Shown here: positions 1 through 64,000 of the stretch, one piece after another
Layout of the letters: each line of letters begins with the position of its first letter
Position numbering within the stretch: position 1 is the first letter of the stretch
Assembly (NCBI RefSeq): GCF_013340305.1
Contig: NZ_BLVP01000001.1
Location: 186,001 to 250,000, forward strand
Origin: Desulfovibrio psychrotolerans
GTDB lineage: Bacteria > Desulfobacterota > Desulfovibrionia > Desulfovibrionales > Desulfovibrionaceae
Length of the DNA: 64,000 nucleotides
Reading direction: 5' to 3'
Position numbers and translations under genes: made by a program
The notes under the pieces: generated by a model
What the model was told of the DNA's origin: nothing
What the model saw: only the letters and a program-made list of their open reading frames with translations
Database searches by the model: none

Positions 1-51
1 CGCTCCGGGCTCCGGAAACAACTCATCTGGTACGTTTCCCCTGCCTGACCC

Positions 52-91
52 AAAAAAAGAGCCGCAGAACGAATTCTGCGGCTCTTTTTTT
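52..91. terminator. Bidirectional rho-independent terminator
   Basis: A perfect 18-bp inverted repeat (arms 52-69 and 74-91, loop CGAA) has a GC core flanked by seven As on one side and seven Ts on the other, so it can stop transcription from either strand. It lies just after the minus-strand transaldolase gene. Bases 1-51 show nothing I can assign. Confidence 0.9.
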
Positions 92-113
92 GGCGGGAAT
101 CAGAAGCAAAAAT

Positions 114-776
114 TTACGGGGTGCCGATGACCTTCTGCCAGTCTTTCAGGAACGCTTCCAGACCGGAATCCGTCAACGGGTGATGCGCAAAGGATTTAAG
201 CACCGCAAAAGGTACCGTCACCGCATGCGCCCCCATTATAGCAGCATCCAGCACATGACGCGGATGCCGCACGCTGGCTACTAGCACCTTGGTGGCATAG
301 CCGTAATTGGCGTATATGGTGAGAATTTGCTGAACAAGGTGCATGCCGTCCTGCGCAAGCCCGTCCAGCCTGCCCACGAACGGAGACACATAGGTTGCTC
401 CTGCCTTGGCGGCGAGCAAGGCCTGCAACGGCGAAAAAACGAGGGTTACGTTGGTCTCTATCCCCAGTGCGGTCAAAGCGCTTACAGCCTTTATCCCTTC
501 GGGAATCATGGGGATTTTTACCACCACATTAGAGCCGAACCGGACAAGGTCGCGGGCTTCTGCAATCATCTCTTCGGCGGTCAGCCCCACCACTTCAAGG
601 CTCACGGGTCCGTCCACCTCGCGGCACACGTCCGCGGCAATGTCTCTCCAATCCCCCTTCTCCTTAGAAATTTCTTTGGAAAAAAGGGTCGGGTTGGTGG
701 TCACCCCGTCTATGAGGCCGAAGGCTTTGGCTTCCCGTATTTCAGGCAGATTGGCGGTATCGATAAAGAACAGCAT
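114..776 (-). CDS. Transaldolase of the small TalC/FSA family
   Basis: 220 aa, the usual length of the small transaldolase/fructose-6-phosphate aldolase family. It forms a Schiff-base lysine in a TIM barrel and transfers dihydroxyacetone units in the non-oxidative pentose phosphate pathway. Visible motifs are GVTTNPT near residue 25, the Schiff-base lysine K87 in VVKIPM, and SPFVGRLD near 131. Two residues separating aldolases from transaldolases read as Glu61 and Phe133 (E. coli FsaA has Gln and Tyr there), which favours transaldolase activity. The start is the ATG preceded by GAGGTGAGC; seven upstream in-frame residues are ignored. It is last in a minus-strand series after dapL, folK and a small membrane protein, and is followed by a strong terminator. 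Confidence 0.9.
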   Translation of the reverse strand: MLFFIDTANLPEIREAKAFGLIDGVTTNPTLFSKEISKEKGDWRDIAADVCREVDGPVSLEVVGLTAEEMIAEARDLVRFGSNVVVKIPMIPEGIKAVSALTALGIETNVTLVFSPLQALLAAKAGATYVSPFVGRLDGLAQDGMHLVQQILTIYANYGYATKVLVASVRHPRHVLDAAIMGAHAVTVPFAVLKSFAHHPLTDSGLEAFLKDWQKVIGTP

Positions 777-1040
777 GCTCACCTCGTCTCTTGCCACGGT
801 TGCGGACCGGGCGATTCAGGAAACAGCCAGACTTTTCAACCTGACTTTTCAACAGGATTCTTCAGCTGCCGCACTCCCCTGCATATTCGCATGCTTTACG
901 GAATACAGCGCAGGCACCGACAAGGGCACAGGCGCGGCACTGGGCTATGCCGACACAACCATTACGTTTATTCCCAAACTATACACATCCGCATCGCGTG
1001 CGGCAATGTCCTGCCTGACTCTTTTGCAGACATTCCCCCG

Positions 1041-1100
1041 AAAGCGACCAGATACGAGTGGGCACGACCGGACACGACCATGCACGACAGGATACGACAG
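1041..1100. repeat. Six-copy 10-bp tandem repeat upstream of the transaldolase gene
   Basis: Six decamers follow each other without gaps, each with a CGA core at the same offset (1045, 1055, 1065, 1075, 1085, 1095); the last four share ACGAC. A perfect 12-bp palindrome (CCGCATATGCGG, 1102-1113) follows directly. The block sits in the 343-base gap 777-1119 between the small membrane protein gene and the transaldolase gene; I see no gene elsewhere in that gap. The period equals about one turn of DNA. Function unknown. Confidence 0.75.
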
Positions 1101-1119
1101 GCCGCATATGCGGGAAAGA

Positions 1120-1416
1120 TCAGGCTTCCTCTTTGCTCTCTGCAGGAATTTCGCGCCCGTTCTTCTCCAACTGCGTGAGGTACTTGTCGCGGCATTCATA
1201 GCTGCAGAAGCGGTGAATCTGCTCGCCGTCGCGGATGCGGATTTCCTGATCCAGCGAGACATACGCGCCACACACCGGGTCCTTTACCATGTCGCCGGTG
1301 GCGACCTGTTTCTCCATCTTCTTTTCTTTCTTTTCGGCCTTCTTTCTGCTGTCGTTGGTGATAAGCTTGAAGAGCGCCCAGCCACAGATGGCGAAAATAA
1401 GCAATTTTATGAGCAT
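1120..1416 (-). CDS. Small membrane-anchored YHS/TRASH-like protein
   Basis: 98 aa. Residues 3-20 form one hydrophobic helix, followed by a strongly basic stretch and then a short cysteine domain with DPVCG (C49) and RFCSYEC (C71, C75). That spacing resembles YHS/TRASH-type metal-binding folds, which are linked to metal sensing or metalloenzymes. The orientation looks like one N-terminal anchor with a soluble cytoplasmic domain. It lies between folK and the transaldolase gene on the same strand, 21 bases from folK. Exact function is not recognisable. Confidence 0.75.
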   Translation of the reverse strand: MLIKLLIFAICGWALFKLITNDSRKKAEKKEKKMEKQVATGDMVKDPVCGAYVSLDQEIRIRDGEQIHRFCSYECRDKYLTQLEKNGREIPAESKEEA

Positions 1417-1437
1417 TGGCGGGTCCTGCGGTTAACG

Positions 1438-1911
1438 TTATTGCCAGATTCTATCTTCCTCGACCCTGTATGTCAGGGCGTTCAAGGCTTGTACCAGAGT
1501 TTTTCCGCCGGGAAAAGTCAGTTCCGGCGCAACATCAAGCAAAGGCACAAGAACAAAGGCCCGCTGCTGCATCCGGGGATGCGGCAGCGTGAGAAGGGAG
1601 GTCTGCATTGCGCAGGTTCCGAAAAGCAGCAGGTCGATGTCGATGATGCGGGGGCCGAAACGGTCTTCAGGGGCGTTGCCATTACGGCAACGCCCCATGG
1701 AAGACTCGATGTTCAGCAAAGAGGTAAGCAGTCCTTCCGGGGAGATATCGGCATGGCAGGCGATGCGGAGTACCTGATTGGCAAACCATTCCTGCTCGCG
1801 CTTTTCCTGCGGTTCCGTAAGAAACACACGGGATTGCGCTTCAACCGTCACCCCTTTCAGCTCCGTAATGGCATGGATTGCACCGGCCAGATTGGCCCGC
1901 GTGTTCCCCAT
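1438..1911 (-). CDS. folK: 2-amino-4-hydroxy-6-hydroxymethyldihydropteridine pyrophosphokinase
   Basis: FolK transfers pyrophosphate from ATP to the pterin in folate synthesis. Diagnostic motifs are present: GPRIIDIDLLL near residue 86 and LPHPRM near 107. The first in-frame ATG (1911) falls inside the conserved N-terminal LGSN-M-G motif. The same frame continues upstream as VTAFVCLGSN to an in-frame TGA at 1969-1971, with no ATG, GTG or TTG in that extension. The extension overlaps the 3' end of dapL, whose TAA is at 1938-1940. The true start is therefore uncertain: a rare codon such as ATC (1957-1959, just after GAGGAGG), or a frameshift from dapL. The listed start is the conservative one and probably drops the first beta-strand. 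Confidence 0.85.
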   Translation of the reverse strand: MGNTRANLAGAIHAITELKGVTVEAQSRVFLTEPQEKREQEWFANQVLRIACHADISPEGLLTSLLNIESSMGRCRNGNAPEDRFGPRIIDIDLLLFGTCAMQTSLLTLPHPRMQQRAFVLVPLLDVAPELTFPGGKTLVQALNALTYRVEEDRIWQ

Positions 1912-1937
1912 GTTGGAACCGAGGCAGACAAAGGCCG

Positions 1938-3104
1938 TTACAGATTGGCGATGCGTGATACGGCCTCCTCAAGGCGGGCGTCATTCACGGTAAGGGAAAT
2001 GCGGAAATACCCTTCGCCCGGTGCGCCAAAGCCGTTGCCGGGGGTCACCACCACGCCGGTTTCCTGCAGCACCTTGGTGACAAAAGCGGAAGAGGTGTAC
2101 CCTTCCGGCACATGCGCCCAGATGTAGAAGGTGGATTCCGGCACATTGCACCGGATGCCCGCCTTCTTCAGCGCGGCTATCACGGTATCGCGGCGCTGCT
2201 TGTAAATGGCACGCAGTTCGGCGGCAAAGGGTTCGCCTTCACGCAGGGCGGCTATACCTGCCTCCTGCACCGCCTGAAAGACGCCGGAGTCCACGTTTTC
2301 CTTGATCTTGCCAAGCCCGTGCACCAGATCGGGATTGCCCACGGCCATGCCGATACGCCAGCCGGTCATGTTATAGGTCTTGGACAGGGAATGAAACTCG
2401 ATGGCAACATCCTTGCCGCCCGGCACGGACATGATGGAAAGCGGACGGTTGTTTTCGTTGTAGTAGATTTCCGTGTAGGCGGTATCGTGCACAACGATAA
2501 CATTATACTGCTTGGCCAGCTTGATGAGCTTGACGTAGAAAGCCTCATCCGCCATGGCTGCCGTGGGGTTGTTGGGATAGTTGACGAAAATGGCCTTGGC
2601 CTTGACCCAGGTTGCCTCGTCTATGGCGTCCAGGTCGGGCAGGAAGCTGTTGCCTTCTGTCAGGGGCACAAACTTGACAACGCCGCCCGCAAATTCCGTG
2701 GCAATGTTGTACACGGGATAGTTCGGCGTGCACACCAGTACCAGATCGCCGGGATTTACGAACGCCAACGGGAAGTGGGCAATGCCTTCCTTGGAGCCGA
2801 TAAGGCTCACCACCTCGGTCTTGGGGTCCAGCGATGCGCCAAAACGCATTTTGTACCAGTCGGCCACGGCTTCGCGGTAGGCGGGCATGCCAGCGTATGA
2901 GGGATAGGCGTGGTTGGCCGGTTTTTCCAGTGCCTTCTTCATGGCTTCGATGATGAAGTCGGGAGTGGGCATGTCCGGGTCGCCGATGCCAAGACTGATG
3001 ATATCCACGCCGCGGGCCGCCACCTGCGCCTTGATACGGTCAATTTCCGCAAAGAGGTAGGGGGGCAGTTTCTCCAGACGGTCAGCGAGCTTAAACTGTG
3101 CCAT
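1938..3104 (-). CDS. dapL: LL-diaminopimelate aminotransferase
   Basis: 388 aa class I/II PLP aminotransferase. The PLP lysine lies in HSLSKTYNMTGWR and the substrate-binding arginine region near the C-terminus (YFRISLT) is intact. The N-terminus with ADRLEKLPPYLFAEID is typical of the DapL branch that makes LL-diaminopimelate from tetrahydrodipicolinate in one step, a route used by Desulfovibrio instead of the succinylase path. It supplies peptidoglycan and, through lysA (12640), lysine. The start is the ATG at 3104 with AAGGAG upstream; the longer in-frame extension has no family character. The stop overlaps the upstream extension of folK. Confidence 0.93.
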   Translation of the reverse strand: MAQFKLADRLEKLPPYLFAEIDRIKAQVAARGVDIISLGIGDPDMPTPDFIIEAMKKALEKPANHAYPSYAGMPAYREAVADWYKMRFGASLDPKTEVVSLIGSKEGIAHFPLAFVNPGDLVLVCTPNYPVYNIATEFAGGVVKFVPLTEGNSFLPDLDAIDEATWVKAKAIFVNYPNNPTAAMADEAFYVKLIKLAKQYNVIVVHDTAYTEIYYNENNRPLSIMSVPGGKDVAIEFHSLSKTYNMTGWRIGMAVGNPDLVHGLGKIKENVDSGVFQAVQEAGIAALREGEPFAAELRAIYKQRRDTVIAALKKAGIRCNVPESTFYIWAHVPEGYTSSAFVTKVLQETGVVVTPGNGFGAPGEGYFRISLTVNDARLEEAVSRIANL

Positions 3105-3417
3105 AACGGTGCAGTCTCCTTGAAATTTCAATCCCTTTTGCCGGTAAAAAAAGAAGGGCTCTGCCATAAGCCCTGTTCCGTCACTGTGTGTCAGTTCCGA
3201 CAGTGCAGTCCTGTGCCATATGCCATCGGCAGGCGCAAAAAACAAGAATTTCTTTCACCACTACCCTGTCCTGCGTTCGGTGCTGCCCCTTGTGCAGCCG
3301 CCCTGCTGCGTGTACCCTGCTACCTGTATTTCTCGCGAAAAACCCGGCAACATGGTATTCAGAGCCACGCCAATACCGGCACAAGGCAGCAAACGGACCG
3401 ACAATAGCCGCAGCAGC
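3105..3417. other. Divergent intergenic region dapL / xerD
   Basis: 313 bases between two divergently transcribed genes. It must hold the promoters of both, but I see no convincing -35/-10 pair, repeat or terminator and no credible small gene. Confidence 0.5.
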
Positions 3418-4344
3418 ATGAAAGCTTTACTGACCGACACCCCGCCCGTTGTGCAGCCATCTCACCCCCTTGTGGACAACTATCTCCAGCACCTGCTGGT
3501 TACGCGGGGGCTTGCAGAAAATACCATAGCCTCTTACTCAACTGATCTTCAGGGCTTTCTGCTCTTTCTGGAGGAGAAGCGATGCCCGCTGGAGTCGGTA
3601 AACGACCAATCCCTCTTCCTGTACATAATGCACCTGCGCAGACGCGGTCTGAACAGCCGCTCCCTTGCCCGGCACCTTTCCGCCCTGCGCGGCTTTTTTG
3701 CCCATTGCATGGAAGAAGGCGACCTTGGGGAAAACCCTGTTCAGTATCTGGAAAGCCCCAAACTGCCCAAGACCCTTCCGGACGTGCTTTCGCAGGACGA
3801 AATGGCGGCTATTCTGGCACAGCCGGACCTGCGCACCAAACTGGGCTTTCGCGACCGGACCATGCTGGAGCTGCTCTATGCCGCAGGGATGCGGGTTTCT
3901 GAACTCATTGCCATGACCCCGGTGGATTTTGACAGCCAGACGGGCCTGATACGCATTTTCGGCAAGGGGGCCAAGGAGCGCATCGTTCCGGTGCATTCGT
4001 CTGCCGCCGGTTTTGTGGAAGCCTATCTGCGTGACTGGCGCCCGGCGTTTTCTCCGGTGCAGAACAATGTGTTCCTGAACCGCTCCGGCAAGGGGCTCAC
4101 CCGGCAGGCGGTATGGAAAGCCATCCAGCGCTATGTTTTGCAGGCGAACATCCGCAAGAACGTTTCTCCCCACTCCTTCCGCCATTCCTTTGCCACGCAT
4201 CTGCTGGACGGCGGCGCAGACCTGCGCACAGTGCAATTGCTGCTCGGGCACGCCGATATTGCAGCGACGGAAATATACACCCATGTGCAGGCTGAACGCC
4301 TGCGTCAGATACATCAACAGTACCATCCCCGATCAAGGATGTAG
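3418..4344 (+). CDS. xerD: Tyrosine recombinase XerD-like
   Basis: 308 aa, the standard XerC/XerD length. An N-terminal SAM-like DNA-binding domain (about 15-105) precedes the catalytic domain with the full active-site set: R159 (GMRVSEL), K183, H252 and R255 (PHSFRHSFATHLL), H278 (LLGHADI) and Y287 (TEIYTHV). It resolves chromosome dimers at dif with a partner Xer protein. Its chromosomal housekeeping neighbours argue against a phage integrase. The start is the ATG at 3418; an in-frame extension upstream lacks family sequence. Only four bases separate it from the next gene, so the two are probably cotranscribed. Confidence 0.9.
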   Translation: MKALLTDTPPVVQPSHPLVDNYLQHLLVTRGLAENTIASYSTDLQGFLLFLEEKRCPLESVNDQSLFLYIMHLRRRGLNSRSLARHLSALRGFFAHCMEEGDLGENPVQYLESPKLPKTLPDVLSQDEMAAILAQPDLRTKLGFRDRTMLELLYAAGMRVSELIAMTPVDFDSQTGLIRIFGKGAKERIVPVHSSAAGFVEAYLRDWRPAFSPVQNNVFLNRSGKGLTRQAVWKAIQRYVLQANIRKNVSPHSFRHSFATHLLDGGADLRTVQLLLGHADIAATEIYTHVQAERLRQIHQQYHPRSRM

Positions 4345-4347
4345 CTC

Positions 4348-7113
4348 GTGACCCACTCCAGGCAGATCATTCAGGCCCCCACGCTCATAACCGCCCACGC
4401 CAATGCGGATTTTGACGCCCTTGCCGCCATGGTCGCCGCAAGCAAACTCTATCCGGAAGCAGTGCTTGTGTTTCCCGGAAGCCAGGAACGCAACCTGCGG
4501 AATTTTTTCATTGAAAGCGCGACCTACCTTTTCAATTTCAAGCAGGCTAAAGATATTGATTTTTCCTCCGTCCGCACCCTGGTGGTGGTGGACACGCGCC
4601 AGCGTTCTCGCATTCCGCATGTGGAGGCTGCGCTGTCCAATCCGGGACTCCGTATCCATCTGTACGACCACCACCCGGATTCGGATGACGACCTGCCATC
4701 AGACCTGTGCGAATACCGCCCGTGGGGTGCCACCACGAGCATCATCACCCGGCTTATCCGCGACCGGGGCATTACCGTTACGGAAGAGGAAGCCACCCTG
4801 CTCGGACTGGGGATATTTGAAGATACGGGTTCCTTCACCTTCGGCTCCACAACGGAACACGACTTTGATGCCGCCGCATGGCTGAAGACGCAGGGTATGG
4901 ACCTGAATGCCATTTCGGAACTGATCACCCGCGACCTTACGTCCGAACAGGTTTCCATTCTTAACTCCCTGCTGCAATCCGCCAGCACGCACGAAATAAA
5001 CGGCGTGCCTATTGTCATAGCAGAAGCCACCATAAGCCATTATGTAGGTGATTTTGCCCTGCTGGCGCACAAAATGCTGGACATGGAAAACCTGAAGGTT
5101 CTTTTCAACCTCGGCCGCATGGCAGACCGCGTGCATGTAGTGGCACGCAGCCGCCTGCCGGAGGTTGATGTGGGCCAGATATGCAGCTCCCTGGGGGGAG
5201 GCGGGCACGCCTTTGCCGCTTCCGCATCAATTAAAGACAGAACCCTTTCTCAAGTAAAGGATGAACTGTTCGCCCTGCTCTTCTCGTCGGTCAATCCCCA
5301 GAAGCTGGTCCGCAACCATATGTCATCTCCGGCCGTTTTTCTGGACGATGCCGCCACCATTGCCCGGGCGGAAGAAGTGATGAACAGGTACGGCCTGAAG
5401 GCACTGCCTCTTGTAAAAGCCGAGCATCCGGAGCAGGTGGCAGGGTATCTGGAGTATCAGACCGCAACCCGTGCCATGGCACATGGCCTCGGCGACATGC
5501 CCGTCAGCATCTACATGCAGCGCAACGTGCAGACCGTGGGCCCCGATGAAAGTCTCTTCCCGGTCATGGAGATTGTGGTCAGCAACAGGCAGCGGCTTGT
5601 TCCCGTGGTGGAACACGGCAGCATTATAGGCGTTATCACCCGCACAGACATCATCAACACCATTGTGGAAGAACCTGCGCGCATTCCCGAGGCCCTGCTC
5701 CCGGAAAAACGCCGCGAGCGCAACATCACCTCGCTGTTGCGGGAACGCCTGCCCCAGCGCCATGTAAATCTGCTGGAACAGGCGGGTGCCCTGGGTGACA
5801 CACTGGGGGTTCCGGTTTACGCCGTTGGCGGATTTGTCCGTGATCTGCTGCTGGGCCGCACCAATCTGGATCTGGATATTGTGGTTGAAAGCGACGGCAT
5901 AGCCTTTGCCCGTGAACTTGCCAGAGCCCTTAAAGGACGCGTAAGGGCGCACACCAAGTTCAAAACGGCAGTAGTTATTTTTTCCAATGAATCCGGAGAA
6001 GAAGAGCGCATAGACGTGGCGACGGCACGGCTGGAATACTACGAGTACCCTGCCGCCCTGCCCACGGTGGAGCTATCGTCCATCAAGATGGACCTTTTCC
6101 GCCGTGACTTCACCATAAACGCGCAGGCCGTACAGTTAAACAAGGGGCACTTCGGCAGGCTCATCGACTTTTTCGGGGCGCAGCGAGACATGAAGGACAA
6201 GGTTCTGCGGGTGCTGCACTCCCTGAGCTTTGTGGAAGACCCCACCCGGATACTGCGCGCTATACGGTTTGAAAAACGATTCGACTTCCAGATTGGCCAG
6301 CAAACAACCCGGCTCATTAAAAACGCCCTGCAACTGGAGCTGATTGAAAAACTCTCCGGCCGCAGGATTTTTCATGAACTCGAAGCCGTTCTCAAGGAAA
6401 CCAATCCGCTGAACTGCCTGCATCGCATGGATGAGCTGGATGTGCTGCGCCGCATAAGCCCGCACCTGCGCATCACCCCCACCAAGAATCAGGTGCTGGA
6501 AGAACTGGAAAACGTCATCAAATGGTATCGCCTGCTCTACCTTGACGATTCCCCGGAACCATGGATGCTCTACCTCCTCGGGCTGCTGATGGGCTGCGCA
6601 TACCCGGAGGTGAAGGAGGTTGCCCGCAGGCTTTCCCTGTCGCGCCGTCAGGAGGAAGATTTGCAGGATGTGCGCGAACTCTCGCACAAATGCCTTGGAC
6701 TGCTGCAGCAGTGGGTGGCGGGAGAAAGGACCATGAGCGGGTTGTACTGCATTCTTTCTCCCATGCGCACGGAAGGGCTGCTCTATCTTATGGCACGCAC
6801 CAAAACAGACGACATCCGGAGACACATTTCCTACTATCTCACGCACCTGCGCAAAATATCTCTGGATATAGGCGGAGACGACCTGCGCAACATGGGAGCG
6901 GACCCCAGCCCTGTCTATGCCAGAGTGCTGTCCCGCGTGCTGGGGGCCAAACTGGACGGTAACGTGCCCACCCGCAAGGAACAGCTGGAGTTTGCGTTTT
7001 CCATTCTTGCAGAAGAAACCGCCAAGGCGCACGACCAGCACAGGCATCGCGGACGGGCATGCAGCCCCCGCACCCTGCCTCCGGCTAAGGCTGGTAATAA
7101 TGACTCGTCATGA
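4348..7113 (+). CDS. DHH phosphoesterase / CBS pair / tRNA nucleotidyltransferase fusion
   Basis: 921 aa with three modules. A DHH phosphoesterase domain comes first (HANADFDAL near 16, VVVDT near 79, YDHHPD near 107) with its DHHA1 tail (GGGGHAFAAS). Two CBS repeats follow at about 315-445, which often bind adenine nucleotides. A class II tRNA nucleotidyltransferase/poly(A) polymerase domain ends the protein (VGGFVRDLLLG, DLDIVVE, RRDFTINAQA). Such fusions are known as A-adding or CCA-adding tRNA enzymes in several bacterial groups. The start is a GTG at 4348, four bases after xerD. A separate CC-adding partner would be expected elsewhere if this is an A-adding enzyme. Confidence 0.88.
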   Translation: MTHSRQIIQAPTLITAHANADFDALAAMVAASKLYPEAVLVFPGSQERNLRNFFIESATYLFNFKQAKDIDFSSVRTLVVVDTRQRSRIPHVEAALSNPGLRIHLYDHHPDSDDDLPSDLCEYRPWGATTSIITRLIRDRGITVTEEEATLLGLGIFEDTGSFTFGSTTEHDFDAAAWLKTQGMDLNAISELITRDLTSEQVSILNSLLQSASTHEINGVPIVIAEATISHYVGDFALLAHKMLDMENLKVLFNLGRMADRVHVVARSRLPEVDVGQICSSLGGGGHAFAASASIKDRTLSQVKDELFALLFSSVNPQKLVRNHMSSPAVFLDDAATIARAEEVMNRYGLKALPLVKAEHPEQVAGYLEYQTATRAMAHGLGDMPVSIYMQRNVQTVGPDESLFPVMEIVVSNRQRLVPVVEHGSIIGVITRTDIINTIVEEPARIPEALLPEKRRERNITSLLRERLPQRHVNLLEQAGALGDTLGVPVYAVGGFVRDLLLGRTNLDLDIVVESDGIAFARELARALKGRVRAHTKFKTAVVIFSNESGEEERIDVATARLEYYEYPAALPTVELSSIKMDLFRRDFTINAQAVQLNKGHFGRLIDFFGAQRDMKDKVLRVLHSLSFVEDPTRILRAIRFEKRFDFQIGQQTTRLIKNALQLELIEKLSGRRIFHELEAVLKETNPLNCLHRMDELDVLRRISPHLRITPTKNQVLEELENVIKWYRLLYLDDSPEPWMLYLLGLLMGCAYPEVKEVARRLSLSRRQEEDLQDVRELSHKCLGLLQQWVAGERTMSGLYCILSPMRTEGLLYLMARTKTDDIRRHISYYLTHLRKISLDIGGDDLRNMGADPSPVYARVLSRVLGAKLDGNVPTRKEQLEFAFSILAEETAKAHDQHRHRGRACSPRTLPPAKAGNNDSS

Positions 7114-7240
7114 CCAATTTCACAAGGCTTTTGGTACGGTTGGCGCAGCCTAAACACTTGCCCTGCGGCGACTTCCCGTGTAGACCCAACAAACCCCGCC
7201 ACATATGGAGCGGGCATAAAGTTCAAGCAAAGGTTTACGT

Positions 7241-7723
7241 ATGGAAGTACTATGGGCACCATGGCGGCTGGATTATATTCTCGGCCCCAAGCCGGATTCG
7301 TGCGTGTTCTGCCTGCCCGAACACACACGTGAAGACGAGGAGCGCCTCATTCTGCATCGAGGCAGGCATGCCTTTGTTATCATGAATAAATTTCCCTACA
7401 ACAACGGGCATCTCATGGTCACCCCTTTCCGGCATGTCATGAACCTCGCCGACCTTGCGCAGGATGAAGCCCATGAATGTATGGACCTGCTGCAACGCTG
7501 CGTCACAATCCTCAAGCAACGCTTCAATCCCGGCGGTATCAATGTCGGCCTCAATCTGGGCGAGGCTGCCGGGGCTGGCATCCGCGAACATCTTCACTTT
7601 CATCTGGTTCCCCGGTGGAACGGCGACTCGTCCTTTATGGCCGTGATGAACGAAACGCGGGTAATACCGGAACATCTGCAAGCCACGTATTCGGCATTGA
7701 AACCATTGTTCGAAACTGTATAA
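7241..7723 (+). CDS. HIT-family nucleotide hydrolase/phosphorylase
   Basis: 160 aa. The histidine triad HLHFHLVPR is near residue 119, and NKFPYNNGHLMV near 50 is typical of the Ap4A hydrolase/phosphorylase-like branch of HIT proteins. A CVFC pair near residue 22 with a later histidine suggests the zinc site seen in many of them. The likely substrate is a dinucleoside polyphosphate or nucleoside phosphoramidate; the sequence does not fix which. It precedes lapAB with a short gap and may be cotranscribed. Confidence 0.88.
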   Translation: MEVLWAPWRLDYILGPKPDSCVFCLPEHTREDEERLILHRGRHAFVIMNKFPYNNGHLMVTPFRHVMNLADLAQDEAHECMDLLQRCVTILKQRFNPGGINVGLNLGEAAGAGIREHLHFHLVPRWNGDSSFMAVMNETRVIPEHLQATYSALKPLFETV

Positions 7724-7779
7724 TACGAACAGGCTGCGGTTGCGCGCTTTGTGCCGCAGACGTTATTGAGGAGGATTAT

Positions 7780-8166
7780 ATGCGTTTTCTCAAGGTGCTC
7801 GCACTGGTTATCGTGTTCTTTCTTACCATGGTGTTTTTCCAGCAGAACACGGGCGAACTTTCTCAGGCTGTGACCCTGAAGTTCGACCTTCTCTTTAAAG
7901 CCTGGTCCACCATTCCCCTTCCCATCTACTTCCTTATTCTGGGCGCGTTTACCCTTGGGGCGATCATCGCCGTCCTGTTTTTCCTGATTGAGCGGGTTCG
8001 TCTTGGCGCAGCCGTGCGTAAAGCCCGCAGGCAGGTTAAAAAGCTGGAAAAAGAAGTGAATGCGCTGCGCACCCGCCCCCTTGATACCATGGAAGCCCTT
8101 CCCGCTGCAGAAGCAGCCCCCGGCGCATTTTCCACTACAGCCGCTGACGCCGCAAAGGCCGAATAG
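7780..8166 (+). CDS. lapA: LapA-family inner-membrane protein
   Basis: 128 aa with two membrane helices (about 4-20 and 47-70) followed by a basic coiled-coil segment (LEKEVNAL) and an Ala-rich tail, the standard LapA (YciS) plan. In E. coli LapA works with LapB in controlling lipopolysaccharide synthesis through LpxC turnover. AGGAGG lies just before the ATG at 7780. The gene for a LapB-like TPR protein starts nine bases downstream. Confidence 0.85.
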   Translation: MRFLKVLALVIVFFLTMVFFQQNTGELSQAVTLKFDLLFKAWSTIPLPIYFLILGAFTLGAIIAVLFFLIERVRLGAAVRKARRQVKKLEKEVNALRTRPLDTMEALPAAEAAPGAFSTTAADAAKAE

Positions 8167-8175
8167 GCTTTTCCC

Positions 8176-9285
8176 GTGTCCCTGCTGAAACGCTTCTGCA
8201 ACGGTTTGCTGTGCGGCAAGAAAGAACACACCATTCTTTCGCCCGTTATGGGCACGCCCCCCGGTGAACGAGACACCAAGGCCGCCATCAGCGAGCTTTC
8301 ACGGGCCGTGCGCAACGACCCGGATGCGGTGGAGCTCTATCTGGCCCTTGGCAACCTTTACCGCGCGCAGGGCGAGATTGAGCGGGCCGTCCAAATCAGA
8401 AGCAACCTCATAGTCCGTCCGGGTCTTGACGATGCGTTCAAGGCCCGCGCGTATTTTGAGCTGGGCCACGATTACAAACGCGGCGGGTTTATGGATCGCG
8501 CCATGCAAGCCTTTGAACAGGCACGCAAATTCGGTGGCGACACGGAAGACCTTATCCAATCCATGGCCCGTCTCCAAGCGCAGACGGGCAACTTTCTGAG
8601 CGCCTCTGCCCTGTATGACAAGCTGGGGCACCGTGTGGCGCAGGCGCATTACATGGTACGCCATGCAGAGGAGCGGCACGCCACGGGCACCGTGGCAGAA
8701 AGCCGCAAGCTGCTGCGCAAAGCCCTGAAGGTATACGGAGGCTCGGTGGAGGCGTGGCTTGCCCTCATCTCACTTGCCACGGTCGACCGGGACTGGGACA
8801 AGACAGGGACTCTGCTCAACGAGGCTCTGCGTGCCGTGCCCCCTTCCATCCGCTTCCTGCTGCTGGAAGGCATGCTCGGCTTCACTCCCGGCAACGATGA
8901 TCCTTTGCACTTTACCGCCAGCCTCTGCAAAACCGTTGTTCCCGTGCTTGAAGCGCAGGAGCCGGAACTCATCCTGCAATATTACGGGGCCCTCTTCCTG
9001 CTGCGCTGCGGCAACCCTGAAGAGGCAAACGCATGGCTTGCCAAGACCATGGTCCTGTGTCCGGATTTCTGGGCAGCCCGGCTGGAACTGCTCGGCCTGA
9101 CCATGGGTGATCAGCCACTGTCTCCGGTTTTCCGTAACCATCTGAGTTTTTTTGTGGAACAGGCCAGACACGTTAAGCGGTTTGTTTGCAGCAACTGCGG
9201 TATCCGGCTGGAGCATACATTCTATCATTGCCCAAAGTGCCGAAGCTGGCACAGCGCAGCCTTCCGGGTATCCTTGAAGGATTAG
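8176..9285 (+). CDS. lapB: LapB-like TPR protein with C-terminal zinc ribbon
   Basis: 369 aa, GTG start. Several TPR helices fill residues 30-330 and the C-terminus carries a rubredoxin-like metal site (CSNCG then CPKC, about 339-358) ending in SWHSAAF, the hallmark of LapB/YciM. In E. coli this protein recruits LpxC to FtsH and balances LPS with phospholipid synthesis. There, LapB has its own N-terminal membrane anchor; here the N-terminus is short and only weakly hydrophobic, so contact with LapA may provide membrane placement (inference). It directly follows lapA. Confidence 0.85.
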   Translation: MSLLKRFCNGLLCGKKEHTILSPVMGTPPGERDTKAAISELSRAVRNDPDAVELYLALGNLYRAQGEIERAVQIRSNLIVRPGLDDAFKARAYFELGHDYKRGGFMDRAMQAFEQARKFGGDTEDLIQSMARLQAQTGNFLSASALYDKLGHRVAQAHYMVRHAEERHATGTVAESRKLLRKALKVYGGSVEAWLALISLATVDRDWDKTGTLLNEALRAVPPSIRFLLLEGMLGFTPGNDDPLHFTASLCKTVVPVLEAQEPELILQYYGALFLLRCGNPEEANAWLAKTMVLCPDFWAARLELLGLTMGDQPLSPVFRNHLSFFVEQARHVKRFVCSNCGIRLEHTFYHCPKCRSWHSAAFRVSLKD

Positions 9286-9411
9286 ACCGCCGCGCATGGC
9301 TCCCGCGCCTCCGGCAACCGGGTCTGGACCTCGGCACAGCGTTTGTTGGACAATTGGACATTCCAATTTTCCGTATTCATATCAACACATTCCCACAGAA
9401 CAAAACCGAAG

Positions 9412-12132
9412 ATGAACACCCCCGAGCAGCCCAAACTGACTCCCATGTTCGAGCAGTACCTTCAGATTAAGGAAGACTATAAAGACTGCCTGCTCTTCTA
9501 CCGCATGGGCGACTTCTACGAACTGTTCTTTGAGGACGCCGAAATTGCGGCGCGCGACCTGCAAATTACCCTTACCAGCCGCTCCAGCCCTAACGCGGAC
9601 TACCGCATACCCATGTGCGGCGTTCCCTACCATGCTGCGGAAACCTATCTGCCCCAGCTCCTTGAAAAGGGACACAAGGTGGCCATATGCGAACAGATAG
9701 AAGACCCGCGTGAAGCCAAGGGGCTGGTAAAACGTGCGGTGAAGCGCGTTCTTACTCCCGGCACGGTTGTGGAAGACGCCAACCTGACCGCCAAAGGACA
9801 CAATTTTCTTGCCGCCCTGTTCTGGGACGAAGCGACAGGCAGCGGCGGCCTTGCATGGGTGGACTATTCCACAGGTGAATGGTCGGGCCTTGCGTTGAAC
9901 AAGCTGAGCGAATTATGGCAGTGGACACAGAAAATGGGGCCCCGTGAGCTGCTGCTGCCTGATACGGTCACACCACCGCCCTCTTTTGCCCTGACAGACA
10001 CCCATGTGAACCGCATGCCCGCCCGCCCCGCATTTGACCACGCGGCAGCCAGAGACAGGATACTCAACGCCCAGAAGGTTTCCGACCTTTCCGTGCTGGG
10101 GCTGGAAAGTCATAAGGAACTCACCCGCGCCTGCGGTGCGCTGCTCGCCTACATCTCACAGACCCAGAAGCAGGAACTGACCCACCTTGGACAATTCAAA
10201 CCGCTGAATCTGGGCAAGCACCTCATTCTTGACGAAATAACCGAACGCAATCTGGAGATATTCCGCAGGCTGGATGGCAAGAAGGGACTGGGCACCCTGT
10301 GGCATGTGCTGGACAGGACCCAAACCCCTATGGGGGGACGGTTGCTGGAAGAACGCCTGCGCCACCCGTGGCGTGACATAGGCCCCATTACGGAAACGCA
10401 GGATGCGGTGCAGCACTTTTACGAGCGCGACGCCATGCGCGCTGCATTTCGCGACAAACTGCGCGAAATGAGCGACATGGAGCGGCTCATCACACGCATT
10501 CAGCTTAACCGGGCCACTCCCAAGGACTTTATCGCCCTGCGCAACAGCCTCGCCACGCTGCCGGACATCCGCGCCACACTGGAGCAGCCGGACCACACGG
10601 TAGGCTACCCCACGGCGGACGAGGCCCAGTTGCTGAACGCCCCGGAGTTTCTGCAAAAACTTCTTAAGAACTGGGATGATCTGGATGATTACCGCTCTTT
10701 GCTCACACGCGCCCTCACCGACAATCCGCCGCACCTGCTCACGGAAGGCGGCCTGTTCAAGCCCGGCTTCAACGAAGAACTGGACGAGCTCATTGAGCTG
10801 ACGGAACATGGCGAGTCGCGTCTGGAGGAATTGCTCGGGGAAGAGCAGCGTTCCAGCGGCATCCAGAAAATGAAGCTCAAATACAACCGCGTGTTCGGGT
10901 ACTTCTTCGATGTGCCCAACTCCGCAAAGGATGCGGTGCCGGAGCATTTCATCAGGCGGCAGACCCTTGCCAACGCTGAACGGTACACCACCCCCCGGCT
11001 CAAGGAGCTGGAAGAAAAGCTGCTGGCCGCCTCTGATAAGCGCAAGAGCCTGGAGTACAAGCTCTTTCTCGCCCTGCGGGAAACCGTGGCCGAGGCGCGG
11101 CCCCGCATTCTCTTCATGGCTGACATCATTGCCTGCCTGGACTATTGGCAGGGACTTGCCGAAACAGCCCGCAAATGGAACTGGACCAGACCCGAACTGC
11201 ACACCGGGCGTGAAATTATCATCACAGAAGGTCGTCATCCTGTGGTGGAGGCGGTTCAGGGCACTGCCAACTTCATTCCCAACGATCTGCGCATGGATGA
11301 CCGCCGCCAGATACTGCTTATTACCGGACCGAACATGGCCGGTAAATCCACCGTGCTCCGCCAAAGCGCCATCATCTGCATTCTTGCCCAGATCGGCTCC
11401 TTCGTCCCTGCGCGCGAAGCCCGTATCGGTGTGGCCGACCGCATTTTCTCCCGCGTGGGCGCATCGGACAATCTGGCGCAGGGGCAGTCCACCTTTATGG
11501 TGGAAATGACTGAAACGGCGCGCATTCTTCGTCAGGCAGGCAAACGCAGCCTCGTCATCCTTGATGAGATAGGGCGCGGCACATCCACATTCGACGGCCT
11601 TTCCCTTGCATGGGCGGTAGTGGAGGAGCTGGCGCGCCGCGCGGATGGCATCCGCACCCTCTTCGCCACCCATTATCACGAGCTTACAGCGCTGGAAGGC
11701 CGTATTCCCGGCGTGCACAACATGAACATTGCCATACGCGAATGGAACGGCGAAATAGTGTTTCTGCGCCGCCTTGTGCCCGGCCCTTCCGACAGAAGCT
11801 ATGGTATAGAGGTGGCCAAACTGGCCGGAGTTCCCGGCCCCGTGGTGCGCCGAGCCAAGGAGATTCTGGCCGATCTGGAACGCAAGGCAAAGGCCTCGGG
11901 CCGGCACACGGTATCTGCTCCCCCTGCGCAGCCCGCGTTGCCCGGACTGCCCCTGCCTGAACCGGCTTCCTCCGTGACCACAAAAAAAGATGAACCGCCT
12001 GTGCCTGCGCCCGACCATCCCCTGCTGACGGCACTGCGTGATGTTGATACAAACAATATGACCCCTCTGGACGCGCTCAAGCGCATCACCGAATGGAAGA
12101 TGCTCTGGGGCGAAAACAAAAGCGAGGCATGA
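9412..12132 (+). CDS. mutS: DNA mismatch repair protein MutS
   Basis: 906 aa. The mismatch-binding domain shows the canonical FYRMGDFYELF near residue 29, whose Phe wedges at mispairs. The ATPase domain has the Walker A GPNMAGKST near 642 and Walker B region DEIGRGTSTFDG near 720. A Pro-rich linker (about 860-895) leads to the C-terminal oligomerisation segment. I took the ATG at 9412 because the conserved N-terminus LTPMFEQYL follows at once; the earlier in-frame ATG at 9343 adds 23 residues without family character. It overlaps no neighbour and is one base from the following lipoprotein gene. Confidence 0.95.
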   Translation: MNTPEQPKLTPMFEQYLQIKEDYKDCLLFYRMGDFYELFFEDAEIAARDLQITLTSRSSPNADYRIPMCGVPYHAAETYLPQLLEKGHKVAICEQIEDPREAKGLVKRAVKRVLTPGTVVEDANLTAKGHNFLAALFWDEATGSGGLAWVDYSTGEWSGLALNKLSELWQWTQKMGPRELLLPDTVTPPPSFALTDTHVNRMPARPAFDHAAARDRILNAQKVSDLSVLGLESHKELTRACGALLAYISQTQKQELTHLGQFKPLNLGKHLILDEITERNLEIFRRLDGKKGLGTLWHVLDRTQTPMGGRLLEERLRHPWRDIGPITETQDAVQHFYERDAMRAAFRDKLREMSDMERLITRIQLNRATPKDFIALRNSLATLPDIRATLEQPDHTVGYPTADEAQLLNAPEFLQKLLKNWDDLDDYRSLLTRALTDNPPHLLTEGGLFKPGFNEELDELIELTEHGESRLEELLGEEQRSSGIQKMKLKYNRVFGYFFDVPNSAKDAVPEHFIRRQTLANAERYTTPRLKELEEKLLAASDKRKSLEYKLFLALRETVAEARPRILFMADIIACLDYWQGLAETARKWNWTRPELHTGREIIITEGRHPVVEAVQGTANFIPNDLRMDDRRQILLITGPNMAGKSTVLRQSAIICILAQIGSFVPAREARIGVADRIFSRVGASDNLAQGQSTFMVEMTETARILRQAGKRSLVILDEIGRGTSTFDGLSLAWAVVEELARRADGIRTLFATHYHELTALEGRIPGVHNMNIAIREWNGEIVFLRRLVPGPSDRSYGIEVAKLAGVPGPVVRRAKEILADLERKAKASGRHTVSAPPAQPALPGLPLPEPASSVTTKKDEPPVPAPDHPLLTALRDVDTNNMTPLDALKRITEWKMLWGENKSEA

Positions 12133-12133
12133 G

Positions 12134-12613
12134 ATGCATGGCACACTGATTCCGCGTACACTGCTGCGCGGCCTTTTTCGTACGGGCCTGCTTTTACTGC
12201 TTTCGGCCCTTGCCCTTTCCCTGCTCGCAGGCTGCGGAAAACGCGGCTGGCCGCAACCCAAAAACAAGGACGGCGCTTTTAAATGGCAGCGCGCCATGGC
12301 CCAGCCGGAAGGTGACTGCCTGCGGATTGATGCTGCCTTGGAAGGCAACCTGCGCAATGTGGACTACATTGCTCTGGAGTTGCAGACCGCCGGTACAGCG
12401 GACGATTGCCCCACCTGCCCCTTTGCTCCCAACGAGCGGGCGGAATTTGCTCCGGAGCAACTTGGCATAAGCGCCACCAACGGTGCTTTCCGGCTGCTAC
12501 ATTGCCCTGCGCGCGAGTCTTCGGCCTACCGCTGGCGCCTGATCGGGGTGAATGTTCGTACCGGACTTGAGCACGCAGTCTCTTCCGTTCGCGCCGTGGA
12601 TATGGCAGAGTAG
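12134..12613 (+). CDS. Small lipoprotein between mutS and lysA
   Basis: 159 aa. A basic start and hydrophobic helix (about 12-32) lead to the lipobox LLAGC, so it is exported and lipidated. The mature start CGKRGWPQPK resembles the CGxxGPL-type start of the small lipoprotein LptM (YifL) that sits by lysine/DAP genes in other bacteria, but the rest is longer and unlike it. Two cysteine pairs (DDCPTC and a later C) may form disulfides. It starts one base after mutS ends and 26 bases precede lysA, so it is probably in that operon. Function unknown. Confidence 0.8.
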   Translation: MHGTLIPRTLLRGLFRTGLLLLLSALALSLLAGCGKRGWPQPKNKDGAFKWQRAMAQPEGDCLRIDAALEGNLRNVDYIALELQTAGTADDCPTCPFAPNERAEFAPEQLGISATNGAFRLLHCPARESSAYRWRLIGVNVRTGLEHAVSSVRAVDMAE

Positions 12614-12639
12614 CTCTATTCATACCGCAAGGAGTACGC

Positions 12640-13881
12640 ATGCATCATTTTGAATACCGCCACAACGAACTTCACGCCGAAGACATCCCTGTCCGGCAGC
12701 TCGCTGCGGAATACGGCACTCCGCTGTATGTATACTCATCCGCAACGCTTACCCATCATTTTCAGGCGTTTGATTCCGCGTTTGGCACGCCTCACCTCAC
12801 CTGCTATTCCGTAAAGGCCTGCTCCAATATTGCCATTCTCCGGCTTCTCGGTGCGCTTGGTGCCGGGGTGGATATCGTTTCCGGCGGGGAACTGCACCGC
12901 GCGCTCAAGGCGGGCATTGCGGCGGAGCGCATCGTCTATTCCGGTGTAGGCAAAAAGCGAGAAGAAATCCGGCAAGCCCTGCAGGCGGGCATACTCATGT
13001 TCAACGTGGAATCCATGCAGGAACTGGAGAGCATAAACGCCGTGGCCCGGGAAATGGAAACGGTGGCGCGCATTTCCATACGGATAAATCCGGATGTGGA
13101 CCCCAAGACCCATCCGTATATTTCCACCGGCCTGAAAAAGAACAAGTTCGGTCTGGACCTCATACAGGCACGCGCGGCATACAGGCGTGCCAGCGAACTG
13201 GACTGCATCGAACCTGTGGGCATTGACTGCCATATCGGGTCGCAGCTCACAAGCCTTGCGCCCTTTCTGGAAGCGCTGGACAGGGTACTGCTGTTCTGCT
13301 CCTCCCTGCGGGACGAAGGCATTCAGCTGCGCTATCTGGACCTTGGAGGCGGGCTGGGCATTCCCTACAACGAGGAAGATCCGCCCCATCCGGCGGAATA
13401 CGGCAATGCTCTTACGGAGCGCCTGCACGGAACGGATATTACGCTCATTCTGGAACCCGGCCGGGTCATCGCGGGCAATGCGGGCATTCTTGTCACAAAG
13501 GTTATCTACACCAAGGAAACGCCGGGCAAGAACTTTGTCATAGTGGACGCCGCCATGAACGACCTTGTGCGTCCCTCGCTCTACCAGTCCTATCACCGCA
13601 TCGCCGAGGTTTCCCCTCAGGGACGCAAGAGCCGCGCAGTAGATGTGGTGGGCCCCATCTGCGAATCGGGTGATTTTCTGGCTCAGGACCGGGCGTTTCC
13701 GGAAGTACGGCAGGAGGAACTGCTCGTGCTTTTCTCCGCAGGTGCCTACGGTTTTTCCATGAGTTCCCAGTACAACTCGCGCCCGCGCGCGGCGGAAGTG
13801 CTGGTCTGCGGCAACACCAGTACGCTTATCCGGCGCAGGGAGACCTATGACGACCTGACAGCACTTGAGGAGAATGCGTAA
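12640..13881 (+). CDS. lysA: Diaminopimelate decarboxylase
   Basis: 413 aa fold type III PLP enzyme making L-lysine from meso-diaminopimelate. The PLP lysine is K59 (YSVKAC); DVVSGGE-like and HIGSQ motifs, the glycine-rich phosphate loop LGGGLGIPY, EPGR, and CESGDFLA with the catalytic cysteine are all present. YGFSMSSQYNSRPR near the end is typical. GGAG precedes the ATG. It completes the lysine pathway begun by dapL at the left of the window. Confidence 0.95.
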   Translation: MHHFEYRHNELHAEDIPVRQLAAEYGTPLYVYSSATLTHHFQAFDSAFGTPHLTCYSVKACSNIAILRLLGALGAGVDIVSGGELHRALKAGIAAERIVYSGVGKKREEIRQALQAGILMFNVESMQELESINAVAREMETVARISIRINPDVDPKTHPYISTGLKKNKFGLDLIQARAAYRRASELDCIEPVGIDCHIGSQLTSLAPFLEALDRVLLFCSSLRDEGIQLRYLDLGGGLGIPYNEEDPPHPAEYGNALTERLHGTDITLILEPGRVIAGNAGILVTKVIYTKETPGKNFVIVDAAMNDLVRPSLYQSYHRIAEVSPQGRKSRAVDVVGPICESGDFLAQDRAFPEVRQEELLVLFSAGAYGFSMSSQYNSRPRAAEVLVCGNTSTLIRRRETYDDLTALEENA

Positions 13882-13902
13882 AAATCTCTTCAAAAATCTC
13901 TT
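13880..13902. promoter_or_regulatory. Perfect 11-bp direct repeat before the S24 repressor gene
   Basis: Two identical copies of AAAAATCTCTT (13880-13890 and 13892-13902) start at the lysA stop and lie 60-80 bases before the S24 regulator's ATG, with a 12-bp period. A TTGACT hexamer follows at 13912-13917. Placement suggests an operator or a bent promoter-upstream element for the regulator gene. Confidence 0.45.
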
Positions 13903-13961
13903 GCCATGCCTGTTGACTTTTGTTTATATGCAGCAACACGACAATGAGGAAGAGGAACAGC

Positions 13962-14708
13962 ATGGCCCCGATTGACTTCCACGCCTTCTTCCGTCGCCTT
14001 GCCAAGGCCACGGATATACAGAGCCAGCAGGATCTTGCCAAGGCGCTTGGGGTTAACCGCTCGGCCATCACGCAGGCGAAACGCCGGAACGCCATTCCGC
14101 AGAAATGGGTTCTTGCCCTCTCCCGCCAGTGCATCCTTAATGCAGACTGGCTGGAGTTTGGTACTGGCCCCATGCGCCCGGTTCACAATGGTGCTCCGAC
14201 GCAGGATGATGCCTCGCCCGTTTCTCCTCTTCCGTCCGGGAGTTCCGCCGCACGCATGATTGCCGCTGATACGGAGACGGCAGCCCGGCCAGTGTTTTCC
14301 GTGTTTCCCGTACCCAAAGTCCATGCCCGCCTGTGCGCCGGGGGTGGCTCCTTTGAGGTGGAAGCCGCCGTGGCGGATCACCATATCTTCCGGGAAGACT
14401 GGCTTGCCAGAAAAGGCAAGCCGGGCAGCATGGTCCTTATGGATGTGTTCGGCAACAGCATGGAGCCGGAAATTCGTGAAGGAGACATGGTGCTGGTGGA
14501 CCAATCGCAGCGGGATATTTACGCAGGCTCCATCTACGCTGTGGGATTTGAAGATGCGGTCATGGTCAAACGGCTGGAGCGCAAGCCCGGCGAGGTGCTG
14601 CTGCACAGCGACAACCCGGACTACTCTCCGGTGACCATACGCGGCGATGAGCTGGAAACCTTTCGGGTGATCGGCCGTATTGTCTGGATAAGCCGGGAAT
14701 ACCGGTAG
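13962..14708 (+). CDS. CI/LexA-like repressor with S24 autocleavage domain
   Basis: 248 aa. An N-terminal XRE-type helix-turn-helix (about 8-45, QQDLAKALGVNRSAITQA) joins to a peptidase S24 domain. The likely cleavage bond is A126-G127 (CAGGG), the nucleophile S166 (GNSMEPE) and the general base K203 (VMVKRLE). This is the architecture of phage CI-like repressors and of SOS-type regulators that self-cleave with RecA. No phage genes surround it, so it looks like a resident host regulator. GAGGAACAGC precedes the chosen ATG; longer in-frame starts exist at 13920 (TTG) and 13944. Targets are unknown; the repeat at 13880-13902 could be autoregulatory. Confidence 0.85.
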   Translation: MAPIDFHAFFRRLAKATDIQSQQDLAKALGVNRSAITQAKRRNAIPQKWVLALSRQCILNADWLEFGTGPMRPVHNGAPTQDDASPVSPLPSGSSAARMIAADTETAARPVFSVFPVPKVHARLCAGGGSFEVEAAVADHHIFREDWLARKGKPGSMVLMDVFGNSMEPEIREGDMVLVDQSQRDIYAGSIYAVGFEDAVMVKRLERKPGEVLLHSDNPDYSPVTIRGDELETFRVIGRIVWISREYR

Positions 14709-14819
14709 CGACAACCGTGCCCCTTCAGTGTGCTTTCTGACACTGTTTGACAGGACATGCGGGGATATTGAAGGCTTGCGGAATGACTCGCAGGCAGAAA
14801 ATAAACGTGGTTGAGTTTC

Positions 14820-14840
14820 AGGGCATCTGCCCTTTTTCTT
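14820..14840 (+). terminator. Short rho-independent terminator
   Basis: AGGGCA-TC-TGCCCT hairpin (14820-14833) followed by TTTTCTT, placed after the S24 regulator gene and before the small zinc-ribbon gene. Confidence 0.6.
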
Positions 14841-14890
14841 GCAACCTTATGTTAACTTTAATAAACAATGTTCACAAAAGGAGAATGGTC

Positions 14891-15052
14891 ATGCAAAAGC
14901 GTTTCTGCACCTGCGGCTTTATGGTGTTGGTGGATTATATCATGCATGCGGACTCCTTTGTCTGCCGGGTATTTTCTGCGGGTGGACACAGGAACCGTAT
15001 GGAGAACTGCCCCTGTTGTGGTCGGCCGCTGGATATTGACTCGCTGCGATAG
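14891..15052 (+). CDS. Tiny zinc-ribbon-like protein
   Basis: 53 aa. AAAGGAG lies eight bases before the ATG. The protein has a CTCG pair near residue 6 and a CPCCG cluster near residue 43, spacing that fits one metal-binding ribbon, with a single Cys between them. It has its own strong terminator at 15173. Not a recognised family; similar Com/zinc-ribbon proteins bind nucleic acids or partner proteins. Confidence 0.6.
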   Translation: MQKRFCTCGFMVLVDYIMHADSFVCRVFSAGGHRNRMENCPCCGRPLDIDSLR

Positions 15053-15172
15053 TGAGCGGCACAGCGCCTCTGCGCCCCCTCTTCGGCATTGTTCCCGGCA
15101 CGGCACCACAGTTTTTCCTGATGTGCCGACCTGTCCGGCTTCCCTCCGGTTTCCCCGGTCGGCTCCTTCCCT

Positions 15173-15215
15173 AACGCGGCTATCCGGTCTGCCCCCGGAT
15201 GCCGCGTTTTTTTTT
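15173..15215 (+). terminator. Strong rho-independent terminator
   Basis: Long GC-rich hairpin (AACGCGGC plus ATCCGG on the left, CCGGAT plus GCCGCGTT on the right, single-base bulge at 15181) followed by a run of nine Ts in the plus direction. It ends the tiny zinc-ribbon transcript. Confidence 0.85.
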
Positions 15216-15231
15216 CAAACAACCTTTCTTT

Positions 15232-16641
15232 CTATTTCAAAGAATCCTTTCGCCCGTACACATCGTCGAAGCGCACAATATCATCTTCTCCGAGATACGT
15301 TCCGGTCTGCACTTCGATAAGCTCCAAAGGAATGCAACCGGGGTTCTCCAGCCTGTGCACCGCACCGACGGGAATATAGGTAGACTGATCTTCCGAGAGC
15401 AGAAGTTCTTTGTCTCCGTTGGTAATCTGCGCGGTTCCCCGTACCACAACCCAGTGCTCCGCACGGTGGTGATGCTTTTGCAGAGAAAGCCGCTGTCCCG
15501 GATTGACCGTGATGCGTTTTACCTGAAAACGATCGGCCTTGTCGGTACTCTCATACGCTCCCCAAGGCCTGTAGACTCTCTTGTGGTGCAGCGACTCATC
15601 ACGGGCCTCTCTGGTCAGGGTATTGGCGATGATCTTCACGTCCTGCACGCGATCCATATCCGCAATCAGAACGGCGTCCGATGTTTCCACCACGGCGATG
15701 CCTTTCAGACCTACAACAGCCACAAGCCGGGACTCAGCATGGACATAGCTGTTCTGCACATCCTCAAGCAGCACATCTCCGCGGCACACGTTCCCCTGCC
15801 CGTCTTTGTTCCCGACTGAATATAACGCTCCCCACGACCCCAGATCGCTCCATCCCGCATCTTCAAGCACCACCATGGCGCAACGGGAGGTCTTTTCCAT
15901 CAGTGCATAATCAATGGAATCCTCAGGACACCCGGCAAACGCGTGCTCATCCAGACGGATAAAATCAAGGTCGGTGGTGCTTTGCTGCAACGCCTGTCCG
16001 CATGCCGCGAGCATTTCCGGAGCATGCGTGCCTAATTCTTCCAGATAGGCGGAGGCGCGGAACAGAAATATACCACTGTTCCAGAAATGACGACCGGAAG
16101 TGACAAACCGTTCCGCAACGTCAGCAGACGGCTTTTCTGCAAACTGCAACACCCTGTATCCGCTCCGCAGAGATTCTCCCCGCTCAAGATATCCGTATCC
16201 TGTCTCCGGTCTTTCGGGAGTAATGCCGAATGTCACCAGATATCCATCGTTTGCCAGTTCCACAGCAGCAGGCAGAACACGCTGAAAAACATCCCCGGAG
16301 AGAAGGTGGTCGGCGGGCATAACCAGCAAAAGAGGGTCTTCTTCCTTGCGCATCAGGGCGCCTACAGTCACAGCGGGAGCGGTGTTTCGCCCCACGGGTT
16401 CCAGAACGATATCCCCGGAAACTCCCATCTGCCGCAGTTGTTCCGCCACAAAGAAGCGATGTTCCGCATTACAGACCACAAGAGGAGGCAGTACCTGCGG
16501 GATGGAACCGGCTCTTTGCACTGTCTGTTGAAAAAGAGTCTTTCCGGTTCCGAAGTCGATATACTGCTTGGGGTACAGCTCGCGGGAAAGGGGCCATAGC
16601 CTGCTCCCTTTGCCTCCGCACAAGATAATGGGCTGAATCAT
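15232..16641 (-). CDS. manC: Mannose-1-phosphate guanylyltransferase / mannose-6-phosphate isomerase
   Basis: 469 aa, the length of bifunctional ManC/AlgA/CpsB. The nucleotidyltransferase signature GGKGSRLWPLSR is at residue 9 and FAEKPSA near 157. The C-terminal cupin isomerase domain (about 355-465) has the metal-site sequence QKHHHRAEHWVVV. It makes GDP-mannose for exopolysaccharide, capsule or O-antigen. Its upstream minus-strand neighbour is an adenylylsulfate kinase gene 55 bases away, so the two may be one operon. Confidence 0.93.
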   Translation of the reverse strand: MIQPIILCGGKGSRLWPLSRELYPKQYIDFGTGKTLFQQTVQRAGSIPQVLPPLVVCNAEHRFFVAEQLRQMGVSGDIVLEPVGRNTAPAVTVGALMRKEEDPLLLVMPADHLLSGDVFQRVLPAAVELANDGYLVTFGITPERPETGYGYLERGESLRSGYRVLQFAEKPSADVAERFVTSGRHFWNSGIFLFRASAYLEELGTHAPEMLAACGQALQQSTTDLDFIRLDEHAFAGCPEDSIDYALMEKTSRCAMVVLEDAGWSDLGSWGALYSVGNKDGQGNVCRGDVLLEDVQNSYVHAESRLVAVVGLKGIAVVETSDAVLIADMDRVQDVKIIANTLTREARDESLHHKRVYRPWGAYESTDKADRFQVKRITVNPGQRLSLQKHHHRAEHWVVVRGTAQITNGDKELLLSEDQSTYIPVGAVHRLENPGCIPLELIEVQTGTYLGEDDIVRFDDVYGRKDSLK

Positions 16642-16696
16642 GCGTGATTACCGGTGTTGGCTGGTGTTGAAAATGTATCCATGATCGCAAAAAAAA

Positions 16697-17293
16697 TCAT
16701 GCCGGAACAACATTCCGTAAAACGTACTGCAGGACAGTATCCACAGATTCTTCCAAAGACAACAAAGCTGTTTCAACAATAAGTGAAGGAGATTCAGGAA
16801 CATCATACGGAGCAGAGATTCCGGTGTAATTCGTAATCTCACCTGCGCGGGCACGTTTGTAATAGCCTTTTACATCTCGTGATTCACAAACATCAAGCGG
16901 GCATGAAACAAAAATTTCGTGATAATCCCGTCCAAGCGCATCACGCACCATCTTCCTGTCCGCCGCCAGCGGCGTGATGAACGCGCAAAGACAAATTGTG
17001 CCGCTCTCTACAAAAAGCTTGGTCACTTCGCCTATTCTGCGGAGATTCTCCGTCCGGTCCTCGGGGGAGAACCCCAGGTTTCGGGAAAGTCCGTGACGTA
17101 CGTTGTCTCCGTCAAAAACAAAAGCCCGCATTCCCAAGTCAAAAAGGCGTTTTTCCACCGCATGGGCAATGGTGGACTTTCCCGAACCGGAAAGCCCCGT
17201 AAACCAGAACACGGCAGCATTATGACTATTGTGCCGTTCCCTGTCCTTTCGGCACACCCAGCCCCGGAACTGGGCGATATTCTTGCATGACAT
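16697..17293 (-). CDS. cysC: Adenylylsulfate (APS) kinase
   Basis: 198 aa, full family length. Walker A GLSGSGKST (about 33-41), DGDNVRHGL, FSPEDRTENLRR and ITNYTGIS-type substrate segments match CysC, which phosphorylates APS to PAPS. Sulfate reducers use APS directly for respiration, so PAPS is needed only for assimilation or sulfotransfer. Its place beside manC suggests sulfated polysaccharide synthesis, though no sulfotransferase gene is seen here (inference). Confidence 0.92.
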   Translation of the reverse strand: MSCKNIAQFRGWVCRKDRERHNSHNAAVFWFTGLSGSGKSTIAHAVEKRLFDLGMRAFVFDGDNVRHGLSRNLGFSPEDRTENLRRIGEVTKLFVESGTICLCAFITPLAADRKMVRDALGRDYHEIFVSCPLDVCESRDVKGYYKRARAGEITNYTGISAPYDVPESPSLIVETALLSLEESVDTVLQYVLRNVVPA

Positions 17294-17677
17294 ATGACAA
17301 CTCTTTTGGGCAATTATGGAGAACGCGTACCGGGCACCCCATCGTGCTCCCGGCCAAAGGCTCCACGTACTCCAATTTTTCGGACCGGCTTTCCTGTCGC
17401 AAGGGGGGCTCTACCTCCGCCGATTCCGCTTTCAATGCAAAGAGTATACCGGGTATGTCCGGCTATCGTCATGCAGCGTCTGCTGTCGGCATAACTTTAT
17501 AGGCATTCAGCATGAATGGCAATTCCGCAAAAAATGGTGCCGTCTCCGTCCGTTACCACACACCATCATCCGACAAAAACTGCGCCGCAGCCGGATGGCA
17601 AGATGGGAGCATGCGTCAAACCTCCGCCTGCGGTGCCAGAAAAAGCCAGACGAGCGTGGCTTCTCCCCCTGACTGCC
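17294..17677. other. Intergenic region cysC / tRNA-Leu
   Basis: 384 bases between the divergently oriented cysC start side and the tRNA-Leu terminator. Short reading frames cross it on both strands but none has a ribosome binding site with a recognisable protein. It should contain the cysC promoter; I cannot place it. Confidence 0.5.
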
Positions 17678-17718
17678 ATAAGAAAGGCCACAGGCGTTGT
17701 GCCAGTGGCCTTTCTTAT
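17678..17718 (-). terminator. Terminator of the tRNA-Leu transcript
   Basis: Perfect 14-bp inverted repeat (17678-17691 and 17705-17718) with core GGCCAC/GTGGCC; read on the minus strand the 3' arm ends in TTTCTTAT. It follows the tRNA by five bases. Confidence 0.8.
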
Positions 17719-17723
17719 TCATA

Positions 17724-17810
17724 TGGTGCCGAAGGAGGGACTCGAACCCTCACGGGATTTCTCCCACTACCCCCTCAAGATAGCGTGTCTACCAATTCCA
17801 CCACCCCGGC
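17724..17810 (-). tRNA. tRNA-Leu (anticodon GAG)
   Basis: 87-nt class II tRNA with an encoded CCA. The acceptor stem pairs GCCGGGG with CUUCGGC (two G-U pairs), the anticodon stem is CTATC/GGTAG with loop TTGAGGG giving anticodon GAG, there is a long variable arm, and the T-loop is GGTTCGAGTCC. It reads CUC and CUU codons. It follows secG on the same strand, an arrangement common in bacteria. Confidence 0.97.
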
Positions 17811-17854
17811 AAAATACGTACTGTCTATGTTACAGGAACAGGCCTTGAGCGCGG

Positions 17855-18202
17855 CTACTGCTTGGCAGGTTCTTCTGGTGCAGGCTGCTTGGGGGCGGCT
17901 TCTTCCAGCAGAATGGGCTTGGACTGTTCAGACTTTTCTTCAATTTTCACATCAAGAATGGCCGAATCATCAGCCCCTCTGTGTCCCGTCATGTAGTTAT
18001 AGCTCAGGGAAGTGACAAGAAAAATCGCAGCCACGATTCCGGTAAGCTTGGCAATCATGCCGCCAGCGCCGCCACTGCCGAAAACCGACTGGCTGCCGCC
18101 ACCGAAGATGACCCCCATGCCTTCCTTGCCGGCTTGCAACAACACCAGAATAACAAGCACGACACAGGCCACGATGTGCAGGGTAAGAATCAGGTTTTCC
18201 AC
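17855..18202 (-). CDS. secG: Preprotein translocase subunit SecG
   Basis: 115 aa. Two membrane helices (about 4-22 and 50-68) flank the conserved glycine-rich loop GKEGMGVIFGGGSQSVFG, which is diagnostic of SecG. The C-terminal tail is charged and Pro/Ala rich, as in other Desulfovibrio-like SecG proteins. It is part of the SecYEG channel. Order on the minus strand is rimI, tpiA, secG, tRNA-Leu. Confidence 0.95.
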   Translation of the reverse strand: MENLILTLHIVACVVLVILVLLQAGKEGMGVIFGGGSQSVFGSGGAGGMIAKLTGIVAAIFLVTSLSYNYMTGHRGADDSAILDVKIEEKSEQSKPILLEEAAPKQPAPEEPAKQ

Positions 18203-18246
18203 TGAGATTGTCCTCCTCGGAACAATGTCGATCTTTTCGTGCCGAA

Positions 18247-18999
18247 TTAGGCAAGCACTATACGGCTGAAGCTTTCAGCCTGCAAAGAAGCGCCTCCTAC
18301 CAGAACACCGTTCACATTGTCAAGGTGAACGATTTCAGCAGCGTTCTCCGGCTTCACGCTGCCGCCGTATAAAATGGGAATACGCTCTCCTGCGGAGGGC
18401 AGCAACGCCACAAGCTTCGCGCGCACCAGTGCGTGGGCTTCAACAATATCCTCCGGGCGGGCAACCTTTCCGGTGCCGATGGCCCAGACAGGCTCATACG
18501 CAATGGCAAGACTTTCCGGGGCTATATCGCCGGGCACGTCTTTAAGCCCCTTGTCCAGTTGTCTTTCTATCACGGCGGCAAGCATGCCTGCCTCGCGTTC
18601 TTCCAACTTTTCACCTATGCACAGGCATACGTTCAGTCCCGCTGCAAGGCTGAATGTGGTTTTTCTGCCTACAAAGTCATCATTCTCCCCAAGCACATGG
18701 CGCCGCTCGGAGTGTCCGGTAAGAACCCAGCGGCATCCCACATCACTGAGCATGCCGGGGGATACCTCGCCCGTATACGCACCTTCATCGGCGGGGTACA
18801 CATCCTGTGCCCCCATGCTGAATCCCAGAGCAGGGCGCAACGCTCCCGCAACCGCATGCAGCGCGGTAAAAGGAGGAAAAATAAGCACTTCACGGTCAGC
18901 AGGAACCGCCCCCACCAGCGTTGTCAGCGCCATTGCGGTCTGTCTTGCCTCGTCCGCAGTCTTATACATCTTCCAGTTGGCGGCCATAATTTTCTTCAT
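18247..18999 (-). CDS. tpiA: Triosephosphate isomerase
   Basis: 250 aa TIM barrel. AANWKMYK at the N-terminus (catalytic Lys), the catalytic His in LTGHSERR near 95, AYEPVWAIGTG with the catalytic Glu near 165, and the phosphate loop YGGSVKPENA are all intact. AGGAG lies eight bases before the ATG at 18999; a GTG nine bases upstream is less well placed. Interconverts DHAP and glyceraldehyde-3-phosphate. It is followed by secG with a 44-base gap. Confidence 0.96.
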   Translation of the reverse strand: MKKIMAANWKMYKTADEARQTAMALTTLVGAVPADREVLIFPPFTALHAVAGALRPALGFSMGAQDVYPADEGAYTGEVSPGMLSDVGCRWVLTGHSERRHVLGENDDFVGRKTTFSLAAGLNVCLCIGEKLEEREAGMLAAVIERQLDKGLKDVPGDIAPESLAIAYEPVWAIGTGKVARPEDIVEAHALVRAKLVALLPSAGERIPILYGGSVKPENAAEIVHLDNVNGVLVGGASLQAESFSRIVLA

Positions 19000-19047
19000 G
19001 ATCAGCACTCCTCACATGCACAGGGTATCAGCGCAATACGCCCGGAA

Positions 19048-19572
19048 TTATTTCCACCCTGTTTCTGGTTCACTATCCCTGATGAAGATAAGCGCGTCTT
19101 CGTTGGTATCGGAGTAATAGCGTCTGCGCACTCCTGCCTGCGAAAAACCAAACCGTCTGTACAGGGCAATGGCAGGCTCGTTGGAACGGCGCACCTCCAG
19201 CACAGCCCTGACAATGCCCATTTTTTCACCCACTTGCAACATCAACCCCAGCAACCTTGCACCCAAGCCCTGCCTGCGATGCTCCGGATGGGTGGCGATA
19301 TTCAGTATTTCCAGCTCATGAGGGGTATGATACACGGCCACATACGCAAGCAGTTCTCCCTGTCTACGCAGGCCAAAAATGGAAAAAATGTTCTGTTCAA
19401 ACGCCAGCCGGAACTGCTTTTCCTCCCACGGCATGGAAAAGCAGCGCTTTTCCAACGCGGCCACTTCGGTGATATTTTCCGGCCCAAGCCGGAAAAATTC
19501 GGCATCTTTCACCTGCGGCAAAGGGCATACGCCCGGCGCACATTCTACTGCGTGCGGCATGACCACGTCCAC
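19048..19572 (-). CDS. rimI: Ribosomal protein S18-alanine N-acetyltransferase-like GNAT
   Basis: 174 aa GNAT. The acetyl-CoA loop is HRRQGLGARLL near residue 98, with LEILNIATHPEHR before it and SNEPAIALYRRFGF after, matching RimI, including the C-terminal YYSDTNEDALIF. About 20 extra N-terminal residues could mean a later start. Upstream of tpiA on the same strand, 48 bases away. Confidence 0.85.
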   Translation of the reverse strand: MDVVMPHAVECAPGVCPLPQVKDAEFFRLGPENITEVAALEKRCFSMPWEEKQFRLAFEQNIFSIFGLRRQGELLAYVAVYHTPHELEILNIATHPEHRRQGLGARLLGLMLQVGEKMGIVRAVLEVRRSNEPAIALYRRFGFSQAGVRRRYYSDTNEDALIFIRDSEPETGWK

Positions 19573-19665
19573 CTTCCGGTTACGGGCAGTTCAGGTGCAC
19601 AGCAAAACCGCCCGGCTTCCGGAACATATTCATCTTCGCCCCAGAGGCTTACGGGGAAATCAGAC

Positions 19666-20241
19666 ATGATTGAAACCATCTATCTGCAGCTCCTGCATAC
19701 TCTTGAAGACAAGGTGGAGGTCGTGGATGATTACGACAGACCGCTTGCCGTTATGCCGGTAGCGGATGTGCACAGGCACCCGCTCAAGCATCGCGTGGTC
19801 CTCACCCTTCTCTATGATACGTGCGGACGGCTATACCTGCAACGCCGCGCACGTACAAAAACACTCTATCCGGGCCGATGGGATCTTTCCTCCACGGGCC
19901 ATGTGCTTGCGGGTGAATCCCGCGAACACGCCGCCCTGCGCGAGCTCAATGAAGAGTTGGGCGTATTCCCCGGCAAGGTCACGTGGGTTGCGCATATTCC
20001 CGCCTCGAAGGAAACGGAACTTGCCGACATCACCCTTTTTTCCGCGCGCCTTGGCGGCGACCAACCCTGCCCCAATCCGCAGGAAGTCTCCGAGGGTATC
20101 TTCGTGGACCGGGAAGAACTGGAAGCCATGCTGCAGAACTTTCGCGAAATTCTGACCCCGGCGGTCATATGGGCTGCCGAAGAAGACTACCTGTTCCGCC
20201 CTGCCCCAACCAATCAGGAAGCCGACCAGGACGTTTCCTAG
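19666..20241 (+). CDS. NUDIX hydrolase, IPP-isomerase-like subgroup
   Basis: 191 aa. The full NUDIX box is visible from G84 in GHVLAGES through REL-NEELGV, and QRRARTKTLYPGRWDLSSTGH before it is typical of the YfcD/Idi-like subgroup. This fold hydrolyses nucleoside diphosphate derivatives; the substrate cannot be read from sequence. It runs divergently from rimI. No strong ribosome binding site is seen; the ATG at 19666 fits the domain boundary. Confidence 0.88.
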   Translation: MIETIYLQLLHTLEDKVEVVDDYDRPLAVMPVADVHRHPLKHRVVLTLLYDTCGRLYLQRRARTKTLYPGRWDLSSTGHVLAGESREHAALRELNEELGVFPGKVTWVAHIPASKETELADITLFSARLGGDQPCPNPQEVSEGIFVDREELEAMLQNFREILTPAVIWAAEEDYLFRPAPTNQEADQDVS

Positions 20242-20328
20242 ATGTACCGGGCTGTATTCAGTGAGCCGACGATGGGGACAACATGACAGAAAACCGTTGG
20301 ATACACGCCGTCTCCGCCCCCTTTCCTG

Positions 20329-21114
20329 CTACCCTTTGAGCAGCGCGTAAAGAGGATCATGCAGCGGACCGTTGCTCGCCAGCACGCCGCGGGCAAACAG
20401 ATTAAAAGACTCGTTTGTGTCCAGCTGGGTCATGCGCCCCCCTGCCTCTTCCACCAGAAGCCAACCGGCAGAGGTATCCCAAGGCCGTAATCCTATCTCA
20501 TAGTAGGCATCATACCTTCCTGCTGCCACAAACGCCAGATCAATGGCGGCAGATCCTCCGCGCCGTACCCCCCGTGTGGTGACCAGCGAGCGCGAAAGCC
20601 AGTGCAGCACCTCTTCCACATCTTCCCGTATGGTATACGGAAACCCGGTGGCAACCAGAGCATGCTCCAGAACGGATGTGCCTGAAACGCGAATGGACCT
20701 GCCGTTTACAAACGCCCCGCCTCCGCGCACGGCATGAAAGCACTCGCGCAGCACCGGAGCGTTAACCACGCCCATAACCATTTTGCCGCAGTGCCACAGC
20801 CCTACAGAGGTGGCTACAAGCGGAATGCGGTGAGCAAAGTTTGTCGTGCCGTCCACAGGGTCAATTATCCACGTCAGTTCACCCAGCGGGGCATCGCCTG
20901 CGCTTTCTTCCGCCATAAATCCGGCTTCTGGAAGAACGCCGCGCAGCTTCTGCTTCAGAAATTCCTCCACAGCCACATCCGTCTCTGTCACCAGATCTAT
21001 GCGGCCCTTGAGCGTGATGCTGCTTGGCCTGTCCCACTGTTCCAGAATAATTGCTCCGGCCTCACGGACCACAGCAAGGGTTTCATCCAGAATATCTGCG
21101 GGAACAAAAGTCAT
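20329..21114 (-). CDS. Inositol-monophosphatase-family phosphatase
   Basis: 261 aa. Metal-binding motifs of the family are present: E in MAEESAG near 68, WIIDPVDGTTNF near 84-95, and the C-terminal RPWDTSAGWLLVEEAGG near 210. Members remove phosphate from inositol phosphates, fructose-1,6-bisphosphate or PAP. PAP clearance (CysQ role) would fit with cysC nearby, but this is inference. GGAGACGCC precedes the ATG at 21114; nine residues upstream are excluded. Confidence 0.88.
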   Translation of the reverse strand: MTFVPADILDETLAVVREAGAIILEQWDRPSSITLKGRIDLVTETDVAVEEFLKQKLRGVLPEAGFMAEESAGDAPLGELTWIIDPVDGTTNFAHRIPLVATSVGLWHCGKMVMGVVNAPVLRECFHAVRGGGAFVNGRSIRVSGTSVLEHALVATGFPYTIREDVEEVLHWLSRSLVTTRGVRRGGSAAIDLAFVAAGRYDAYYEIGLRPWDTSAGWLLVEEAGGRMTQLDTNESFNLFARGVLASNGPLHDPLYALLKG

Positions 21115-21185
21115 GGCGTCTCCTCGCATAGCATGTACCAAGACGAAAGGAACAGGGACGGCATGCGCCCCCCATATTGATTCAA

Positions 21186-21216
21186 GATAAAAAACGGCCC
21201 TCGGGCCGCTTTTTAT
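21186..21216 (-). terminator. Rho-independent terminator after mreB
   Basis: CGGCCC-TC-GGGCCG hairpin flanked by six As and five Ts. On the minus strand it lies about 115 bases after the mreB stop and ends with a T-run. It also insulates the phosphatase gene downstream. Confidence 0.8.
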
Positions 21217-21330
21217 GCCATTTCTGCGCTCAGAAATTCCAAGGCTGTGAACGAGACACGGTGCTCAGCAAAGCTGCCGGAATCCGGCCTGTTGCAGACC
21301 CGCGAAATACGTCTCTGCGGTGCCTTGCGG

Positions 21331-22353
21331 TCAGTTGATATACACTTTGCTGAAGAACTTGCGGTCGTCCAGCGTGCGCCCTGTTCCGCGCACCACGGTA
21401 GTAAGCGGGTCGCTGTCTATGACAACATGCAGGTTGGTTTCTTTGGTTATCAGGGTATCCAGTCCCTTCAAAAGTGCGCCGCCGCCTGCCAGCAAAAGAC
21501 CGTTTTCCGCTATGTCGCCCGCAAGCTCAGGCGGCGTCTTTTCAAGCGACTTACGAACAGCCATGATGATGGCCTTTACCGGATCGGCAAGCGCTTCGCG
21601 CACATGCCCGTCCGTCACCAGAACGGACTTGGGCGTGCCCGTGACCATGTCCTTGCCGGAAACATCCATGGAAAGGGTTTCCGTCAGGGGATGGGCGGAA
21701 CCAATTTTAATCTTGATGCGCTCCGACATATTCTCGCCGATAAGAAGCTTGAATTCTTCCTGAAAATACCTCTGAACCGCCATGTTCATGGCATCGCCCG
21801 CCACACGTACCGACTCCGCATAGGCTATGGCTGAAAGAGAGATAACCGCAACCTCGGTGGTTCCGCCGCCAATATCCACAACCATGTTGCCCATAGGCTG
21901 ATGGATGGGCAGATCTGCTCCTATGGCTGCTGCCATGGGCTCCTCCACCAGACGCACATCCCGCGCCCCTGCCTGCTGGGCAGATTCTATAACGGCCCGC
22001 TTTTCCACCTGCGTGATGCCCGTGGGCACGCATATGACGATATTAGGCTTAGCAAGGGAGAACCCCGTAATAACCTTCTTTATAAAGAAGGCGATCATCT
22101 GCTTGGTCACCTCGAAGTCGGCAATAACGCCATCTTTCATGGGGCGTATGGCGCGGATGCGTTGCGGGGTTCTGCCGAGAAATTCCTTGGCTTCCTTGCC
22201 TACCGCCAGCACAGAATTGCGGTCGTTGTCTATAGCCACAACAGAAGGTTCATTGAGAACAATGCCGTCCTTCTTCGTATACAACAGGGTATTGGCAGTG
22301 CCCAGATCCATAGCGAGATCCTGACCGAACAATCCTAACAGTTTGCCAAACAT
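21331..22353 (-). CDS. mreB: Rod shape-determining protein MreB
   Basis: 340 aa bacterial actin. MDLGTANTL at residue 15, the phosphate 2 loop VVDIGGGTTEVAVIS near 160, EEPMAAAIG near 140 and the C-terminal LLAGGGALLKGLD are all canonical. It assembles membrane-bound filaments that guide lateral wall synthesis. The ATG touches the stop codon of the upstream GAF-protein gene (TAA directly followed by ATG), so translation is probably coupled. No mreC/mreD follows within the window. Confidence 0.97.
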   Translation of the reverse strand: MFGKLLGLFGQDLAMDLGTANTLLYTKKDGIVLNEPSVVAIDNDRNSVLAVGKEAKEFLGRTPQRIRAIRPMKDGVIADFEVTKQMIAFFIKKVITGFSLAKPNIVICVPTGITQVEKRAVIESAQQAGARDVRLVEEPMAAAIGADLPIHQPMGNMVVDIGGGTTEVAVISLSAIAYAESVRVAGDAMNMAVQRYFQEEFKLLIGENMSERIKIKIGSAHPLTETLSMDVSGKDMVTGTPKSVLVTDGHVREALADPVKAIIMAVRKSLEKTPPELAGDIAENGLLLAGGGALLKGLDTLITKETNLHVVIDSDPLTTVVRGTGRTLDDRKFFSKVYIN

Positions 22354-23412
22354 TTAGACGCTCTCTTCTTGGCTCAAGGTGGTCAATTCAAACTCGTCTC
22401 CGGCATCCTGCAAAAGGTGCGGACCCGCGTCCTGTCTCATCTGGTGAACCTGTTGCGTGGCTTCATGGAGCCGACTCCGTAGATACAGGTTTTCAAGGAA
22501 CAATGCCAGATGCTCCGATGCCATCTGGCAAAAAACTTTCAGTTCGTCCGGTATTTCCCGCGGGGTCTCGCTGGCAAAGACCAGAACCCCGCGTGTAAGA
22601 CGCCCGATGATAAGCGGCAGACAGACAACACTCATGAAGTTTGGCTGTGAAGCCAGCTTGCAATACAGGGGCGACGCTGGAACGCCGGAGTCCGAACCGC
22701 TCATGAAGACGGGGTTTCCGTTCTTGAACACCCAGCCCACGAGCCCGCTGCCATAGGGTATGGCCTGCGTTTCTTCCGGGGCAAAGGGACATGTTTCGTC
22801 TTCAATGTAATAGTTGTTTCCGGCCTCATCGCGGGAAGCGAAGCTGCAATAGGCAAACCCCGTGCTCTCTGCCATGAGCCCCAGAAAATGCTCAAGAAAT
22901 TTGGTCCAGTTTTTGTGTCTTTTTCTCAGCCCGTACACCAGTTGCAGGCAGTTGTAGTACTTCCCCAGATTCATGGTTTCCGCCGCAAGGCAGGAACTTG
23001 TCTGCACCTCGTAGACGAGGTCTGCGAAGAGCTGAAGAATCTTCTGATCCTTATTGGAAAAGGAATATTGCCGCTTGCTGTCCAGACACAGAGCTCCCGA
23101 CCCGTTCCTGAGTGAAACACCCATGAACGCCTTGATCTTGGACTCCTCATTGCTGGTGTAGTAGCCAAGGTGGTACTGCCGCGTATCAAAGTCGTTCACC
23201 AGCATTGGGGCCTGATTGCTGATAATCCAGCCCACAAGACCTTTGCCCGGAACGAATTGGGCAGTGCGGTTCACATGATCGCCCAGACTGAAGCTGCCGG
23301 CTACGGCAAACGCCCTGCCGGTGGAATCCGGCGTGATCAGCACGGCGGAATACGCATCAAAAACGCTGCAAACTATTCCCAGAATGCGCTCATAACAGGA
23401 CTTGGTGTTCAT
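22354..23412 (-). CDS. Tandem GAF-domain protein translationally coupled to mreB
   Basis: 352 aa with two GAF-like domains (about 10-155 and 175-320), each containing a GxGLVGW segment: VPGKGLVGWI near 60 and YGSGLVGWVF near 220. No kinase, cyclase or DNA-binding output is present, so it is a stand-alone small-molecule or redox sensor. The ATG at 23412 gives a GAF-proximal N-terminus; 30 extra in-frame residues upstream look non-coding. Its stop abuts the mreB start, which argues for a role tied to cell shape or wall synthesis. The ligand is unknown. Confidence 0.82.
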   Translation of the reverse strand: MNTKSCYERILGIVCSVFDAYSAVLITPDSTGRAFAVAGSFSLGDHVNRTAQFVPGKGLVGWIISNQAPMLVNDFDTRQYHLGYYTSNEESKIKAFMGVSLRNGSGALCLDSKRQYSFSNKDQKILQLFADLVYEVQTSSCLAAETMNLGKYYNCLQLVYGLRKRHKNWTKFLEHFLGLMAESTGFAYCSFASRDEAGNNYYIEDETCPFAPEETQAIPYGSGLVGWVFKNGNPVFMSGSDSGVPASPLYCKLASQPNFMSVVCLPLIIGRLTRGVLVFASETPREIPDELKVFCQMASEHLALFLENLYLRSRLHEATQQVHQMRQDAGPHLLQDAGDEFELTTLSQEESV

Positions 23413-23651
23413 TGGCGATATACCTGCCGAACCCGGATGATTCGGAATTGTTATCGAAAGGTTGGACAGTACGTTTCCGGCCGGATAGCGCCGGACGTCC
23501 ACTTATTCCATATTTGTATAGGATTACCGCGACTGTTTCAATCTCTGCCGCTCCCCCCACTTGAACGAACGGCCCGGCTTGCACGATAATACACCGAAAA
23601 AAAAGAAGAAAAAAAGTACACGCACGCGTCGCCTGAGCCGTGCAGTCAATA

Positions 23652-23680
23652 TTGATGAAAAAGTAGAAATTTTTTAGAAA
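23652..23680 (+). promoter_or_regulatory. Candidate promoter for the 575-aa protein gene
   Basis: TTGATG (23652-23657), a 17-base A/T-rich spacer and TAGAAA (23675-23680) lie about 75 bases before the ATG at 23754. The rest of the 341-base divergent gap 23413-23753 is AT-rich near 23590-23700 and shows no gene. Confidence 0.4.
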
Positions 23681-23753
23681 ATAGCATATCATACACACAG
23701 TTTTTCCGGTCGACCCCTTTCTTCCCGCACCATTTGCAACCTTACGGCACCGT

Positions 23754-25481
23754 ATGACGCTTGATTGGAAAAAAGCATTCGCAGAATGCGGTCTGCCCTG
23801 GGACGGGCACGATTCGTTTTCTGCGCCCGTCAACATCAATTCGCTGGTCGAGCTGAAGAACTTTCTCGACATTGTGCATACCAAATTCTGTCTTCTCAAG
23901 CCGTTCTGCGAAAATCCAGACTACCCCATTGTTGAAAACAGGGAGCTTCTGCCTTCCTTTGAATCGGACACATGGGAATACAAAAATGTTCCGGGATTTT
24001 CCCTTGTGGCACTGGACCGGCAGATCAACTATTTTTCAGAAATCTTCCAGTTCGACATTCTGCATTCGCTTCTGGACGACGCAGTTTCGGCAGAAGGAAA
24101 ATCATGCCCGCTTGAAAACACCGTCCTTTCCCGCAATGTTCAGGCATTGCAGAATCGGCTGCCCAAAAAAATGCATGATTCCTTCAAGCAGCGGTTCATG
24201 AAGTACGATGTTTCAGTCCTGGATCACTATCCCCAGATTCTGCCATACCTGCTGGAAATGGACCGCGCGCAGGTTATGGCGCTGGATTCCTTCGGCAGTT
24301 ACTACCTTTCCGGCGTATACGCCTCATTTCCTTCCGACCTGGACCCGGAAATCAAGCGGTTCGGCATGCGGACCGGCAAATTTTCCGTGGGCGACAACGA
24401 GAAGTACGAGCGGAACAGGCTTTTTGTCTACCAGTATCTCATGGAGTTATACGGCTTCCCCATTGTGTCGGAACGCCGCACTTCCAGCGCCCTGTTCGCC
24501 CGCCGCCTGCACAAGATGGGAGAACGCTTCCTCATCCGGGTGCTTGGGCAGAGCGACCGCACACTCACCACGCTGTACACCCCTCCCAGACGCAAGCACT
24601 ATCCCGCCATAGAGAAAATAGCCCTAGTGAAGGTGCATAAGGATCAGGCGGAAGCGGTGCGCAGGCTGGAAGAAGGGGGCTTTTTTGTGGATGAGGAACG
24701 CCGGGTAGTTATTCTGCGGGTCACCTACTCCCAGCATAAATTCAATCCGGACAACGTGCGGCAGGAACGCGCCCTCTCCGTTTCCCGGCAGGAAATCATC
24801 CATCCCATTACAGGGAGAGTGCTGAGCGACCTGAACATCATCAAGGACACCACCAACATGTTCCTGCGCCTGAACGACATAGTGCGCGGCGAATACATGG
24901 GGCGCATCGCCTATAAACGCAACGAGATTGTGGAAAACACGGATACGGACGAAAAACGCCTGAAGTTTCTCTTCGCATGGCTCTCCAAACACCAACGCCG
25001 TATCATCGGCTATTCCGATGAGTTCTATTCCAATGTGGTGAAAGTGCTGGACGGGTACCTGCTCTCGCCGGATAATTACGACGTATTCGGCAACCTGAAC
25101 GAACTGTATCAGGAGGTATGGGCCAAATACAGCTTCATCCAGCAGGCACGTAAGATACGCATTCTGGAAGACCTGATGCGGCGCGAATCCAGAGGAACGC
25201 GCATTGGTTACGGCGAAATGCTTACGGAATCCGTCGCCCTGCTCCATGGGCTGAAATTCGAAATAGTCAGCTATTTTGAAGACCTGGTAAACAGCGTCAT
25301 CGCCCTTGTGGAGGCCATACTCAACGACCGGTATCTGCGCCGCAATTACATAGAATGCCGGGAAGACGAACTGACACCCTACGGAGCGGACATACGTAAA
25401 AACTACGGAAAACTCGTCTCCCTGCTTGACGAATTCAAGGCAATCCGCAAATCTCGGCATGAGTTCAGACAGAATCGCTAA
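23754..25481 (+). CDS. Unrecognised 575-aa soluble protein
   Basis: 575 aa without signal peptide or membrane helix. I recognise no catalytic motif. The first half is rich in aromatic residues and has LPKKMHDSFKQRFMKYDVS near 138-156; the second half is helical and basic, with RRIIGYSDEFYSNVVKVLDG near 425. Codon use and GC match the neighbours, so it is not obviously foreign. It runs just ahead of gcvT (72-base gap) and diverges from the GAF-mreB pair. There is no strong Shine-Dalgarno before the ATG. Confidence 0.75.
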   Translation: MTLDWKKAFAECGLPWDGHDSFSAPVNINSLVELKNFLDIVHTKFCLLKPFCENPDYPIVENRELLPSFESDTWEYKNVPGFSLVALDRQINYFSEIFQFDILHSLLDDAVSAEGKSCPLENTVLSRNVQALQNRLPKKMHDSFKQRFMKYDVSVLDHYPQILPYLLEMDRAQVMALDSFGSYYLSGVYASFPSDLDPEIKRFGMRTGKFSVGDNEKYERNRLFVYQYLMELYGFPIVSERRTSSALFARRLHKMGERFLIRVLGQSDRTLTTLYTPPRRKHYPAIEKIALVKVHKDQAEAVRRLEEGGFFVDEERRVVILRVTYSQHKFNPDNVRQERALSVSRQEIIHPITGRVLSDLNIIKDTTNMFLRLNDIVRGEYMGRIAYKRNEIVENTDTDEKRLKFLFAWLSKHQRRIIGYSDEFYSNVVKVLDGYLLSPDNYDVFGNLNELYQEVWAKYSFIQQARKIRILEDLMRRESRGTRIGYGEMLTESVALLHGLKFEIVSYFEDLVNSVIALVEAILNDRYLRRNYIECREDELTPYGADIRKNYGKLVSLLDEFKAIRKSRHEFRQNR

Positions 25482-25553
25482 ATTTTATCTGCCATTCTGC
25501 CGTACTGCGCAACCACAACCACATATCACCTTAACCCCGCTCAGGAGGACACC

Positions 25554-26654
25554 TTGTCTGACCTGCTTCACACGCCGCTTACGGCATGGCATATCGCACA
25601 AGGGGCCAAAATGGCTCCGTTTGCAGGCTGGAATATGCCCATACAGTACAAGGGCATTATCGTGGAACACAACCACACCCGTGAACACGCGTCCATCTTT
25701 GATATCTGCCACATGGGCGAATTTGTTCTCAGGGGGGCGGGTGCCCGCGAAGCCCTTTCCCGCATTGTCACCCACAATCTGGATACCCTCGGCCCCGGCA
25801 AATGCCGCTACGGATTTCTGCTCAACGAACAGGGCGGCATTCTGGACGATCTTATCGTCTACTGCATGGGAGCAGACGACTACATGCTGGTAGTGAACGG
25901 TGCCTGCACCGCCAGCGACTTCGCATGGATAGCCTCTCATCTGCCCGCGCAGCTGCATTTTGAGGATATTTCCGCACAGACCGCCAAAATTGACCTTCAG
26001 GGACCGGCATCTTACGCCGTGCTGGAGACTCTTCTGGGCAGCGGATTGCGCTCACTCAAGTATTTCAACCACGTCACAGTGGAGTTTGCTGGTTCCCCCC
26101 TTATCGTAAGCCGCACCGGCTACACCGGGGAACTGGGCTATGAATTCTATCTGCCCGCAGACAATGCCCAGACCCTGTGGGATACTTTGTGCGCAGACAC
26201 GCGCGTGGAACCCGCAGGGCTTGGCGCACGCGACACCCTGCGCCTTGAAGTGGGTCTGCCCCTCTACGGTCAGGATCTGGACACCGACCACACCCCCACG
26301 GAGGCGGGCATGGGCTGGCTGCTCAAGTCGCCTGCCCAGTATATCGGCAAGGGCGGCGATGCCCGCGTGCGCCACATGCTCATTCCCCTCAGCATACCCG
26401 GTCGCCGTGCCGCCCGTCACCACGATGTCGTCTGCCTGCCGCAGGGAGAGGGAGCGGGTCGGGAAGTGGGCATTGTCACCAGCGGTTCCTTCTGCCCCTC
26501 GGTGGGACATTCCGTGGCTCTTGCTTATGTGGAACGGGAATACGCGGAAGAAACGGCCTTTGTCATCAAAGCCTCGCGTACGGAGCTTAAGGCCGCCCGC
26601 GCGGAACTGCCCTTCTACAAGAACGGCACCGCCCGCATGAAGCTGGAAGACTGA
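25554..26654 (+). CDS. gcvT: Aminomethyltransferase (glycine cleavage T protein)
   Basis: 366 aa. PFAGWNMPIQYKG near residue 22, DICHMGEF near 50, the folate-site segment SRTGYTGELGYEFY near 184, and the GLGARDTLRLEVGLPLYG signature near 222 identify GcvT. It takes the aminomethyl group from lipoyl-GcvH and makes methylene-THF. The start is a TTG with AGGAGG six bases upstream. The other gcv genes are not in the window. Confidence 0.93.
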   Translation: MSDLLHTPLTAWHIAQGAKMAPFAGWNMPIQYKGIIVEHNHTREHASIFDICHMGEFVLRGAGAREALSRIVTHNLDTLGPGKCRYGFLLNEQGGILDDLIVYCMGADDYMLVVNGACTASDFAWIASHLPAQLHFEDISAQTAKIDLQGPASYAVLETLLGSGLRSLKYFNHVTVEFAGSPLIVSRTGYTGELGYEFYLPADNAQTLWDTLCADTRVEPAGLGARDTLRLEVGLPLYGQDLDTDHTPTEAGMGWLLKSPAQYIGKGGDARVRHMLIPLSIPGRRAARHHDVVCLPQGEGAGREVGIVTSGSFCPSVGHSVALAYVEREYAEETAFVIKASRTELKAARAELPFYKNGTARMKLED

Positions 26655-26728
26655 TCGCCCGCACGATTACAGACCATACCCACGCAAAAGACATCGAAAG
26701 CAGCCACAGAGACAGCCACAGGCATACG

Positions 26729-26757
26729 GGGTGCGGCTTCAAAACCGCACCCTTTTT
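26729..26757 (+). terminator. Terminator after gcvT
   Basis: GGGTGCGG/CCGCACCC stem with an 8-base loop followed by TTTTT, 75 bases after the gcvT stop. Confidence 0.85.
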
Positions 26758-26862
26758 CGCGGTCTTCACCCCTGCCTGTCTTGGCATCTTCCTGCACGCC
26801 TGATACACAGACGGTATGCAAAGACAGTATCATCACACCACATTCCCACCGGAGAGCCGTTC

Positions 26863-27624
26863 GTGAGAACATTCTTTCTGCCGCCGGAACAATGGCAGGC
26901 CCCCTATCTGCTGGAAGGGCAGGAAGCCAGACATCTGGTCAAAGTGCTCCGCGCACGCGCGGGTGATTCTCTCCGCCTTCTGGACGGACGCGGGCGCGAA
27001 GGTGTTTTCCGCATCACCGCCACAGAGAAGCACAGGGTACTTCTTGAGCCTGTGCAGCTCTCTGAGCATGCTCCGCCCTCCTCTTCCACTGTGCTTGCGC
27101 TGGGGTGGGGCAAATCTGTACGTCGCGGCTGGCTGCTGGAAAAGGCGGTGGAACTGGAAGCCGGCGGCATATGGCTCTGGCAGGCAGACCGTTCTCAGTC
27201 CCGTGTGCCGGAAGACGTGAAAGATTCATGGGAATCACAGATGATTGCCGGTGCCAAGCAAAGCCTTAATCCATGGCTGCCGGAACTGAAAACTCTCCCC
27301 GGAGGCGCAGAGGAGCTTGCGGCACATGCTGCGGACTTTGACAGGGCTTTCCTGCTCTGGGAAGGACAGTCGCCCTCTGCCCTGCTCGCCCCGCCGTCGC
27401 TTGGACAACAAGGCCGCACCCTCTTCGTTGTGGGCCCGGAAGGCGGCTTTTCAGAAAACGAGGTTGCCACGCTCACCGCTGCTGGCATCACGCCTGTCAG
27501 CCTTGGCAGGCGCATCCTGCGCTGGGAAACGGCTGCCCTGCTCTGTCTTGGGCTTGACTGGTGGCACCGGGAACTCCACACCGCAATGCAGTCTGCAGAA
27601 CAGCGCTGCGGGGAAACGGCATGA
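26863..27624 (+). CDS. rsmE: 16S rRNA m3U1498 methyltransferase
   Basis: 253 aa, a SPOUT methyltransferase with a PUA-like N-terminus. VVGPEGGFSENEV near 190 and LGRRILRWETAAL near 215 form the knotted SAM site typical of RsmE. The start is a GTG at 26863 with GGAG eight bases before it; an in-frame extension upstream crosses the gcvT terminator and is rejected. The stop overlaps the rarA start (ATGA), so the two are coupled. Confidence 0.92.
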   Translation: MRTFFLPPEQWQAPYLLEGQEARHLVKVLRARAGDSLRLLDGRGREGVFRITATEKHRVLLEPVQLSEHAPPSSSTVLALGWGKSVRRGWLLEKAVELEAGGIWLWQADRSQSRVPEDVKDSWESQMIAGAKQSLNPWLPELKTLPGGAEELAAHAADFDRAFLLWEGQSPSALLAPPSLGQQGRTLFVVGPEGGFSENEVATLTAAGITPVSLGRRILRWETAALLCLGLDWWHRELHTAMQSAEQRCGETA

Positions 27625-28832
27625 GCATACGGCAACCGCTTGCAGACCGGATACGGCCGGAAACCCTTGATGAATTTGTGGGTCAGGAGCATTTGCGCGC
27701 GCGTATCACCGCGCTTTCCAGCGCCCCCCGCCTGCCCAGCCTGCTTCTGTTCGGCCCGCCCGGATGCGGCAAATCCACACTGGCGCTTCTGCTGGCCAAG
27801 CAGTCCGGCAAAAACTGGCTGCGCGTAAGCGCGCCGGAAGCAGGGTTGCAGCAGTTGCGCAAGTCCCTTGCGGGCGTGGATGTGCTGGTGCTGGATGAAC
27901 TGCACCGTTTTTCCAAGGCGCAGCAGGACTTTTTTCTTCCGCTTCTGGAATCCGGCGAGGTCACGCTCATTGCCACGACAACAGAAAACCCCTCCTTCAG
28001 CGTCACCCGCCAGTTGCTCTCGCGTATGCACGTGCTGCGGCTGCGCCCTCTGAACAGGGCAGAAATGACAGACCTTGCCAGACGCGGCGCCTATGCCTGC
28101 CAATTCTCGCTGGACGACCAATCGTACGACTTCATCGCGGGCGTGGCACACGGGGATGCGCGCACCATGCTCAACCTGATGGAATATGTTGCCGCGCTGC
28201 CCGAAGAATCCCGCAATTTCGAATCGCTGCGCACAGCCCTGCCTGAAGTGGTCATCCGTCACGACAAGGACGGGGATAATCACTACGAACTGGCTTCTGC
28301 CCTCATCAAATCCATAAGGGGCAGCGACCCCGATGCGGCCCTTTACTATCTTGCCTGCCTGCTGGAAGGCGGAGAAGACCCCCGGTTCATCTGCCGCCGG
28401 CTCATTCTCTCCGCCTCGGAAGACATTGGCCTTGCAGACCCCATGGCGCTGCCGCTTGCGGTTTCGTGCCAGCACGCCGTGGAGTTTGTCGGTATGCCGG
28501 AAGGCTTCATTCCTCTGGCGGAATGTGTCACCTACCTCGCCCTGGCAAAAAAGAGCAACACCTCCTACGCTGCCTACCTCGCCGCATCTAAAGAAGTACG
28601 CACCAACGGCCCGCGCCCGGTGCCACTGCACCTGCGCAATCCTTCCACCAAGCTGCAAAAGGACTGGGGGTACGGAAAAAACTACCTGTATCCGCACAAT
28701 TACCCGGAAGGGCATGTGGAGCAGCAATACCTGCCGGACGGGCTGGAAGAGCGCAGCTTCTATCAGCCCAAGGAACATGGACAGGAACCCCGGCTTGCCG
28801 CGTGGTTCAAGCAATTACGTAAAAAACGCTGA
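27621..28832 (+). CDS. rarA: Replication-associated recombination protein RarA (MgsA) AAA+ ATPase
   Basis: 403 aa. LADRIRPETLDEFVGQEHL at the N-terminus, Walker A FGPPGCGKST near 48, Walker B VLDELHRFSK near 88 and sensor 1 TTTENPSF near 118 match RarA. The C-terminus has LYYLACLLEGGEDP and KDWGYGKNYLYPHNY, both conserved in the family. It acts at stalled replication forks with SSB. ATG overlaps the rsmE stop. Confidence 0.93.
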   Translation: MSIRQPLADRIRPETLDEFVGQEHLRARITALSSAPRLPSLLLFGPPGCGKSTLALLLAKQSGKNWLRVSAPEAGLQQLRKSLAGVDVLVLDELHRFSKAQQDFFLPLLESGEVTLIATTTENPSFSVTRQLLSRMHVLRLRPLNRAEMTDLARRGAYACQFSLDDQSYDFIAGVAHGDARTMLNLMEYVAALPEESRNFESLRTALPEVVIRHDKDGDNHYELASALIKSIRGSDPDAALYYLACLLEGGEDPRFICRRLILSASEDIGLADPMALPLAVSCQHAVEFVGMPEGFIPLAECVTYLALAKKSNTSYAAYLAASKEVRTNGPRPVPLHLRNPSTKLQKDWGYGKNYLYPHNYPEGHVEQQYLPDGLEERSFYQPKEHGQEPRLAAWFKQLRKKR

Positions 28833-28843
28833 GGCTGAAGCCT

Positions 28844-29509
28844 GTGCCTGCCCCGGAATACAGCATCATCACCCCCAGTGCGGGCAACCGCCCCACAGCC
28901 TTGCGCCACGCACTGCAAAGCGTGCTCGCGGCCATGGCACACGCGGACCTGCCTGCTTCTGCGGTAGAAATGCTTATCGGGTACGACGGAGTAAAAGGCC
29001 CTGAGGCGGTGAACCACCCCTCGGCGCGCTTTCTGTCCCTGCCGCGGCAGGGAAACTTCGGCAACGGCGTCCGGCGTATGTTGCTCGCTGCCTCCAAAGG
29101 CCGGAGGCTGGTTTTTCTGGACGATGACAACGCCCTTACGCAGCAGGCGTTCCTTGTGTATGAAGAACATAGGGATGTGGAAATGCTCATCGCGCGCATA
29201 GATGTGAGCCGCGCCTTTGACTGCAACTACCTGCCCCGCTCGGAACCGGAAAGAGAACTCGTCCGCCCCAGCAACATAGACCCACTCTGCCTGTGCCTAA
29301 CCCGTGAGCTGGTGGTGGAGCGCTGCGACAGCTGGCGCATTTACGAAGGATACGAATCGGACTATCATAACATCCTGCGCTACTACCGCCGCGCACGCAC
29401 TGTCGTATCCACCGAATCCGTGGTGGGCATTTACGATGCAGGCAGGGGCATGGACAGCGGCGGGCTGAATTTCAGACAACGAAAACGTGAAGGGAGAATG
29501 GTTCCATGA
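28844..29509 (+). CDS. GT-A family glycosyltransferase-like protein
   Basis: 221 aa, GTG start. SIITPSAGNRP at residue 7 and VFLDDDNAL near 90 (metal-binding DxD-type site) are the nucleotide-sugar and metal sites of family 2-like glycosyltransferases; YDGVKGPE lies between them. It is short and lacks membrane helices, so it may be a soluble or truncated type. It lies 12 bases after rarA and its stop overlaps the start of a lipoprotein gene. Donor and acceptor cannot be inferred. Confidence 0.75.
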   Translation: MPAPEYSIITPSAGNRPTALRHALQSVLAAMAHADLPASAVEMLIGYDGVKGPEAVNHPSARFLSLPRQGNFGNGVRRMLLAASKGRRLVFLDDDNALTQQAFLVYEEHRDVEMLIARIDVSRAFDCNYLPRSEPERELVRPSNIDPLCLCLTRELVVERCDSWRIYEGYESDYHNILRYYRRARTVVSTESVVGIYDAGRGMDSGGLNFRQRKREGRMVP

Positions 29510-30057
29510 TGAAAATGATACGCCTGCTCGGATGCCTAGTACTGCTCTCTCTTGCCACCGGATGCGGCACTATCTATCAGGCCGCTGTGGACGAAAGGGA
29601 TGTAAAGACCTTTGCCTCGGACAAATACATCAATACGGAAATTACCGCACGATTCCTGCACGATGATCTGGTCAAAGTGCTGGATATGGGGGGCAAGTCG
29701 TATAACGGCCACGTCTACGTCTACGGTGAAATAGAAAGCGAGGCCCAAAAGCAGCGCGCCTTGTCCATTGTCAACTCCATAAGCGGCGTGCAGAGCGTAA
29801 CCCACTACTTCTTTCCCAAGATTGAAAACGACCCCTGCGGCACAAGTGACAACCTGCTCATCCGCGCAGATCTGAACAAAGAACTGATCATGGATGACAG
29901 AATATGGTCTACCAATATTGATATCGCCGTGGTGCGTTGCAATGTCGTGCTCATGGGTATAGTCGGCACGCAGCGGGAAGCGGAACTGGCTGTTAAATAC
30001 GCCAGCGAGATTGAAAGAGTCCGCCGGGTAAAATCCTACCTCAAGGTGAACAGGTAG
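29506..30057 (+). CDS. Lipoprotein with two BON domains
   Basis: 183 aa. The signal helix ends with lipobox LATGC (C20). Two BON-like domains follow (about 45-105 and 115-180), with the typical GHVYVYGEIESEAQKQRA and VVLMGIVGTQREAELA segments. Related proteins (DolP/OsmY) sit in the periplasm at the outer membrane and bind anionic phospholipid. The ATG overlaps the glycosyltransferase stop by four bases, so the two are coupled. Confidence 0.85.
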   Translation: MMKMIRLLGCLVLLSLATGCGTIYQAAVDERDVKTFASDKYINTEITARFLHDDLVKVLDMGGKSYNGHVYVYGEIESEAQKQRALSIVNSISGVQSVTHYFFPKIENDPCGTSDNLLIRADLNKELIMDDRIWSTNIDIAVVRCNVVLMGIVGTQREAELAVKYASEIERVRRVKSYLKVNR

Positions 30058-30121
30058 CCCCTATCATCACCCCCAGAGACGGAACAGCAGCCATCTGACA
30101 CACCCAAAATGACCCACACAC

Positions 30122-30157
30122 CAAAAACGCCCCCGGTCCCATTACGGACCGGGGGCG
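30122..30157 (-). terminator. Terminator of ettA
   Basis: 12-bp stem CGCCCCCGGTCC/GGACCGGGGGCG (30128-30157) which, on the minus strand, is followed by TTTTTGG. It lies 25 bases beyond the ettA stop. Confidence 0.85.
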
Positions 30158-30181
30158 CTGCATTACCGGGTCTGCCATCCG

Positions 30182-31867
30182 CTAGCGGGTAAGCTTGCGG
30201 TACTTGATACGGGTAGGCTGGTCGGCATCCGTGCCGAGGCGCTTCTTGCGGTCCGCCTCGTACTCCGAATAGTTGCCGTCAAAGAACACAACGGAAGAAT
30301 CGCCCTCAAAGGCGAGAATGTGCGTGGCGATGCGGTCAAGGAACCACCGGTCATGCGAGATGACCAGAACGCAGCCGGCAAAGTTCTCAATGCCCTCTTC
30401 CAGCGCGCGCATGGTGTTCACGTCAAGGTCGTTGGTGGGTTCGTCAAGCAGGATGACGTTGCCGCCGGATTTCAGCGTACGTGCAAGATGCACGCGGTTG
30501 CGCTCGCCGCCGGAAAGCACGGAAACATCCTTCTGCTGGTCAGATCCGGTCAGACCGAAGCGCGAGCAGTAGGCACGCGCATTCACTTCCCTGCTGCCCA
30601 GCTTGACGGTGTCGTACCCTTCGGAAATAACATCGTACACGCTCTTGCCCTTCTCAAGGGTATCGCGCCCCTGGTCCACGTAGGCAAGCTTCACGGTTTC
30701 GCCAAGACGCACCTCACCCGCATCGGGCTTTTCGGCACCGATAACCATCTTGAACAGAGTGGACTTACCCGCCCCGTTGGGTCCGATAATACCCACCACG
30801 GAACCGGGCTGGATGAGAAAGTTCATGTTGTCCACAAGCAGCTTGTCGCCAAGTGCCTTCTGAACATTCACAGCCTCTATGACAGACCTGCCGAGCCGCG
30901 GTCCCGGAGGAATGTATATCTCCAAGTCCTTGGCATTCTTTTCAGATTCGGTGGAGAGCATGGATTCGTAGGCGGTTATACGCGCCTTGGACTTGGCGTG
31001 CCGCCCCTTGGGCGACATACGAATCCACTCCAGTTCGCGTTGCAAGGTCTTCTGCCGCTCCGATTCCTGCTTCTCTTCCACGGCAAGACGCTGCTGCTTC
31101 TGTTCCAGCCAGCTGGAATAATTGCCCTTCCACGGAATGCCCTTGCCCCTGTCCAGTTCCAGAATCCAACCGGCCACGTTATCCAAGAAGTAACGGTCGT
31201 GGGTCACGGCAATGACGGTGCCCGGGAAGGTCTGGAGAAAACGCTCCAGCCATGCCACGGATTCCGCGTCCAGGTGGTTGGTGGGTTCGTCCAGCAGCAG
31301 GATGTCCGGATTCTGCAAAAGCAGACGGCACAGGGCCACACGGCGCTTCTCGCCGCCGGAGATGACGGCTACGGGCGTATCAGCGGGCGGACAACGCAGG
31401 GCATCCATGGCCATTTCCAGCCGGGAATCAATATCCCACGCCCCCTTGTTATCCATAAGCTCCTGCACCACAGCCTGCCGGTCGATGAGGGCATCCATTT
31501 CTTCCGGTTCCATGGGCTCCGCGAACTTGGCGTTTATCTCGTTGAACTCGTTGATAATCGCCATAACATCGCCAACCCCTTCCTCCACTACCTCACGCAC
31601 CGTGCGGGTTTCGTTCACCAGCGGCTCCTGCTCCAGGTAGCCGATGGTAAAACCGGGAGAACACGCGGTTTCGCCTTCAAAGTCCTTATCCACCCCTGCA
31701 AGAATCTTCAGCAGTGAGGATTTGCCCGAGCCGTTCAGGCCCAGCACACCGATCTTGGCACCATAAAAATAGGAAAGGGAAATATTTTTCAGCACTTCCC
31801 GCTGCCCGTGCCGCTTGGTCACGCGCATCATCGAATAGATGATCTTATCCGGTTCGTTCTGGCTCAT
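30182..31867 (-). CDS. ettA: ABC-F translation factor EttA
   Basis: 561 aa soluble tandem ATPase without membrane helices. Walker A motifs are GLNGSGKSS near 42 and GPNGAGKST near 357; both halves have signature (SGGEKRRVAL, SGGERNRVHL) and DEPTN-type Walker B motifs. The length and the Arm segment between them fit EttA, which binds the ribosomal E site and gates early elongation by ATP level. GGAG precedes the ATG at 31867; a GTG six bases earlier is possible. Confidence 0.93.
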   Translation of the reverse strand: MSQNEPDKIIYSMMRVTKRHGQREVLKNISLSYFYGAKIGVLGLNGSGKSSLLKILAGVDKDFEGETACSPGFTIGYLEQEPLVNETRTVREVVEEGVGDVMAIINEFNEINAKFAEPMEPEEMDALIDRQAVVQELMDNKGAWDIDSRLEMAMDALRCPPADTPVAVISGGEKRRVALCRLLLQNPDILLLDEPTNHLDAESVAWLERFLQTFPGTVIAVTHDRYFLDNVAGWILELDRGKGIPWKGNYSSWLEQKQQRLAVEEKQESERQKTLQRELEWIRMSPKGRHAKSKARITAYESMLSTESEKNAKDLEIYIPPGPRLGRSVIEAVNVQKALGDKLLVDNMNFLIQPGSVVGIIGPNGAGKSTLFKMVIGAEKPDAGEVRLGETVKLAYVDQGRDTLEKGKSVYDVISEGYDTVKLGSREVNARAYCSRFGLTGSDQQKDVSVLSGGERNRVHLARTLKSGGNVILLDEPTNDLDVNTMRALEEGIENFAGCVLVISHDRWFLDRIATHILAFEGDSSVVFFDGNYSEYEADRKKRLGTDADQPTRIKYRKLTR

Positions 31868-32146
31868 GTGCACTCCGACGTTGGAAAATGTATGCCATCA
31901 TATGGCTTGTGATGCTTGTGCCGCGAAAACTCCCGGTTGTCCAGAGAAGAACACGCAAAGGCAAGAGAGCAGTACCCCCCCGTCCACCTCATTCCTTCCA
32001 GCAGGCTGCAAGGCGTCCATTTTGCGGCAACGGCTTGATTTTACCGAAGGCAGAGCGTATTTTCCCGCAGGTCGAATGTTACCGACCTGTCACAGCAACG
32101 CGACACTCACGTTGCACAATCACTCCATTCGGGGCACCATACGATC

Positions 32147-32929
32147 ATGCATGAATTTCCTGCGCGCTACCAAAACGCCTACCACACCCCGGATAACACA
32201 TCGAACCCCATAGCACGGTTGTTCCCCAACCTTTTTTTCTATCCTTCCATGCTCGCCACCGTCGGGCAGGCTTCCAGACTGGCCAAGCAAGACAAACTGG
32301 GCCCCGTGGAGTGGGTGAACAGCAGCCTCGCCATCATTAGGGCGTTCGAACGGGTAGGGGTGCGTTTTCACTTTGAAAACCTGCATGCCTTTACGGAACA
32401 GCAAGGCCCCTGCGTCTTTGTGGGCAACCACATGAGCACGCTGGAAACCTTTGTGCTGCCTGCCCTTATCCAGCCTTACCGCAACGTGACCTTTGTAGTG
32501 AAACAGGGGCTGCTTGAGTACCCTTTCTTCAGGTGGATCATGCGTTCCCGCAACCCCATTGCCGTGGGCCGCAGCAACCCCCGCGAAGACCTTAAAACCG
32601 TCCTTGAAGAAGGCGCGGAAAGACTTGCCCGGGGCATCTCCGTTGTGGTCTTTCCGCAGGCAACCAGAAGCGAGACACTGGACCCCGCCATCTTCAACTC
32701 CATAGGTGTAAAGCTCGCCAAACGGGCACAGGTGCCTGTGGTTCCCCTTGCCCTGAAAACAAACGCATGGGGCATGGGCAGCGTAATCAAAGATTTCGGC
32801 CCGGTGCGCCCATCGCTGCCGGTGCACATCCGTTTCGGAACTCCCTTACTGGTGGAAGGAAACGGCAAAGCTGAACATCAGCACATCTGCGACTTCATCA
32901 GTGCCGCACTTGATGAGTGGCGTAACTGA
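32147..32929 (+). CDS. PlsC-like acyltransferase with altered motifs
   Basis: 260 aa, lysophospholipid-acyltransferase fold. The catalytic box reads NHMSTLET near 93, so the usual HX4D is HX4E, and the usual FPEGTRS box reads FPQATRS near 168. PVVPLAL near 198 is normal. A Glu can in principle replace Asp in the His-Asp pair, but the loss of the E-G pair in the phosphate-binding box suggests a different acceptor or reduced activity. There is no clear membrane helix. It is transcribed divergently from ettA; the 279-base gap holds a small imperfect palindrome but no gene. Confidence 0.82.
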   Translation: MHEFPARYQNAYHTPDNTSNPIARLFPNLFFYPSMLATVGQASRLAKQDKLGPVEWVNSSLAIIRAFERVGVRFHFENLHAFTEQQGPCVFVGNHMSTLETFVLPALIQPYRNVTFVVKQGLLEYPFFRWIMRSRNPIAVGRSNPREDLKTVLEEGAERLARGISVVVFPQATRSETLDPAIFNSIGVKLAKRAQVPVVPLALKTNAWGMGSVIKDFGPVRPSLPVHIRFGTPLLVEGNGKAEHQHICDFISAALDEWRN

Positions 32930-32959
32930 ACCTCTTACTCTCCCCACTTTTCCTGCCTG

Positions 32960-32987
32960 CCCCTCCCCGGAGGGGTTTTCTTTTTTC
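32960..32987 (+). terminator. Terminator of the acyltransferase gene
   Basis: Compact CCCCTC/GAGGGG hairpin followed by TTTTCTTTTTT, 31 bases after the stop codon. Confidence 0.8.
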
Positions 32988-33178
32988 CGAAAAAGGTTGA
33001 CAGCCTTTTTTCCAGTCCGTACATAAAAAAACAGAAACTGTTTGAGCAAACAGGCAGCAGGTGAACGGCATTCACCCGCGCCGATAACGGCCCGCCCACG
33101 GTCATTGCAGGACTGCGGATTTCAGCAAGGCCCATACCGCGCAAGAACAGCTTTTTCCAACTTACTCCTCTTTGCCTG

Positions 33179-33202
33179 CGGCCCCCGTGTGAACGGGGGC
33201 CG
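33179..33202. other. Orphan perfect hairpin in a long intergenic region
   Basis: CGGCCCCCGT-GTGA-ACGGGGGCCG, a perfect 10-bp stem with a 4-base loop, followed by a weak TTTT. It lies in the 561-base gap between the acyltransferase and TetR genes (32930-33490), where no credible protein gene exists. It may end an unannotated small RNA, or be a leftover terminator. The last 150 bases before TetR are AT-rich and should contain its promoter. Confidence 0.5.
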
Positions 33203-33490
33203 TGTGCTTTTGCTCACCTTCCCCTCATGGGTGGCGATAAAAGCGGCACGGCATTTCCCTTGGCTTTCACTAAAAACGTGTACAGCGCTGCAGTTTTCAT
33301 TTTTCCACAAGAGTCTTTATGCTCATATCTTCTGTTGATTGACTGAACGGGCATTGTGGGCTAAGTGACTATTGGGTGCTCAAACAATGTCATTACATGT
33401 TTTTTTGTAAGACAGTTTTCCTCTTCTGTCGGTTGCTTGTGGGCTGGAACTGTTTTTGCCTTAACCACTTATTAAAAACGGGCCAAGCGT

Positions 33491-34069
33491 ATGACTATTA
33501 CCAAAAAGGAAGCATTGCTGCTTGCAGCGAAGGAGTTGTTCGGAGAATACGGGTACGCGGAGACCACCTTTAAAAAGATTTCTGAGCGCGCCGGGGTTGC
33601 GCTGGGTCTTCTCACACACCACTACGGCAACAAGGAGAAGCTGTTCCTCGCTGCCGGGCTTGATGTGCTGGACCACTTCCTCATCCACCTGCGCGAAGCC
33701 TGCGCGCGCGGCGAAACCGGATACGAATCGGTCATCAATTTCTGTCGCGCGTATCTGGATTTTTCTGTGGATGCAGATACCAACTTCATGGTTCTGGTCC
33801 GTTGCTCTCCGTATTCGGACATGAAAACAAAGACTGACCGCGACACCATGTACGAAAAGTTCAACCAGATTCCGCGTGAACTTGAGTACCACGTCCGCAG
33901 GGGAATAGAGGACGGTTCGCTGCGCAAGGACCTGCTCCCGCACGAAACCACCACCGCCATTTCATGCAATCTGGTCGGTGCCATCCGCACAAGGCTGCTC
34001 ACGCCTTACGCCCCCCCCAGCCTGTATGACGAGGTGGTGCGTTTTGTCTCGCGGAGCATCAAAGCCTGA
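33491..34069 (+). CDS. TetR-family regulator
   Basis: 192 aa. The N-terminal helix-turn-helix (about 7-50, with ETTFKKISERAGVALGLLTHHYGNKEKLF) is typical of TetR; the C-terminal ligand domain is not assignable. It stands alone between the acyltransferase and nrfA, with its own terminator. An adjacent target is not obvious. No strong ribosome binding site precedes the ATG. Confidence 0.88.
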   Translation: MTITKKEALLLAAKELFGEYGYAETTFKKISERAGVALGLLTHHYGNKEKLFLAAGLDVLDHFLIHLREACARGETGYESVINFCRAYLDFSVDADTNFMVLVRCSPYSDMKTKTDRDTMYEKFNQIPRELEYHVRRGIEDGSLRKDLLPHETTTAISCNLVGAIRTRLLTPYAPPSLYDEVVRFVSRSIKA

Positions 34070-34127
34070 TAGCGCCTGCTGCCTGATGATGCCTGTCACC
34101 TGCTGATTGCCGTCTTTACGGTTGCCG

Positions 34128-34162
34128 AAAAAAACGGAAGGGCCACTCCCTTCCGTTTTTTT
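34128..34162. terminator. Bidirectional terminator between tetR and nrfA
   Basis: Perfect 15-bp inverted repeat (34128-34142 and 34148-34162) with core CGGAAGGG, flanked by seven As and seven Ts, able to end transcripts from both sides. Confidence 0.9.
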
Positions 34163-34190
34163 ATGCCCTTTGTGCCCGCGCCCTTTAATG

Positions 34191-34220
34191 CAAAACGCCC
34201 CGCCGTATGGCGGGGCGCGT
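34191..34220 (-). terminator. Terminator of nrfHA
   Basis: CGCCCCGCC-GTAT-GGCGGGGCG hairpin (34196-34217) followed on the minus strand by TTTTGC, 36 bases after the nrfA stop. Confidence 0.75.
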
Positions 34221-34255
34221 TGCGTCTATCCGTATTCTTCTCAGGCACCGCCGCG

Positions 34256-35821
34256 TTAGCTGGCTGCACCTGCGGGAGCAACACGGGTCTGGCCGTCCCA
34301 GATAAGGGGAGCCTTGGGGGCAACCTTGAGATACTTGAACCATTCGTGGCTCTTCATATGCTCAGGGTCCATCATCAGTTCACGGCTGTGGTTCAGGATG
34401 GGCGGCACCAGTTGCTTTATGTCGCCGTCCAGATCCTTGGCAATGGCAAACCCGGTTGCGCGGATGGCTGCCTCAACAGACTTCTGGCTGTACTGCTGCG
34501 ACTTGGCAAGCGTATCAAGCGCCTTTGTGGGGTTGTGGAAGCCCACGCTATTTTCTGCAGAAACATAATCCCAGAAGAACTGACCCTTACGGCACCATTC
34601 GCGTGCTTCAATCATCAGGTCTTCGTAGCTGGCGGGCTTGTCTCCCGCGTATTCCGCAGCACGGCGTATGGCCTCGTGCGCACGCACAGAGATTTCCTGT
34701 GCAATGAGCAGCTGGTCAAACACCTTCTGCTGCGTGTCCACAACACGTCCGCGCAGATACTCAGGCGTCTTGTCGGTGTGGCACTGGCGGCAGGCGTTCA
34801 GGTTCACGTCCTTGAGGGGCGAGGTCCACTGGTGGTCGGATATCTTCTTCTTTCCGTCCAAACGCTTGTAAGACATGTGGCAGTCTGCGCAGGCAACGCC
34901 GGCGGCACCGTGCGCACCGTTGGACCACATTTCATATTCAGGGTGCTGGGCCTTGAGCATGGGCGTCTGCGACACGGGATGTATCCAGTCATAGAACTGC
35001 CCTTCAAATCCCTTGATGGTGGAGTCGCCATGGCCCTTGTAGTAGGTGTACATGTTTTCGGGGTCCAGCCCTTCGGTCCACGGGAACACAGGACGGGCAG
35101 CCGGGCCGAACTCCTTCTTCTGGAAGTAGTATTCCACGTGGCACTGGCCGCACATCATGGAGCGCTTTTCATTGCGGGGAATGGTGTTCCAGTCACGACC
35201 GTCCGCTTCAAGGAAGGCCTTCAGCGGCTCGCTGTACAGCTGCAATTCCATGGTTTCCGCGTTGTGGCAGTTGGTGCAGCCGATGGTATGATCCTTGGCA
35301 TCCAGTGCCTGACGGAACTGGTTGAAATCCTTTGCCCAGAAATCCTGCCCGTGTTCTTCAATGAACTTGGGCATCATGGTGGTCTTGCAGTTATAGCAGG
35401 TGGAAGGCAGGCCGCCCTTTTCATCGTACCGGTTTATGCGGTCAATATGCATGATGTCGTCAACGGCATACGTATGCCCGCGGGCTGCGCGGTATTCGAA
35501 GCTGAAGGGATATCCCAGCCAGAGATTTTTCAGATACGGCTGCGCATGCTTGTAGCCTTCCGGCAGCGGATTCACATTATCATGCTTGTTGTACGGTACA
35601 GAGCCGCCGTATTCCGTCATGATGGTAGATTCATCGTTGCGCAAATACGTTTTATAGTGCAGGGGAAACACCTTTTCAAACTGCGAGTTGCGAATTTCCT
35701 CCTTGGGCAGGTTTGTCTTGTAAACAGGAGTTACAGGCTCCACGGCATCGGAACAGCCGGAAATAAGGAGCACCGCCCCCAGACACGCACAGCACGCTAT
35801 GGCAGAAAGTATTCTAGACAT
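34256..35821 (-). CDS. nrfA: Cytochrome c nitrite reductase catalytic subunit
   Basis: 521 aa pentaheme enzyme reducing nitrite to ammonium with six electrons. The catalytic heme has the special lysine ligand motif CYNCK (142-146). Four normal motifs follow: CTNCH (182-186), CGQCH (224-228), CADCH (311-315) and CRQCH (344-348). The signal region ends in LLISGC (C23), a lipobox, so this NrfA may be lipid-anchored in addition to binding NrfH. GAGGAAGG precedes the ATG, which overlaps the end of nrfH by eight bases. In a sulfate reducer it also detoxifies nitrite, which blocks sulfite reductase. Confidence 0.96.
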   Translation of the reverse strand: MSRILSAIACCACLGAVLLISGCSDAVEPVTPVYKTNLPKEEIRNSQFEKVFPLHYKTYLRNDESTIMTEYGGSVPYNKHDNVNPLPEGYKHAQPYLKNLWLGYPFSFEYRAARGHTYAVDDIMHIDRINRYDEKGGLPSTCYNCKTTMMPKFIEEHGQDFWAKDFNQFRQALDAKDHTIGCTNCHNAETMELQLYSEPLKAFLEADGRDWNTIPRNEKRSMMCGQCHVEYYFQKKEFGPAARPVFPWTEGLDPENMYTYYKGHGDSTIKGFEGQFYDWIHPVSQTPMLKAQHPEYEMWSNGAHGAAGVACADCHMSYKRLDGKKKISDHQWTSPLKDVNLNACRQCHTDKTPEYLRGRVVDTQQKVFDQLLIAQEISVRAHEAIRRAAEYAGDKPASYEDLMIEAREWCRKGQFFWDYVSAENSVGFHNPTKALDTLAKSQQYSQKSVEAAIRATGFAIAKDLDGDIKQLVPPILNHSRELMMDPEHMKSHEWFKYLKVAPKAPLIWDGQTRVAPAGAAS

Positions 35822-36290
35822 CGGCAGCCTTCCTCGTCGATATGGGCTTTCTCGGGGTGTGGGGAACATGGCGATGACAGGACATGCACGATTCCTTGTT
35901 ATCCATGTTCACGGTCATGACAGTCGAGGTGTGACAACGAACGCAGTTTGCCTGAACCACTTCCAACGTGTTGCCCACGGGATGGATGAGGTCCGGCACG
36001 GTACCCAACGTATTCACGTAGATATCGCGCGTTCCCGCTGCGGCCTTGAAGGGTATCTTGGCCACAATGTTGTGAGGGGCATGGCAATCGTTGCACGAAA
36101 GCTTGGAATGCACCGATTGCGAGTGGGTGAGCACGGCTTCCGACATGGCATGGCATCCTCCACAGAACCCTGCCGTATCAGTGGTCACCATTGCCAGCCC
36201 GGCCCCCACTGTCAGGGCCACACCGGCAAGCCCCGCCAGAATGACGGCCTGCCACCTTCGGCCTGACTGGCCTTCCTTAAGTAATGACAT
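35814..36290 (-). CDS. nrfH: Nitrite reductase electron-donor subunit NrfH
   Basis: 158 aa NapC/NirT-family tetraheme quinol dehydrogenase. One N-terminal membrane helix (about 14-35) anchors a periplasmic domain with CGGCH (43-47), CNDCH (66-70), CVRCH (116-120) and CMSCH (135-139). It passes electrons from menaquinol to NrfA. GGAGGAG lies before the ATG at 36290; the 30 extra in-frame residues upstream are rejected. First gene of the nrfHA operon, downstream of a sigma-54-like promoter and a repeat array. Confidence 0.95.
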   Translation of the reverse strand: MSLLKEGQSGRRWQAVILAGLAGVALTVGAGLAMVTTDTAGFCGGCHAMSEAVLTHSQSVHSKLSCNDCHAPHNIVAKIPFKAAAGTRDIYVNTLGTVPDLIHPVGNTLEVVQANCVRCHTSTVMTVNMDNKESCMSCHRHVPHTPRKPISTRKAADV

Positions 36291-36401
36291 TACGCTCCTC
36301 CTGATTACGTCCCTACATACTTTACGGGCATGAATCCCGACCCCGCTGTACCGCGCCCAGATGCCTCCACCCAACGCCATAAGCGGGCTTGCTCCGGCTT
36401 A

Positions 36402-36417
36402 TCCAAGAAACATGCCA
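36402..36417 (-). promoter_or_regulatory. Candidate sigma-54 promoter of nrfHA
   Basis: On the minus strand the sequence TGGCATG-TTTC-TTGGA keeps the -24 TGGCAYG element and the exact GG-N10-GG spacing; only the -12 dinucleotide (GG in place of GC) departs from consensus. It lies about 110 bases before the nrfH ATG and about 90 bases from the palindrome array that would serve as enhancer. Confidence 0.6.
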
Positions 36418-36504
36418 CCTTAATTCTGTAGCACACACTACAAGCATAAACAATCCGGCATGATATCGTATTATAATTTCGCAGATGACAGAAAGGCCCT
36501 CTTG

Positions 36505-36563
36505 TGTCATGTTTTTATGACATATTGTCATATTTTTATGACAAGCGTCATGTTTATCAGACA
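36505..36563. promoter_or_regulatory. Phased palindromic operator array between nrfH and its kinase gene
   Basis: Two perfect palindromes TGTCAT-N6-ATGACA (36505-36522, 36526-36543) are followed by a degenerate third copy (36546-36563), with start-to-start spacing of 21 and 20 bp, about two DNA turns. The position, upstream of a sigma-54-like promoter and 40 bases before the kinase ATG, fits enhancer sites for the NtrC-type regulator encoded at 39274. Confidence 0.8.
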
Positions 36564-36602
36564 TGTTGCCGGGTTCATTGCCCATTCAAACCGGAGCAAC
36601 CA

Positions 36603-39272
36603 ATGGCACATCGCATTCCGCTTCTTCCGGGTCTGCTTCTTCTGCTGTGGAGCATGTTGCTGGCTGCACTCTTCACATGGAGCGCCATCAGCGAAAAAAA
36701 GCATGTAAACGACGTAGCCCTCAGGCAGGCGCGGGCTTTTTTCCAGCAAATTGTTTCCACCCGCGAATGGAACGCGGAGCATGGCGGGGTCTATGTCATG
36801 GTGGCAAACAACGTTATGCCCAACCCCTACCTCATCGATAAGGACAGGGACATAACCACCGTTTCCGGACAAACGCTCACCAAAATCAATCCCGCCTACA
36901 TGACCCGCCGTATTTCTGAAATCCTCTCAGACAGCACGGGCGTGAGCTTTCACATTACCAGCTTAAATCCCCTGCGCCCCAACAATGCACCGGACCTATG
37001 GGAAAAGAAGGCACTCCTCGGATTCGAAAATGGCGAGCCGGAACAGTTCCAGCTGGTGGACGAAGCGGAAAAGCAGGAATACTTCCGCTATATGGCCCCC
37101 CTTGTTGCCACAGAAAACTGCCTGCCCTGTCACAGCGAACTGAAAGGCAAAAGCGGCGGAATACGCGGGGGCATAAGCGTCACCATTGCCGCCGCTCCCC
37201 TCCTCAGGCTGGGACAGGACAACATTAACCGCATAGGCATGGGGTATCTGCTCATCGGCATCGTGGGCTTTTTCGGAATAGGCGCCTCCACCCTGCAGAT
37301 TTTGCGCAAGCGCGAACAGGCGGAGGCGGCAAACCGCATGAAGAGCATGTTTCTGGCAAACATGAGCCATGACATGCGCACCCCCCTCACCGGCATCATC
37401 GGCATGGCTGAACTGCTCAGAAAGGACGCGCGGAACGACCAGCACAAGGAGTATACCGCCCAGCTTCAGCTTTCGGCAGAGACGCTGCTGGATATTGTCA
37501 ATGACATCACGGACTTCTCCCGGCTGGAATCAGGCCGGATGGAGCTTGCCGCCAATACGTTTTCCCTGTCGCGACTGCTGGAAAGTGCCCTTGGCGTTGT
37601 GCAGTTTTCCTGTGACAGAAAGGGAATACGGCTCAGCGCCACCATCGACTCAGATGTGCCGGATGTGCTGCAGGGCGACGGTTTCCGCCTGCGGCAGATG
37701 CTGGGCAATCTGCTGGGCAACGCGGTCAAGTTCACAGATTCCGGCGAAATATCCGTACATGTGTCCCTCTGCCGGAACCCTCAGATTCAACACGCCCTTT
37801 CCGTGGAACCCCCTCAACGCAGCGATGAATGCATGCTCTCTTTCTCTGTGCGCGATACGGGGGTCGGCATCCAGCCATCCCAGCAGGCAGCCATTTTCGA
37901 AAGCTTCACGCAGGGCAGCGAGGCTCTGTCCAGAGGGCAGGCAGGCACCGGTCTCGGCCTTGCCATCACCCGCCAACTGGTCGAGATGATGGGCGGCACC
38001 ATTCATGTGCAGAGCCAGCCCGGAACCGGCAGCACCTTCACCTTCACCGCGCGTTTCGACCTGCCTCAGGATCTGCGTGTTGCCGCCCGCGCCATAGCGG
38101 CAGCCAGAGCCACTCCCGCCCCCGCATCCGGAACCGATGCAACACCGCATTTGCTGCTCCGCCCCCTCCGCATTCTTGCGGCAGACGACAACCCGCTCAA
38201 CCGCACCTATCTCAAAGAAGTGCTCTCCGGCATGGGGCACAGCGTGGAACTGGCCGAAAATGGCAAAGAGGCTCTTGCCCTGCTGCGCGACAGCCAGTTC
38301 GATGTGGTCCTCATGGACGTGCAGATGCCTGTCATGGATGGTCTGGAAGCCACAGGGCGCATCCGCTCCGGCAAGGAGACCGGCATTCCGGCCGATATCC
38401 CCGTGGTGGCTGTCACAGCCTTCAGCGTGGACGGTGACAGGGAACGGTTCCTCAACGCGGGCATGAACGCCTACATCAGCAAACCCATGACTGGTGATGC
38501 CCTTAAAGCGATTCTTACCGATCTCTTCGGCAGGCCCGGAGAAGCTACGCCCAAGGCACTGCAAAACTGCGGCGAAACCATCGGCAGCGCTCCCTCACGA
38601 AAGACCGCCCGGAAAATGCCGCATGACAACGTGCCGGAATCTGCGCATACGGAACAACAATCCCCCGGACCGATGGAACCCGCTGCAATGCCAAATGAAC
38701 CCAATAAGCACGAACCATCCAATGATGACCCGGATACCGCGAAAGCGGCAAAGGTCATGCCCCCGAAGAGCGAAAGCCTCCGGGCTTCTATGGCATCCGC
38801 AGACACAGTCGCGGACAAACCCGCCAGCCCGTCCGCTCCGGCACTGCAGAACAAATCTTTTTCTTCCATGTTCAATGCGCAGAGCGCCCTTGCTGCCATG
38901 GGCGGAAACTCCAACCTGCTCCTGCGGCTCTGCCGTGCCTTTATGGAAGAGGTTCCCGCACGCTGCACGGAACTCGCTTCTGCCGTCGAAGCCCGGGACT
39001 GGCGGCAGGCAGCCCGATTGGCGCACGCGGTAAAAAACTCTGCTGCCATGCTCGCAGCTCAGCCCCTGCACGATGCCGCCAAGCGTTTGGAAATACTGTG
39101 CGTAACGCACCCGGACGCCGCTTCAAACGCAAAAAACGCTGCCTTTCCCCTGCCTCCATCGGCGGTGCCTGTAACAGCGCGCAACATAGACCTGCAACTT
39201 AAAGTGATTCTTGAACTGTTACCCCCCACCATCGCACAACTCTCTGCTCACGCTGACGCTATTCAGGACTAA
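36603..39272 (+). CDS. Hybrid histidine kinase with periplasmic heme-c sensor domain
   Basis: 889 aa. Helix 1 (about 6-26) and helix 2 (about 205-225) enclose a periplasmic domain of the DUF3365/Tll0287-like type with a c-type heme motif CLPCH (173-177). A HisKA domain follows with H256 (MSHDMRTPL), then HATPase_c (NLLGNAVKF, GTGLGLA), a receiver with D572 (LMDVQMPVMDG), a long low-complexity linker (about 640-750) and an HPt domain with H808 (AHAVKNSA). This is a complete phosphorelay. GGAGCAACCA precedes the chosen ATG; a longer frame would read through the operator array. One base separates it from the regulator gene. Likely signal: nitrite, NO or redox state through heme (inference). Confidence 0.9.
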   Translation: MAHRIPLLPGLLLLLWSMLLAALFTWSAISEKKHVNDVALRQARAFFQQIVSTREWNAEHGGVYVMVANNVMPNPYLIDKDRDITTVSGQTLTKINPAYMTRRISEILSDSTGVSFHITSLNPLRPNNAPDLWEKKALLGFENGEPEQFQLVDEAEKQEYFRYMAPLVATENCLPCHSELKGKSGGIRGGISVTIAAAPLLRLGQDNINRIGMGYLLIGIVGFFGIGASTLQILRKREQAEAANRMKSMFLANMSHDMRTPLTGIIGMAELLRKDARNDQHKEYTAQLQLSAETLLDIVNDITDFSRLESGRMELAANTFSLSRLLESALGVVQFSCDRKGIRLSATIDSDVPDVLQGDGFRLRQMLGNLLGNAVKFTDSGEISVHVSLCRNPQIQHALSVEPPQRSDECMLSFSVRDTGVGIQPSQQAAIFESFTQGSEALSRGQAGTGLGLAITRQLVEMMGGTIHVQSQPGTGSTFTFTARFDLPQDLRVAARAIAAARATPAPASGTDATPHLLLRPLRILAADDNPLNRTYLKEVLSGMGHSVELAENGKEALALLRDSQFDVVLMDVQMPVMDGLEATGRIRSGKETGIPADIPVVAVTAFSVDGDRERFLNAGMNAYISKPMTGDALKAILTDLFGRPGEATPKALQNCGETIGSAPSRKTARKMPHDNVPESAHTEQQSPGPMEPAAMPNEPNKHEPSNDDPDTAKAAKVMPPKSESLRASMASADTVADKPASPSAPALQNKSFSSMFNAQSALAAMGGNSNLLLRLCRAFMEEVPARCTELASAVEARDWRQAARLAHAVKNSAAMLAAQPLHDAAKRLEILCVTHPDAASNAKNAAFPLPPSAVPVTARNIDLQLKVILELLPPTIAQLSAHADAIQD

Positions 39273-39273
39273 C

Positions 39274-40791
39274 ATGGCAAATATACTGATCATTGATGAC
39301 GAACTCATGGTTCGCACACTCCTTGCGGAAGTGGTCACGTCGCAGGGCCACACGGCTGCCTCGTTTTCCGATCTTTCCGGCGGGCTTGCACACGCCCGTG
39401 CACACGCCTGCGACCTCATCTATCTGGATGTGCTCCTCCCGGACGGAAACGGGCTGGAAGCCCTGCCCGAACTCAAAAAACTGCCCTCTGCCCCGGAAGT
39501 CATCGTCATCACCAGCCATGGCGACCCGGACGGTGCCGAGCAGGCCGTACGACACGGCGTATGGGAATACCTGCATAAGCCGTTCACGGTAGACCGCATA
39601 TCGCTTTCCCTTGAACGCGCCCTCTCCTTCCGCCACAGAAAAATCCACACCCCCGGCGGCATATCCCTGCACAGGCCAGACATCATCGGCAACAGCTCTG
39701 CTTTGCTCTCTGCCCTGAACCTTGCTGCAGAAGCTTCATCCACCAACGTAAATGTCCTGCTGCAGGGAGAAACAGGCACCGGCAAAGAACTGTTCGCCAA
39801 GGTAATTCACCAGAACAGCGTCCGCTCCCACAAGCCGTTCGTCACGCTGGATTGTGCCTCCTGCACAGATTCCCTTATAGAAAGCCAACTCTTCGGCCAT
39901 GTGCGCGGTGCCTTCACCGGTGCAGACAGACACCGCGACGGCTTGCTCAAACTGGCCCACGGGGGCACCCTTTTTCTCGATGAAATAGGCGATCTACCCC
40001 TGCACATTCAGGGCAACTTTCTCCGCGCGCTGGAAACAAGACGCTTCCGCCCCGTGGGCGCTACGCACGAAGCCGAAAGCGATTTCCGGCTCATTGCCGC
40101 CACCAACAAAGACCTGCATGAAATGGTGCGGCTGGATATGTTCCGCGCCGACCTGCTGTACAGGCTGCGCGGCCTTACCATCACATTGCCGCCGCTGCGC
40201 AGACGTCAGGAAGACCTCCCCCTGCTCATCAATCACTACCTTGACCGGCACTGCCGCACCTACGGGGTGTGTACCAAGCAGGTTTCCGGCGACTTCATGG
40301 AAGCCGTCACCGTATACGACTGGCCGGGAAACATCCGGGAACTCGTGCACGCCCTGGAACGCGCCTGTACTGCCTCGCAGGGAGACCCCACCCTCTTTGC
40401 CCGGCAACTGCCCACGGAAATACGGGTTCAGGTGGCGCGCACCCTCGCCCGGCGTGAAGGCGAGCATGGCCTTATGCCCGCTGCTTCCTCAGTCAGCACG
40501 GCCCACCCACACGCAGAAGAACGGATAGCGCATCCTGCATCCATTGAACCGCATGTCCAATCCCTTCCGCATACACCCCACGCAATGTTCGGTCTTCCCG
40601 CTGCCTATGCCTCCGTTACCACTGCCGCCACTCCGCCCACCCTCAAGGAGTTCAGGCACGAAGCCGAACTCCGTTACCTACAGGACGTGCTCCGCCTCAC
40701 AGCGGGCAATATCCGCAAAGCCGTGGAGATCACGGGCCTTTCCAGAGGCCACCTGTACGGACTTATGAAAAAGCACGGAATATCGGCATAG
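39274..40791 (+). CDS. NtrC-type sigma-54-dependent response regulator (NrfR-like)
   Basis: 505 aa. Receiver domain with D52 (IYLDVLLPDG), AAA+ domain with Walker A GETGTGKE near 165-172, the sigma-54 contact loop GAFTGAD, Walker B GTLFLDEIGDL, and a C-terminal Fis-type helix-turn-helix (about 480-503). A Pro/Ala/His-rich linker (about 400-465) precedes the last domain. It is the partner of the upstream kinase and the natural ligand of the TGTCAT palindromes. From memory, D. vulgaris has a regulator beside nrfHA named NrfR that controls nrfHA; this gene is its likely counterpart. Confidence 0.92.
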   Translation: MANILIIDDELMVRTLLAEVVTSQGHTAASFSDLSGGLAHARAHACDLIYLDVLLPDGNGLEALPELKKLPSAPEVIVITSHGDPDGAEQAVRHGVWEYLHKPFTVDRISLSLERALSFRHRKIHTPGGISLHRPDIIGNSSALLSALNLAAEASSTNVNVLLQGETGTGKELFAKVIHQNSVRSHKPFVTLDCASCTDSLIESQLFGHVRGAFTGADRHRDGLLKLAHGGTLFLDEIGDLPLHIQGNFLRALETRRFRPVGATHEAESDFRLIAATNKDLHEMVRLDMFRADLLYRLRGLTITLPPLRRRQEDLPLLINHYLDRHCRTYGVCTKQVSGDFMEAVTVYDWPGNIRELVHALERACTASQGDPTLFARQLPTEIRVQVARTLARREGEHGLMPAASSVSTAHPHAEERIAHPASIEPHVQSLPHTPHAMFGLPAAYASVTTAATPPTLKEFRHEAELRYLQDVLRLTAGNIRKAVEITGLSRGHLYGLMKKHGISA

Positions 40792-40798
40792 TGCAAAC

Positions 40799-40833
40799 AA
40801 AAAACGTCGCCACCCGTAACAGGTGGCGACGTT
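40799..40833 (-). terminator. Terminator of the 127-aa protein gene
   Basis: Perfect 12-bp stem AACGTCGCCACC/GGTGGCGACGTT with a 7-base loop; on the minus strand it is followed by TTTTTT. It lies between two convergent genes and has no T-run for the plus direction. Confidence 0.8.
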
Positions 40834-40874
40834 AAAACACATTGGGCCAACTTTGGCTGCGTCCCTGAAAAATC

Positions 40875-41258
40875 CTACTGAAAACGTATGAAGAGCGGAA
40901 TGGTGTGCACCTCGCGTGATGACTCGCGGGTGGAACCCAACTGCCATTGAACCTTTTCCGGGTCCCTGCCCATCTCCGCCACCACAGATTCCACAAAACC
41001 CTTCACGTTAATGATGGGATGGCGGGTAAACACCTGCGGCAGTCCGTACGTAAGGTTGCAGGCAAGGCATTTGCCGGGGCGCTGCGTCAGAACAAAGGAA
41101 AACTGGGCCTCCCGGCCATCTGCCTTCACAAAGTCCACAGAAATATCATAGGAGCCGTCTTCAGAGCCTCCGAAAAGCGCATCAAAGAATGCGTCGGTCC
41201 GCTCCCGGGGAAAAAGCGCGTCCAGCTTTTCCCTAGTAAAAATGCCGGAATACTCCAT
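40875..41258 (-). CDS. Small soluble protein of unknown function
   Basis: 127 aa. No signal peptide or membrane helix. Starts MEYSGIFTREKLDALFP and contains one CLAC pair near residue 67 and a basic C-terminal strand. It looks like a compact alpha/beta protein; no family recognised. GGAGG lies just before the ATG at 41258; the long in-frame extension upstream is Cys-rich and unlikely to be coding. It converges with the NrfR-like gene. Confidence 0.75.
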   Translation of the reverse strand: MEYSGIFTREKLDALFPRERTDAFFDALFGGSEDGSYDISVDFVKADGREAQFSFVLTQRPGKCLACNLTYGLPQVFTRHPIINVKGFVESVVAEMGRDPEKVQWQLGSTRESSREVHTIPLFIRFQ

Positions 41259-41492
41259 GGTGCCTCCCTCCTGCATTCTGAGCTGGCGTAGCCAACCCGT
41301 TGTCATTGCACACATTCCCACCTTGCAGCAGGCGTGGCGAAAATTCTGGCTAGCATGGCCCGCCAAGGACCGCAAGAAAAAAGAAGAGCCGGTACTCACT
41401 GGCCGGAATCTTCCGCCGCAAGAACAGAGGAGGCAAGGAAACTGCACAGATGGGAAAACGCATGGCAACGCAGACCAATACAACGCCCGCCA

Positions 41493-42482
41493 TCACCGCC
41501 CGCTGCACCGGGCCGACGCAGACAGCTTCAGCAGCCTGTCTGCTATGTCCGCCTCAAGAACCACCGGGGCACGCGGAACATCTTCCAGCCGGAAGGAATG
41601 TATGAACATTTCCGGCCTTGCCGGGGCACACTCCGTCTGCAGGCCCGCCCGGCAGGCCAGATACCCGATAATGGCCTCGGGCAACACGCCGGATTCACGC
41701 ATACGAAACACCTCGAAATGCCTGTGCCGTTTGGCCAGACGCGCCCCCTCATGGTCATGCACCAGCGGCACATGGGCATATGTGGGCGGCTGCACCCCGA
41801 GCAGCCTGTGCAGCACAATCTGCCTTGGCGTGCAGTGCAGTATGTCGTCCCCGCGCACCACCTGCGTGATACGCTGGTCCGCATCATCCACTGCCACGGC
41901 AAGCTGATAGGCAAACACCCCGTCAGAACGCCGCACGGCAAAGTCACCGCCACAGGCTTCCCATGTCATGCTTTGCCGCCCGTGGAACAGGTCGTCAAAA
42001 ACAATCTCGCCTTCCGGCCAGTGCAGGCGCAGCGCGGCCCTGCGGCCCTGCGCAACCATAGCTTCCCGCTGCACCCCGGTCATATGCAGGCACAGTCCGG
42101 GATACGCCGGCCCGCAGTCTTCCGCGTGCGGGGCGGAAGCAAGCGCCCGCAACTCCTTGCGGGTGCAGAAACAGGGGTACACATGCCCCTCCCGCTGCCA
42201 CGCCTCCAGCACGGCGGCGTAACGGTCATACCGCTCACACTGCACGTACGGACCATACGGCCCACCCACATCCGGCCCTTCATCCCAATCCAGCCCCAGC
42301 CATGCAAGATCGCGCATAATGCCGTCCGCGTATTCTGGCCGGGAGCGGTCGGGGTCTATGTCCTCCATGCGCAGAACCAGCGTGCCCCCGCGGCTGCGCA
42401 CGGCAAGCCAGCAGAGCAGAAAGGACCAGATATTGCCCAAATGCATGTACCCGGTGGGTGAAGGTGCAAGGCGACCGCGCAC
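41493..42482 (-). CDS. gluQ: Glutamyl-Q tRNA(Asp) synthetase
   Basis: About 329 aa. A shortened glutamyl-tRNA synthetase catalytic core without the anticodon-binding domain: class I HIGH-type region RLAPSPTGYMHLGN at the start, RMEDIDPDRSRPE, and a zinc site built from CFC plus Y-x3-C (YPCFCTRK, then YPGLC), all typical of GluQ-RS. It attaches Glu to queuosine in tRNA-Asp. A GTG at 42482 lies four residues before the conserved start; an ATG at 42626 would add 48 residues without family character. The KMSKS-equivalent reads GARLAKRH. The start is uncertain. Confidence 0.85.
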   Translation of the reverse strand: MRGRLAPSPTGYMHLGNIWSFLLCWLAVRSRGGTLVLRMEDIDPDRSRPEYADGIMRDLAWLGLDWDEGPDVGGPYGPYVQCERYDRYAAVLEAWQREGHVYPCFCTRKELRALASAPHAEDCGPAYPGLCLHMTGVQREAMVAQGRRAALRLHWPEGEIVFDDLFHGRQSMTWEACGGDFAVRRSDGVFAYQLAVAVDDADQRITQVVRGDDILHCTPRQIVLHRLLGVQPPTYAHVPLVHDHEGARLAKRHRHFEVFRMRESGVLPEAIIGYLACRAGLQTECAPARPEMFIHSFRLEDVPRAPVVLEADIADRLLKLSASARCSGR

Positions 42483-42669
42483 CGGCCTGCATACCGTCGC
42501 CTGCCCGGCCCCATGAGCAGGTCCGACTTCAGAACGCCCGGTCCGGAAGACACAGCCCTCCTCCGCAACCGGGGCTTCTGCGTGCGCCGTATCAGCCTGT
42601 ACATTGTGGAAACATCGCTTCTGCATGGCAACTCTGGAACCACGCCCGGCATGAAAAGTCAACCGGCCC

Positions 42670-42714
42670 ACGTGATCAGCCCACGTGATCGTCTCACGTG
42701 ACCGCCCCACGCAA
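42670..42714. repeat. 13-bp-period CACGTG repeat upstream of gluQ
   Basis: The palindromic hexamer CACGTG occurs at 42670, 42683 and 42696, exactly 13 bp apart, with a degenerate fourth unit (CACGCA) at 42709. Units share the context CCCACGTGATC. The block lies between gluQ (minus) and tRNA-Arg (plus), in a region with no gene. Confidence 0.75.
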
Positions 42715-42882
42715 TTGGCCCGCTGCAACCGCCCATGGCAACCTAAGCGCTGTAACCGGCGGTTCACACACGCCTGCATCCGCCCTTTCACGCCTTGACA
42801 CCACCTGCATATTCACCTACAAATCCAGACCTCTCGGCATGGCGGCAAGCGGCGTTCTCCGCCCCGCTCAAGCCCGGTCAAC

Positions 42883-42959
42883 GCGCCCGTAGCTCAGTTG
42901 GATAGAGCGACGACCTCCTAAGTCGTAGGCCACAGGTTCGATTCCTGTCGGGCGCACCA
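42883..42959 (+). tRNA. tRNA-Arg (anticodon CCU)
   Basis: 77 nt with encoded CCA. The acceptor pairs GCGCCCG with CGGGCGC; D-arm AGCTCAGTTGG; anticodon stem ACGAC/GTCGT with loop CTCCTAA, anticodon CCU; T-arm ACAGGTTCGATTCCTGT. It decodes AGG. It is followed at once by its own terminator. Confidence 0.97.
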
Positions 42960-42968
42960 CGCACACCA

Positions 42969-43008
42969 AGGCTGTCCGCATCATTGCGGGCAGCCTCTCT
43001 TATTTTTT
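42969..43008 (+). terminator. Terminator of tRNA-Arg
   Basis: 11-bp stem AGGCTGTCCGC/GCGGGCAGCCT with one G-U pair, followed by TCTCTTATTTTTT, starting ten bases after the tRNA. Confidence 0.85.
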
Positions 43009-43407
43009 ACCTCCCCGGTACACTTTTTTATTCCCGCATTCGAACATCCGTTATTTACAGCATGATACATTTTCTACAACAGCAGTAGAAAACACCAACA
43101 GCATGTGAACAATTCCATACAAACACGGTTCTGTTTTTGCGGAACCATGCTGGTATAAAAATGTCACAAAAACTCAAAACCAATAACACGACGAAATCAT
43201 GGCAATTAATAACATACCCATACGGTAATAAAATTTTTGAACCACAATGGTGCACTACTATTTTAAAAAAAGACTTTTCGCTGCAGTTGCATGTGCTATC
43301 TATACTTCAAAGATAGGTTTCACTGCTTTCTGCTATCATGCTGTCATGCAATGAAACCCTGCGCAGGTGATGTGATTAATGTGAACAGGTGTAACAAGGA
43401 GGCGTGC
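43009..43407. other. AT-rich region between tRNA-Arg and the tmc operon
   Basis: About 400 bases, much richer in A and T than the surrounding genes, without a credible gene. It contains an 8-bp inverted repeat TTTTCTAC/GTAGAAAA (43070-43092) and a GGTTC/GAACC hairpin around 43127-43146. It must carry the tmc promoter; a TATACT at 43301-43306 is a possible -10 but has no good -35. Confidence 0.55.
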
Positions 43408-44664
43408 ATGCAGTTCTCCGAATCTTGGGATTGGGAACGCGCAGAGCGTGTCGTCGCGGAATCACTGGCTCCCATGGAGGAGCACAAATGGCAGGAAGAA
43501 ATCCACGTTTCCCCTGATGGGGAAACAGCCGCCGCCATCGTCTGTATAGATGACGGGCAGTTCGGCCTGCGTATGAATGATACCGTGCACGACAATACGT
43601 TCGACAAGGCGTGGAAACCCAGCTTCTCTCCTGACGGCAAGTTTTGCGCAATTGTGCAGCAGGACGAGGAATGGACTCTGGCTGTGGACGGCGAACCGTG
43701 GGAAGAACGCTACGGCTTTGTATGGGACCCGCGCTTCAGTGCGGATGGTTCCGTCATTGCGGCAGCGGTGCAGCAGGATGCCCTGTACGGCATGTCCGTG
43801 AACGGTGCCGCGTGGGAAACCCTTTATGAAAATGCCAACGGATTTGCCCTGAGCGAAAACGGCAAGCGCACAGCCGCCGTTGTTCAGGTGCGGTCTCTCG
43901 GGCAGGCAGACCCCGTAACCTTCCGCGAAGGCGTCTACAGCGTGGCTGTAGACGGCGAAACATGGGACAATGTGTTCATGAACGCCTGGCAACCGGTTTT
44001 CAGCCCTTACGCACACCGGGTGGCTGCACAGGTACGCCTGACGCTGTATGACTACTCCATCGCCGTAGACGGCATCCTCTGGCCCATGCAGTTCCAGTGC
44101 GTATGGGATCCCTGCTTTCAGCCCAACAGCAGCTCCGTGGTCGCTCCTGTTCGTCAGGGGGGTAAATGGGGCGTCGCGGAAGACGGCAACATCCTCTGGA
44201 AACCCCGTTTCTTCAACTGCTGGCATCTGCAGTACAGCCCGGACGGCAGCAAGCTGTGGGGAATAGTGGCCCCCGGCTACGGCCAGTTCACAGTAGCCCT
44301 GGACGGCAAGGAATGGAACGTCTCCGCTCCGGTGGTCACCGACCTCACCCTTTCTCCCGACGGGTTGCGCGCAGCCGCTCTGGGCAACCACGACAATAAG
44401 GCGTGGCATCTGCTGCTGGACGGCAAGGCGTGGAGCGGACGGTATGACATGGCGTGGAAACCGGTATTCAGCGCCAATGGGCACCACGTGGCACTTCGAG
44501 TCCGCTCCGGCAAACGGTACGGCATCATCGTGAACGACCGCCCCGTCGGAGGGGAGTTCGACAAGGCATGGGACCCCGCCTTCAGCCCCGATGGCACAAA
44601 GGTGCTCATCCGCGGCATGCGCGGCAACACCCTGCTCCGCATCGTTGCGGATGTACCCCGATAA
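43408..44664 (+). CDS. tmcD: Tmc complex subunit TmcD, beta-propeller-like
   Basis: 418 aa soluble protein without cofactor motifs. It is built of about ten repeats of 40-45 residues, each with FSPDG-like then V-DG-x-W segments (for example FSPDGK near 70, LSPDGL near 312, FSPDGT near 391), a WD40/TolB-like propeller pattern. In Desulfovibrio the Tmc complex links periplasmic cytochrome c3 to the cytoplasm or quinone pool, and TmcD is its tryptophan-rich cytoplasmic subunit. AAGGAGG precedes the ATG. It is first in the operon, 14 bases before tmcC. Confidence 0.88.
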   Translation: MQFSESWDWERAERVVAESLAPMEEHKWQEEIHVSPDGETAAAIVCIDDGQFGLRMNDTVHDNTFDKAWKPSFSPDGKFCAIVQQDEEWTLAVDGEPWEERYGFVWDPRFSADGSVIAAAVQQDALYGMSVNGAAWETLYENANGFALSENGKRTAAVVQVRSLGQADPVTFREGVYSVAVDGETWDNVFMNAWQPVFSPYAHRVAAQVRLTLYDYSIAVDGILWPMQFQCVWDPCFQPNSSSVVAPVRQGGKWGVAEDGNILWKPRFFNCWHLQYSPDGSKLWGIVAPGYGQFTVALDGKEWNVSAPVVTDLTLSPDGLRAAALGNHDNKAWHLLLDGKAWSGRYDMAWKPVFSANGHHVALRVRSGKRYGIIVNDRPVGGEFDKAWDPAFSPDGTKVLIRGMRGNTLLRIVADVPR

Positions 44665-44678
44665 CCGTGGAGGCAGGA

Positions 44679-45338
44679 ATGAACGCACTATACAACTTTG
44701 CAACCGGACCACTCGCATGGGCCGCCTTTGCCATTTTCATCGGCGGCTCAATCTACCGCATCTGGTCCATGATCCAACTGGCAAAACAAAAAGAAGCCGC
44801 TTTCATCAGTTATATGAGCTGGCCGTATGCGCTGCGGTCTATTTTCCGCTGGTTCATCCCCTTCGGCACGCTGGGCTGGAAAGAAAATCCCGGAATAACT
44901 GTAGCGACCTTTCTCTTCCACATCTGTCTGCTGGTGCTTGTCATATTCACCCCCGGCCATGAAGTGATGTGGGACTATGCCTTCGGCATCAGTTACCCCA
45001 CCCTGCCGGAAGTCGTGGCAGACGGCCTCACCCTGGTTGCCATAGGCGCCGCGTGCTTTTTTGTGCACCGCCGCCTCACCAACGCGCAGGTCCGTTATGT
45101 CACCACCAAGGCCGACTGGATTGCACTGGGCATAGCCGCCGCACCGTTCCTCACGGGCTTTCTGGCCTCCCAGCAGTTCGGAGACGGGCAGATAATGACG
45201 CTCCTGCATGTTCTTTCCGGCGAGGCAATGCTCGTGGCCATTCCGTTCACCCGGCTCTCCCATGCCCTGTTCCAGCCGTTCGCACGGGCCTACATCGGCT
45301 CTGAATTCGGTGCCGTTCGCCACGTGCAGGACTGGTAG
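44679..45338 (+). CDS. tmcC: Tmc complex integral membrane cytochrome b subunit
   Basis: 219 aa with about five membrane helices (around 10-30, 68-90, 105-125, 145-162, 175-200). Histidines inside helices (for example FHICLL, TLLHVLSGEAM, RLSHALF) are candidate heme b ligands as in NarI/HdrE-like subunits. It would carry electrons between TmcA in the periplasm and TmcB in the cytoplasm, or to menaquinone. GGAGGCAGGA precedes the ATG. Confidence 0.9.
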   Translation: MNALYNFATGPLAWAAFAIFIGGSIYRIWSMIQLAKQKEAAFISYMSWPYALRSIFRWFIPFGTLGWKENPGITVATFLFHICLLVLVIFTPGHEVMWDYAFGISYPTLPEVVADGLTLVAIGAACFFVHRRLTNAQVRYVTTKADWIALGIAAAPFLTGFLASQQFGDGQIMTLLHVLSGEAMLVAIPFTRLSHALFQPFARAYIGSEFGAVRHVQDW

Positions 45339-45359
45339 CAGCCAATCAGGAGGAAATAC

Positions 45360-46679
45360 ATGTCCATCTTGGATAGAAAAATCGATGATCCCGAGCTCAA
45401 ACGCGCAACGGAAACCCTAACGCCGGACCGGATCGAACAGGTCATAAACAGCGTCCTTCAGGGTGAAACAGGCGCACGGCTCAAGGCATATTCGGAAATA
45501 TGCATGCGGTGCGGCATGTGCGCCCCGGCGTGCCACTACTGTGTATCGCATGACATGGACCCCAGCTATTCCCCGGTCGGCAAGGTGGAACAGACCATGG
45601 GACTCATGCTGCGTAAAAACGGCAGGCTCAGTCCGGCCGAAGTTTACGGCATGGCCCAGATAGCCTACACCGAGTGCAACCTGTGCAGACGTTGCGTCCA
45701 TTACTGTCCCATCGGCGTGGACACGGGCTACATCATCAGCACCGTCCGCCGCATCTGCCACAAGCTCGGCGTCACGCCGCTGTACATTCAGGACACCGCT
45801 CACAGCCACTCCGCCACCATGAACCAGATGTGGGTAAAGGAAGACGAGTGGACAGACAGCCTGCAATGGCAGGAAGACGAGGCAAGAGACGAGTTTCCCG
45901 GCCTGCGTATTCCGCTGGATGTGGAAGGCGCAGACATCTTCTACTCGGTCATCGCCCCGGAACCTAAGTTCAGAACCCAGCTCATCTATCAGGCTGCCGC
46001 CATACTGCACCATGTGGGCGCGGACTGGACCATGCCCTCCACCCCCGGATGGGACAACAGCGACATGTGCATGTTCACCGGCGACTTTGAAATGATGGGC
46101 CGCCTTAAGCGCTCTCACTTTGAGGCCGCACAGAAGCTGAAGGTAAAGCGCATCGTCATGGGAGAATGCGGTCACGCCTTCCGCTCCGTTTACGATGTGG
46201 GCAACCGCTGGCTGGGATGGAAAAACCACCCCGTTCCCATTGTGCATTCCGTGGAATTCTTCTGGGAACTCTTCCATGAAGGCAAGATACGGCTCGCCAA
46301 GAAGTTCGAGGAACCCGTCACCATCCACGACCCGTGCAACATCATCCGCGGGCGCGGACTCATGGACAAGCTCCGTGAAGTAACGCACGCCCTGTGCACC
46401 AACGTGATTGAAATGTCTCCCACCCGCGAGCACAACTTCTGCTGTGCGGCAGGCGGCGGCGTCATCAACTGCGGCCCTCCCTTCAAGGGAGTGCGTCTGG
46501 AGGGCAACCGGATCAAGGCGGACCAGCTCCGCAACACCGGCGTCAAGGTTGTTGTGGCTCCCTGCCATAACTGCCACGGCGGCCTGGAAGACATCATCCA
46601 CCACTATCAGCTCGGCATCCATACCAAGTTCCTCGGCGACCTTATCTATGAATGCATGGAAAAGCCCGAGCCGGAATAG
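45360..46679 (+). CDS. tmcB: Tmc complex iron-sulfur subunit (HdrD-like)
   Basis: 439 aa. Two 4Fe-4S motifs sit near the N-terminus: C48-C51-C54-C58 ([14 protein letters not shown]) and C106-C109-C112-C116 ([11 protein letters not shown]). The C-terminal half has HdrD/CCG-type cysteine motifs, with NFCCAAGGG near 360 and APCHNCHGG near 400, which hold noncubane or extra clusters in HdrB/HdrD. It is the cytoplasmic electron-transfer subunit. Gaps to tmcC and tmcA are about 20 bases, each with a Shine-Dalgarno. Confidence 0.93.
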
Positions 46680-46695
46680 GGAGCAGGAGAAAGCA

Positions 46696-47100
46696 ATGAA
46701 CAGACGTTTCATCACCCCCCTCGCCCTGCTGGCCGTGCTGTCCCTGGTTGTGACCGGCCTGTATCTCGTCCCAGCGGCGGCACAGGACGACATGACCCAG
46801 CTACGCCCGGAGGCGCTGGCCCCCCTTACCCGCCCAGCAGCCCTCTTCAAGCACGACGAGCATAACGAAAAGGCCAAGCTGGATGACTGCATCATCTGCC
46901 ATCACAGCGGAGCAAACGGGGTGATCACCCCGGATGAAAGCTCAGAAGGCACCGACTGTGCAGAATGCCACAGTGTTGCAGGCGGCAAGAACCAGACCCC
47001 TCTGCGCCGGGCGTATCACCGCCAGTGCATAGACTGCCACAAGGAAAAAGGAAGCGGCCCGACGTATTGCAGCGGTTGTCACGATAAGCGCAGGCCGTAA
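46696..47100 (+). CDS. tmcA: Type II tetraheme cytochrome c3 (TmcA)
   Basis: 134 aa with a Sec signal peptide ending near AAAQ (residue 30). Four heme-c motifs: CIICH (65-69), CAECH (88-92), CIDCH (111-115) and CSGCH (125-129), plus the distal histidines expected of cytochrome c3. Its membership of the tmc operon identifies it as the acidic type II c3 that takes electrons from the type I c3/hydrogenase network. GCAGGAG precedes the ATG. Confidence 0.95.
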
Positions 47101-47136
47101 CGGCCCCAGCCCGAACGATACCCCACAAGGATCATC

Positions 47137-47697
47137 ATGGAAGCGGTAACACTGACAGCGCAAGGACGCATTCTGGAAGGCACAGCGGAAGAACCTAAGG
47201 AAATCCTTTGGTGCCTCGGCAGATGCCTGAACATTGAAAAGGAATGCACCTTGCGGTCGGTTTTCGCCATGGCCTCGCGGTATCCGGTACTGCTCCGCAC
47301 AAGCCCCTTTCTGGAAGACGCGGCCCGCCGCTGTGCCGCCAGCCCGGGAAAAGGGGAAACGACCCGGGACTTCACGGCGCTGGAATTCGCCAAAACCGTG
47401 GAACTGACGGGAGCTCCCGGAGAACCCGTCATGAATATATTCACCACCCTCCGCGGGGTGCCTGCGCAGGCACCCGGAGGAACAAACCGGCCGGAAACGG
47501 GCGAAATCCGGTTTCATCAACTGGATGAACTGCTCGGCCTGCCGCTCAGACTGGGGCGTATACGCCATGTGGTCTACGGCGACAGAACCGGCATGCTGGA
47601 ATGTGACACCACATTCACCCTGTTTGACCTTCTGGACGGAATCGCATGGGAGATGAGCTTTCAGGGCGGTTCCCAACAATGCAGCCTTAGGAGGTAG
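47137..47697 (+). CDS. Unknown protein of the tmc locus
   Basis: 186 aa, soluble. A CLGRC pair with a third Cys (LGRCLNIEKEC, about 27-37) lies near the N-terminus; no known domain. Segment IRFHQLDELLGLPLRLGRI near 122 looks amphipathic. It lies 36 bases after tmcA and three bases before the universal stress gene, so it is part of the operon. From memory a gene of unknown function holds this place in D. vulgaris. Confidence 0.8.
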   Translation: MEAVTLTAQGRILEGTAEEPKEILWCLGRCLNIEKECTLRSVFAMASRYPVLLRTSPFLEDAARRCAASPGKGETTRDFTALEFAKTVELTGAPGEPVMNIFTTLRGVPAQAPGGTNRPETGEIRFHQLDELLGLPLRLGRIRHVVYGDRTGMLECDTTFTLFDLLDGIAWEMSFQGGSQQCSLRR

Positions 47698-47700
47698 CGT

Positions 47701-48609
47701 ATGTTCAAGAAGATTCTTTTCGCTACATCGGCTTCCCCGGCATGTGACAACGCAGCCAAGGTCGCTTTCGACCTCGCAAAGCGCAACGGCGCCAAACTGT
47801 ATCTCTTCCACGTGCTGGGCGTTCCCAGCCGTGGCTTCAGCACTACGGTGCGCGACCTTCGTTCCGGCGAAGAAGAATCGGTAGACACCGATTACCGCGC
47901 ATGGGTGGAAGAAGAAGTGCGTACAACCTACGCAGAACAGTTCAAGGAATACGGACACAACACCGTCCTGCAACTGGCGGTGGGCGTGCCCGCAACCGAA
48001 ATCCTGCGCTTTGCCCGCAAGGAGGAGATTGACCTCATCGTCATGGGGGCAAACACCCGTGACGATGACCCCGAATCGGCCAGAGCCCGCTCCGTGGTGG
48101 GCCGCACCATGGAAAAGGTGGCCCGTCTCGCCAAGTCGCCGGTACTGATCGTCAACCGCCCCTGTACAACCTGCTGGAACCTGTTCTCCAACATCGTCTA
48201 CTGCACGGACTTCTCCAAGGCAGCGGACCATGCCTTCCGGTTCGCCAGCGACACGGCAAAGGCCATAGGCGCAAAGCTCTACATCTTCCATGCCTTCGAC
48301 ATCACCACAGCCCGTCTTGGGGTCTTCCCCGGTCAGGCAGACATTGAACGCCACATTGAAAAGGCGAATGAAAAGATACGCGAACGCTATCTTTCCCAGA
48401 TGGGTGATTACGATAACTACGCAGTGGAAATATGGGAAGGTACGCCGTATGTGGAAATTCTCAAGTTTGCCCGTGAGAAGCAGGCAGACCTGATCGTCAT
48501 GGCGCACCACACCCGGGATATGGAACCGGAAGAAGCCCCCATCGGTTCCACGGTGGAACAGGTTGTCATACGCTCCGCATGCCCTGTGGCCAGCGTAACG
48601 CGCGCCTGA
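47701..48609 (+). CDS. Tandem universal stress protein
   Basis: 302 aa with two UspA domains (about 1-152 and 158-301). Each ends with LIVMG/LIVMA followed by a G-x2-G-x9-GS/T-like segment, clearer in the second half (GSTVEQVVIRSACPV). Such tandem proteins bind ATP or sense stress. GGAGGTAGCGT precedes the ATG. Its place after tmcA suggests a role in the redox response of this locus. Confidence 0.92.
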   Translation: MFKKILFATSASPACDNAAKVAFDLAKRNGAKLYLFHVLGVPSRGFSTTVRDLRSGEEESVDTDYRAWVEEEVRTTYAEQFKEYGHNTVLQLAVGVPATEILRFARKEEIDLIVMGANTRDDDPESARARSVVGRTMEKVARLAKSPVLIVNRPCTTCWNLFSNIVYCTDFSKAADHAFRFASDTAKAIGAKLYIFHAFDITTARLGVFPGQADIERHIEKANEKIRERYLSQMGDYDNYAVEIWEGTPYVEILKFAREKQADLIVMAHHTRDMEPEEAPIGSTVEQVVIRSACPVASVTRA

Positions 48610-48640
48610 CCTGCCCAGAGCCTCAAGCGTGGAGGTACAG

Positions 48641-49066
48641 ATGGGTGGCCCTTGTATTCTGGTGGTGGACGATGAACTCAGCTTCAGGCTATTTCTCAAG
48701 ACACTCTTCGAGACAGGCGGGTTCACGGTAGTGGCCGCCCGTAACGGCAAGGAGGGACTGGAGAAGGCCCGCACTAAGCGCCCCGCCTGCATCGTGCTGG
48801 ACGTGATGATGCCGGAGCGGGGAGGGCTGGAGATGTACAGGGGGTTGAAATCAACCCCGGAACTGCGGAATATTCCCGTGGTCATGCTCTCCGCCGTGGC
48901 TGCCAAAGGATTTGCCCACGCACTGAAAATGATAGGACTGTCCGCGGGAGAGCTTCCCTCACCGGAAGCGTATGTGGAAAAACCTCCCCGTCCGGGTCCG
49001 CTGCTGGAAATTGTCCGCGGGCTGATAGAGCAGCCCCCGTCCTCGCAAGATAGTAAAACGGGCTAA
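48641..49066 (+). CDS. Single-domain response regulator
   Basis: 141 aa, one receiver domain: acidic pair in VVDDE near 12, phosphorylated Asp in IVLDVMMPE near 54, Ser/Thr in VMLSAV, Lys in EKPPRP near 118. No output domain, so it works by protein contact or as a phosphate shuttle. GGAGGTACAG directly precedes the ATG at 48641; a GTG 12 bases upstream is less likely. Confidence 0.9.
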   Translation: MGGPCILVVDDELSFRLFLKTLFETGGFTVVAARNGKEGLEKARTKRPACIVLDVMMPERGGLEMYRGLKSTPELRNIPVVMLSAVAAKGFAHALKMIGLSAGELPSPEAYVEKPPRPGPLLEIVRGLIEQPPSSQDSKTG

Positions 49067-49088
49067 GGAAACCCCAAGGAGTGTAGCA

Positions 49089-49481
49089 ATGCCGCACAAG
49101 ATCCTTGTCATAGACGACGACCCCTACATCGTGAAATATCTGGTGGATATCCTCAGTGACAACGGGTACGCCACCTGTTCCGCCTCAGACGGGGCGGAAG
49201 GTCTGGAACTGCTCAAACGGGAAAAGCCTGATCTGGTAACACTGGATCTGGAAATGCCTAACGAGTGGGGCCCAAGATTCTACAGAAAAATGACCAAAGA
49301 ACCGGAGTTCAAGGAAATGCCCGTCATCGTCATCAGCGGTCTTGCGGGCATCCATCTGGCCATCCGCAACGCTGTGGCGTCTCTGCGCAAGCCCTTTGAC
49401 CCCAACCAGTTGCTTGAGATCATAAAGGATACCCTGAGCAAAAAGGACGCGACCGGCAAATCGCCCCTTATAGAAGACTGA
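49089..49481 (+). CDS. Single-domain response regulator (DivK/CheY-like)
   Basis: 130 aa receiver. IDDD at 8-11, TLDLEMPN with the phosphorylated Asp near 53, VISG near 83 and LRKPFD near 99 complete the active site. No output domain. It follows the previous receiver by 22 bases, so both are likely expressed with the tmc genes. Confidence 0.9.
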   Translation: MPHKILVIDDDPYIVKYLVDILSDNGYATCSASDGAEGLELLKREKPDLVTLDLEMPNEWGPRFYRKMTKEPEFKEMPVIVISGLAGIHLAIRNAVASLRKPFDPNQLLEIIKDTLSKKDATGKSPLIED

Positions 49482-49508
49482 AACTCCGCAGAATCCATAA
49501 CCATTCCC

Positions 49509-49539
49509 GCCGGGCACCGCATGGCAAGCGGTGCCCGGC
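49509..49539. other. Perfect hairpin between receiver gene and kinase gene
   Basis: GCCGGGCACCGC/GCGGTGCCCGGC, a perfect 12-bp stem with a 7-base loop, 27 bases after the receiver stop. It lacks a T-run, so it may be a rho-dependent stop, an mRNA-stability element or a processing site that lowers read-through into the kinase gene. Confidence 0.6.
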
Positions 49540-49547
49540 ATCCCGCC

Positions 49548-49580
49548 TTGCCCATTGCATACGAATCTGGTAGGCTACCA
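49548..49580 (+). promoter_or_regulatory. Candidate promoter with overlapping palindrome for the REC-PAS-PAS kinase
   Basis: TTGCCC (49548-49553), a 17-base spacer and TAGGCT (49571-49576). The -10 is covered by a perfect palindrome TGGTAG-G-CTACCA (49568-49580), a natural repressor site. It lies 68 bases before the kinase ATG. Confidence 0.45.
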
Positions 49581-49647
49581 ACTAGCTGTTCTTGTTGCAC
49601 TTCCGCCCAACACGCACCTGCAACCAATAGAAACACCAGGGAATTTC

Positions 49648-51642
49648 ATGCAGTACACCATTCTGCTCGTGGACGATGAAGACGGCATACGCACCGTACT
49701 CGGGCTGTCTCTTGAAGACATGGGGTACCGCGTGCACACTGCCGCAAGCGGAGAAGAAGCCCTGCGCCTCTTCAACGAGGTGCAGCCGGACATTGTGCTC
49801 ACAGACATAAAAATGCCCGGCGTGAGCGGCATAGACCTGCTGCGCCGCATCAAGGCCATTTCGCGCGAAACGGAGGTCATCATGATCACCGGGCACGGCG
49901 ATATGGACCTTGCCATCCAGAGCATCAAGCAGGATGCCACAGATTTCATCACCAAACCCATCAATGACGATGTGCTGGAAATAGCGCTGGGCAGAGCGCG
50001 TGAACGTATCACCATGCGCGAAAGCCTGCGCCAGCACACGGACAACCTTGAGCAGAGGGTTACGGAACAGGCTGCACGCCTTGTGGAACAGGAACGCCAG
50101 CTTGCCGCCCTGCAGGTGGCAGAAGGCTTTGCAGACGGCATGCGCACGCTCTACAATTCCATAGACGGTGCAGAAGGCATGTTCAACCAGTTGCCGTGCT
50201 TTGTTTCGGTGCACAACTCGCAGATGGAGATCATCGCCTCCAACCCCCTGTACAAGGAAAGGCTTGCCTCAGGCATCGGGGCACGCAGCTGGGACGTGTA
50301 TCCCTACTGCAGAGGTACTGGCGACGAAGCCTGTCCCGTCCGCAAGGTGTTTGAAACGGGCGAAGGGCAACGCTGTCAGGAATTCGTCCGCGACAAGGAT
50401 GGCAACGACATACCCGTCATCGTGAACGCCGCCCCCATTCTGGATAACGACGGCGAAATAGAACTGGTGCTGGAAATAGCGGCAGACATCACAGAGGTAA
50501 AACGCCTGCAGGAAGAGCTGCGCCTTACCCGCCACCGCTACCAGCAACTCTTTGAGGAATCTCCCTGCTACATCAGCGTGCAGAACCGCGACCTGAAAAT
50601 CGTTGCCAGCAACCGCCTGTTCCGCGAAGATTTTGATGAAACCATGGGCAGCTTCTGCCACGAGGTCTACGCCCACAGAAGCACTCCCTGTACCGGCTGC
50701 CCCGTGCAGCTCACATTTGAAGACGGACAGCCGCACCAGTTTGAAACCGTGGTCACGTCCCGCCGGGGCGAACAGCGCAATGTGCTCATCTGGACCGCCC
50801 CCATCCGCGATGCCAGCGGCAACATCACGGAAGTGATGGAAATGTCCACAGACATAACCCAACTACGCACCCTGCAGGACCGCCTTTCCAATCTGGGCCT
50901 TCTGCTCGGCTCCACGGCGCACGGCATAAAGGGACTGCTGACCGCTCTGGACGGCGGCGTGTACCGGCTCGGCACCGGTATAGAAAAGGGAGACCAGTCC
51001 CGCATTCAGGACAGTTTTCTGGACATACGGCACCTTGTGGAGCGCCTGCGCAAAATGGTGCTGGATATTCTCTATTACGCCAAGAAGCGGGAACTGCAGT
51101 GGGAAGTGGTCGTGGCATCCAGACTGGCGGAAGAGGTCTCCGCACTTGTGGAACCCAAGGCCAGAGAGGGCGACGTTTTCTTCACGCTGGAAATGGACTC
51201 CGAAACAGGCACCTTTGAAGCAGATGCCGGGGCCTTTTCTTCCGCCCTCGTTAACATTCTGGAAAACGCCATAGACGCATGCATTACGGCCCGAACCTCC
51301 TCCCGCCGCCCTGAAGCGGCAGTACAGCTGCGCGAAGTGCGGTTTTCCGTCCACAACTTCGGCAACGAGGTGGAGTTCAGCATTCAGGACAACGGGGCAG
51401 GTATGGATAAGGAAACCCGCGACAAGCTGTTCACCCTGTTCTTCTCATCCAAGGGCTCTGCGGGCACCGGCATCGGGCTGTTTGTGGCCAACCAGGTGGT
51501 GCAGCAGCACGGCGGCCGCATCTCCGTCACATCGGAATACGGCAAGGGCAGCACCTTCACCATAGCCATGCCGCGCAGACTCTCCGAACAGGCCAAACGC
51601 GGCACAGAGCTTGCGGGCATTGACCTTGTTCCGGGGGTCTGA
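49648..51642 (+). CDS. REC-PAS-PAS histidine kinase
   Basis: 664 aa cytoplasmic protein. It starts with a receiver (D53 in LTDIKMPG), then a coiled coil (about 120-165), two PAS domains (about 178-290 and 305-415), a kinase dimerisation helix with H425 (STAHGIKG) and HATPase_c (NILENAIDA, QDNGAGMD, GTGIGLF). Both PAS domains carry clustered cysteines: a C...CPV near 210-225 and C...C-TGC-PV near 342-357, which could bind metal or sense redox. The receiver-first order means another kinase probably controls it. No membrane helix. Confidence 0.92.
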   Translation: MQYTILLVDDEDGIRTVLGLSLEDMGYRVHTAASGEEALRLFNEVQPDIVLTDIKMPGVSGIDLLRRIKAISRETEVIMITGHGDMDLAIQSIKQDATDFITKPINDDVLEIALGRARERITMRESLRQHTDNLEQRVTEQAARLVEQERQLAALQVAEGFADGMRTLYNSIDGAEGMFNQLPCFVSVHNSQMEIIASNPLYKERLASGIGARSWDVYPYCRGTGDEACPVRKVFETGEGQRCQEFVRDKDGNDIPVIVNAAPILDNDGEIELVLEIAADITEVKRLQEELRLTRHRYQQLFEESPCYISVQNRDLKIVASNRLFREDFDETMGSFCHEVYAHRSTPCTGCPVQLTFEDGQPHQFETVVTSRRGEQRNVLIWTAPIRDASGNITEVMEMSTDITQLRTLQDRLSNLGLLLGSTAHGIKGLLTALDGGVYRLGTGIEKGDQSRIQDSFLDIRHLVERLRKMVLDILYYAKKRELQWEVVVASRLAEEVSALVEPKAREGDVFFTLEMDSETGTFEADAGAFSSALVNILENAIDACITARTSSRRPEAAVQLREVRFSVHNFGNEVEFSIQDNGAGMDKETRDKLFTLFFSSKGSAGTGIGLFVANQVVQQHGGRISVTSEYGKGSTFTIAMPRRLSEQAKRGTELAGIDLVPGV

Positions 51643-51730
51643 CCTCCGTTCCGTTACGCCACCCGCACAGCACAGCACAGCGCTCCTGACACACCAGAGG
51701 AACAGCCCCGGCTGCCCTCCGGGAAAAGCC

Positions 51731-52909
51731 CTACCCTTCCGGACGCACAAGCGGCAGCCGCAGCATGGCACGCACGCCGCCCTTTATGCCGTTTTCCAAC
51801 ATCAGTTCCCCGCCCATCTCCCGGGCTGCCTTGCGGGTTGCCATAAGCCCGAACCCCGTTCCCCGAGCCTTGGTGGTGAACATGCCGTCTTCAAGGCTGG
51901 CAAAAACCTCATCGGTCAGGCCCCTGCCGTTATCTTCCACAATATAGCAGACATACCCGTTCACACACTCGGTGTGCAGAATGACTCTGCCGTCTCCGTG
52001 GTCCAGCCTGCCCGCCTGAATGGCTTCTTCCACCGCCTCCACCGCATTGGTGGCAAGATTCATAATGCAGGCATGCACGGCTTCCGCATCCAGCATGGCT
52101 TCCGGTTGCGGTGCGGAGTGATGCAGCAGGGTTCCTCCCGCCTCGCGCAGGCGCACGGCAAGCAGCTCCGCCACCTCCTGCACCGGCTTGTCAGGATTCA
52201 CAGGACGGGGAGAAAGCTCAATGGGGCGTGACAACTGCAGCATGTTCATGGTCAGGTCGCGAACCCGCGTCACATCACGCTTCACCATCCCCCATCCCTG
52301 TTCCAGATAGTCACGCCGATTCAATTCCAGCCCCTTCTCCAGAACAAACAAAGCACCTTCCAGCCCGCCCGCAATATTCTTTATGGCGTGCGCCATGCCC
52401 GCCACGGTCTCTCCCATCACCGCAAGCCGCTCAGAACGCAGCAGCTCACGGGTTCGCTGCTCCACCAGAGCCTCCAGATTCTCGGTGTGCTGGCGCACAG
52501 CGCACCGCAGAGCAATGCGTTCCGAAGCCTTTTGCAGGGCAAACTCCAGCAGGTCGGCATTAACAGGCTTGGTCAGAAAATCGGCCGCTCCCAGCCGCAG
52601 ACTGCGAATGGCCAGTTCCATATCCGCATGACCGGTACTCATAATCACTTCCGTTTCCGGCATGCGCTCCTTTATGCGGCCTAGCACCTCAATGCCGTCC
52701 ATGCCGGGCATGCGGATATCGGTGATAACCACGGGCGGCGCCTGCGTTGCAAGCACCTCCAGCGCCTCTTCGCCGGAGCCCGCCACATGAACAGAATAGC
52801 CCATGTCCGCGATCAGCGCCCCCAGAACGGTCAGAATGCCCGCCTCGTCATCCACAAGCAGCACCGCAGGCTGCGAAGTCAGCAATACCGCCTGCTCTTT
52901 GGCACTCAT
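51731..52909 (-). CDS. REC-histidine kinase, paralogue of the convergent kinase
   Basis: 392 aa. The receiver (D64 in ITDIRMPGMDG) and following coiled coil are close in sequence to those of the gene at 49648. A kinase helix with H174 (GMAHAIKN) and HATPase_c (NLATNAVEA, EDNGRGL, GTGFGLM) follow without PAS domains. Its start overlaps the stop of the upstream di-heme kinase gene by four bases (ATGA), so that kinase is its probable input. It converges on the tmc-side kinase with an 88-base gap. Confidence 0.92.
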   Translation of the reverse strand: MSAKEQAVLLTSQPAVLLVDDEAGILTVLGALIADMGYSVHVAGSGEEALEVLATQAPPVVITDIRMPGMDGIEVLGRIKERMPETEVIMSTGHADMELAIRSLRLGAADFLTKPVNADLLEFALQKASERIALRCAVRQHTENLEALVEQRTRELLRSERLAVMGETVAGMAHAIKNIAGGLEGALFVLEKGLELNRRDYLEQGWGMVKRDVTRVRDLTMNMLQLSRPIELSPRPVNPDKPVQEVAELLAVRLREAGGTLLHHSAPQPEAMLDAEAVHACIMNLATNAVEAVEEAIQAGRLDHGDGRVILHTECVNGYVCYIVEDNGRGLTDEVFASLEDGMFTTKARGTGFGLMATRKAAREMGGELMLENGIKGGVRAMLRLPLVRPEG

Positions 52910-55281
52910 ATGCTTCCCCCGTTCCCGGCATCACCCTTTTGTTCCTTGTCCTGTCCAGCCCCGGCATCCTCGTCATGCCCGCCTTCGCCGCTGCTCCTGC
53001 GATACGCCCTGCCAGCCTGACTGGTGGAAGGAAAACGCAAGGTAAAGCGCGCTCCGGCACCGTCCACATTTTCCGCCTGAATGCTGCCGCCAAAGTCGTG
53101 CACCAGCCCGTAGCTTATAGAAAGCCCCAGTCCGGTCCCCTTGCCCACCTTCTTGGTGGTGAAAAACGGCTCAAATATTTTGTTCTGCAAAGACCGCGGT
53201 ATCCCCAGCCCGGTATCCTCCACCACCACAAGCACTTCCCTTCCCTGCGACATGGTCTGCAGCAGAATGCGCCTGGGTGCCTCCGGTTCTTTTTCGCTCC
53301 GCTCCTCCACGGCATCGCGCGCGTTGAGCAGCAGGTTCATGAACACCTGTTCCAGACGGTTGGGCATGGCGAGTATGGGCGGCAGGTCTTCCTCCAGCGC
53401 CCATACGATTTCAATGTTCCGCAACGTCAACTGTCTGAAGAAGAAGTCCGAAGAAGCGCGCAGCACCGAGTTCACGTCCACATGTTCCAGCGCAAGGTCA
53501 GACTGCCTTCCGAACTCCCGCATATGATTGATGATGCGGCTGGCGCGGTCCACATGGGAATCAATCTCTTTCACCATGGTTTCCAGCACTTCAGGCACAA
53601 TGGGTTCTTCACGGCGTATCTTGCGGAAAATGAAACTGCTCGCGGTCTTGATGACCGTAAGCGGCTGATTGAGTTCGTGCGCCACGCCCGTGGCCATTTC
53701 GCCCAGTGTGGCCATCTTGCCCGCCTGAATGAGTTTCTGCTCGGTTTCAAGACGCTCGGTAATGTCGTTGGTGGTAACCAGCAGAATACGGCGCTCGTGA
53801 TACTCGGCGGGCGAGAGCATGATATCCACATAGAACGGGCTGCCGTCGCTGCGGTAGTTGCGGGCTCTGTTCAGCACCGTAAAAGCCCGTAACTGCGAGG
53901 CATATCTGTCCCGCTCCTCCGGCGAGAACACAGAGAGGAACGATTCTCCCCGCGCCGCTGTACGCAACAGACCGTACACACGCTCAGCCGTGGTGTTACA
54001 GTCAATAATCTCCAGCGACTGTGCGTCCAGCACAAACACGGAGTTGGGAATATTATCGAAAATGGCGTGATACTTCTGTTCGGAACGGCGCAGGCGTTCC
54101 TCCACCTCGCGCCGGCCGGAAATGTCTATGCTCATTTCCATGGCGGCCGTCACATTGCCAAGATCATCAACAATGGGCGTGGTATGCACCAGCCAGTAGG
54201 CCCGCGTGCCGTCCGGGTTCACCCTGCTCTCTTCGGAGCAATGGGCAAGCCCGGTGGCAAAGGTTCTTTCCACCGGACAATTCGGACATTTATCCGTGCG
54301 CCCCTTATACGCCTCATAGCAGTGCATGCCGCAGGTCGGGCTGAACCTGTCAGCGAATTCCCTGTTGTACTTGAGGAGCTTGTAATCTCTGTCCTGCACG
54401 GTAATGCTGCACGGCACCTGCTCGAATAACAGCTGATATTCCCTGCGCTGCCTGTTCAGTTCGTCCTGCTTGTCGGCAATAGCCTGCTGCATGCGGGAAA
54501 GCGCCTGAGCCAGTTCACCCACTTCCCCCAACCCTTCCAGACCGGCCAGTTCCACCCTGTCGCCCCTGCCTATGCGCGTAGCCGATTCGATGAGTAACGC
54601 CACAGGCTGCGTTATGAAGCGGCGCAGAAGTGCGAAGGTAAGCGAGGAAGCCAGCAAAAAAATGCCCACGGTAAGCAGGATAATACGCTGCTGAAACGAC
54701 AATATATCCTGTTCTGATGAATCCGCACGCAAAACAACATCCAGCGCGCCCAGCACAAGCTTGTCCCGCTCGTGCGCGTGGCACACATCGTCCGCGCATC
54801 CCGGCTCGTTCATAATGGGGATAAGACTCCCCAGCCGGGGCGCGCCTCCGGCATCATCAAAGATGCGGATGCGTTCATCCACTTCAAGAAATGTTTTGGG
54901 TTCAGACGCTCTGTGGCAGGCGATGCAGGCGGTGTCACGAATATTTGTCTTGGTGTCTATTTCTTCTGGATTACTGGAAAACTTAACCTCGCCCGCTTTG
55001 TTGTATATACGAATGGAAACAATATCAGGATGCTGCGCCACATCGCCGATTATCTGGTCCAGCTCATGGCGCGCATTGCCCATCATGGCGTAGCGGGTGC
55101 CCAGCAGAATAGTCTGCCCCATGCGATTTGCCCCTGCCACCAGCTCACTCCGGGCATGCATGTGATGATAACGGATACTCTGCCACGCGTGCAGGCCAAG
55201 ACACACGAACATTGTCGCGCTGGTTATGGCAAGAATGCGCAACGCCAGCGAGGTGCGCATGGGAAATAAACGCCTTTGCAC
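52906..55281 (-). CDS. Membrane histidine kinase with periplasmic di-heme sensor
   Basis: 791 aa. Helix 1 (about 12-31) and helix 2 (about 197-217) bracket a periplasmic domain carrying a normal heme motif CIACH (119-123) and an extended one, C-x4-CH (162-168, CADDVCH), the kind seen in some cytochromes c3. HAMP (about 215-268), two PAS domains (the first with C...CPNCPV near 330-345), HisKA with VAHELNQPL and HATPase_c follow. The GTG start has GGGGAG four bases upstream; an ATG at 55260 lacks one. It sits over the REC-kinase gene and beside an IscR-like gene. Confidence 0.9.
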   Translation of the reverse strand: MQRRLFPMRTSLALRILAITSATMFVCLGLHAWQSIRYHHMHARSELVAGANRMGQTILLGTRYAMMGNARHELDQIIGDVAQHPDIVSIRIYNKAGEVKFSSNPEEIDTKTNIRDTACIACHRASEPKTFLEVDERIRIFDDAGGAPRLGSLIPIMNEPGCADDVCHAHERDKLVLGALDVVLRADSSEQDILSFQQRIILLTVGIFLLASSLTFALLRRFITQPVALLIESATRIGRGDRVELAGLEGLGEVGELAQALSRMQQAIADKQDELNRQRREYQLLFEQVPCSITVQDRDYKLLKYNREFADRFSPTCGMHCYEAYKGRTDKCPNCPVERTFATGLAHCSEESRVNPDGTRAYWLVHTTPIVDDLGNVTAAMEMSIDISGRREVEERLRRSEQKYHAIFDNIPNSVFVLDAQSLEIIDCNTTAERVYGLLRTAARGESFLSVFSPEERDRYASQLRAFTVLNRARNYRSDGSPFYVDIMLSPAEYHERRILLVTTNDITERLETEQKLIQAGKMATLGEMATGVAHELNQPLTVIKTASSFIFRKIRREEPIVPEVLETMVKEIDSHVDRASRIINHMREFGRQSDLALEHVDVNSVLRASSDFFFRQLTLRNIEIVWALEEDLPPILAMPNRLEQVFMNLLLNARDAVEERSEKEPEAPRRILLQTMSQGREVLVVVEDTGLGIPRSLQNKIFEPFFTTKKVGKGTGLGLSISYGLVHDFGGSIQAENVDGAGARFTLRFPSTSQAGRAYRRSSGEGGHDEDAGAGQDKEQKGDAGNGGSI

Positions 55282-55336
55282 AGCACTCCCCTTCCGCTTT
55301 AAAGCCCAGCGTGGTCACCGCAGCCGATGCGTTCTC

Positions 55337-55870
55337 TCAATAATCTTCCAGCCCTGTCAGCGTCACTGCTTCCAACTCACATCGGGCACCGGCGGGAACC
55401 TCCCGCCTCATGTCCGGGTGCTCCGTGATGGTGCGCACGCAATAGTCGCCAAACTTCACGCCCTTTTCCGTGTAGTTCACCAGCTCACCAAAGCAAAATT
55501 TGTCCAGATGCGCATACATGGCAAGGCTTGCCTCCTTCCACAAAAGGCGGGTCAGGCACCCCGGCGCATGCGTGCACGAAGCAGCATCCTTGCCGCAGCC
55601 TACAAGATCGGTTCCCCCTTCCAGCAGGCGCACCACTTCGCCGACAGTGATCGTTGCAGGATCAACCGCCATCATGTGTCCTCCGTTGGGCCCCCGGCGG
55701 GTCTTGACATACCCCCCGTTCTTCAACTGCCTCGCAATCTTTTCCAAATACTTCTGCGAGATGCCCAGCCGCTTTGCGGAATCGCGCATGAGTACGGGCT
55801 CATCTCTCCCGTGCACGGCGATATCAAGCAAAAGCCTTGTCCCATAGCGGCTGTTTGTAAGCAATCGCAT
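55337..55870 (-). CDS. Rrf2-family regulator with IscR-like cysteines
   Basis: 177 aa. Winged helix (about 8-65, with RLGISQKYLEKIARQLKNGGYV and RRGPNGGH) followed by three cysteines at 92, 99 and 105 (C-x6-C-x5-C), almost the IscR Fe-S ligand spacing. It probably senses iron-sulfur status, O2 or NO. Four further Cys near the C-terminus are unusual. AGGAGGGG precedes the ATG. It runs just upstream of the di-heme kinase gene on the same strand with a 55-base gap. Confidence 0.92.
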   Translation of the reverse strand: MRLLTNSRYGTRLLLDIAVHGRDEPVLMRDSAKRLGISQKYLEKIARQLKNGGYVKTRRGPNGGHMMAVDPATITVGEVVRLLEGGTDLVGCGKDAASCTHAPGCLTRLLWKEASLAMYAHLDKFCFGELVNYTEKGVKFGDYCVRTITEHPDMRREVPAGARCELEAVTLTGLEDY

Positions 55871-56071
55871 CTAACCCCTCCTGTTATCATACTGTTTTTT
55901 ACTGTTCATACGGCGCACAGTCCGCATCATGGCCCTCCGGTACAACCTGCCCCTTGCGGGGCAACCACGTCCGCCCAGACCAGTCGGCGGCTTACTCCGG
56001 CTGTTTGTTAACACTCACAGACCAGAATAAGTACAAAAAACACACTGTTTACGCCCTTACCCCAAGCATAT

Positions 56072-56088
56072 CCTACCTGGCAGGTAGG
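56072..56088. promoter_or_regulatory. Perfect 17-bp palindrome upstream of the Rrf2 gene
   Basis: CCTACCTG-G-CAGGTAGG, eight-base arms around one base, in the 436-base gap 55871-56306 between the Rrf2 gene and the small Cys-rich protein gene. It is about 200 bases from the Rrf2 ATG. A strong operator candidate for either gene; otherwise this gap shows only the promoter listed next and an ACAGTA direct repeat near the Rrf2 start. Confidence 0.6.
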
Positions 56089-56191
56089 TACAACGACAAA
56101 AATTCCGAACCCCGCTTGTCGTGAATAAACAAGCCCGGCTCCCGGCACTGCCCAACCTGCTGAAACCAATCACAGCACCCACACGACAGCC

Positions 56192-56220
56192 TCGAAACCC
56201 GGAGTTAGCGGCTGTATAAT
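56192..56220 (+). promoter_or_regulatory. Candidate sigma-70 promoter of the Cys-rich small protein
   Basis: TCGAAA (56192-56197), a 17-base spacer and a consensus TATAAT (56215-56220), 86 bases before the ATG at 56307. Confidence 0.55.
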
Positions 56221-56306
56221 TTTCACCTGCCCCCGCTCTCATCTTGCCTGTGCCGGAAACTGTGGTACTGTGTAGGCTCTTTTCCCCACGTGTCAGGAGG
56301 CAAGAC

Positions 56307-56570
56307 ATGAAAAACACCCACCAGCCACACGGCCCTTGCAACGGTTGCGCATTCCACCTGCAAGACTGCATTCTCGGCATCCGGCCACAAACGACCGGCA
56401 TTGCCGCCCACCGGGAACACCCCTGTCTGGAATTTGTACCGCTCTGCCTGAACTGCCAGTATCCTGCGGTCTTCTGCGCCACCTGTTCCATACGCCGGTA
56501 CAACGATTTAAAGCCCCTCTCGCGCGACATCCTCCCCCTGTCCGAGCACACCTACGCCTGCACATGGTAA
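56307..56570 (+). CDS. Small cysteine-rich protein of unknown function
   Basis: 87 aa with nine cysteines: CNGC near 11, single C near 21 and 40, C near 47, CLNC-type pair near 47-50, CATC near 58-61 and one near the end. AGGAGG sits six bases before the ATG. No signal peptide. The pairs suggest zinc or Fe-S binding. Its promoter and a palindrome precede it and it diverges from the Rrf2 gene, so it could be an Rrf2 target. No family recognised. Confidence 0.75.
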   Translation: MKNTHQPHGPCNGCAFHLQDCILGIRPQTTGIAAHREHPCLEFVPLCLNCQYPAVFCATCSIRRYNDLKPLSRDILPLSEHTYACTW

Positions 56571-56597
56571 CGCGGCTCTTCCTGTGACCCTGCAAAA

Positions 56598-56638
56598 GCG
56601 AAAGGCCCGCTTCCGATGCCGGATGCGGACCTTCTTCG
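56598..56638 (-). terminator. Probable terminator of the 78-aa protein gene
   Basis: Imperfect hairpin with AAGG-CCGC/GCGG-CCTT outer arms and a TCCG/CGGA inner stem, followed on the minus strand by a TTTCGCTTTTG stretch, just after the stop of the 78-aa gene. Confidence 0.5.
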
Positions 56639-56653
56639 TGTGTGCAATGGAAG

Positions 56654-56890
56654 TCAATTCGTCAGCAGGCCTTCAAGATTCTGTTGAATACTCCTGATGA
56701 ACATACTCGCCTTCTGGCGGTGTTCATCAGATAATTCAGCCCACTGCTGTGCCACGTTCATGGTACACCGTCTGTCGGTTTCGACATCAATGTAGACCAT
56801 GCCGTTCTCGCCAACCTCCACTTCGATACGCTCTCCGTTCGGTTTGGTCAGCACAACTTCCACCCTGCCCAAAGAAGTAGACTTGCCCAT
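56654..56890 (-). CDS. Small unknown protein
   Basis: 78 aa, soluble and acidic. A beta-strand-rich first half (VEVVLTKPNGERIEVEV) and a helical second half ending with RQKASMFIRSIQQNLEGLL. AAGGAG precedes the ATG by nine bases. No family recognised; stands between the Cys-rich protein and the lon gene with its own terminator. Confidence 0.7.
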   Translation of the reverse strand: MGKSTSLGRVEVVLTKPNGERIEVEVGENGMVYIDVETDRRCTMNVAQQWAELSDEHRQKASMFIRSIQQNLEGLLTN

Positions 56891-57159
56891 TAGTCATCTC
56901 CTTACAGGTAGAAGGGTTAACGAAAGAATCGCCCGATACCCGCGTGCAATGTACCACAAGAAAAAAAGGCCGCAAGCTGCATGCCTTTCCGCAACGGGTT
57001 CTTGTGAAACAGAGTACGAGCCGTAACGTGCAGGATTCCCATCGCTTTATGTATTTCCCCTACATAAGCCCCACCCTTCTAGTCCAAAAATAACGCTTTG
57101 TGAAAGTTTTTTTTTGCCCCCGGGCATTGATTGCACACCCAACCATATGCAATCACGGG

Positions 57160-57184
57160 AAAAAGGGGCCGCGTGAGCGGCCCC
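57160..57184 (-). terminator. Terminator of hsp20-lon
   Basis: GGGGCCGC-GTGA-GCGGCCCC stem (57165-57184) followed on the minus strand by TTTTTCCC, 18 bases after the lon stop. The remaining part of the gap 56891-57202 shows no gene. Confidence 0.85.
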
Positions 57185-57202
57185 TCACATCCCTCAGTTT
57201 GC

Positions 57203-59680
57203 TTACTCATCATTTTCGGCGTCAGCTTTCCGGTCACCGTTCTTCTTTTTGGCAAAATCCCGCAACCCTTCTGCAAGGGCCAGCAGCTTCTCGTCCACAA
57301 GGGCGTTCACGGTTCCGGAAGGATACGCCCCATCCGGCTGACGTTCCCCGGCAGCACGCCCGGTCAGAATCTCAATACCCTCATTAACATGCGAAACAGC
57401 CCATACGTGGAACTTCCCTTCTTCCACCGCCTGCACCACTTCGTCCCTGAGCATCAGATCCTTGACATTGGCCTTGGGAATCATCACGCCCTGATCGCCG
57501 GTCAGCCCGCGTTGGCGACACACCTTGAAAAAGCCCTCTATCTTTTCGTTCACGCCCCCTATGGGCTGAACCTCGCCCTTCTGGTTCACGGAGCCGGTAA
57601 CGGCTATCCCCTGCCGGATGGGAACCTCCGCAAGACTGGAAAGCAGCGCATACAGCTCCGTGGACGAGGCGGAATCGCCGTCTATGCCGCCATACGACTG
57701 TTCAAAGGCAATAGAGGCAGCAAGCGTGAGCGGCTTGTTCTGTGCAAAGTTCTTCCGCAAATACCCGCTGAGAATAAGCATGCCCTTGTTGTGCGTAGAG
57801 CCGGACATGTCCGCCTCCCGCTCAATATTGATGATACCTTCCTTGCCTATGGACGTGGCGCAGGTAATGCGCGCAGGCTTGCCGAACGAGTAATCGCCCA
57901 GCGAGTAGACGGCAAGACCGTTTATCTGGCCCGCCACTTCGCCTTCGGTGTCTATGAACACGCTGCCCCGGTCAATCATCTCCTGCAGCCTGTCTTCTAT
58001 CTGGTTGCTGCGGTAGATGCGCGCCTCCACGGCATTGCGCACGTGCTCGCCCCGCACCGCGTCGCTCCCGGACTCGCGGGCAAGGAAGTTGGCCTCTTCC
58101 ATGATATCGCTGAGAATGGGGAAGGAGGTGGAAATCTTCTCCTGCCTGCCAGCCAGCCGGACGCCGTGCTCCAGCAGCGCCGCCACGGCATCGGCATGAA
58201 AGGCCATGAGTTTTCTGTCTTCCGCAAAGGTCTTTACAAGGCGGCTTATGTCCTGCACGGCCTTGTCATCTCGGTTCATGGACGTTTCAAAGTCCGCACG
58301 CACCTTGAATATCCTGTCCACATCGTCATCGTAATAGCGCAGCATGTGGTACAGGTTCGGTGTCGCCAGAACAACCACCTTCACTTCCATGGCAATGGGT
58401 TCCGGCTTCAGGGCTGTGGTGGTCAGCAGGTAGTACGGGTCAAAGGTCTGAATCTCAATCTCCGAGGTCTTCAGTGCACGTTTCAGTGTCTGCCAGACAC
58501 CGGGCTCCATGATGGCGTCCATGAGATTGAGAACCAGATACCCCCCGTTCGCCTTGATGAACGACCCTGCGTTAATCTTTTTATAGTCCGTGCGCCACAG
58601 CCCGTTGCGGTCCATAACTCGTTCTATGGAACCGAAAAGGTTGCGGTATGTGGGGTGGGACTCCACGATAACGGGCGGTCCTTCGCTTTCACTGTTATCC
58701 ACCAGCAGGTTCACGCCGTAGGGGTGCAGCACGGCATCTGCCGATGCACCGGGAAAAGTCATTCCCATGGGTCCCTGCTGCGGCTGCCCCATGGATTTAA
58801 GGGCATCCAGATTGTCAGCCATATCTTCCAGCATGGCGTCCACAAACTTTTCCACCTTTTCCTGATCCCGCCACCCGTTGCGCAGAGGTTGGGCAAGCTC
58901 GCGGGCAATATTCATAAACATGAGCTTGTCCACATCTTCACTCTTACGCTTCACTTCCTTTTGCAGGGCGCGCACATCAAGGAAGATTGCATCTATCTCT
59001 TCCTTCAGCTCCTTGTACTTTTCCTGCAACTGGGCAAACTCCTCCTTGGGGAACCTGCCCTTCTCCATCAGTTCTTCAAGTTTGAGCAAGTGCACGGGCT
59101 CACCGTCCACAATGGGAACAATGTCGGGGCGCTGCACATTGCCCATCTGCATGTTCACCATCACAAAACCGGCATCCTTCACCCGTTCTTCAAGTCCCTT
59201 GAAGAATTCGCGCGTCTTCTTGTCGTGTTCCTCAATAATCAGGTTCTTGCTGTTTATGTACTCCTGGCTTTCAAACAGCTGGGGCACATCTCTCTTTATT
59301 CTTTCCAAAAATTTATCTACCGCAGCCTTGAACTTCGTACCGTTTCCGGCCACAAACCGCAGCAGAATGGGCTCCTCAGGCGTCTTAAAATTATTGACGT
59401 AGCAAACATCATCGGGAGTTTCCTGCTTGCGTGTGGAATTTTCCAGCAGTCGCTTCACCACCGCAAGCTTGCCCACATGGGCTGCGCCCGTGACGAAAAT
59501 GTTGTAGCCCTTGGCATCCATGCCCATGCCGAACCTGAAGGCATCCACACCCCGGTCCTGACCTATTATGTCTGTCTGCACTTCCAGTTCGTCAGTGGTG
59601 GTAAAGTGAAGGCTTCCGGGCGCAAGCTTCCAACGCAGGCTATCCACCGGAACCTTTGCGGCTTCGCGTATGTCAGTCAT
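57203..59680 (-). CDS. Lon-like ATP-dependent protease (AAA_32 type)
   Basis: 825 aa. An N-terminal AAA-like half with an inserted coiled coil (about 150-260) is followed by a Lon protease domain with catalytic Ser670 (GDSASSTEL) and Lys713 (NEKIEGF), 43 residues apart as in classical Lon. The P-loop reads GAAHVGKLAVV (65-75), lacking the normal GTGK-S/T core, so ATP use may be altered. No LAN substrate domain is seen, so this is the LonB/AAA_32 branch. GAGGAGG precedes the ATG. The hsp20 gene lies 17 bases upstream, making a stress protein quality-control operon. Confidence 0.9.
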   Translation of the reverse strand: MTDIREAAKVPVDSLRWKLAPGSLHFTTTDELEVQTDIIGQDRGVDAFRFGMGMDAKGYNIFVTGAAHVGKLAVVKRLLENSTRKQETPDDVCYVNNFKTPEEPILLRFVAGNGTKFKAAVDKFLERIKRDVPQLFESQEYINSKNLIIEEHDKKTREFFKGLEERVKDAGFVMVNMQMGNVQRPDIVPIVDGEPVHLLKLEELMEKGRFPKEEFAQLQEKYKELKEEIDAIFLDVRALQKEVKRKSEDVDKLMFMNIARELAQPLRNGWRDQEKVEKFVDAMLEDMADNLDALKSMGQPQQGPMGMTFPGASADAVLHPYGVNLLVDNSESEGPPVIVESHPTYRNLFGSIERVMDRNGLWRTDYKKINAGSFIKANGGYLVLNLMDAIMEPGVWQTLKRALKTSEIEIQTFDPYYLLTTTALKPEPIAMEVKVVVLATPNLYHMLRYYDDDVDRIFKVRADFETSMNRDDKAVQDISRLVKTFAEDRKLMAFHADAVAALLEHGVRLAGRQEKISTSFPILSDIMEEANFLARESGSDAVRGEHVRNAVEARIYRSNQIEDRLQEMIDRGSVFIDTEGEVAGQINGLAVYSLGDYSFGKPARITCATSIGKEGIINIEREADMSGSTHNKGMLILSGYLRKNFAQNKPLTLAASIAFEQSYGGIDGDSASSTELYALLSSLAEVPIRQGIAVTGSVNQKGEVQPIGGVNEKIEGFFKVCRQRGLTGDQGVMIPKANVKDLMLRDEVVQAVEEGKFHVWAVSHVNEGIEILTGRAAGERQPDGAYPSGTVNALVDEKLLALAEGLRDFAKKKNGDRKADAENDE

Positions 59681-59697
59681 GATTTCCTCCTCGCAGG

Positions 59698-60129
59698 TTA
59701 CCGGCTGTTGACAAATACAACCGGAATGCGCCGCATTTCCGGACGTTTGCATTTAGGCATGGTTATAGACAGCTTTTCTCCGTCAAATTCCGCTTTCACG
59801 TCTTCCGCCCGCACCTTGCAGGGCAGCCGGAACCGCTGTTCAAAAACGCTGGCTCCGCTTGCCTCTGCGCATGACGCATGGTGTTCGCAGCGTACCACCA
59901 GAATATCCTCTTCCACAAAGATGGATATCTCTTCCGGTTTCATTCCCGGCAACACGGCTTCCACAACCACGCTGTCACGCGTATCGGTCATGGAAAGGTT
60001 CGGGTCTTCCAGCAGGGGGCGGCATACGGAAGGCAGCCCAAAGTCTGCGCACAGGCGGTCGAACATACGTTCGCTGTCCATCCGGAGTCTCTGTAGCTGC
60101 TGGCTTTTCCAATTCTTGAAGTTGGGCAT
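59698..60129 (-). CDS. Small heat-shock protein Hsp20
   Basis: 143 aa. Alpha-crystallin domain (about 40-135) with the usual EAVLPGMKPEEI, RCEHH and the A-x-x-x-n-GVL-equivalent (KAEFDGEKLSITMPK). It is a holdase chaperone. GGAGG lies eight bases before the ATG. It is first in the operon, followed by the Lon-like protease gene. Confidence 0.92.
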   Translation of the reverse strand: MPNFKNWKSQQLQRLRMDSERMFDRLCADFGLPSVCRPLLEDPNLSMTDTRDSVVVEAVLPGMKPEEISIFVEEDILVVRCEHHASCAEASGASVFEQRFRLPCKVRAEDVKAEFDGEKLSITMPKCKRPEMRRIPVVFVNSR

Positions 60130-60471
60130 ATCCCAATCCTCCTTCTTGCGGATCTACGTTCCGGAACAGAGTCGCCAGTCTAAGAATGTTCTGCACAAAA
60201 GGCTTGGCGAAGCCACCTTCAGGGGCTTGTCATTCTTATACAAATATTTTCACTAGATGGGAATGGGCAAATTACTTTTTTATGCGTAATCACTGCCCTT
60301 GCGGCAAATTCCGGTCTTGACCAAGTGCGCACAATGACTTACCCAAGCCTTTCAGCGGGTGTAGTCCTTAACCGACCCCCATGCCTGCCCTTCTGCAGAT
60401 GCCGGCACACCGCCCGGCTACTCCATCCCGGAAAACACCCGGACCAAGAACGAATGCAAGGAAACGAACGA
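60130..60471. other. Divergent leader region hsp20 / greA
   Basis: 342 bases between the hsp20 start and the greA start. A GGCTT-GGCG-AAGCC hairpin (60201-60214) lies in the hsp20 leader and is followed on the minus strand by CTTTTG, so it could act as an attenuator or leader structure. Upstream is AT-rich. No CIRCE element was seen. Confidence 0.5.
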
Positions 60472-60963
60472 ATGGATACTATTCCGATTTCCGTTGAAGG
60501 TTTCAAAAAGCTTGAACGCGAACTGGAAGCCCTGAAGAAGGAACGCCCCGCCGTTATTCAAGCCATTAAGGAAGCCCGCGAAGAGGGCGACCTTTCGGAA
60601 AACGCCGGCTACGATGCAGCGCGCGAACGGCAGGGCTTGCTTGAGGCACGTATCAACTACATTGAATCCCGCATGCCTAAATTCAACGTCATCGACCGCA
60701 GCACCATGGGTGGCCATAAGGCCATTTTCGGTGCCACCGTCACCGTAGAAGATATGGAAACAGGCGAGCGCAAGACCTACACCCTGCTCGGCCCGGACGA
60801 GGCGGACTTCAACAACGGCAGCATTTCCATCCTCTCCCCTGTTGCCAAGGCACTGCTCGGCAAAGAAGTGGGTGACGAGGTAGTTGTTAACGCCCCCAAG
60901 GGACGCATCGAATACGAAATACTTTCCATAGAATTCAATAGCGGGAACGCATCCGAAGCCTGA
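60472..60963 (+). CDS. greA: Transcription elongation factor GreA
   Basis: 163 aa with the normal GreA layout: N-terminal coiled coil (about 8-75) and C-terminal FKBP-like domain (about 80-160). The coil tip keeps both acidic residues that bind the second Mg ion in RNA polymerase: D40 and E43 (EEGDLSENAGYD). It rescues backtracked polymerase by transcript cleavage. AAGGAAACGAACG precedes the ATG. It has its own terminator before a second greA gene. Confidence 0.95.
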   Translation: MDTIPISVEGFKKLERELEALKKERPAVIQAIKEAREEGDLSENAGYDAARERQGLLEARINYIESRMPKFNVIDRSTMGGHKAIFGATVTVEDMETGERKTYTLLGPDEADFNNGSISILSPVAKALLGKEVGDEVVVNAPKGRIEYEILSIEFNSGNASEA

Positions 60964-60991
60964 TGACCGGACAACGGATCTGAAAGCAACG

Positions 60992-61022
60992 GACCCCGCT
61001 ACAACAGCGGGGTCTTTTTTTT
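60992..61022 (+). terminator. Terminator of greA
   Basis: GACCCCGC-TACAACA-GCGGGGTC hairpin followed by eight Ts, 28 bases after the stop. Confidence 0.9.
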
Positions 61023-61116
61023 CGGCCCTCTCCAAAACAGAGCGGCGGCCATAGCGCACATTTGCGCCAAACCGGGAATATTCCCAACACATAAGGAGTT
61101 ACAAAGGAGAAAGACA

Positions 61117-61605
61117 ATGCAGACCATTCCCATCTCCCCTCAGGGATTCATACGGCTGAAGCTGGAGCTGGAAGCCCTCAAGAAGGAACGCCCTGTCGTT
61201 CTGCAGGCCATACGCGAAGCCCGTGAAGAGGGCGACGTCTCAAAAAACACGGCCTACGACACGGCTCTTGAACGGCAGACCATGCTTGAAAAACGCATAC
61301 GCCACATAGAATCGCGCATGCCGCATCTGCATGTTGTCGATCCCGCCATGATGGGCGGAGAAAAGGCGGTTTTCGGGGCCACCGTCATGTTTGAAAACGT
61401 GGAGACCGGAGAGCGGAAGGAATACACCCTGCTCGGTCCGGACGAAGCGGACTACACCAGCGGCAGCATTTCCGTTCAGTCGCCCGTGGCCAAAGCTCTG
61501 CTCGGCAGAAAGGCCGGGGATGAGGTGGTGGTGGACGCCCCGAAGGGGCGCGTCGAATATGAAATAGTCTCCGTAAAGTTCATGCACGGCGGCACGGCAC
61601 AGTAG
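61117..61605 (+). CDS. GreA paralogue with altered catalytic tip
   Basis: 162 aa, aligned end to end with the GreA encoded just upstream and very similar over its length. At the coil tip the sequence reads EEGDVSKNTAYD: D40 is kept but the second acidic residue is Lys43, and ENA becomes KNT. In E. coli GreA this position is Glu44, needed for cleavage. The protein probably still enters the secondary channel but may not promote cleavage; it could block or modulate RNA polymerase like Gfh1-type factors. AAGGAG precedes the ATG; it has its own terminator. Confidence 0.9.
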   Translation: MQTIPISPQGFIRLKLELEALKKERPVVLQAIREAREEGDVSKNTAYDTALERQTMLEKRIRHIESRMPHLHVVDPAMMGGEKAVFGATVMFENVETGERKEYTLLGPDEADYTSGSISVQSPVAKALLGRKAGDEVVVDAPKGRVEYEIVSVKFMHGGTAQ

Positions 61606-61630
61606 TTTTTCGCACCCACAGGAAAAACCA

Positions 61631-61664
61631 CGACCGGACCCCGCCCACCAGCGGGGTCCGGTCG
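61631..61664 (+). terminator. Terminator of the second greA
   Basis: Perfect 14-bp stem CGACCGGACCCCGC/GCGGGGTCCGGTCG with a 6-base loop, followed by a short TTT. The core matches the hairpin after the first greA (ACCCCGC/GCGGGGT), which suggests gene and terminator were duplicated together. Confidence 0.75.
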
Positions 61665-61675
61665 TTTCCGGCACC

Positions 61676-61702
61676 AAAAAAAGGCTGCGACAGGTCGCAG
61701 CC
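61676..61702 (-). terminator. Terminator of ppiC
   Basis: GGCTGCGAC-AG-GTCGCAGCC hairpin which, on the minus strand, is followed by TTTTTTT. It lies 150 bases past the ppiC stop. Confidence 0.8.
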
Positions 61703-61855
61703 GGATACACAAGGGGAATCAGCAACCCGTATCATGCGGCTGTTGCCATGTGCAAAGGGCGGCGTCTGTCCGGGATGCTGCAAAAAAAACATCCCCGAGC
61801 CGGCAAGCTCCTTTGCCATGTCAGGCCGCACAGGCCGATACCCCTATAAAAAGCC

Positions 61856-62137
61856 TTAATCGTTGCGCTCGGTCACTTCCACAAGATGAAAACCGAACTG
61901 CGTGCGCACGGGGCCGTGCACCTCGCCCACCGCTTCATTAAAACAGACGTGATCAAATTCAGGCACCATCTGCCCGGGGCGGAACGCGCCCAACTCGCCG
62001 CCACGGCGGCCGGAAGGACATTTGGAATACTGCCGTGCCATTTCGGCAAAGTCCTCACCGGCGACGATGCGGGACTTCAGTTCGTTACATGCGTCTTCGG
62101 AATCAACAAGAATGTGACGTGCTTTGGCGGTTGCCAT
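61856..62137 (-). CDS. ppiC: Parvulin-type peptidyl-prolyl isomerase
   Basis: 93 aa, the same length as E. coli PpiC. HILV near 8, CPSGRRGGELGAFRPGQMVPEFD in the middle and TQFGFHLVEV near the end are the parvulin active site. No signal peptide, so cytoplasmic. AAGGAG precedes the ATG at 62137; 15 upstream in-frame residues are excluded. Confidence 0.93.
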   Translation of the reverse strand: MATAKARHILVDSEDACNELKSRIVAGEDFAEMARQYSKCPSGRRGGELGAFRPGQMVPEFDHVCFNEAVGEVHGPVRTQFGFHLVEVTERND

Positions 62138-62305
62138 CAGGAATACTCCTTGGTTGTAATATCGGTGCGCGCAGCATGCCACGGCTTTCTGCGGCTGGCA
62201 ACCTGCACATTTCCCGTTTTCCGGCTTGCTTCTGGAACGGATGAGGGATATAGCCCGTAAACGATTTCCATTAACCTCAACTCATGATGTTTCAAGGAGA
62301 ACTGG

Positions 62306-63787
62306 ATGGCCGGTTCCGATGACAGCCGCCAGATGGGCGCTGAAGAAAATTTTGAAGCGATGCTGGATGCCTACACGGGCTCGATGGGAGAAACCCTAAA
62401 GGTGGGCGACCGCATCAAGGGCACAGTCATCAGCATAACCGCTGACAGCGTGTTCGTGGACACCGGCACCAAGGTGGACGGCGTTGCCGAACGCAGCGAG
62501 TTTCTGGACGATAACGGCGAACTTTCCGTCAAGGAAGGCGAAGAGGTGGAACTCTACGTCATGGCCGCCGGTGCTCAGGAAATCCGCCTGTCCAAGGCGC
62601 TTGCCGGAGTCGGCGGCGCAGCCCTCCTTGAAGACGCCTACAAGACCAAGCTCCCCGTGGAAGGCCGGGTCGTTGCCACCCGCAAGGGCGGCTATGACGT
62701 GGACGTACTCAAGCGCCGCGCGTTCTGCCCTGTCAGCCAGATAGACACCCGCTTTGTGGAGAACGCCGAGGAGTTTGTGGGCAAATCCTTCCAGTTCCTC
62801 ATCATCAAGTTCGAGCAGCACGGGCGCAACGTGGTCGTTTCGCGCCGCGCTCTGCTGGAACTGGAACAGGAAGCCAAGCGCGCCGAATTCATGGCCCAGA
62901 TGCAGGAAGGGTCTGTAGTGGACACCAAGATCGTCCGCCTTGCCCCCTTCGGTGCCTTTGCGGAAATCATGCCCGGAGTGGAAGGCCTCATCCACGTCTC
63001 CGAGCTCTCATGGTCCCGCATTGGTGCCCCGGATGAAGCCGTGAGCGAAGGCGACATCGTACGCGCCAAAATCCTCTCCATAGAAACGGACAAAAAGGGC
63101 CAGCTGCGCATTTCCCTTTCTGCCCGTCAGGTGACGGAAAATCCGTGGGCCCGCGTGGCCGATGCACTGACGGAAGGAGAAATCCGCGAAGGCAAGGTCG
63201 TACGCCTGACCAACTTCGGGGCTTTCGTGGAAGTGCTTCCCGGCATAGACGGCCTGGTGCACGTCTCGGAAATGTCCTACACCAAGCGTGTGCACAAGCC
63301 CGGCGATATGGTCGCAGTGGGCGATACCGTCACCGTGAAGGTTAAGGGAATTGACCTTGCCCAGCAGCGCGTCTCCCTGAGCATGAAGGAAGCAGAAGGC
63401 GATCCGTGGTCCGGCGTGGTGGAACAGTTCTCCGTAGGGGCCACCCTTGAGGGCAAAGTCGAATCCCGTACCGAATTCGGCCTGTTCATCGCCCTTGCTC
63501 CCGGCGTAACCGGGCTCATGCCCAAATCCAATATGGCTAAGGCCCCCAAGGCCGCCAATCTGGATAACGCCAAGCCCGGCGACACCTTGCAGGTAACTGT
63601 GGCTCAGATTCGGGCACAGGAACGCAAGATCACCCTCGCCCCCGTGGGCGTGGAAACGGCCGAAGACACCTCGTGGAAGGAATATCGCAAGCCCAGGGCC
63701 GAAAAAGGCCCGGTGGCAGGCAGCGATGCTCCTGCTTTCGAGAATACGCTGGGTGCCGCCCTGAAGAATGCCTTGAAAAACAAATAA
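62306..63787 (+). CDS. S1-domain RNA-binding protein (RpsA-like)
   Basis: 493 aa with about five S1 domains (near 30-100, 112-185, 198-272, 286-360 and 372-445). The third and fourth are the most typical (FGAFAEIMPGVEGLIHVSELS, FGAFVEVLPGIDGLVHVSEMS). The length is between full ribosomal protein S1 and shorter S1 regulators, and the first 28 residues are acidic. It binds mRNA and helps initiation or RNA turnover. AAGGAG precedes the ATG. It is unclear whether this is the only S1 of the cell. Confidence 0.9.
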   Translation: MAGSDDSRQMGAEENFEAMLDAYTGSMGETLKVGDRIKGTVISITADSVFVDTGTKVDGVAERSEFLDDNGELSVKEGEEVELYVMAAGAQEIRLSKALAGVGGAALLEDAYKTKLPVEGRVVATRKGGYDVDVLKRRAFCPVSQIDTRFVENAEEFVGKSFQFLIIKFEQHGRNVVVSRRALLELEQEAKRAEFMAQMQEGSVVDTKIVRLAPFGAFAEIMPGVEGLIHVSELSWSRIGAPDEAVSEGDIVRAKILSIETDKKGQLRISLSARQVTENPWARVADALTEGEIREGKVVRLTNFGAFVEVLPGIDGLVHVSEMSYTKRVHKPGDMVAVGDTVTVKVKGIDLAQQRVSLSMKEAEGDPWSGVVEQFSVGATLEGKVESRTEFGLFIALAPGVTGLMPKSNMAKAPKAANLDNAKPGDTLQVTVAQIRAQERKITLAPVGVETAEDTSWKEYRKPRAEKGPVAGSDAPAFENTLGAALKNALKNK

Positions 63788-63812
63788 GTCATATCTTCAA
63801 ACAGGTTATCGT

Positions 63813-63841
63813 AAAGGCCGGGTTCATACCCGGCCTTTTTT
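63813..63841 (+). terminator. Terminator of the S1-domain gene
   Basis: AAAGGCCGGG-TTCATA-CCCGGCCTTT hairpin with six Ts, 26 bases after the stop. Confidence 0.9.
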
Positions 63842-63943
63842 GCGTTCCATACGGTTTACATGCCATGAAAACAGCCTATTATGGAAGGGTCAGAGTTTCT
63901 GCCACAGCACCCCATTCAGCAGAATTCTCAAGGAGAATCTTCA

Positions 63944-64000
63944 ATGAAACGAACCTCAGCACGTATTGTCGCTTTTGCCCCCCTTTTCACGCTGTTCATG
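63944..64000 (+). CDS. Start of an exported or membrane protein, cut by the window end
   Basis: Only 19 codons are visible: MKRTSARIVAFAPLFTLFM. AAGGAG lies nine bases before the ATG, and a basic start followed by a hydrophobic stretch looks like a signal peptide or membrane anchor. Identity cannot be told. Confidence 0.6.
   Translation, partial: MKRTSARIVAFAPLFTLFM

Follow-up and report, generated by a model that had tools for sequence, protein, structure and literature searches.

In Desulfovibrio vulgaris Hildenborough, the two-component regulator NrfR (DVU0621) targets DVU0624-0625 (PMC3333781, PMC4641369), the NrfS-NrfR pair confers induction by nitrite (PMC5701242), and the sites for NrfR upstream of nrfHA, which are 16 bp long, have been validated (PMC6456213). 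Both NrfR binding and nitrite-dependent activation of nrfHA have been reported for this organism (PMC3333781, PMC4641369, PMC5701242, PMC6456213), while the signal sensed by NrfS remains to be revealed (PMC5701242). The 16-bp NrfR consensus has been called very similar to the sites of a second regulator, LurR, whose printed sequences include GTCCACTTTTTCAGAC (PMC6456213). The locus described here, in a window of 64,000 nucleotides from Desulfovibrio psychrotolerans, is a further case of NrfS-NrfR and nrfHA, so that its main reading is that of a system already known.

On the minus strand of the window, nrfH (35814..36290) encodes a tetraheme quinol dehydrogenase of the NapC/NirT family, 158 aa long, with four CxxCH motifs and a match to Pfam PF03264; its best NCBIfam match is the NrfH model TIGR03153, though below the cut-off of that model, and AGGAGG lies upstream of its start at 36290. 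The pentaheme nitrite reductase gene nrfA (34256..35869, minus strand; Pfam PF02335) has PDB 2vr0/2j7a as the closest structures of its product (E ~1e-240), and its frame is drawn from the furthest start, the true start perhaps lying slightly downstream. Divergent from nrfHA, as expected for an NrfS-NrfR system, are nrfS (36603..39272, plus strand), a hybrid sensor kinase with a Tll0287-like haem domain (CLPCH), HisKA, HATPase, receiver and Hpt domains, and nrfR (39274..40791, plus strand), a sigma-54 activator that has the domains of its namesake: a receiver, an AAA+ domain with GAFTGA and a Fis-type HTH. In having a sigma-54 two-component regulator beside nrfHA, the locus resembles that of D. 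vulgaris Hildenborough (DVU0621, DVU0624-0625). A plasmid search returned no close relative.

A sigma-54-type -24/-12 promoter of nrfHA, TGGCATG-TTTC-TTGGA (TGGCATG-N4-TTGGA), is located at 36402..36417 on the minus strand, and the preliminary description was correct in placing such an element pointing at nrfH beside the gene for an NtrC-type regulator. The predicted nrfH transcription start is at approximately 36391, giving a leader of about 100 nt. Together with rpoN, which was found in the genome, this promoter accords with an NrfS-NrfR system and deviates at one base of the -12 element, TTGG here versus the consensus TTGC (tTGCt in D. vulgaris; PMC4641369). This deviation was considered as a novelty and dropped, since the published D. 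vulgaris por promoter likewise lacks the C (TTGTT; PMC6456213) and por in the D. psychrotolerans genome has TGGCATATTTTTTGTT. Among 45 nrfS-linked promoters counted in the nrfS-adjacent loci L004-L036 and L146-L204, 40 had a base other than C following TTG (A in 23, T in 11 and G in 6).

Upstream of this promoter are three palindromes, annotated without strand. Enhancer site 1 (TGTCATGTTTTTATGACA, 36505..36522), a proposed NrfR dimer site kept across the family, and enhancer site 2 (TGTCATATTTTTATGACA, 36526..36543) are perfect TGTCAT-N6-ATGACA palindromes offset by 21 bp, within the 19-22 bp usual for such sites in the family. Enhancer site 3 (CGTCATGTTTATCAGACA, 36546..36563), a further 20 bp on, is weaker, with three mismatches, and is also seen in the two nearest relatives. 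All three sites match GTC-N10-GAC in full, and because this 16-bp frame is complete, site 3 is less degenerate than its three mismatches suggest. The frame, compared with the LurR sequences in PMC6456213, identifies the sites upstream of nrfH as 16-bp sites of the NrfR type. As at nrfHA of D. vulgaris Hildenborough, they stand upstream of a -24/-12 promoter, the nitrite response itself being a feature of D. vulgaris; unlike the D. vulgaris sites, two of the three are perfect extended palindromes. The scan thus bore out two perfect copies and a degenerate third at spacings of 21 and 20 bp, and the array does lie upstream of the promoter, although the earlier figure of about 90-160 bases is replaced by measured distances of 87 bp to its near edge and 146 bp to its far edge.

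The perfect palindrome occurs three times in the 3.79 Mb genome versus zero times for a reversed control, and five times versus two when one mismatch is allowed. A scan of the 64-kb window allowing three mismatches found 14 sites versus 19.4 expected, which is not above chance, and the significance of the array therefore comes from its two adjacent perfect copies and their conservation rather than from that scan.

Conservation was examined across the Desulfovibrionaceae, where 172 of 288 genomes contain an NrfH relative, using 46 regions upstream of nrfS that adjoin nrfH or its replacement. The palindrome was present with at most two mismatches in 38 of these 46 regions, which are kin by descent, so that this and the following counts are not of independent events and overstate independence. 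As a control, 119 letter permutations of the palindrome were found in an average of 0.76 regions of the 46, the highest count (14 regions) belonging to a permutation that is a variant of the motif, TTTCAG. The palindrome was absent from all 87 regions preceding other Tll0287-type kinases and was found in 3 of 30 preceding nrfH genes with no nrfS nearby; in genomes of genus group g38 that have two nrfH genes, the site is present only at the nrfS-adjacent copy. Two loci (L137 and L143) have NrfR-type palindromes before an nrfH with no adjoining nrfS, and there the pair may lie elsewhere in the genome. Phylogenetic footprinting of this kind supports a functional role for the palindromes.

The geometry of the sites is conserved as well. 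A 6-bp centre is strongly preferred in the nrfS-adjacent regions, and site pairs across the family peak at spacings of 19-22 bp and 40-45 bp, with 54 pairs observed at 20-23 bp versus 1.0 expected in shuffles and 28 observed at 40-45 bp versus 1.3 expected. In most nrfS-adjacent regions the best palindrome and a -24/-12 element are separated by 87-124 bp, and these distances form two clusters, 87-95 and 110-115 bp, that differ by two helical turns. This pattern of spacings and distances fits sites on one face of the helix, as had been proposed from the window itself. Both the operator of NrfR and the helical phasing of its sites hold across the Desulfovibrionaceae, providing a clean consensus for tests.

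Family conservation, the domains of NrfR, the presence of rpoN and the published D. vulgaris system together support the enhancer and sigma-54 reading, and we consider it very probable that the three palindromes and the promoter constitute an NrfR-activated switch for nrfHA. The original suggestion that the adjacent NtrC-type regulator binds the array and drives nrfHA is accordingly retained as the best reading; the sequence, the domains, the conservation and the phasing on which it draws are established for the D. psychrotolerans locus. In the proposed mechanism, a covalent c-type haem would probably allow NrfS to detect periplasmic nitrite, or the NO accompanying it, and phosphate would pass from the receiver and Hpt domains of NrfS to NrfR, the two-component sigma-54 activator whose dimers are predicted to bind the palindromes. 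Phosphorylated NrfR would then occupy the sites along a single helical face, oligomerise and loop over approximately 90 bp, and its use of ATP would open the sigma-54 RNA polymerase at the minus-strand promoter, leading to transcription of nrfHA and the reduction of nitrite to ammonium. For this organism, we infer the signal chemistry, the order of the phosphorelay and the looping.

The sensor region of NrfS (window 36603-37430) bears on the nature of the signal. It matches PF11845 (E 2e-22), is flanked in the sequence by hydrophobic segments and contains CxxCH, as do the sensor regions of all 46 NrfS orthologues examined, and this invariant motif suggests a covalent c-type haem in NrfS. A PDB sequence search with the sensor domain gave no significant match. 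By its PF11845 match and CxxCH, the N-terminus of NrfS belongs with the sCache_heme (DUF3365/Tll0287) domains, which a 2026 preprint describes as haem-c Cache domains, one signalling-fused member binding NO tightly; the text of that preprint names neither NrfS nor Desulfovibrio (PMC12889525). That the NrfS haem senses NO or nitrite is a reasoned proposal by analogy with these domains. Elsewhere the same genome encodes a second Tll0287-type sensor protein (contig C1:403959-404477, minus strand), with 42% identity across a portion of the domain.

Given the similarity of the published sites, another sigma-54 regulator with a nearly identical site, chiefly LurR, might bind the array instead, which would tie nrfHA to lactate metabolism. 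The LurS-LurR system of the lactate operon (DVU3025-3033) also has a sigma-54 regulator, three 16-bp sites of similar frame and a promoter with a non-consensus -12 element, ending in TTGTT; the 16-bp frame is common to NrfR and LurR, and in vitro the sites of LurR are also bound by NrfR (PMC6456213). LurS-LurR differs in having C rather than A at position 4 of the site, lactate oxidation as its target and a PAS-type kinase. The D. psychrotolerans genome itself has a lurSR-like pair adjoining a por gene with LurR-like sites, and these allow the two kinds of site to be distinguished, since position 4 is C in the LurR-like sites (GTCCGTTTTTTCAGAC) and A in the nrf array (GTCAT...ATGAC). Throughout the family, moreover, the array tracks nrfS-adjacent loci, and binding chiefly by LurR is therefore improbable. 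At the lurSR-like locus (L240:356-9739; contig C5:62000-76000), the genes for a hybrid PAS kinase, a sigma-54 regulator and pyruvate:ferredoxin oxidoreductase resemble lurSR-por, with a GTCCGTTTTTTCAGAC site and a TGGCATATTTTTTGTT promoter upstream of por. LurSR and nrfSR thus seem to coexist in this genome, a combination called uncommon in PMC6456213.

The preliminary description had also raised autoregulation of the kinase-regulator pair. The array ends only 39 bp before the nrfS ATG and could overlap an nrfS promoter, but among relatives the site begins anywhere from ~34 to 222 bp before nrfS (approximate starts), whereas the interval between site and nrfH promoter is conserved, which favours nrfH as the target. 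A sigma-70 promoter search for nrfS gave one weak match versus 0.7 expected and no conserved nrfS promoter. Autoregulation of nrfSR is accordingly possible but unsupported, and that the array mainly controls nrfSR rather than nrfHA seems slightly less probable still than binding by LurR. A flagellar-type regulator (DVU2894/FlrA-like; consensus yGTCA-N6-TGACr) has identical GTCA/TGAC half-sites (PMC4641369) but is a very improbable owner of the palindromes, since the gap from GTCA to TGAC is 8 here versus 6 in that consensus, the conserved centre length is strict, and no flagellar gene lies beside the array.

With NrfR preferred as the regulator and nrfHA as its target, the genome scan for TGTCATN6ATGACA suggested earlier as a way to list the regulon was carried out and yielded no further target: the third perfect palindrome, within a 1006-aa open frame, and the two sites with one mismatch all lie in long open frames, leaving nrfHA as the one credible target of the scan. 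No secondary target was found to parallel the binding of D. vulgaris NrfR to the lactate operon and DVU3384. No NapA above the cut-off was found in the genome, which therefore lacks the nap target proposed for D. desulfuricans.

In some relatives the switch faces a different enzyme. Both in Halodesulfovibrio (L034, L035 and genus-mates) and in genomes resembling Pseudodesulfovibrio (L036, L203 and others), the array and promoter face genes for a tetraheme protein of NapC/NrfH type and an eight-haem cytochrome of the HAO family. These tetraheme and octaheme genes stand opposite nrfS where nrfHA would be, with the array and sigma-54 element unchanged in kind, at, for example, L034:3753-5705 and L203:7451-9390. 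Among PDB entries, the octaheme cytochrome matches the hypothetical multiheme protein 4qo5 best and hydroxylamine oxidoreductases next. In Halodesulfovibrio, a gene downstream of nrfR (L034:9938-10561) ends in a single CxxCH and looks cytochrome P460-like by eye. When the sensor regions of NrfS are placed on a tree, the kinases linked to octaheme genes form two distinct groups, both well supported, of which one is the sister of the group to which the NrfS of the window belongs, in the same genus; the tree thus requires at least two changes of target. Judged from these sequences, the target enzyme is exchanged beneath a conserved switch in the Halodesulfovibrio and Pseudodesulfovibrio relatives. 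No published account of this exchange was found in the literature searched, which is not proof of novelty. A broader reading, held with a little less than even confidence, is that NrfSR and the phased array form a portable periplasmic NO/nitrite-sensing module, in which the kinase reads NO by means of a c-type haem Cache domain and the enzyme under control, pentaheme NrfHA or the NapC-like and octaheme HAO-family pair, has been swapped at least twice.

The nrfHA switch is very probably how this sulfate reducer turns on its nitrite-detoxifying enzyme, and the sensitivity of sulfate reducers to nitrite matters in the control of oil-field souring. The haem motif in every NrfS offers a concrete, testable answer to what NrfS senses. 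The exchange of targets provides regulation-based evidence on the role of a little-studied octaheme cytochrome in marine sulfate reducers and, if the switch is indeed a portable module, the octaheme enzymes of Halodesulfovibrio and Pseudodesulfovibrio would be nitrite reductases.
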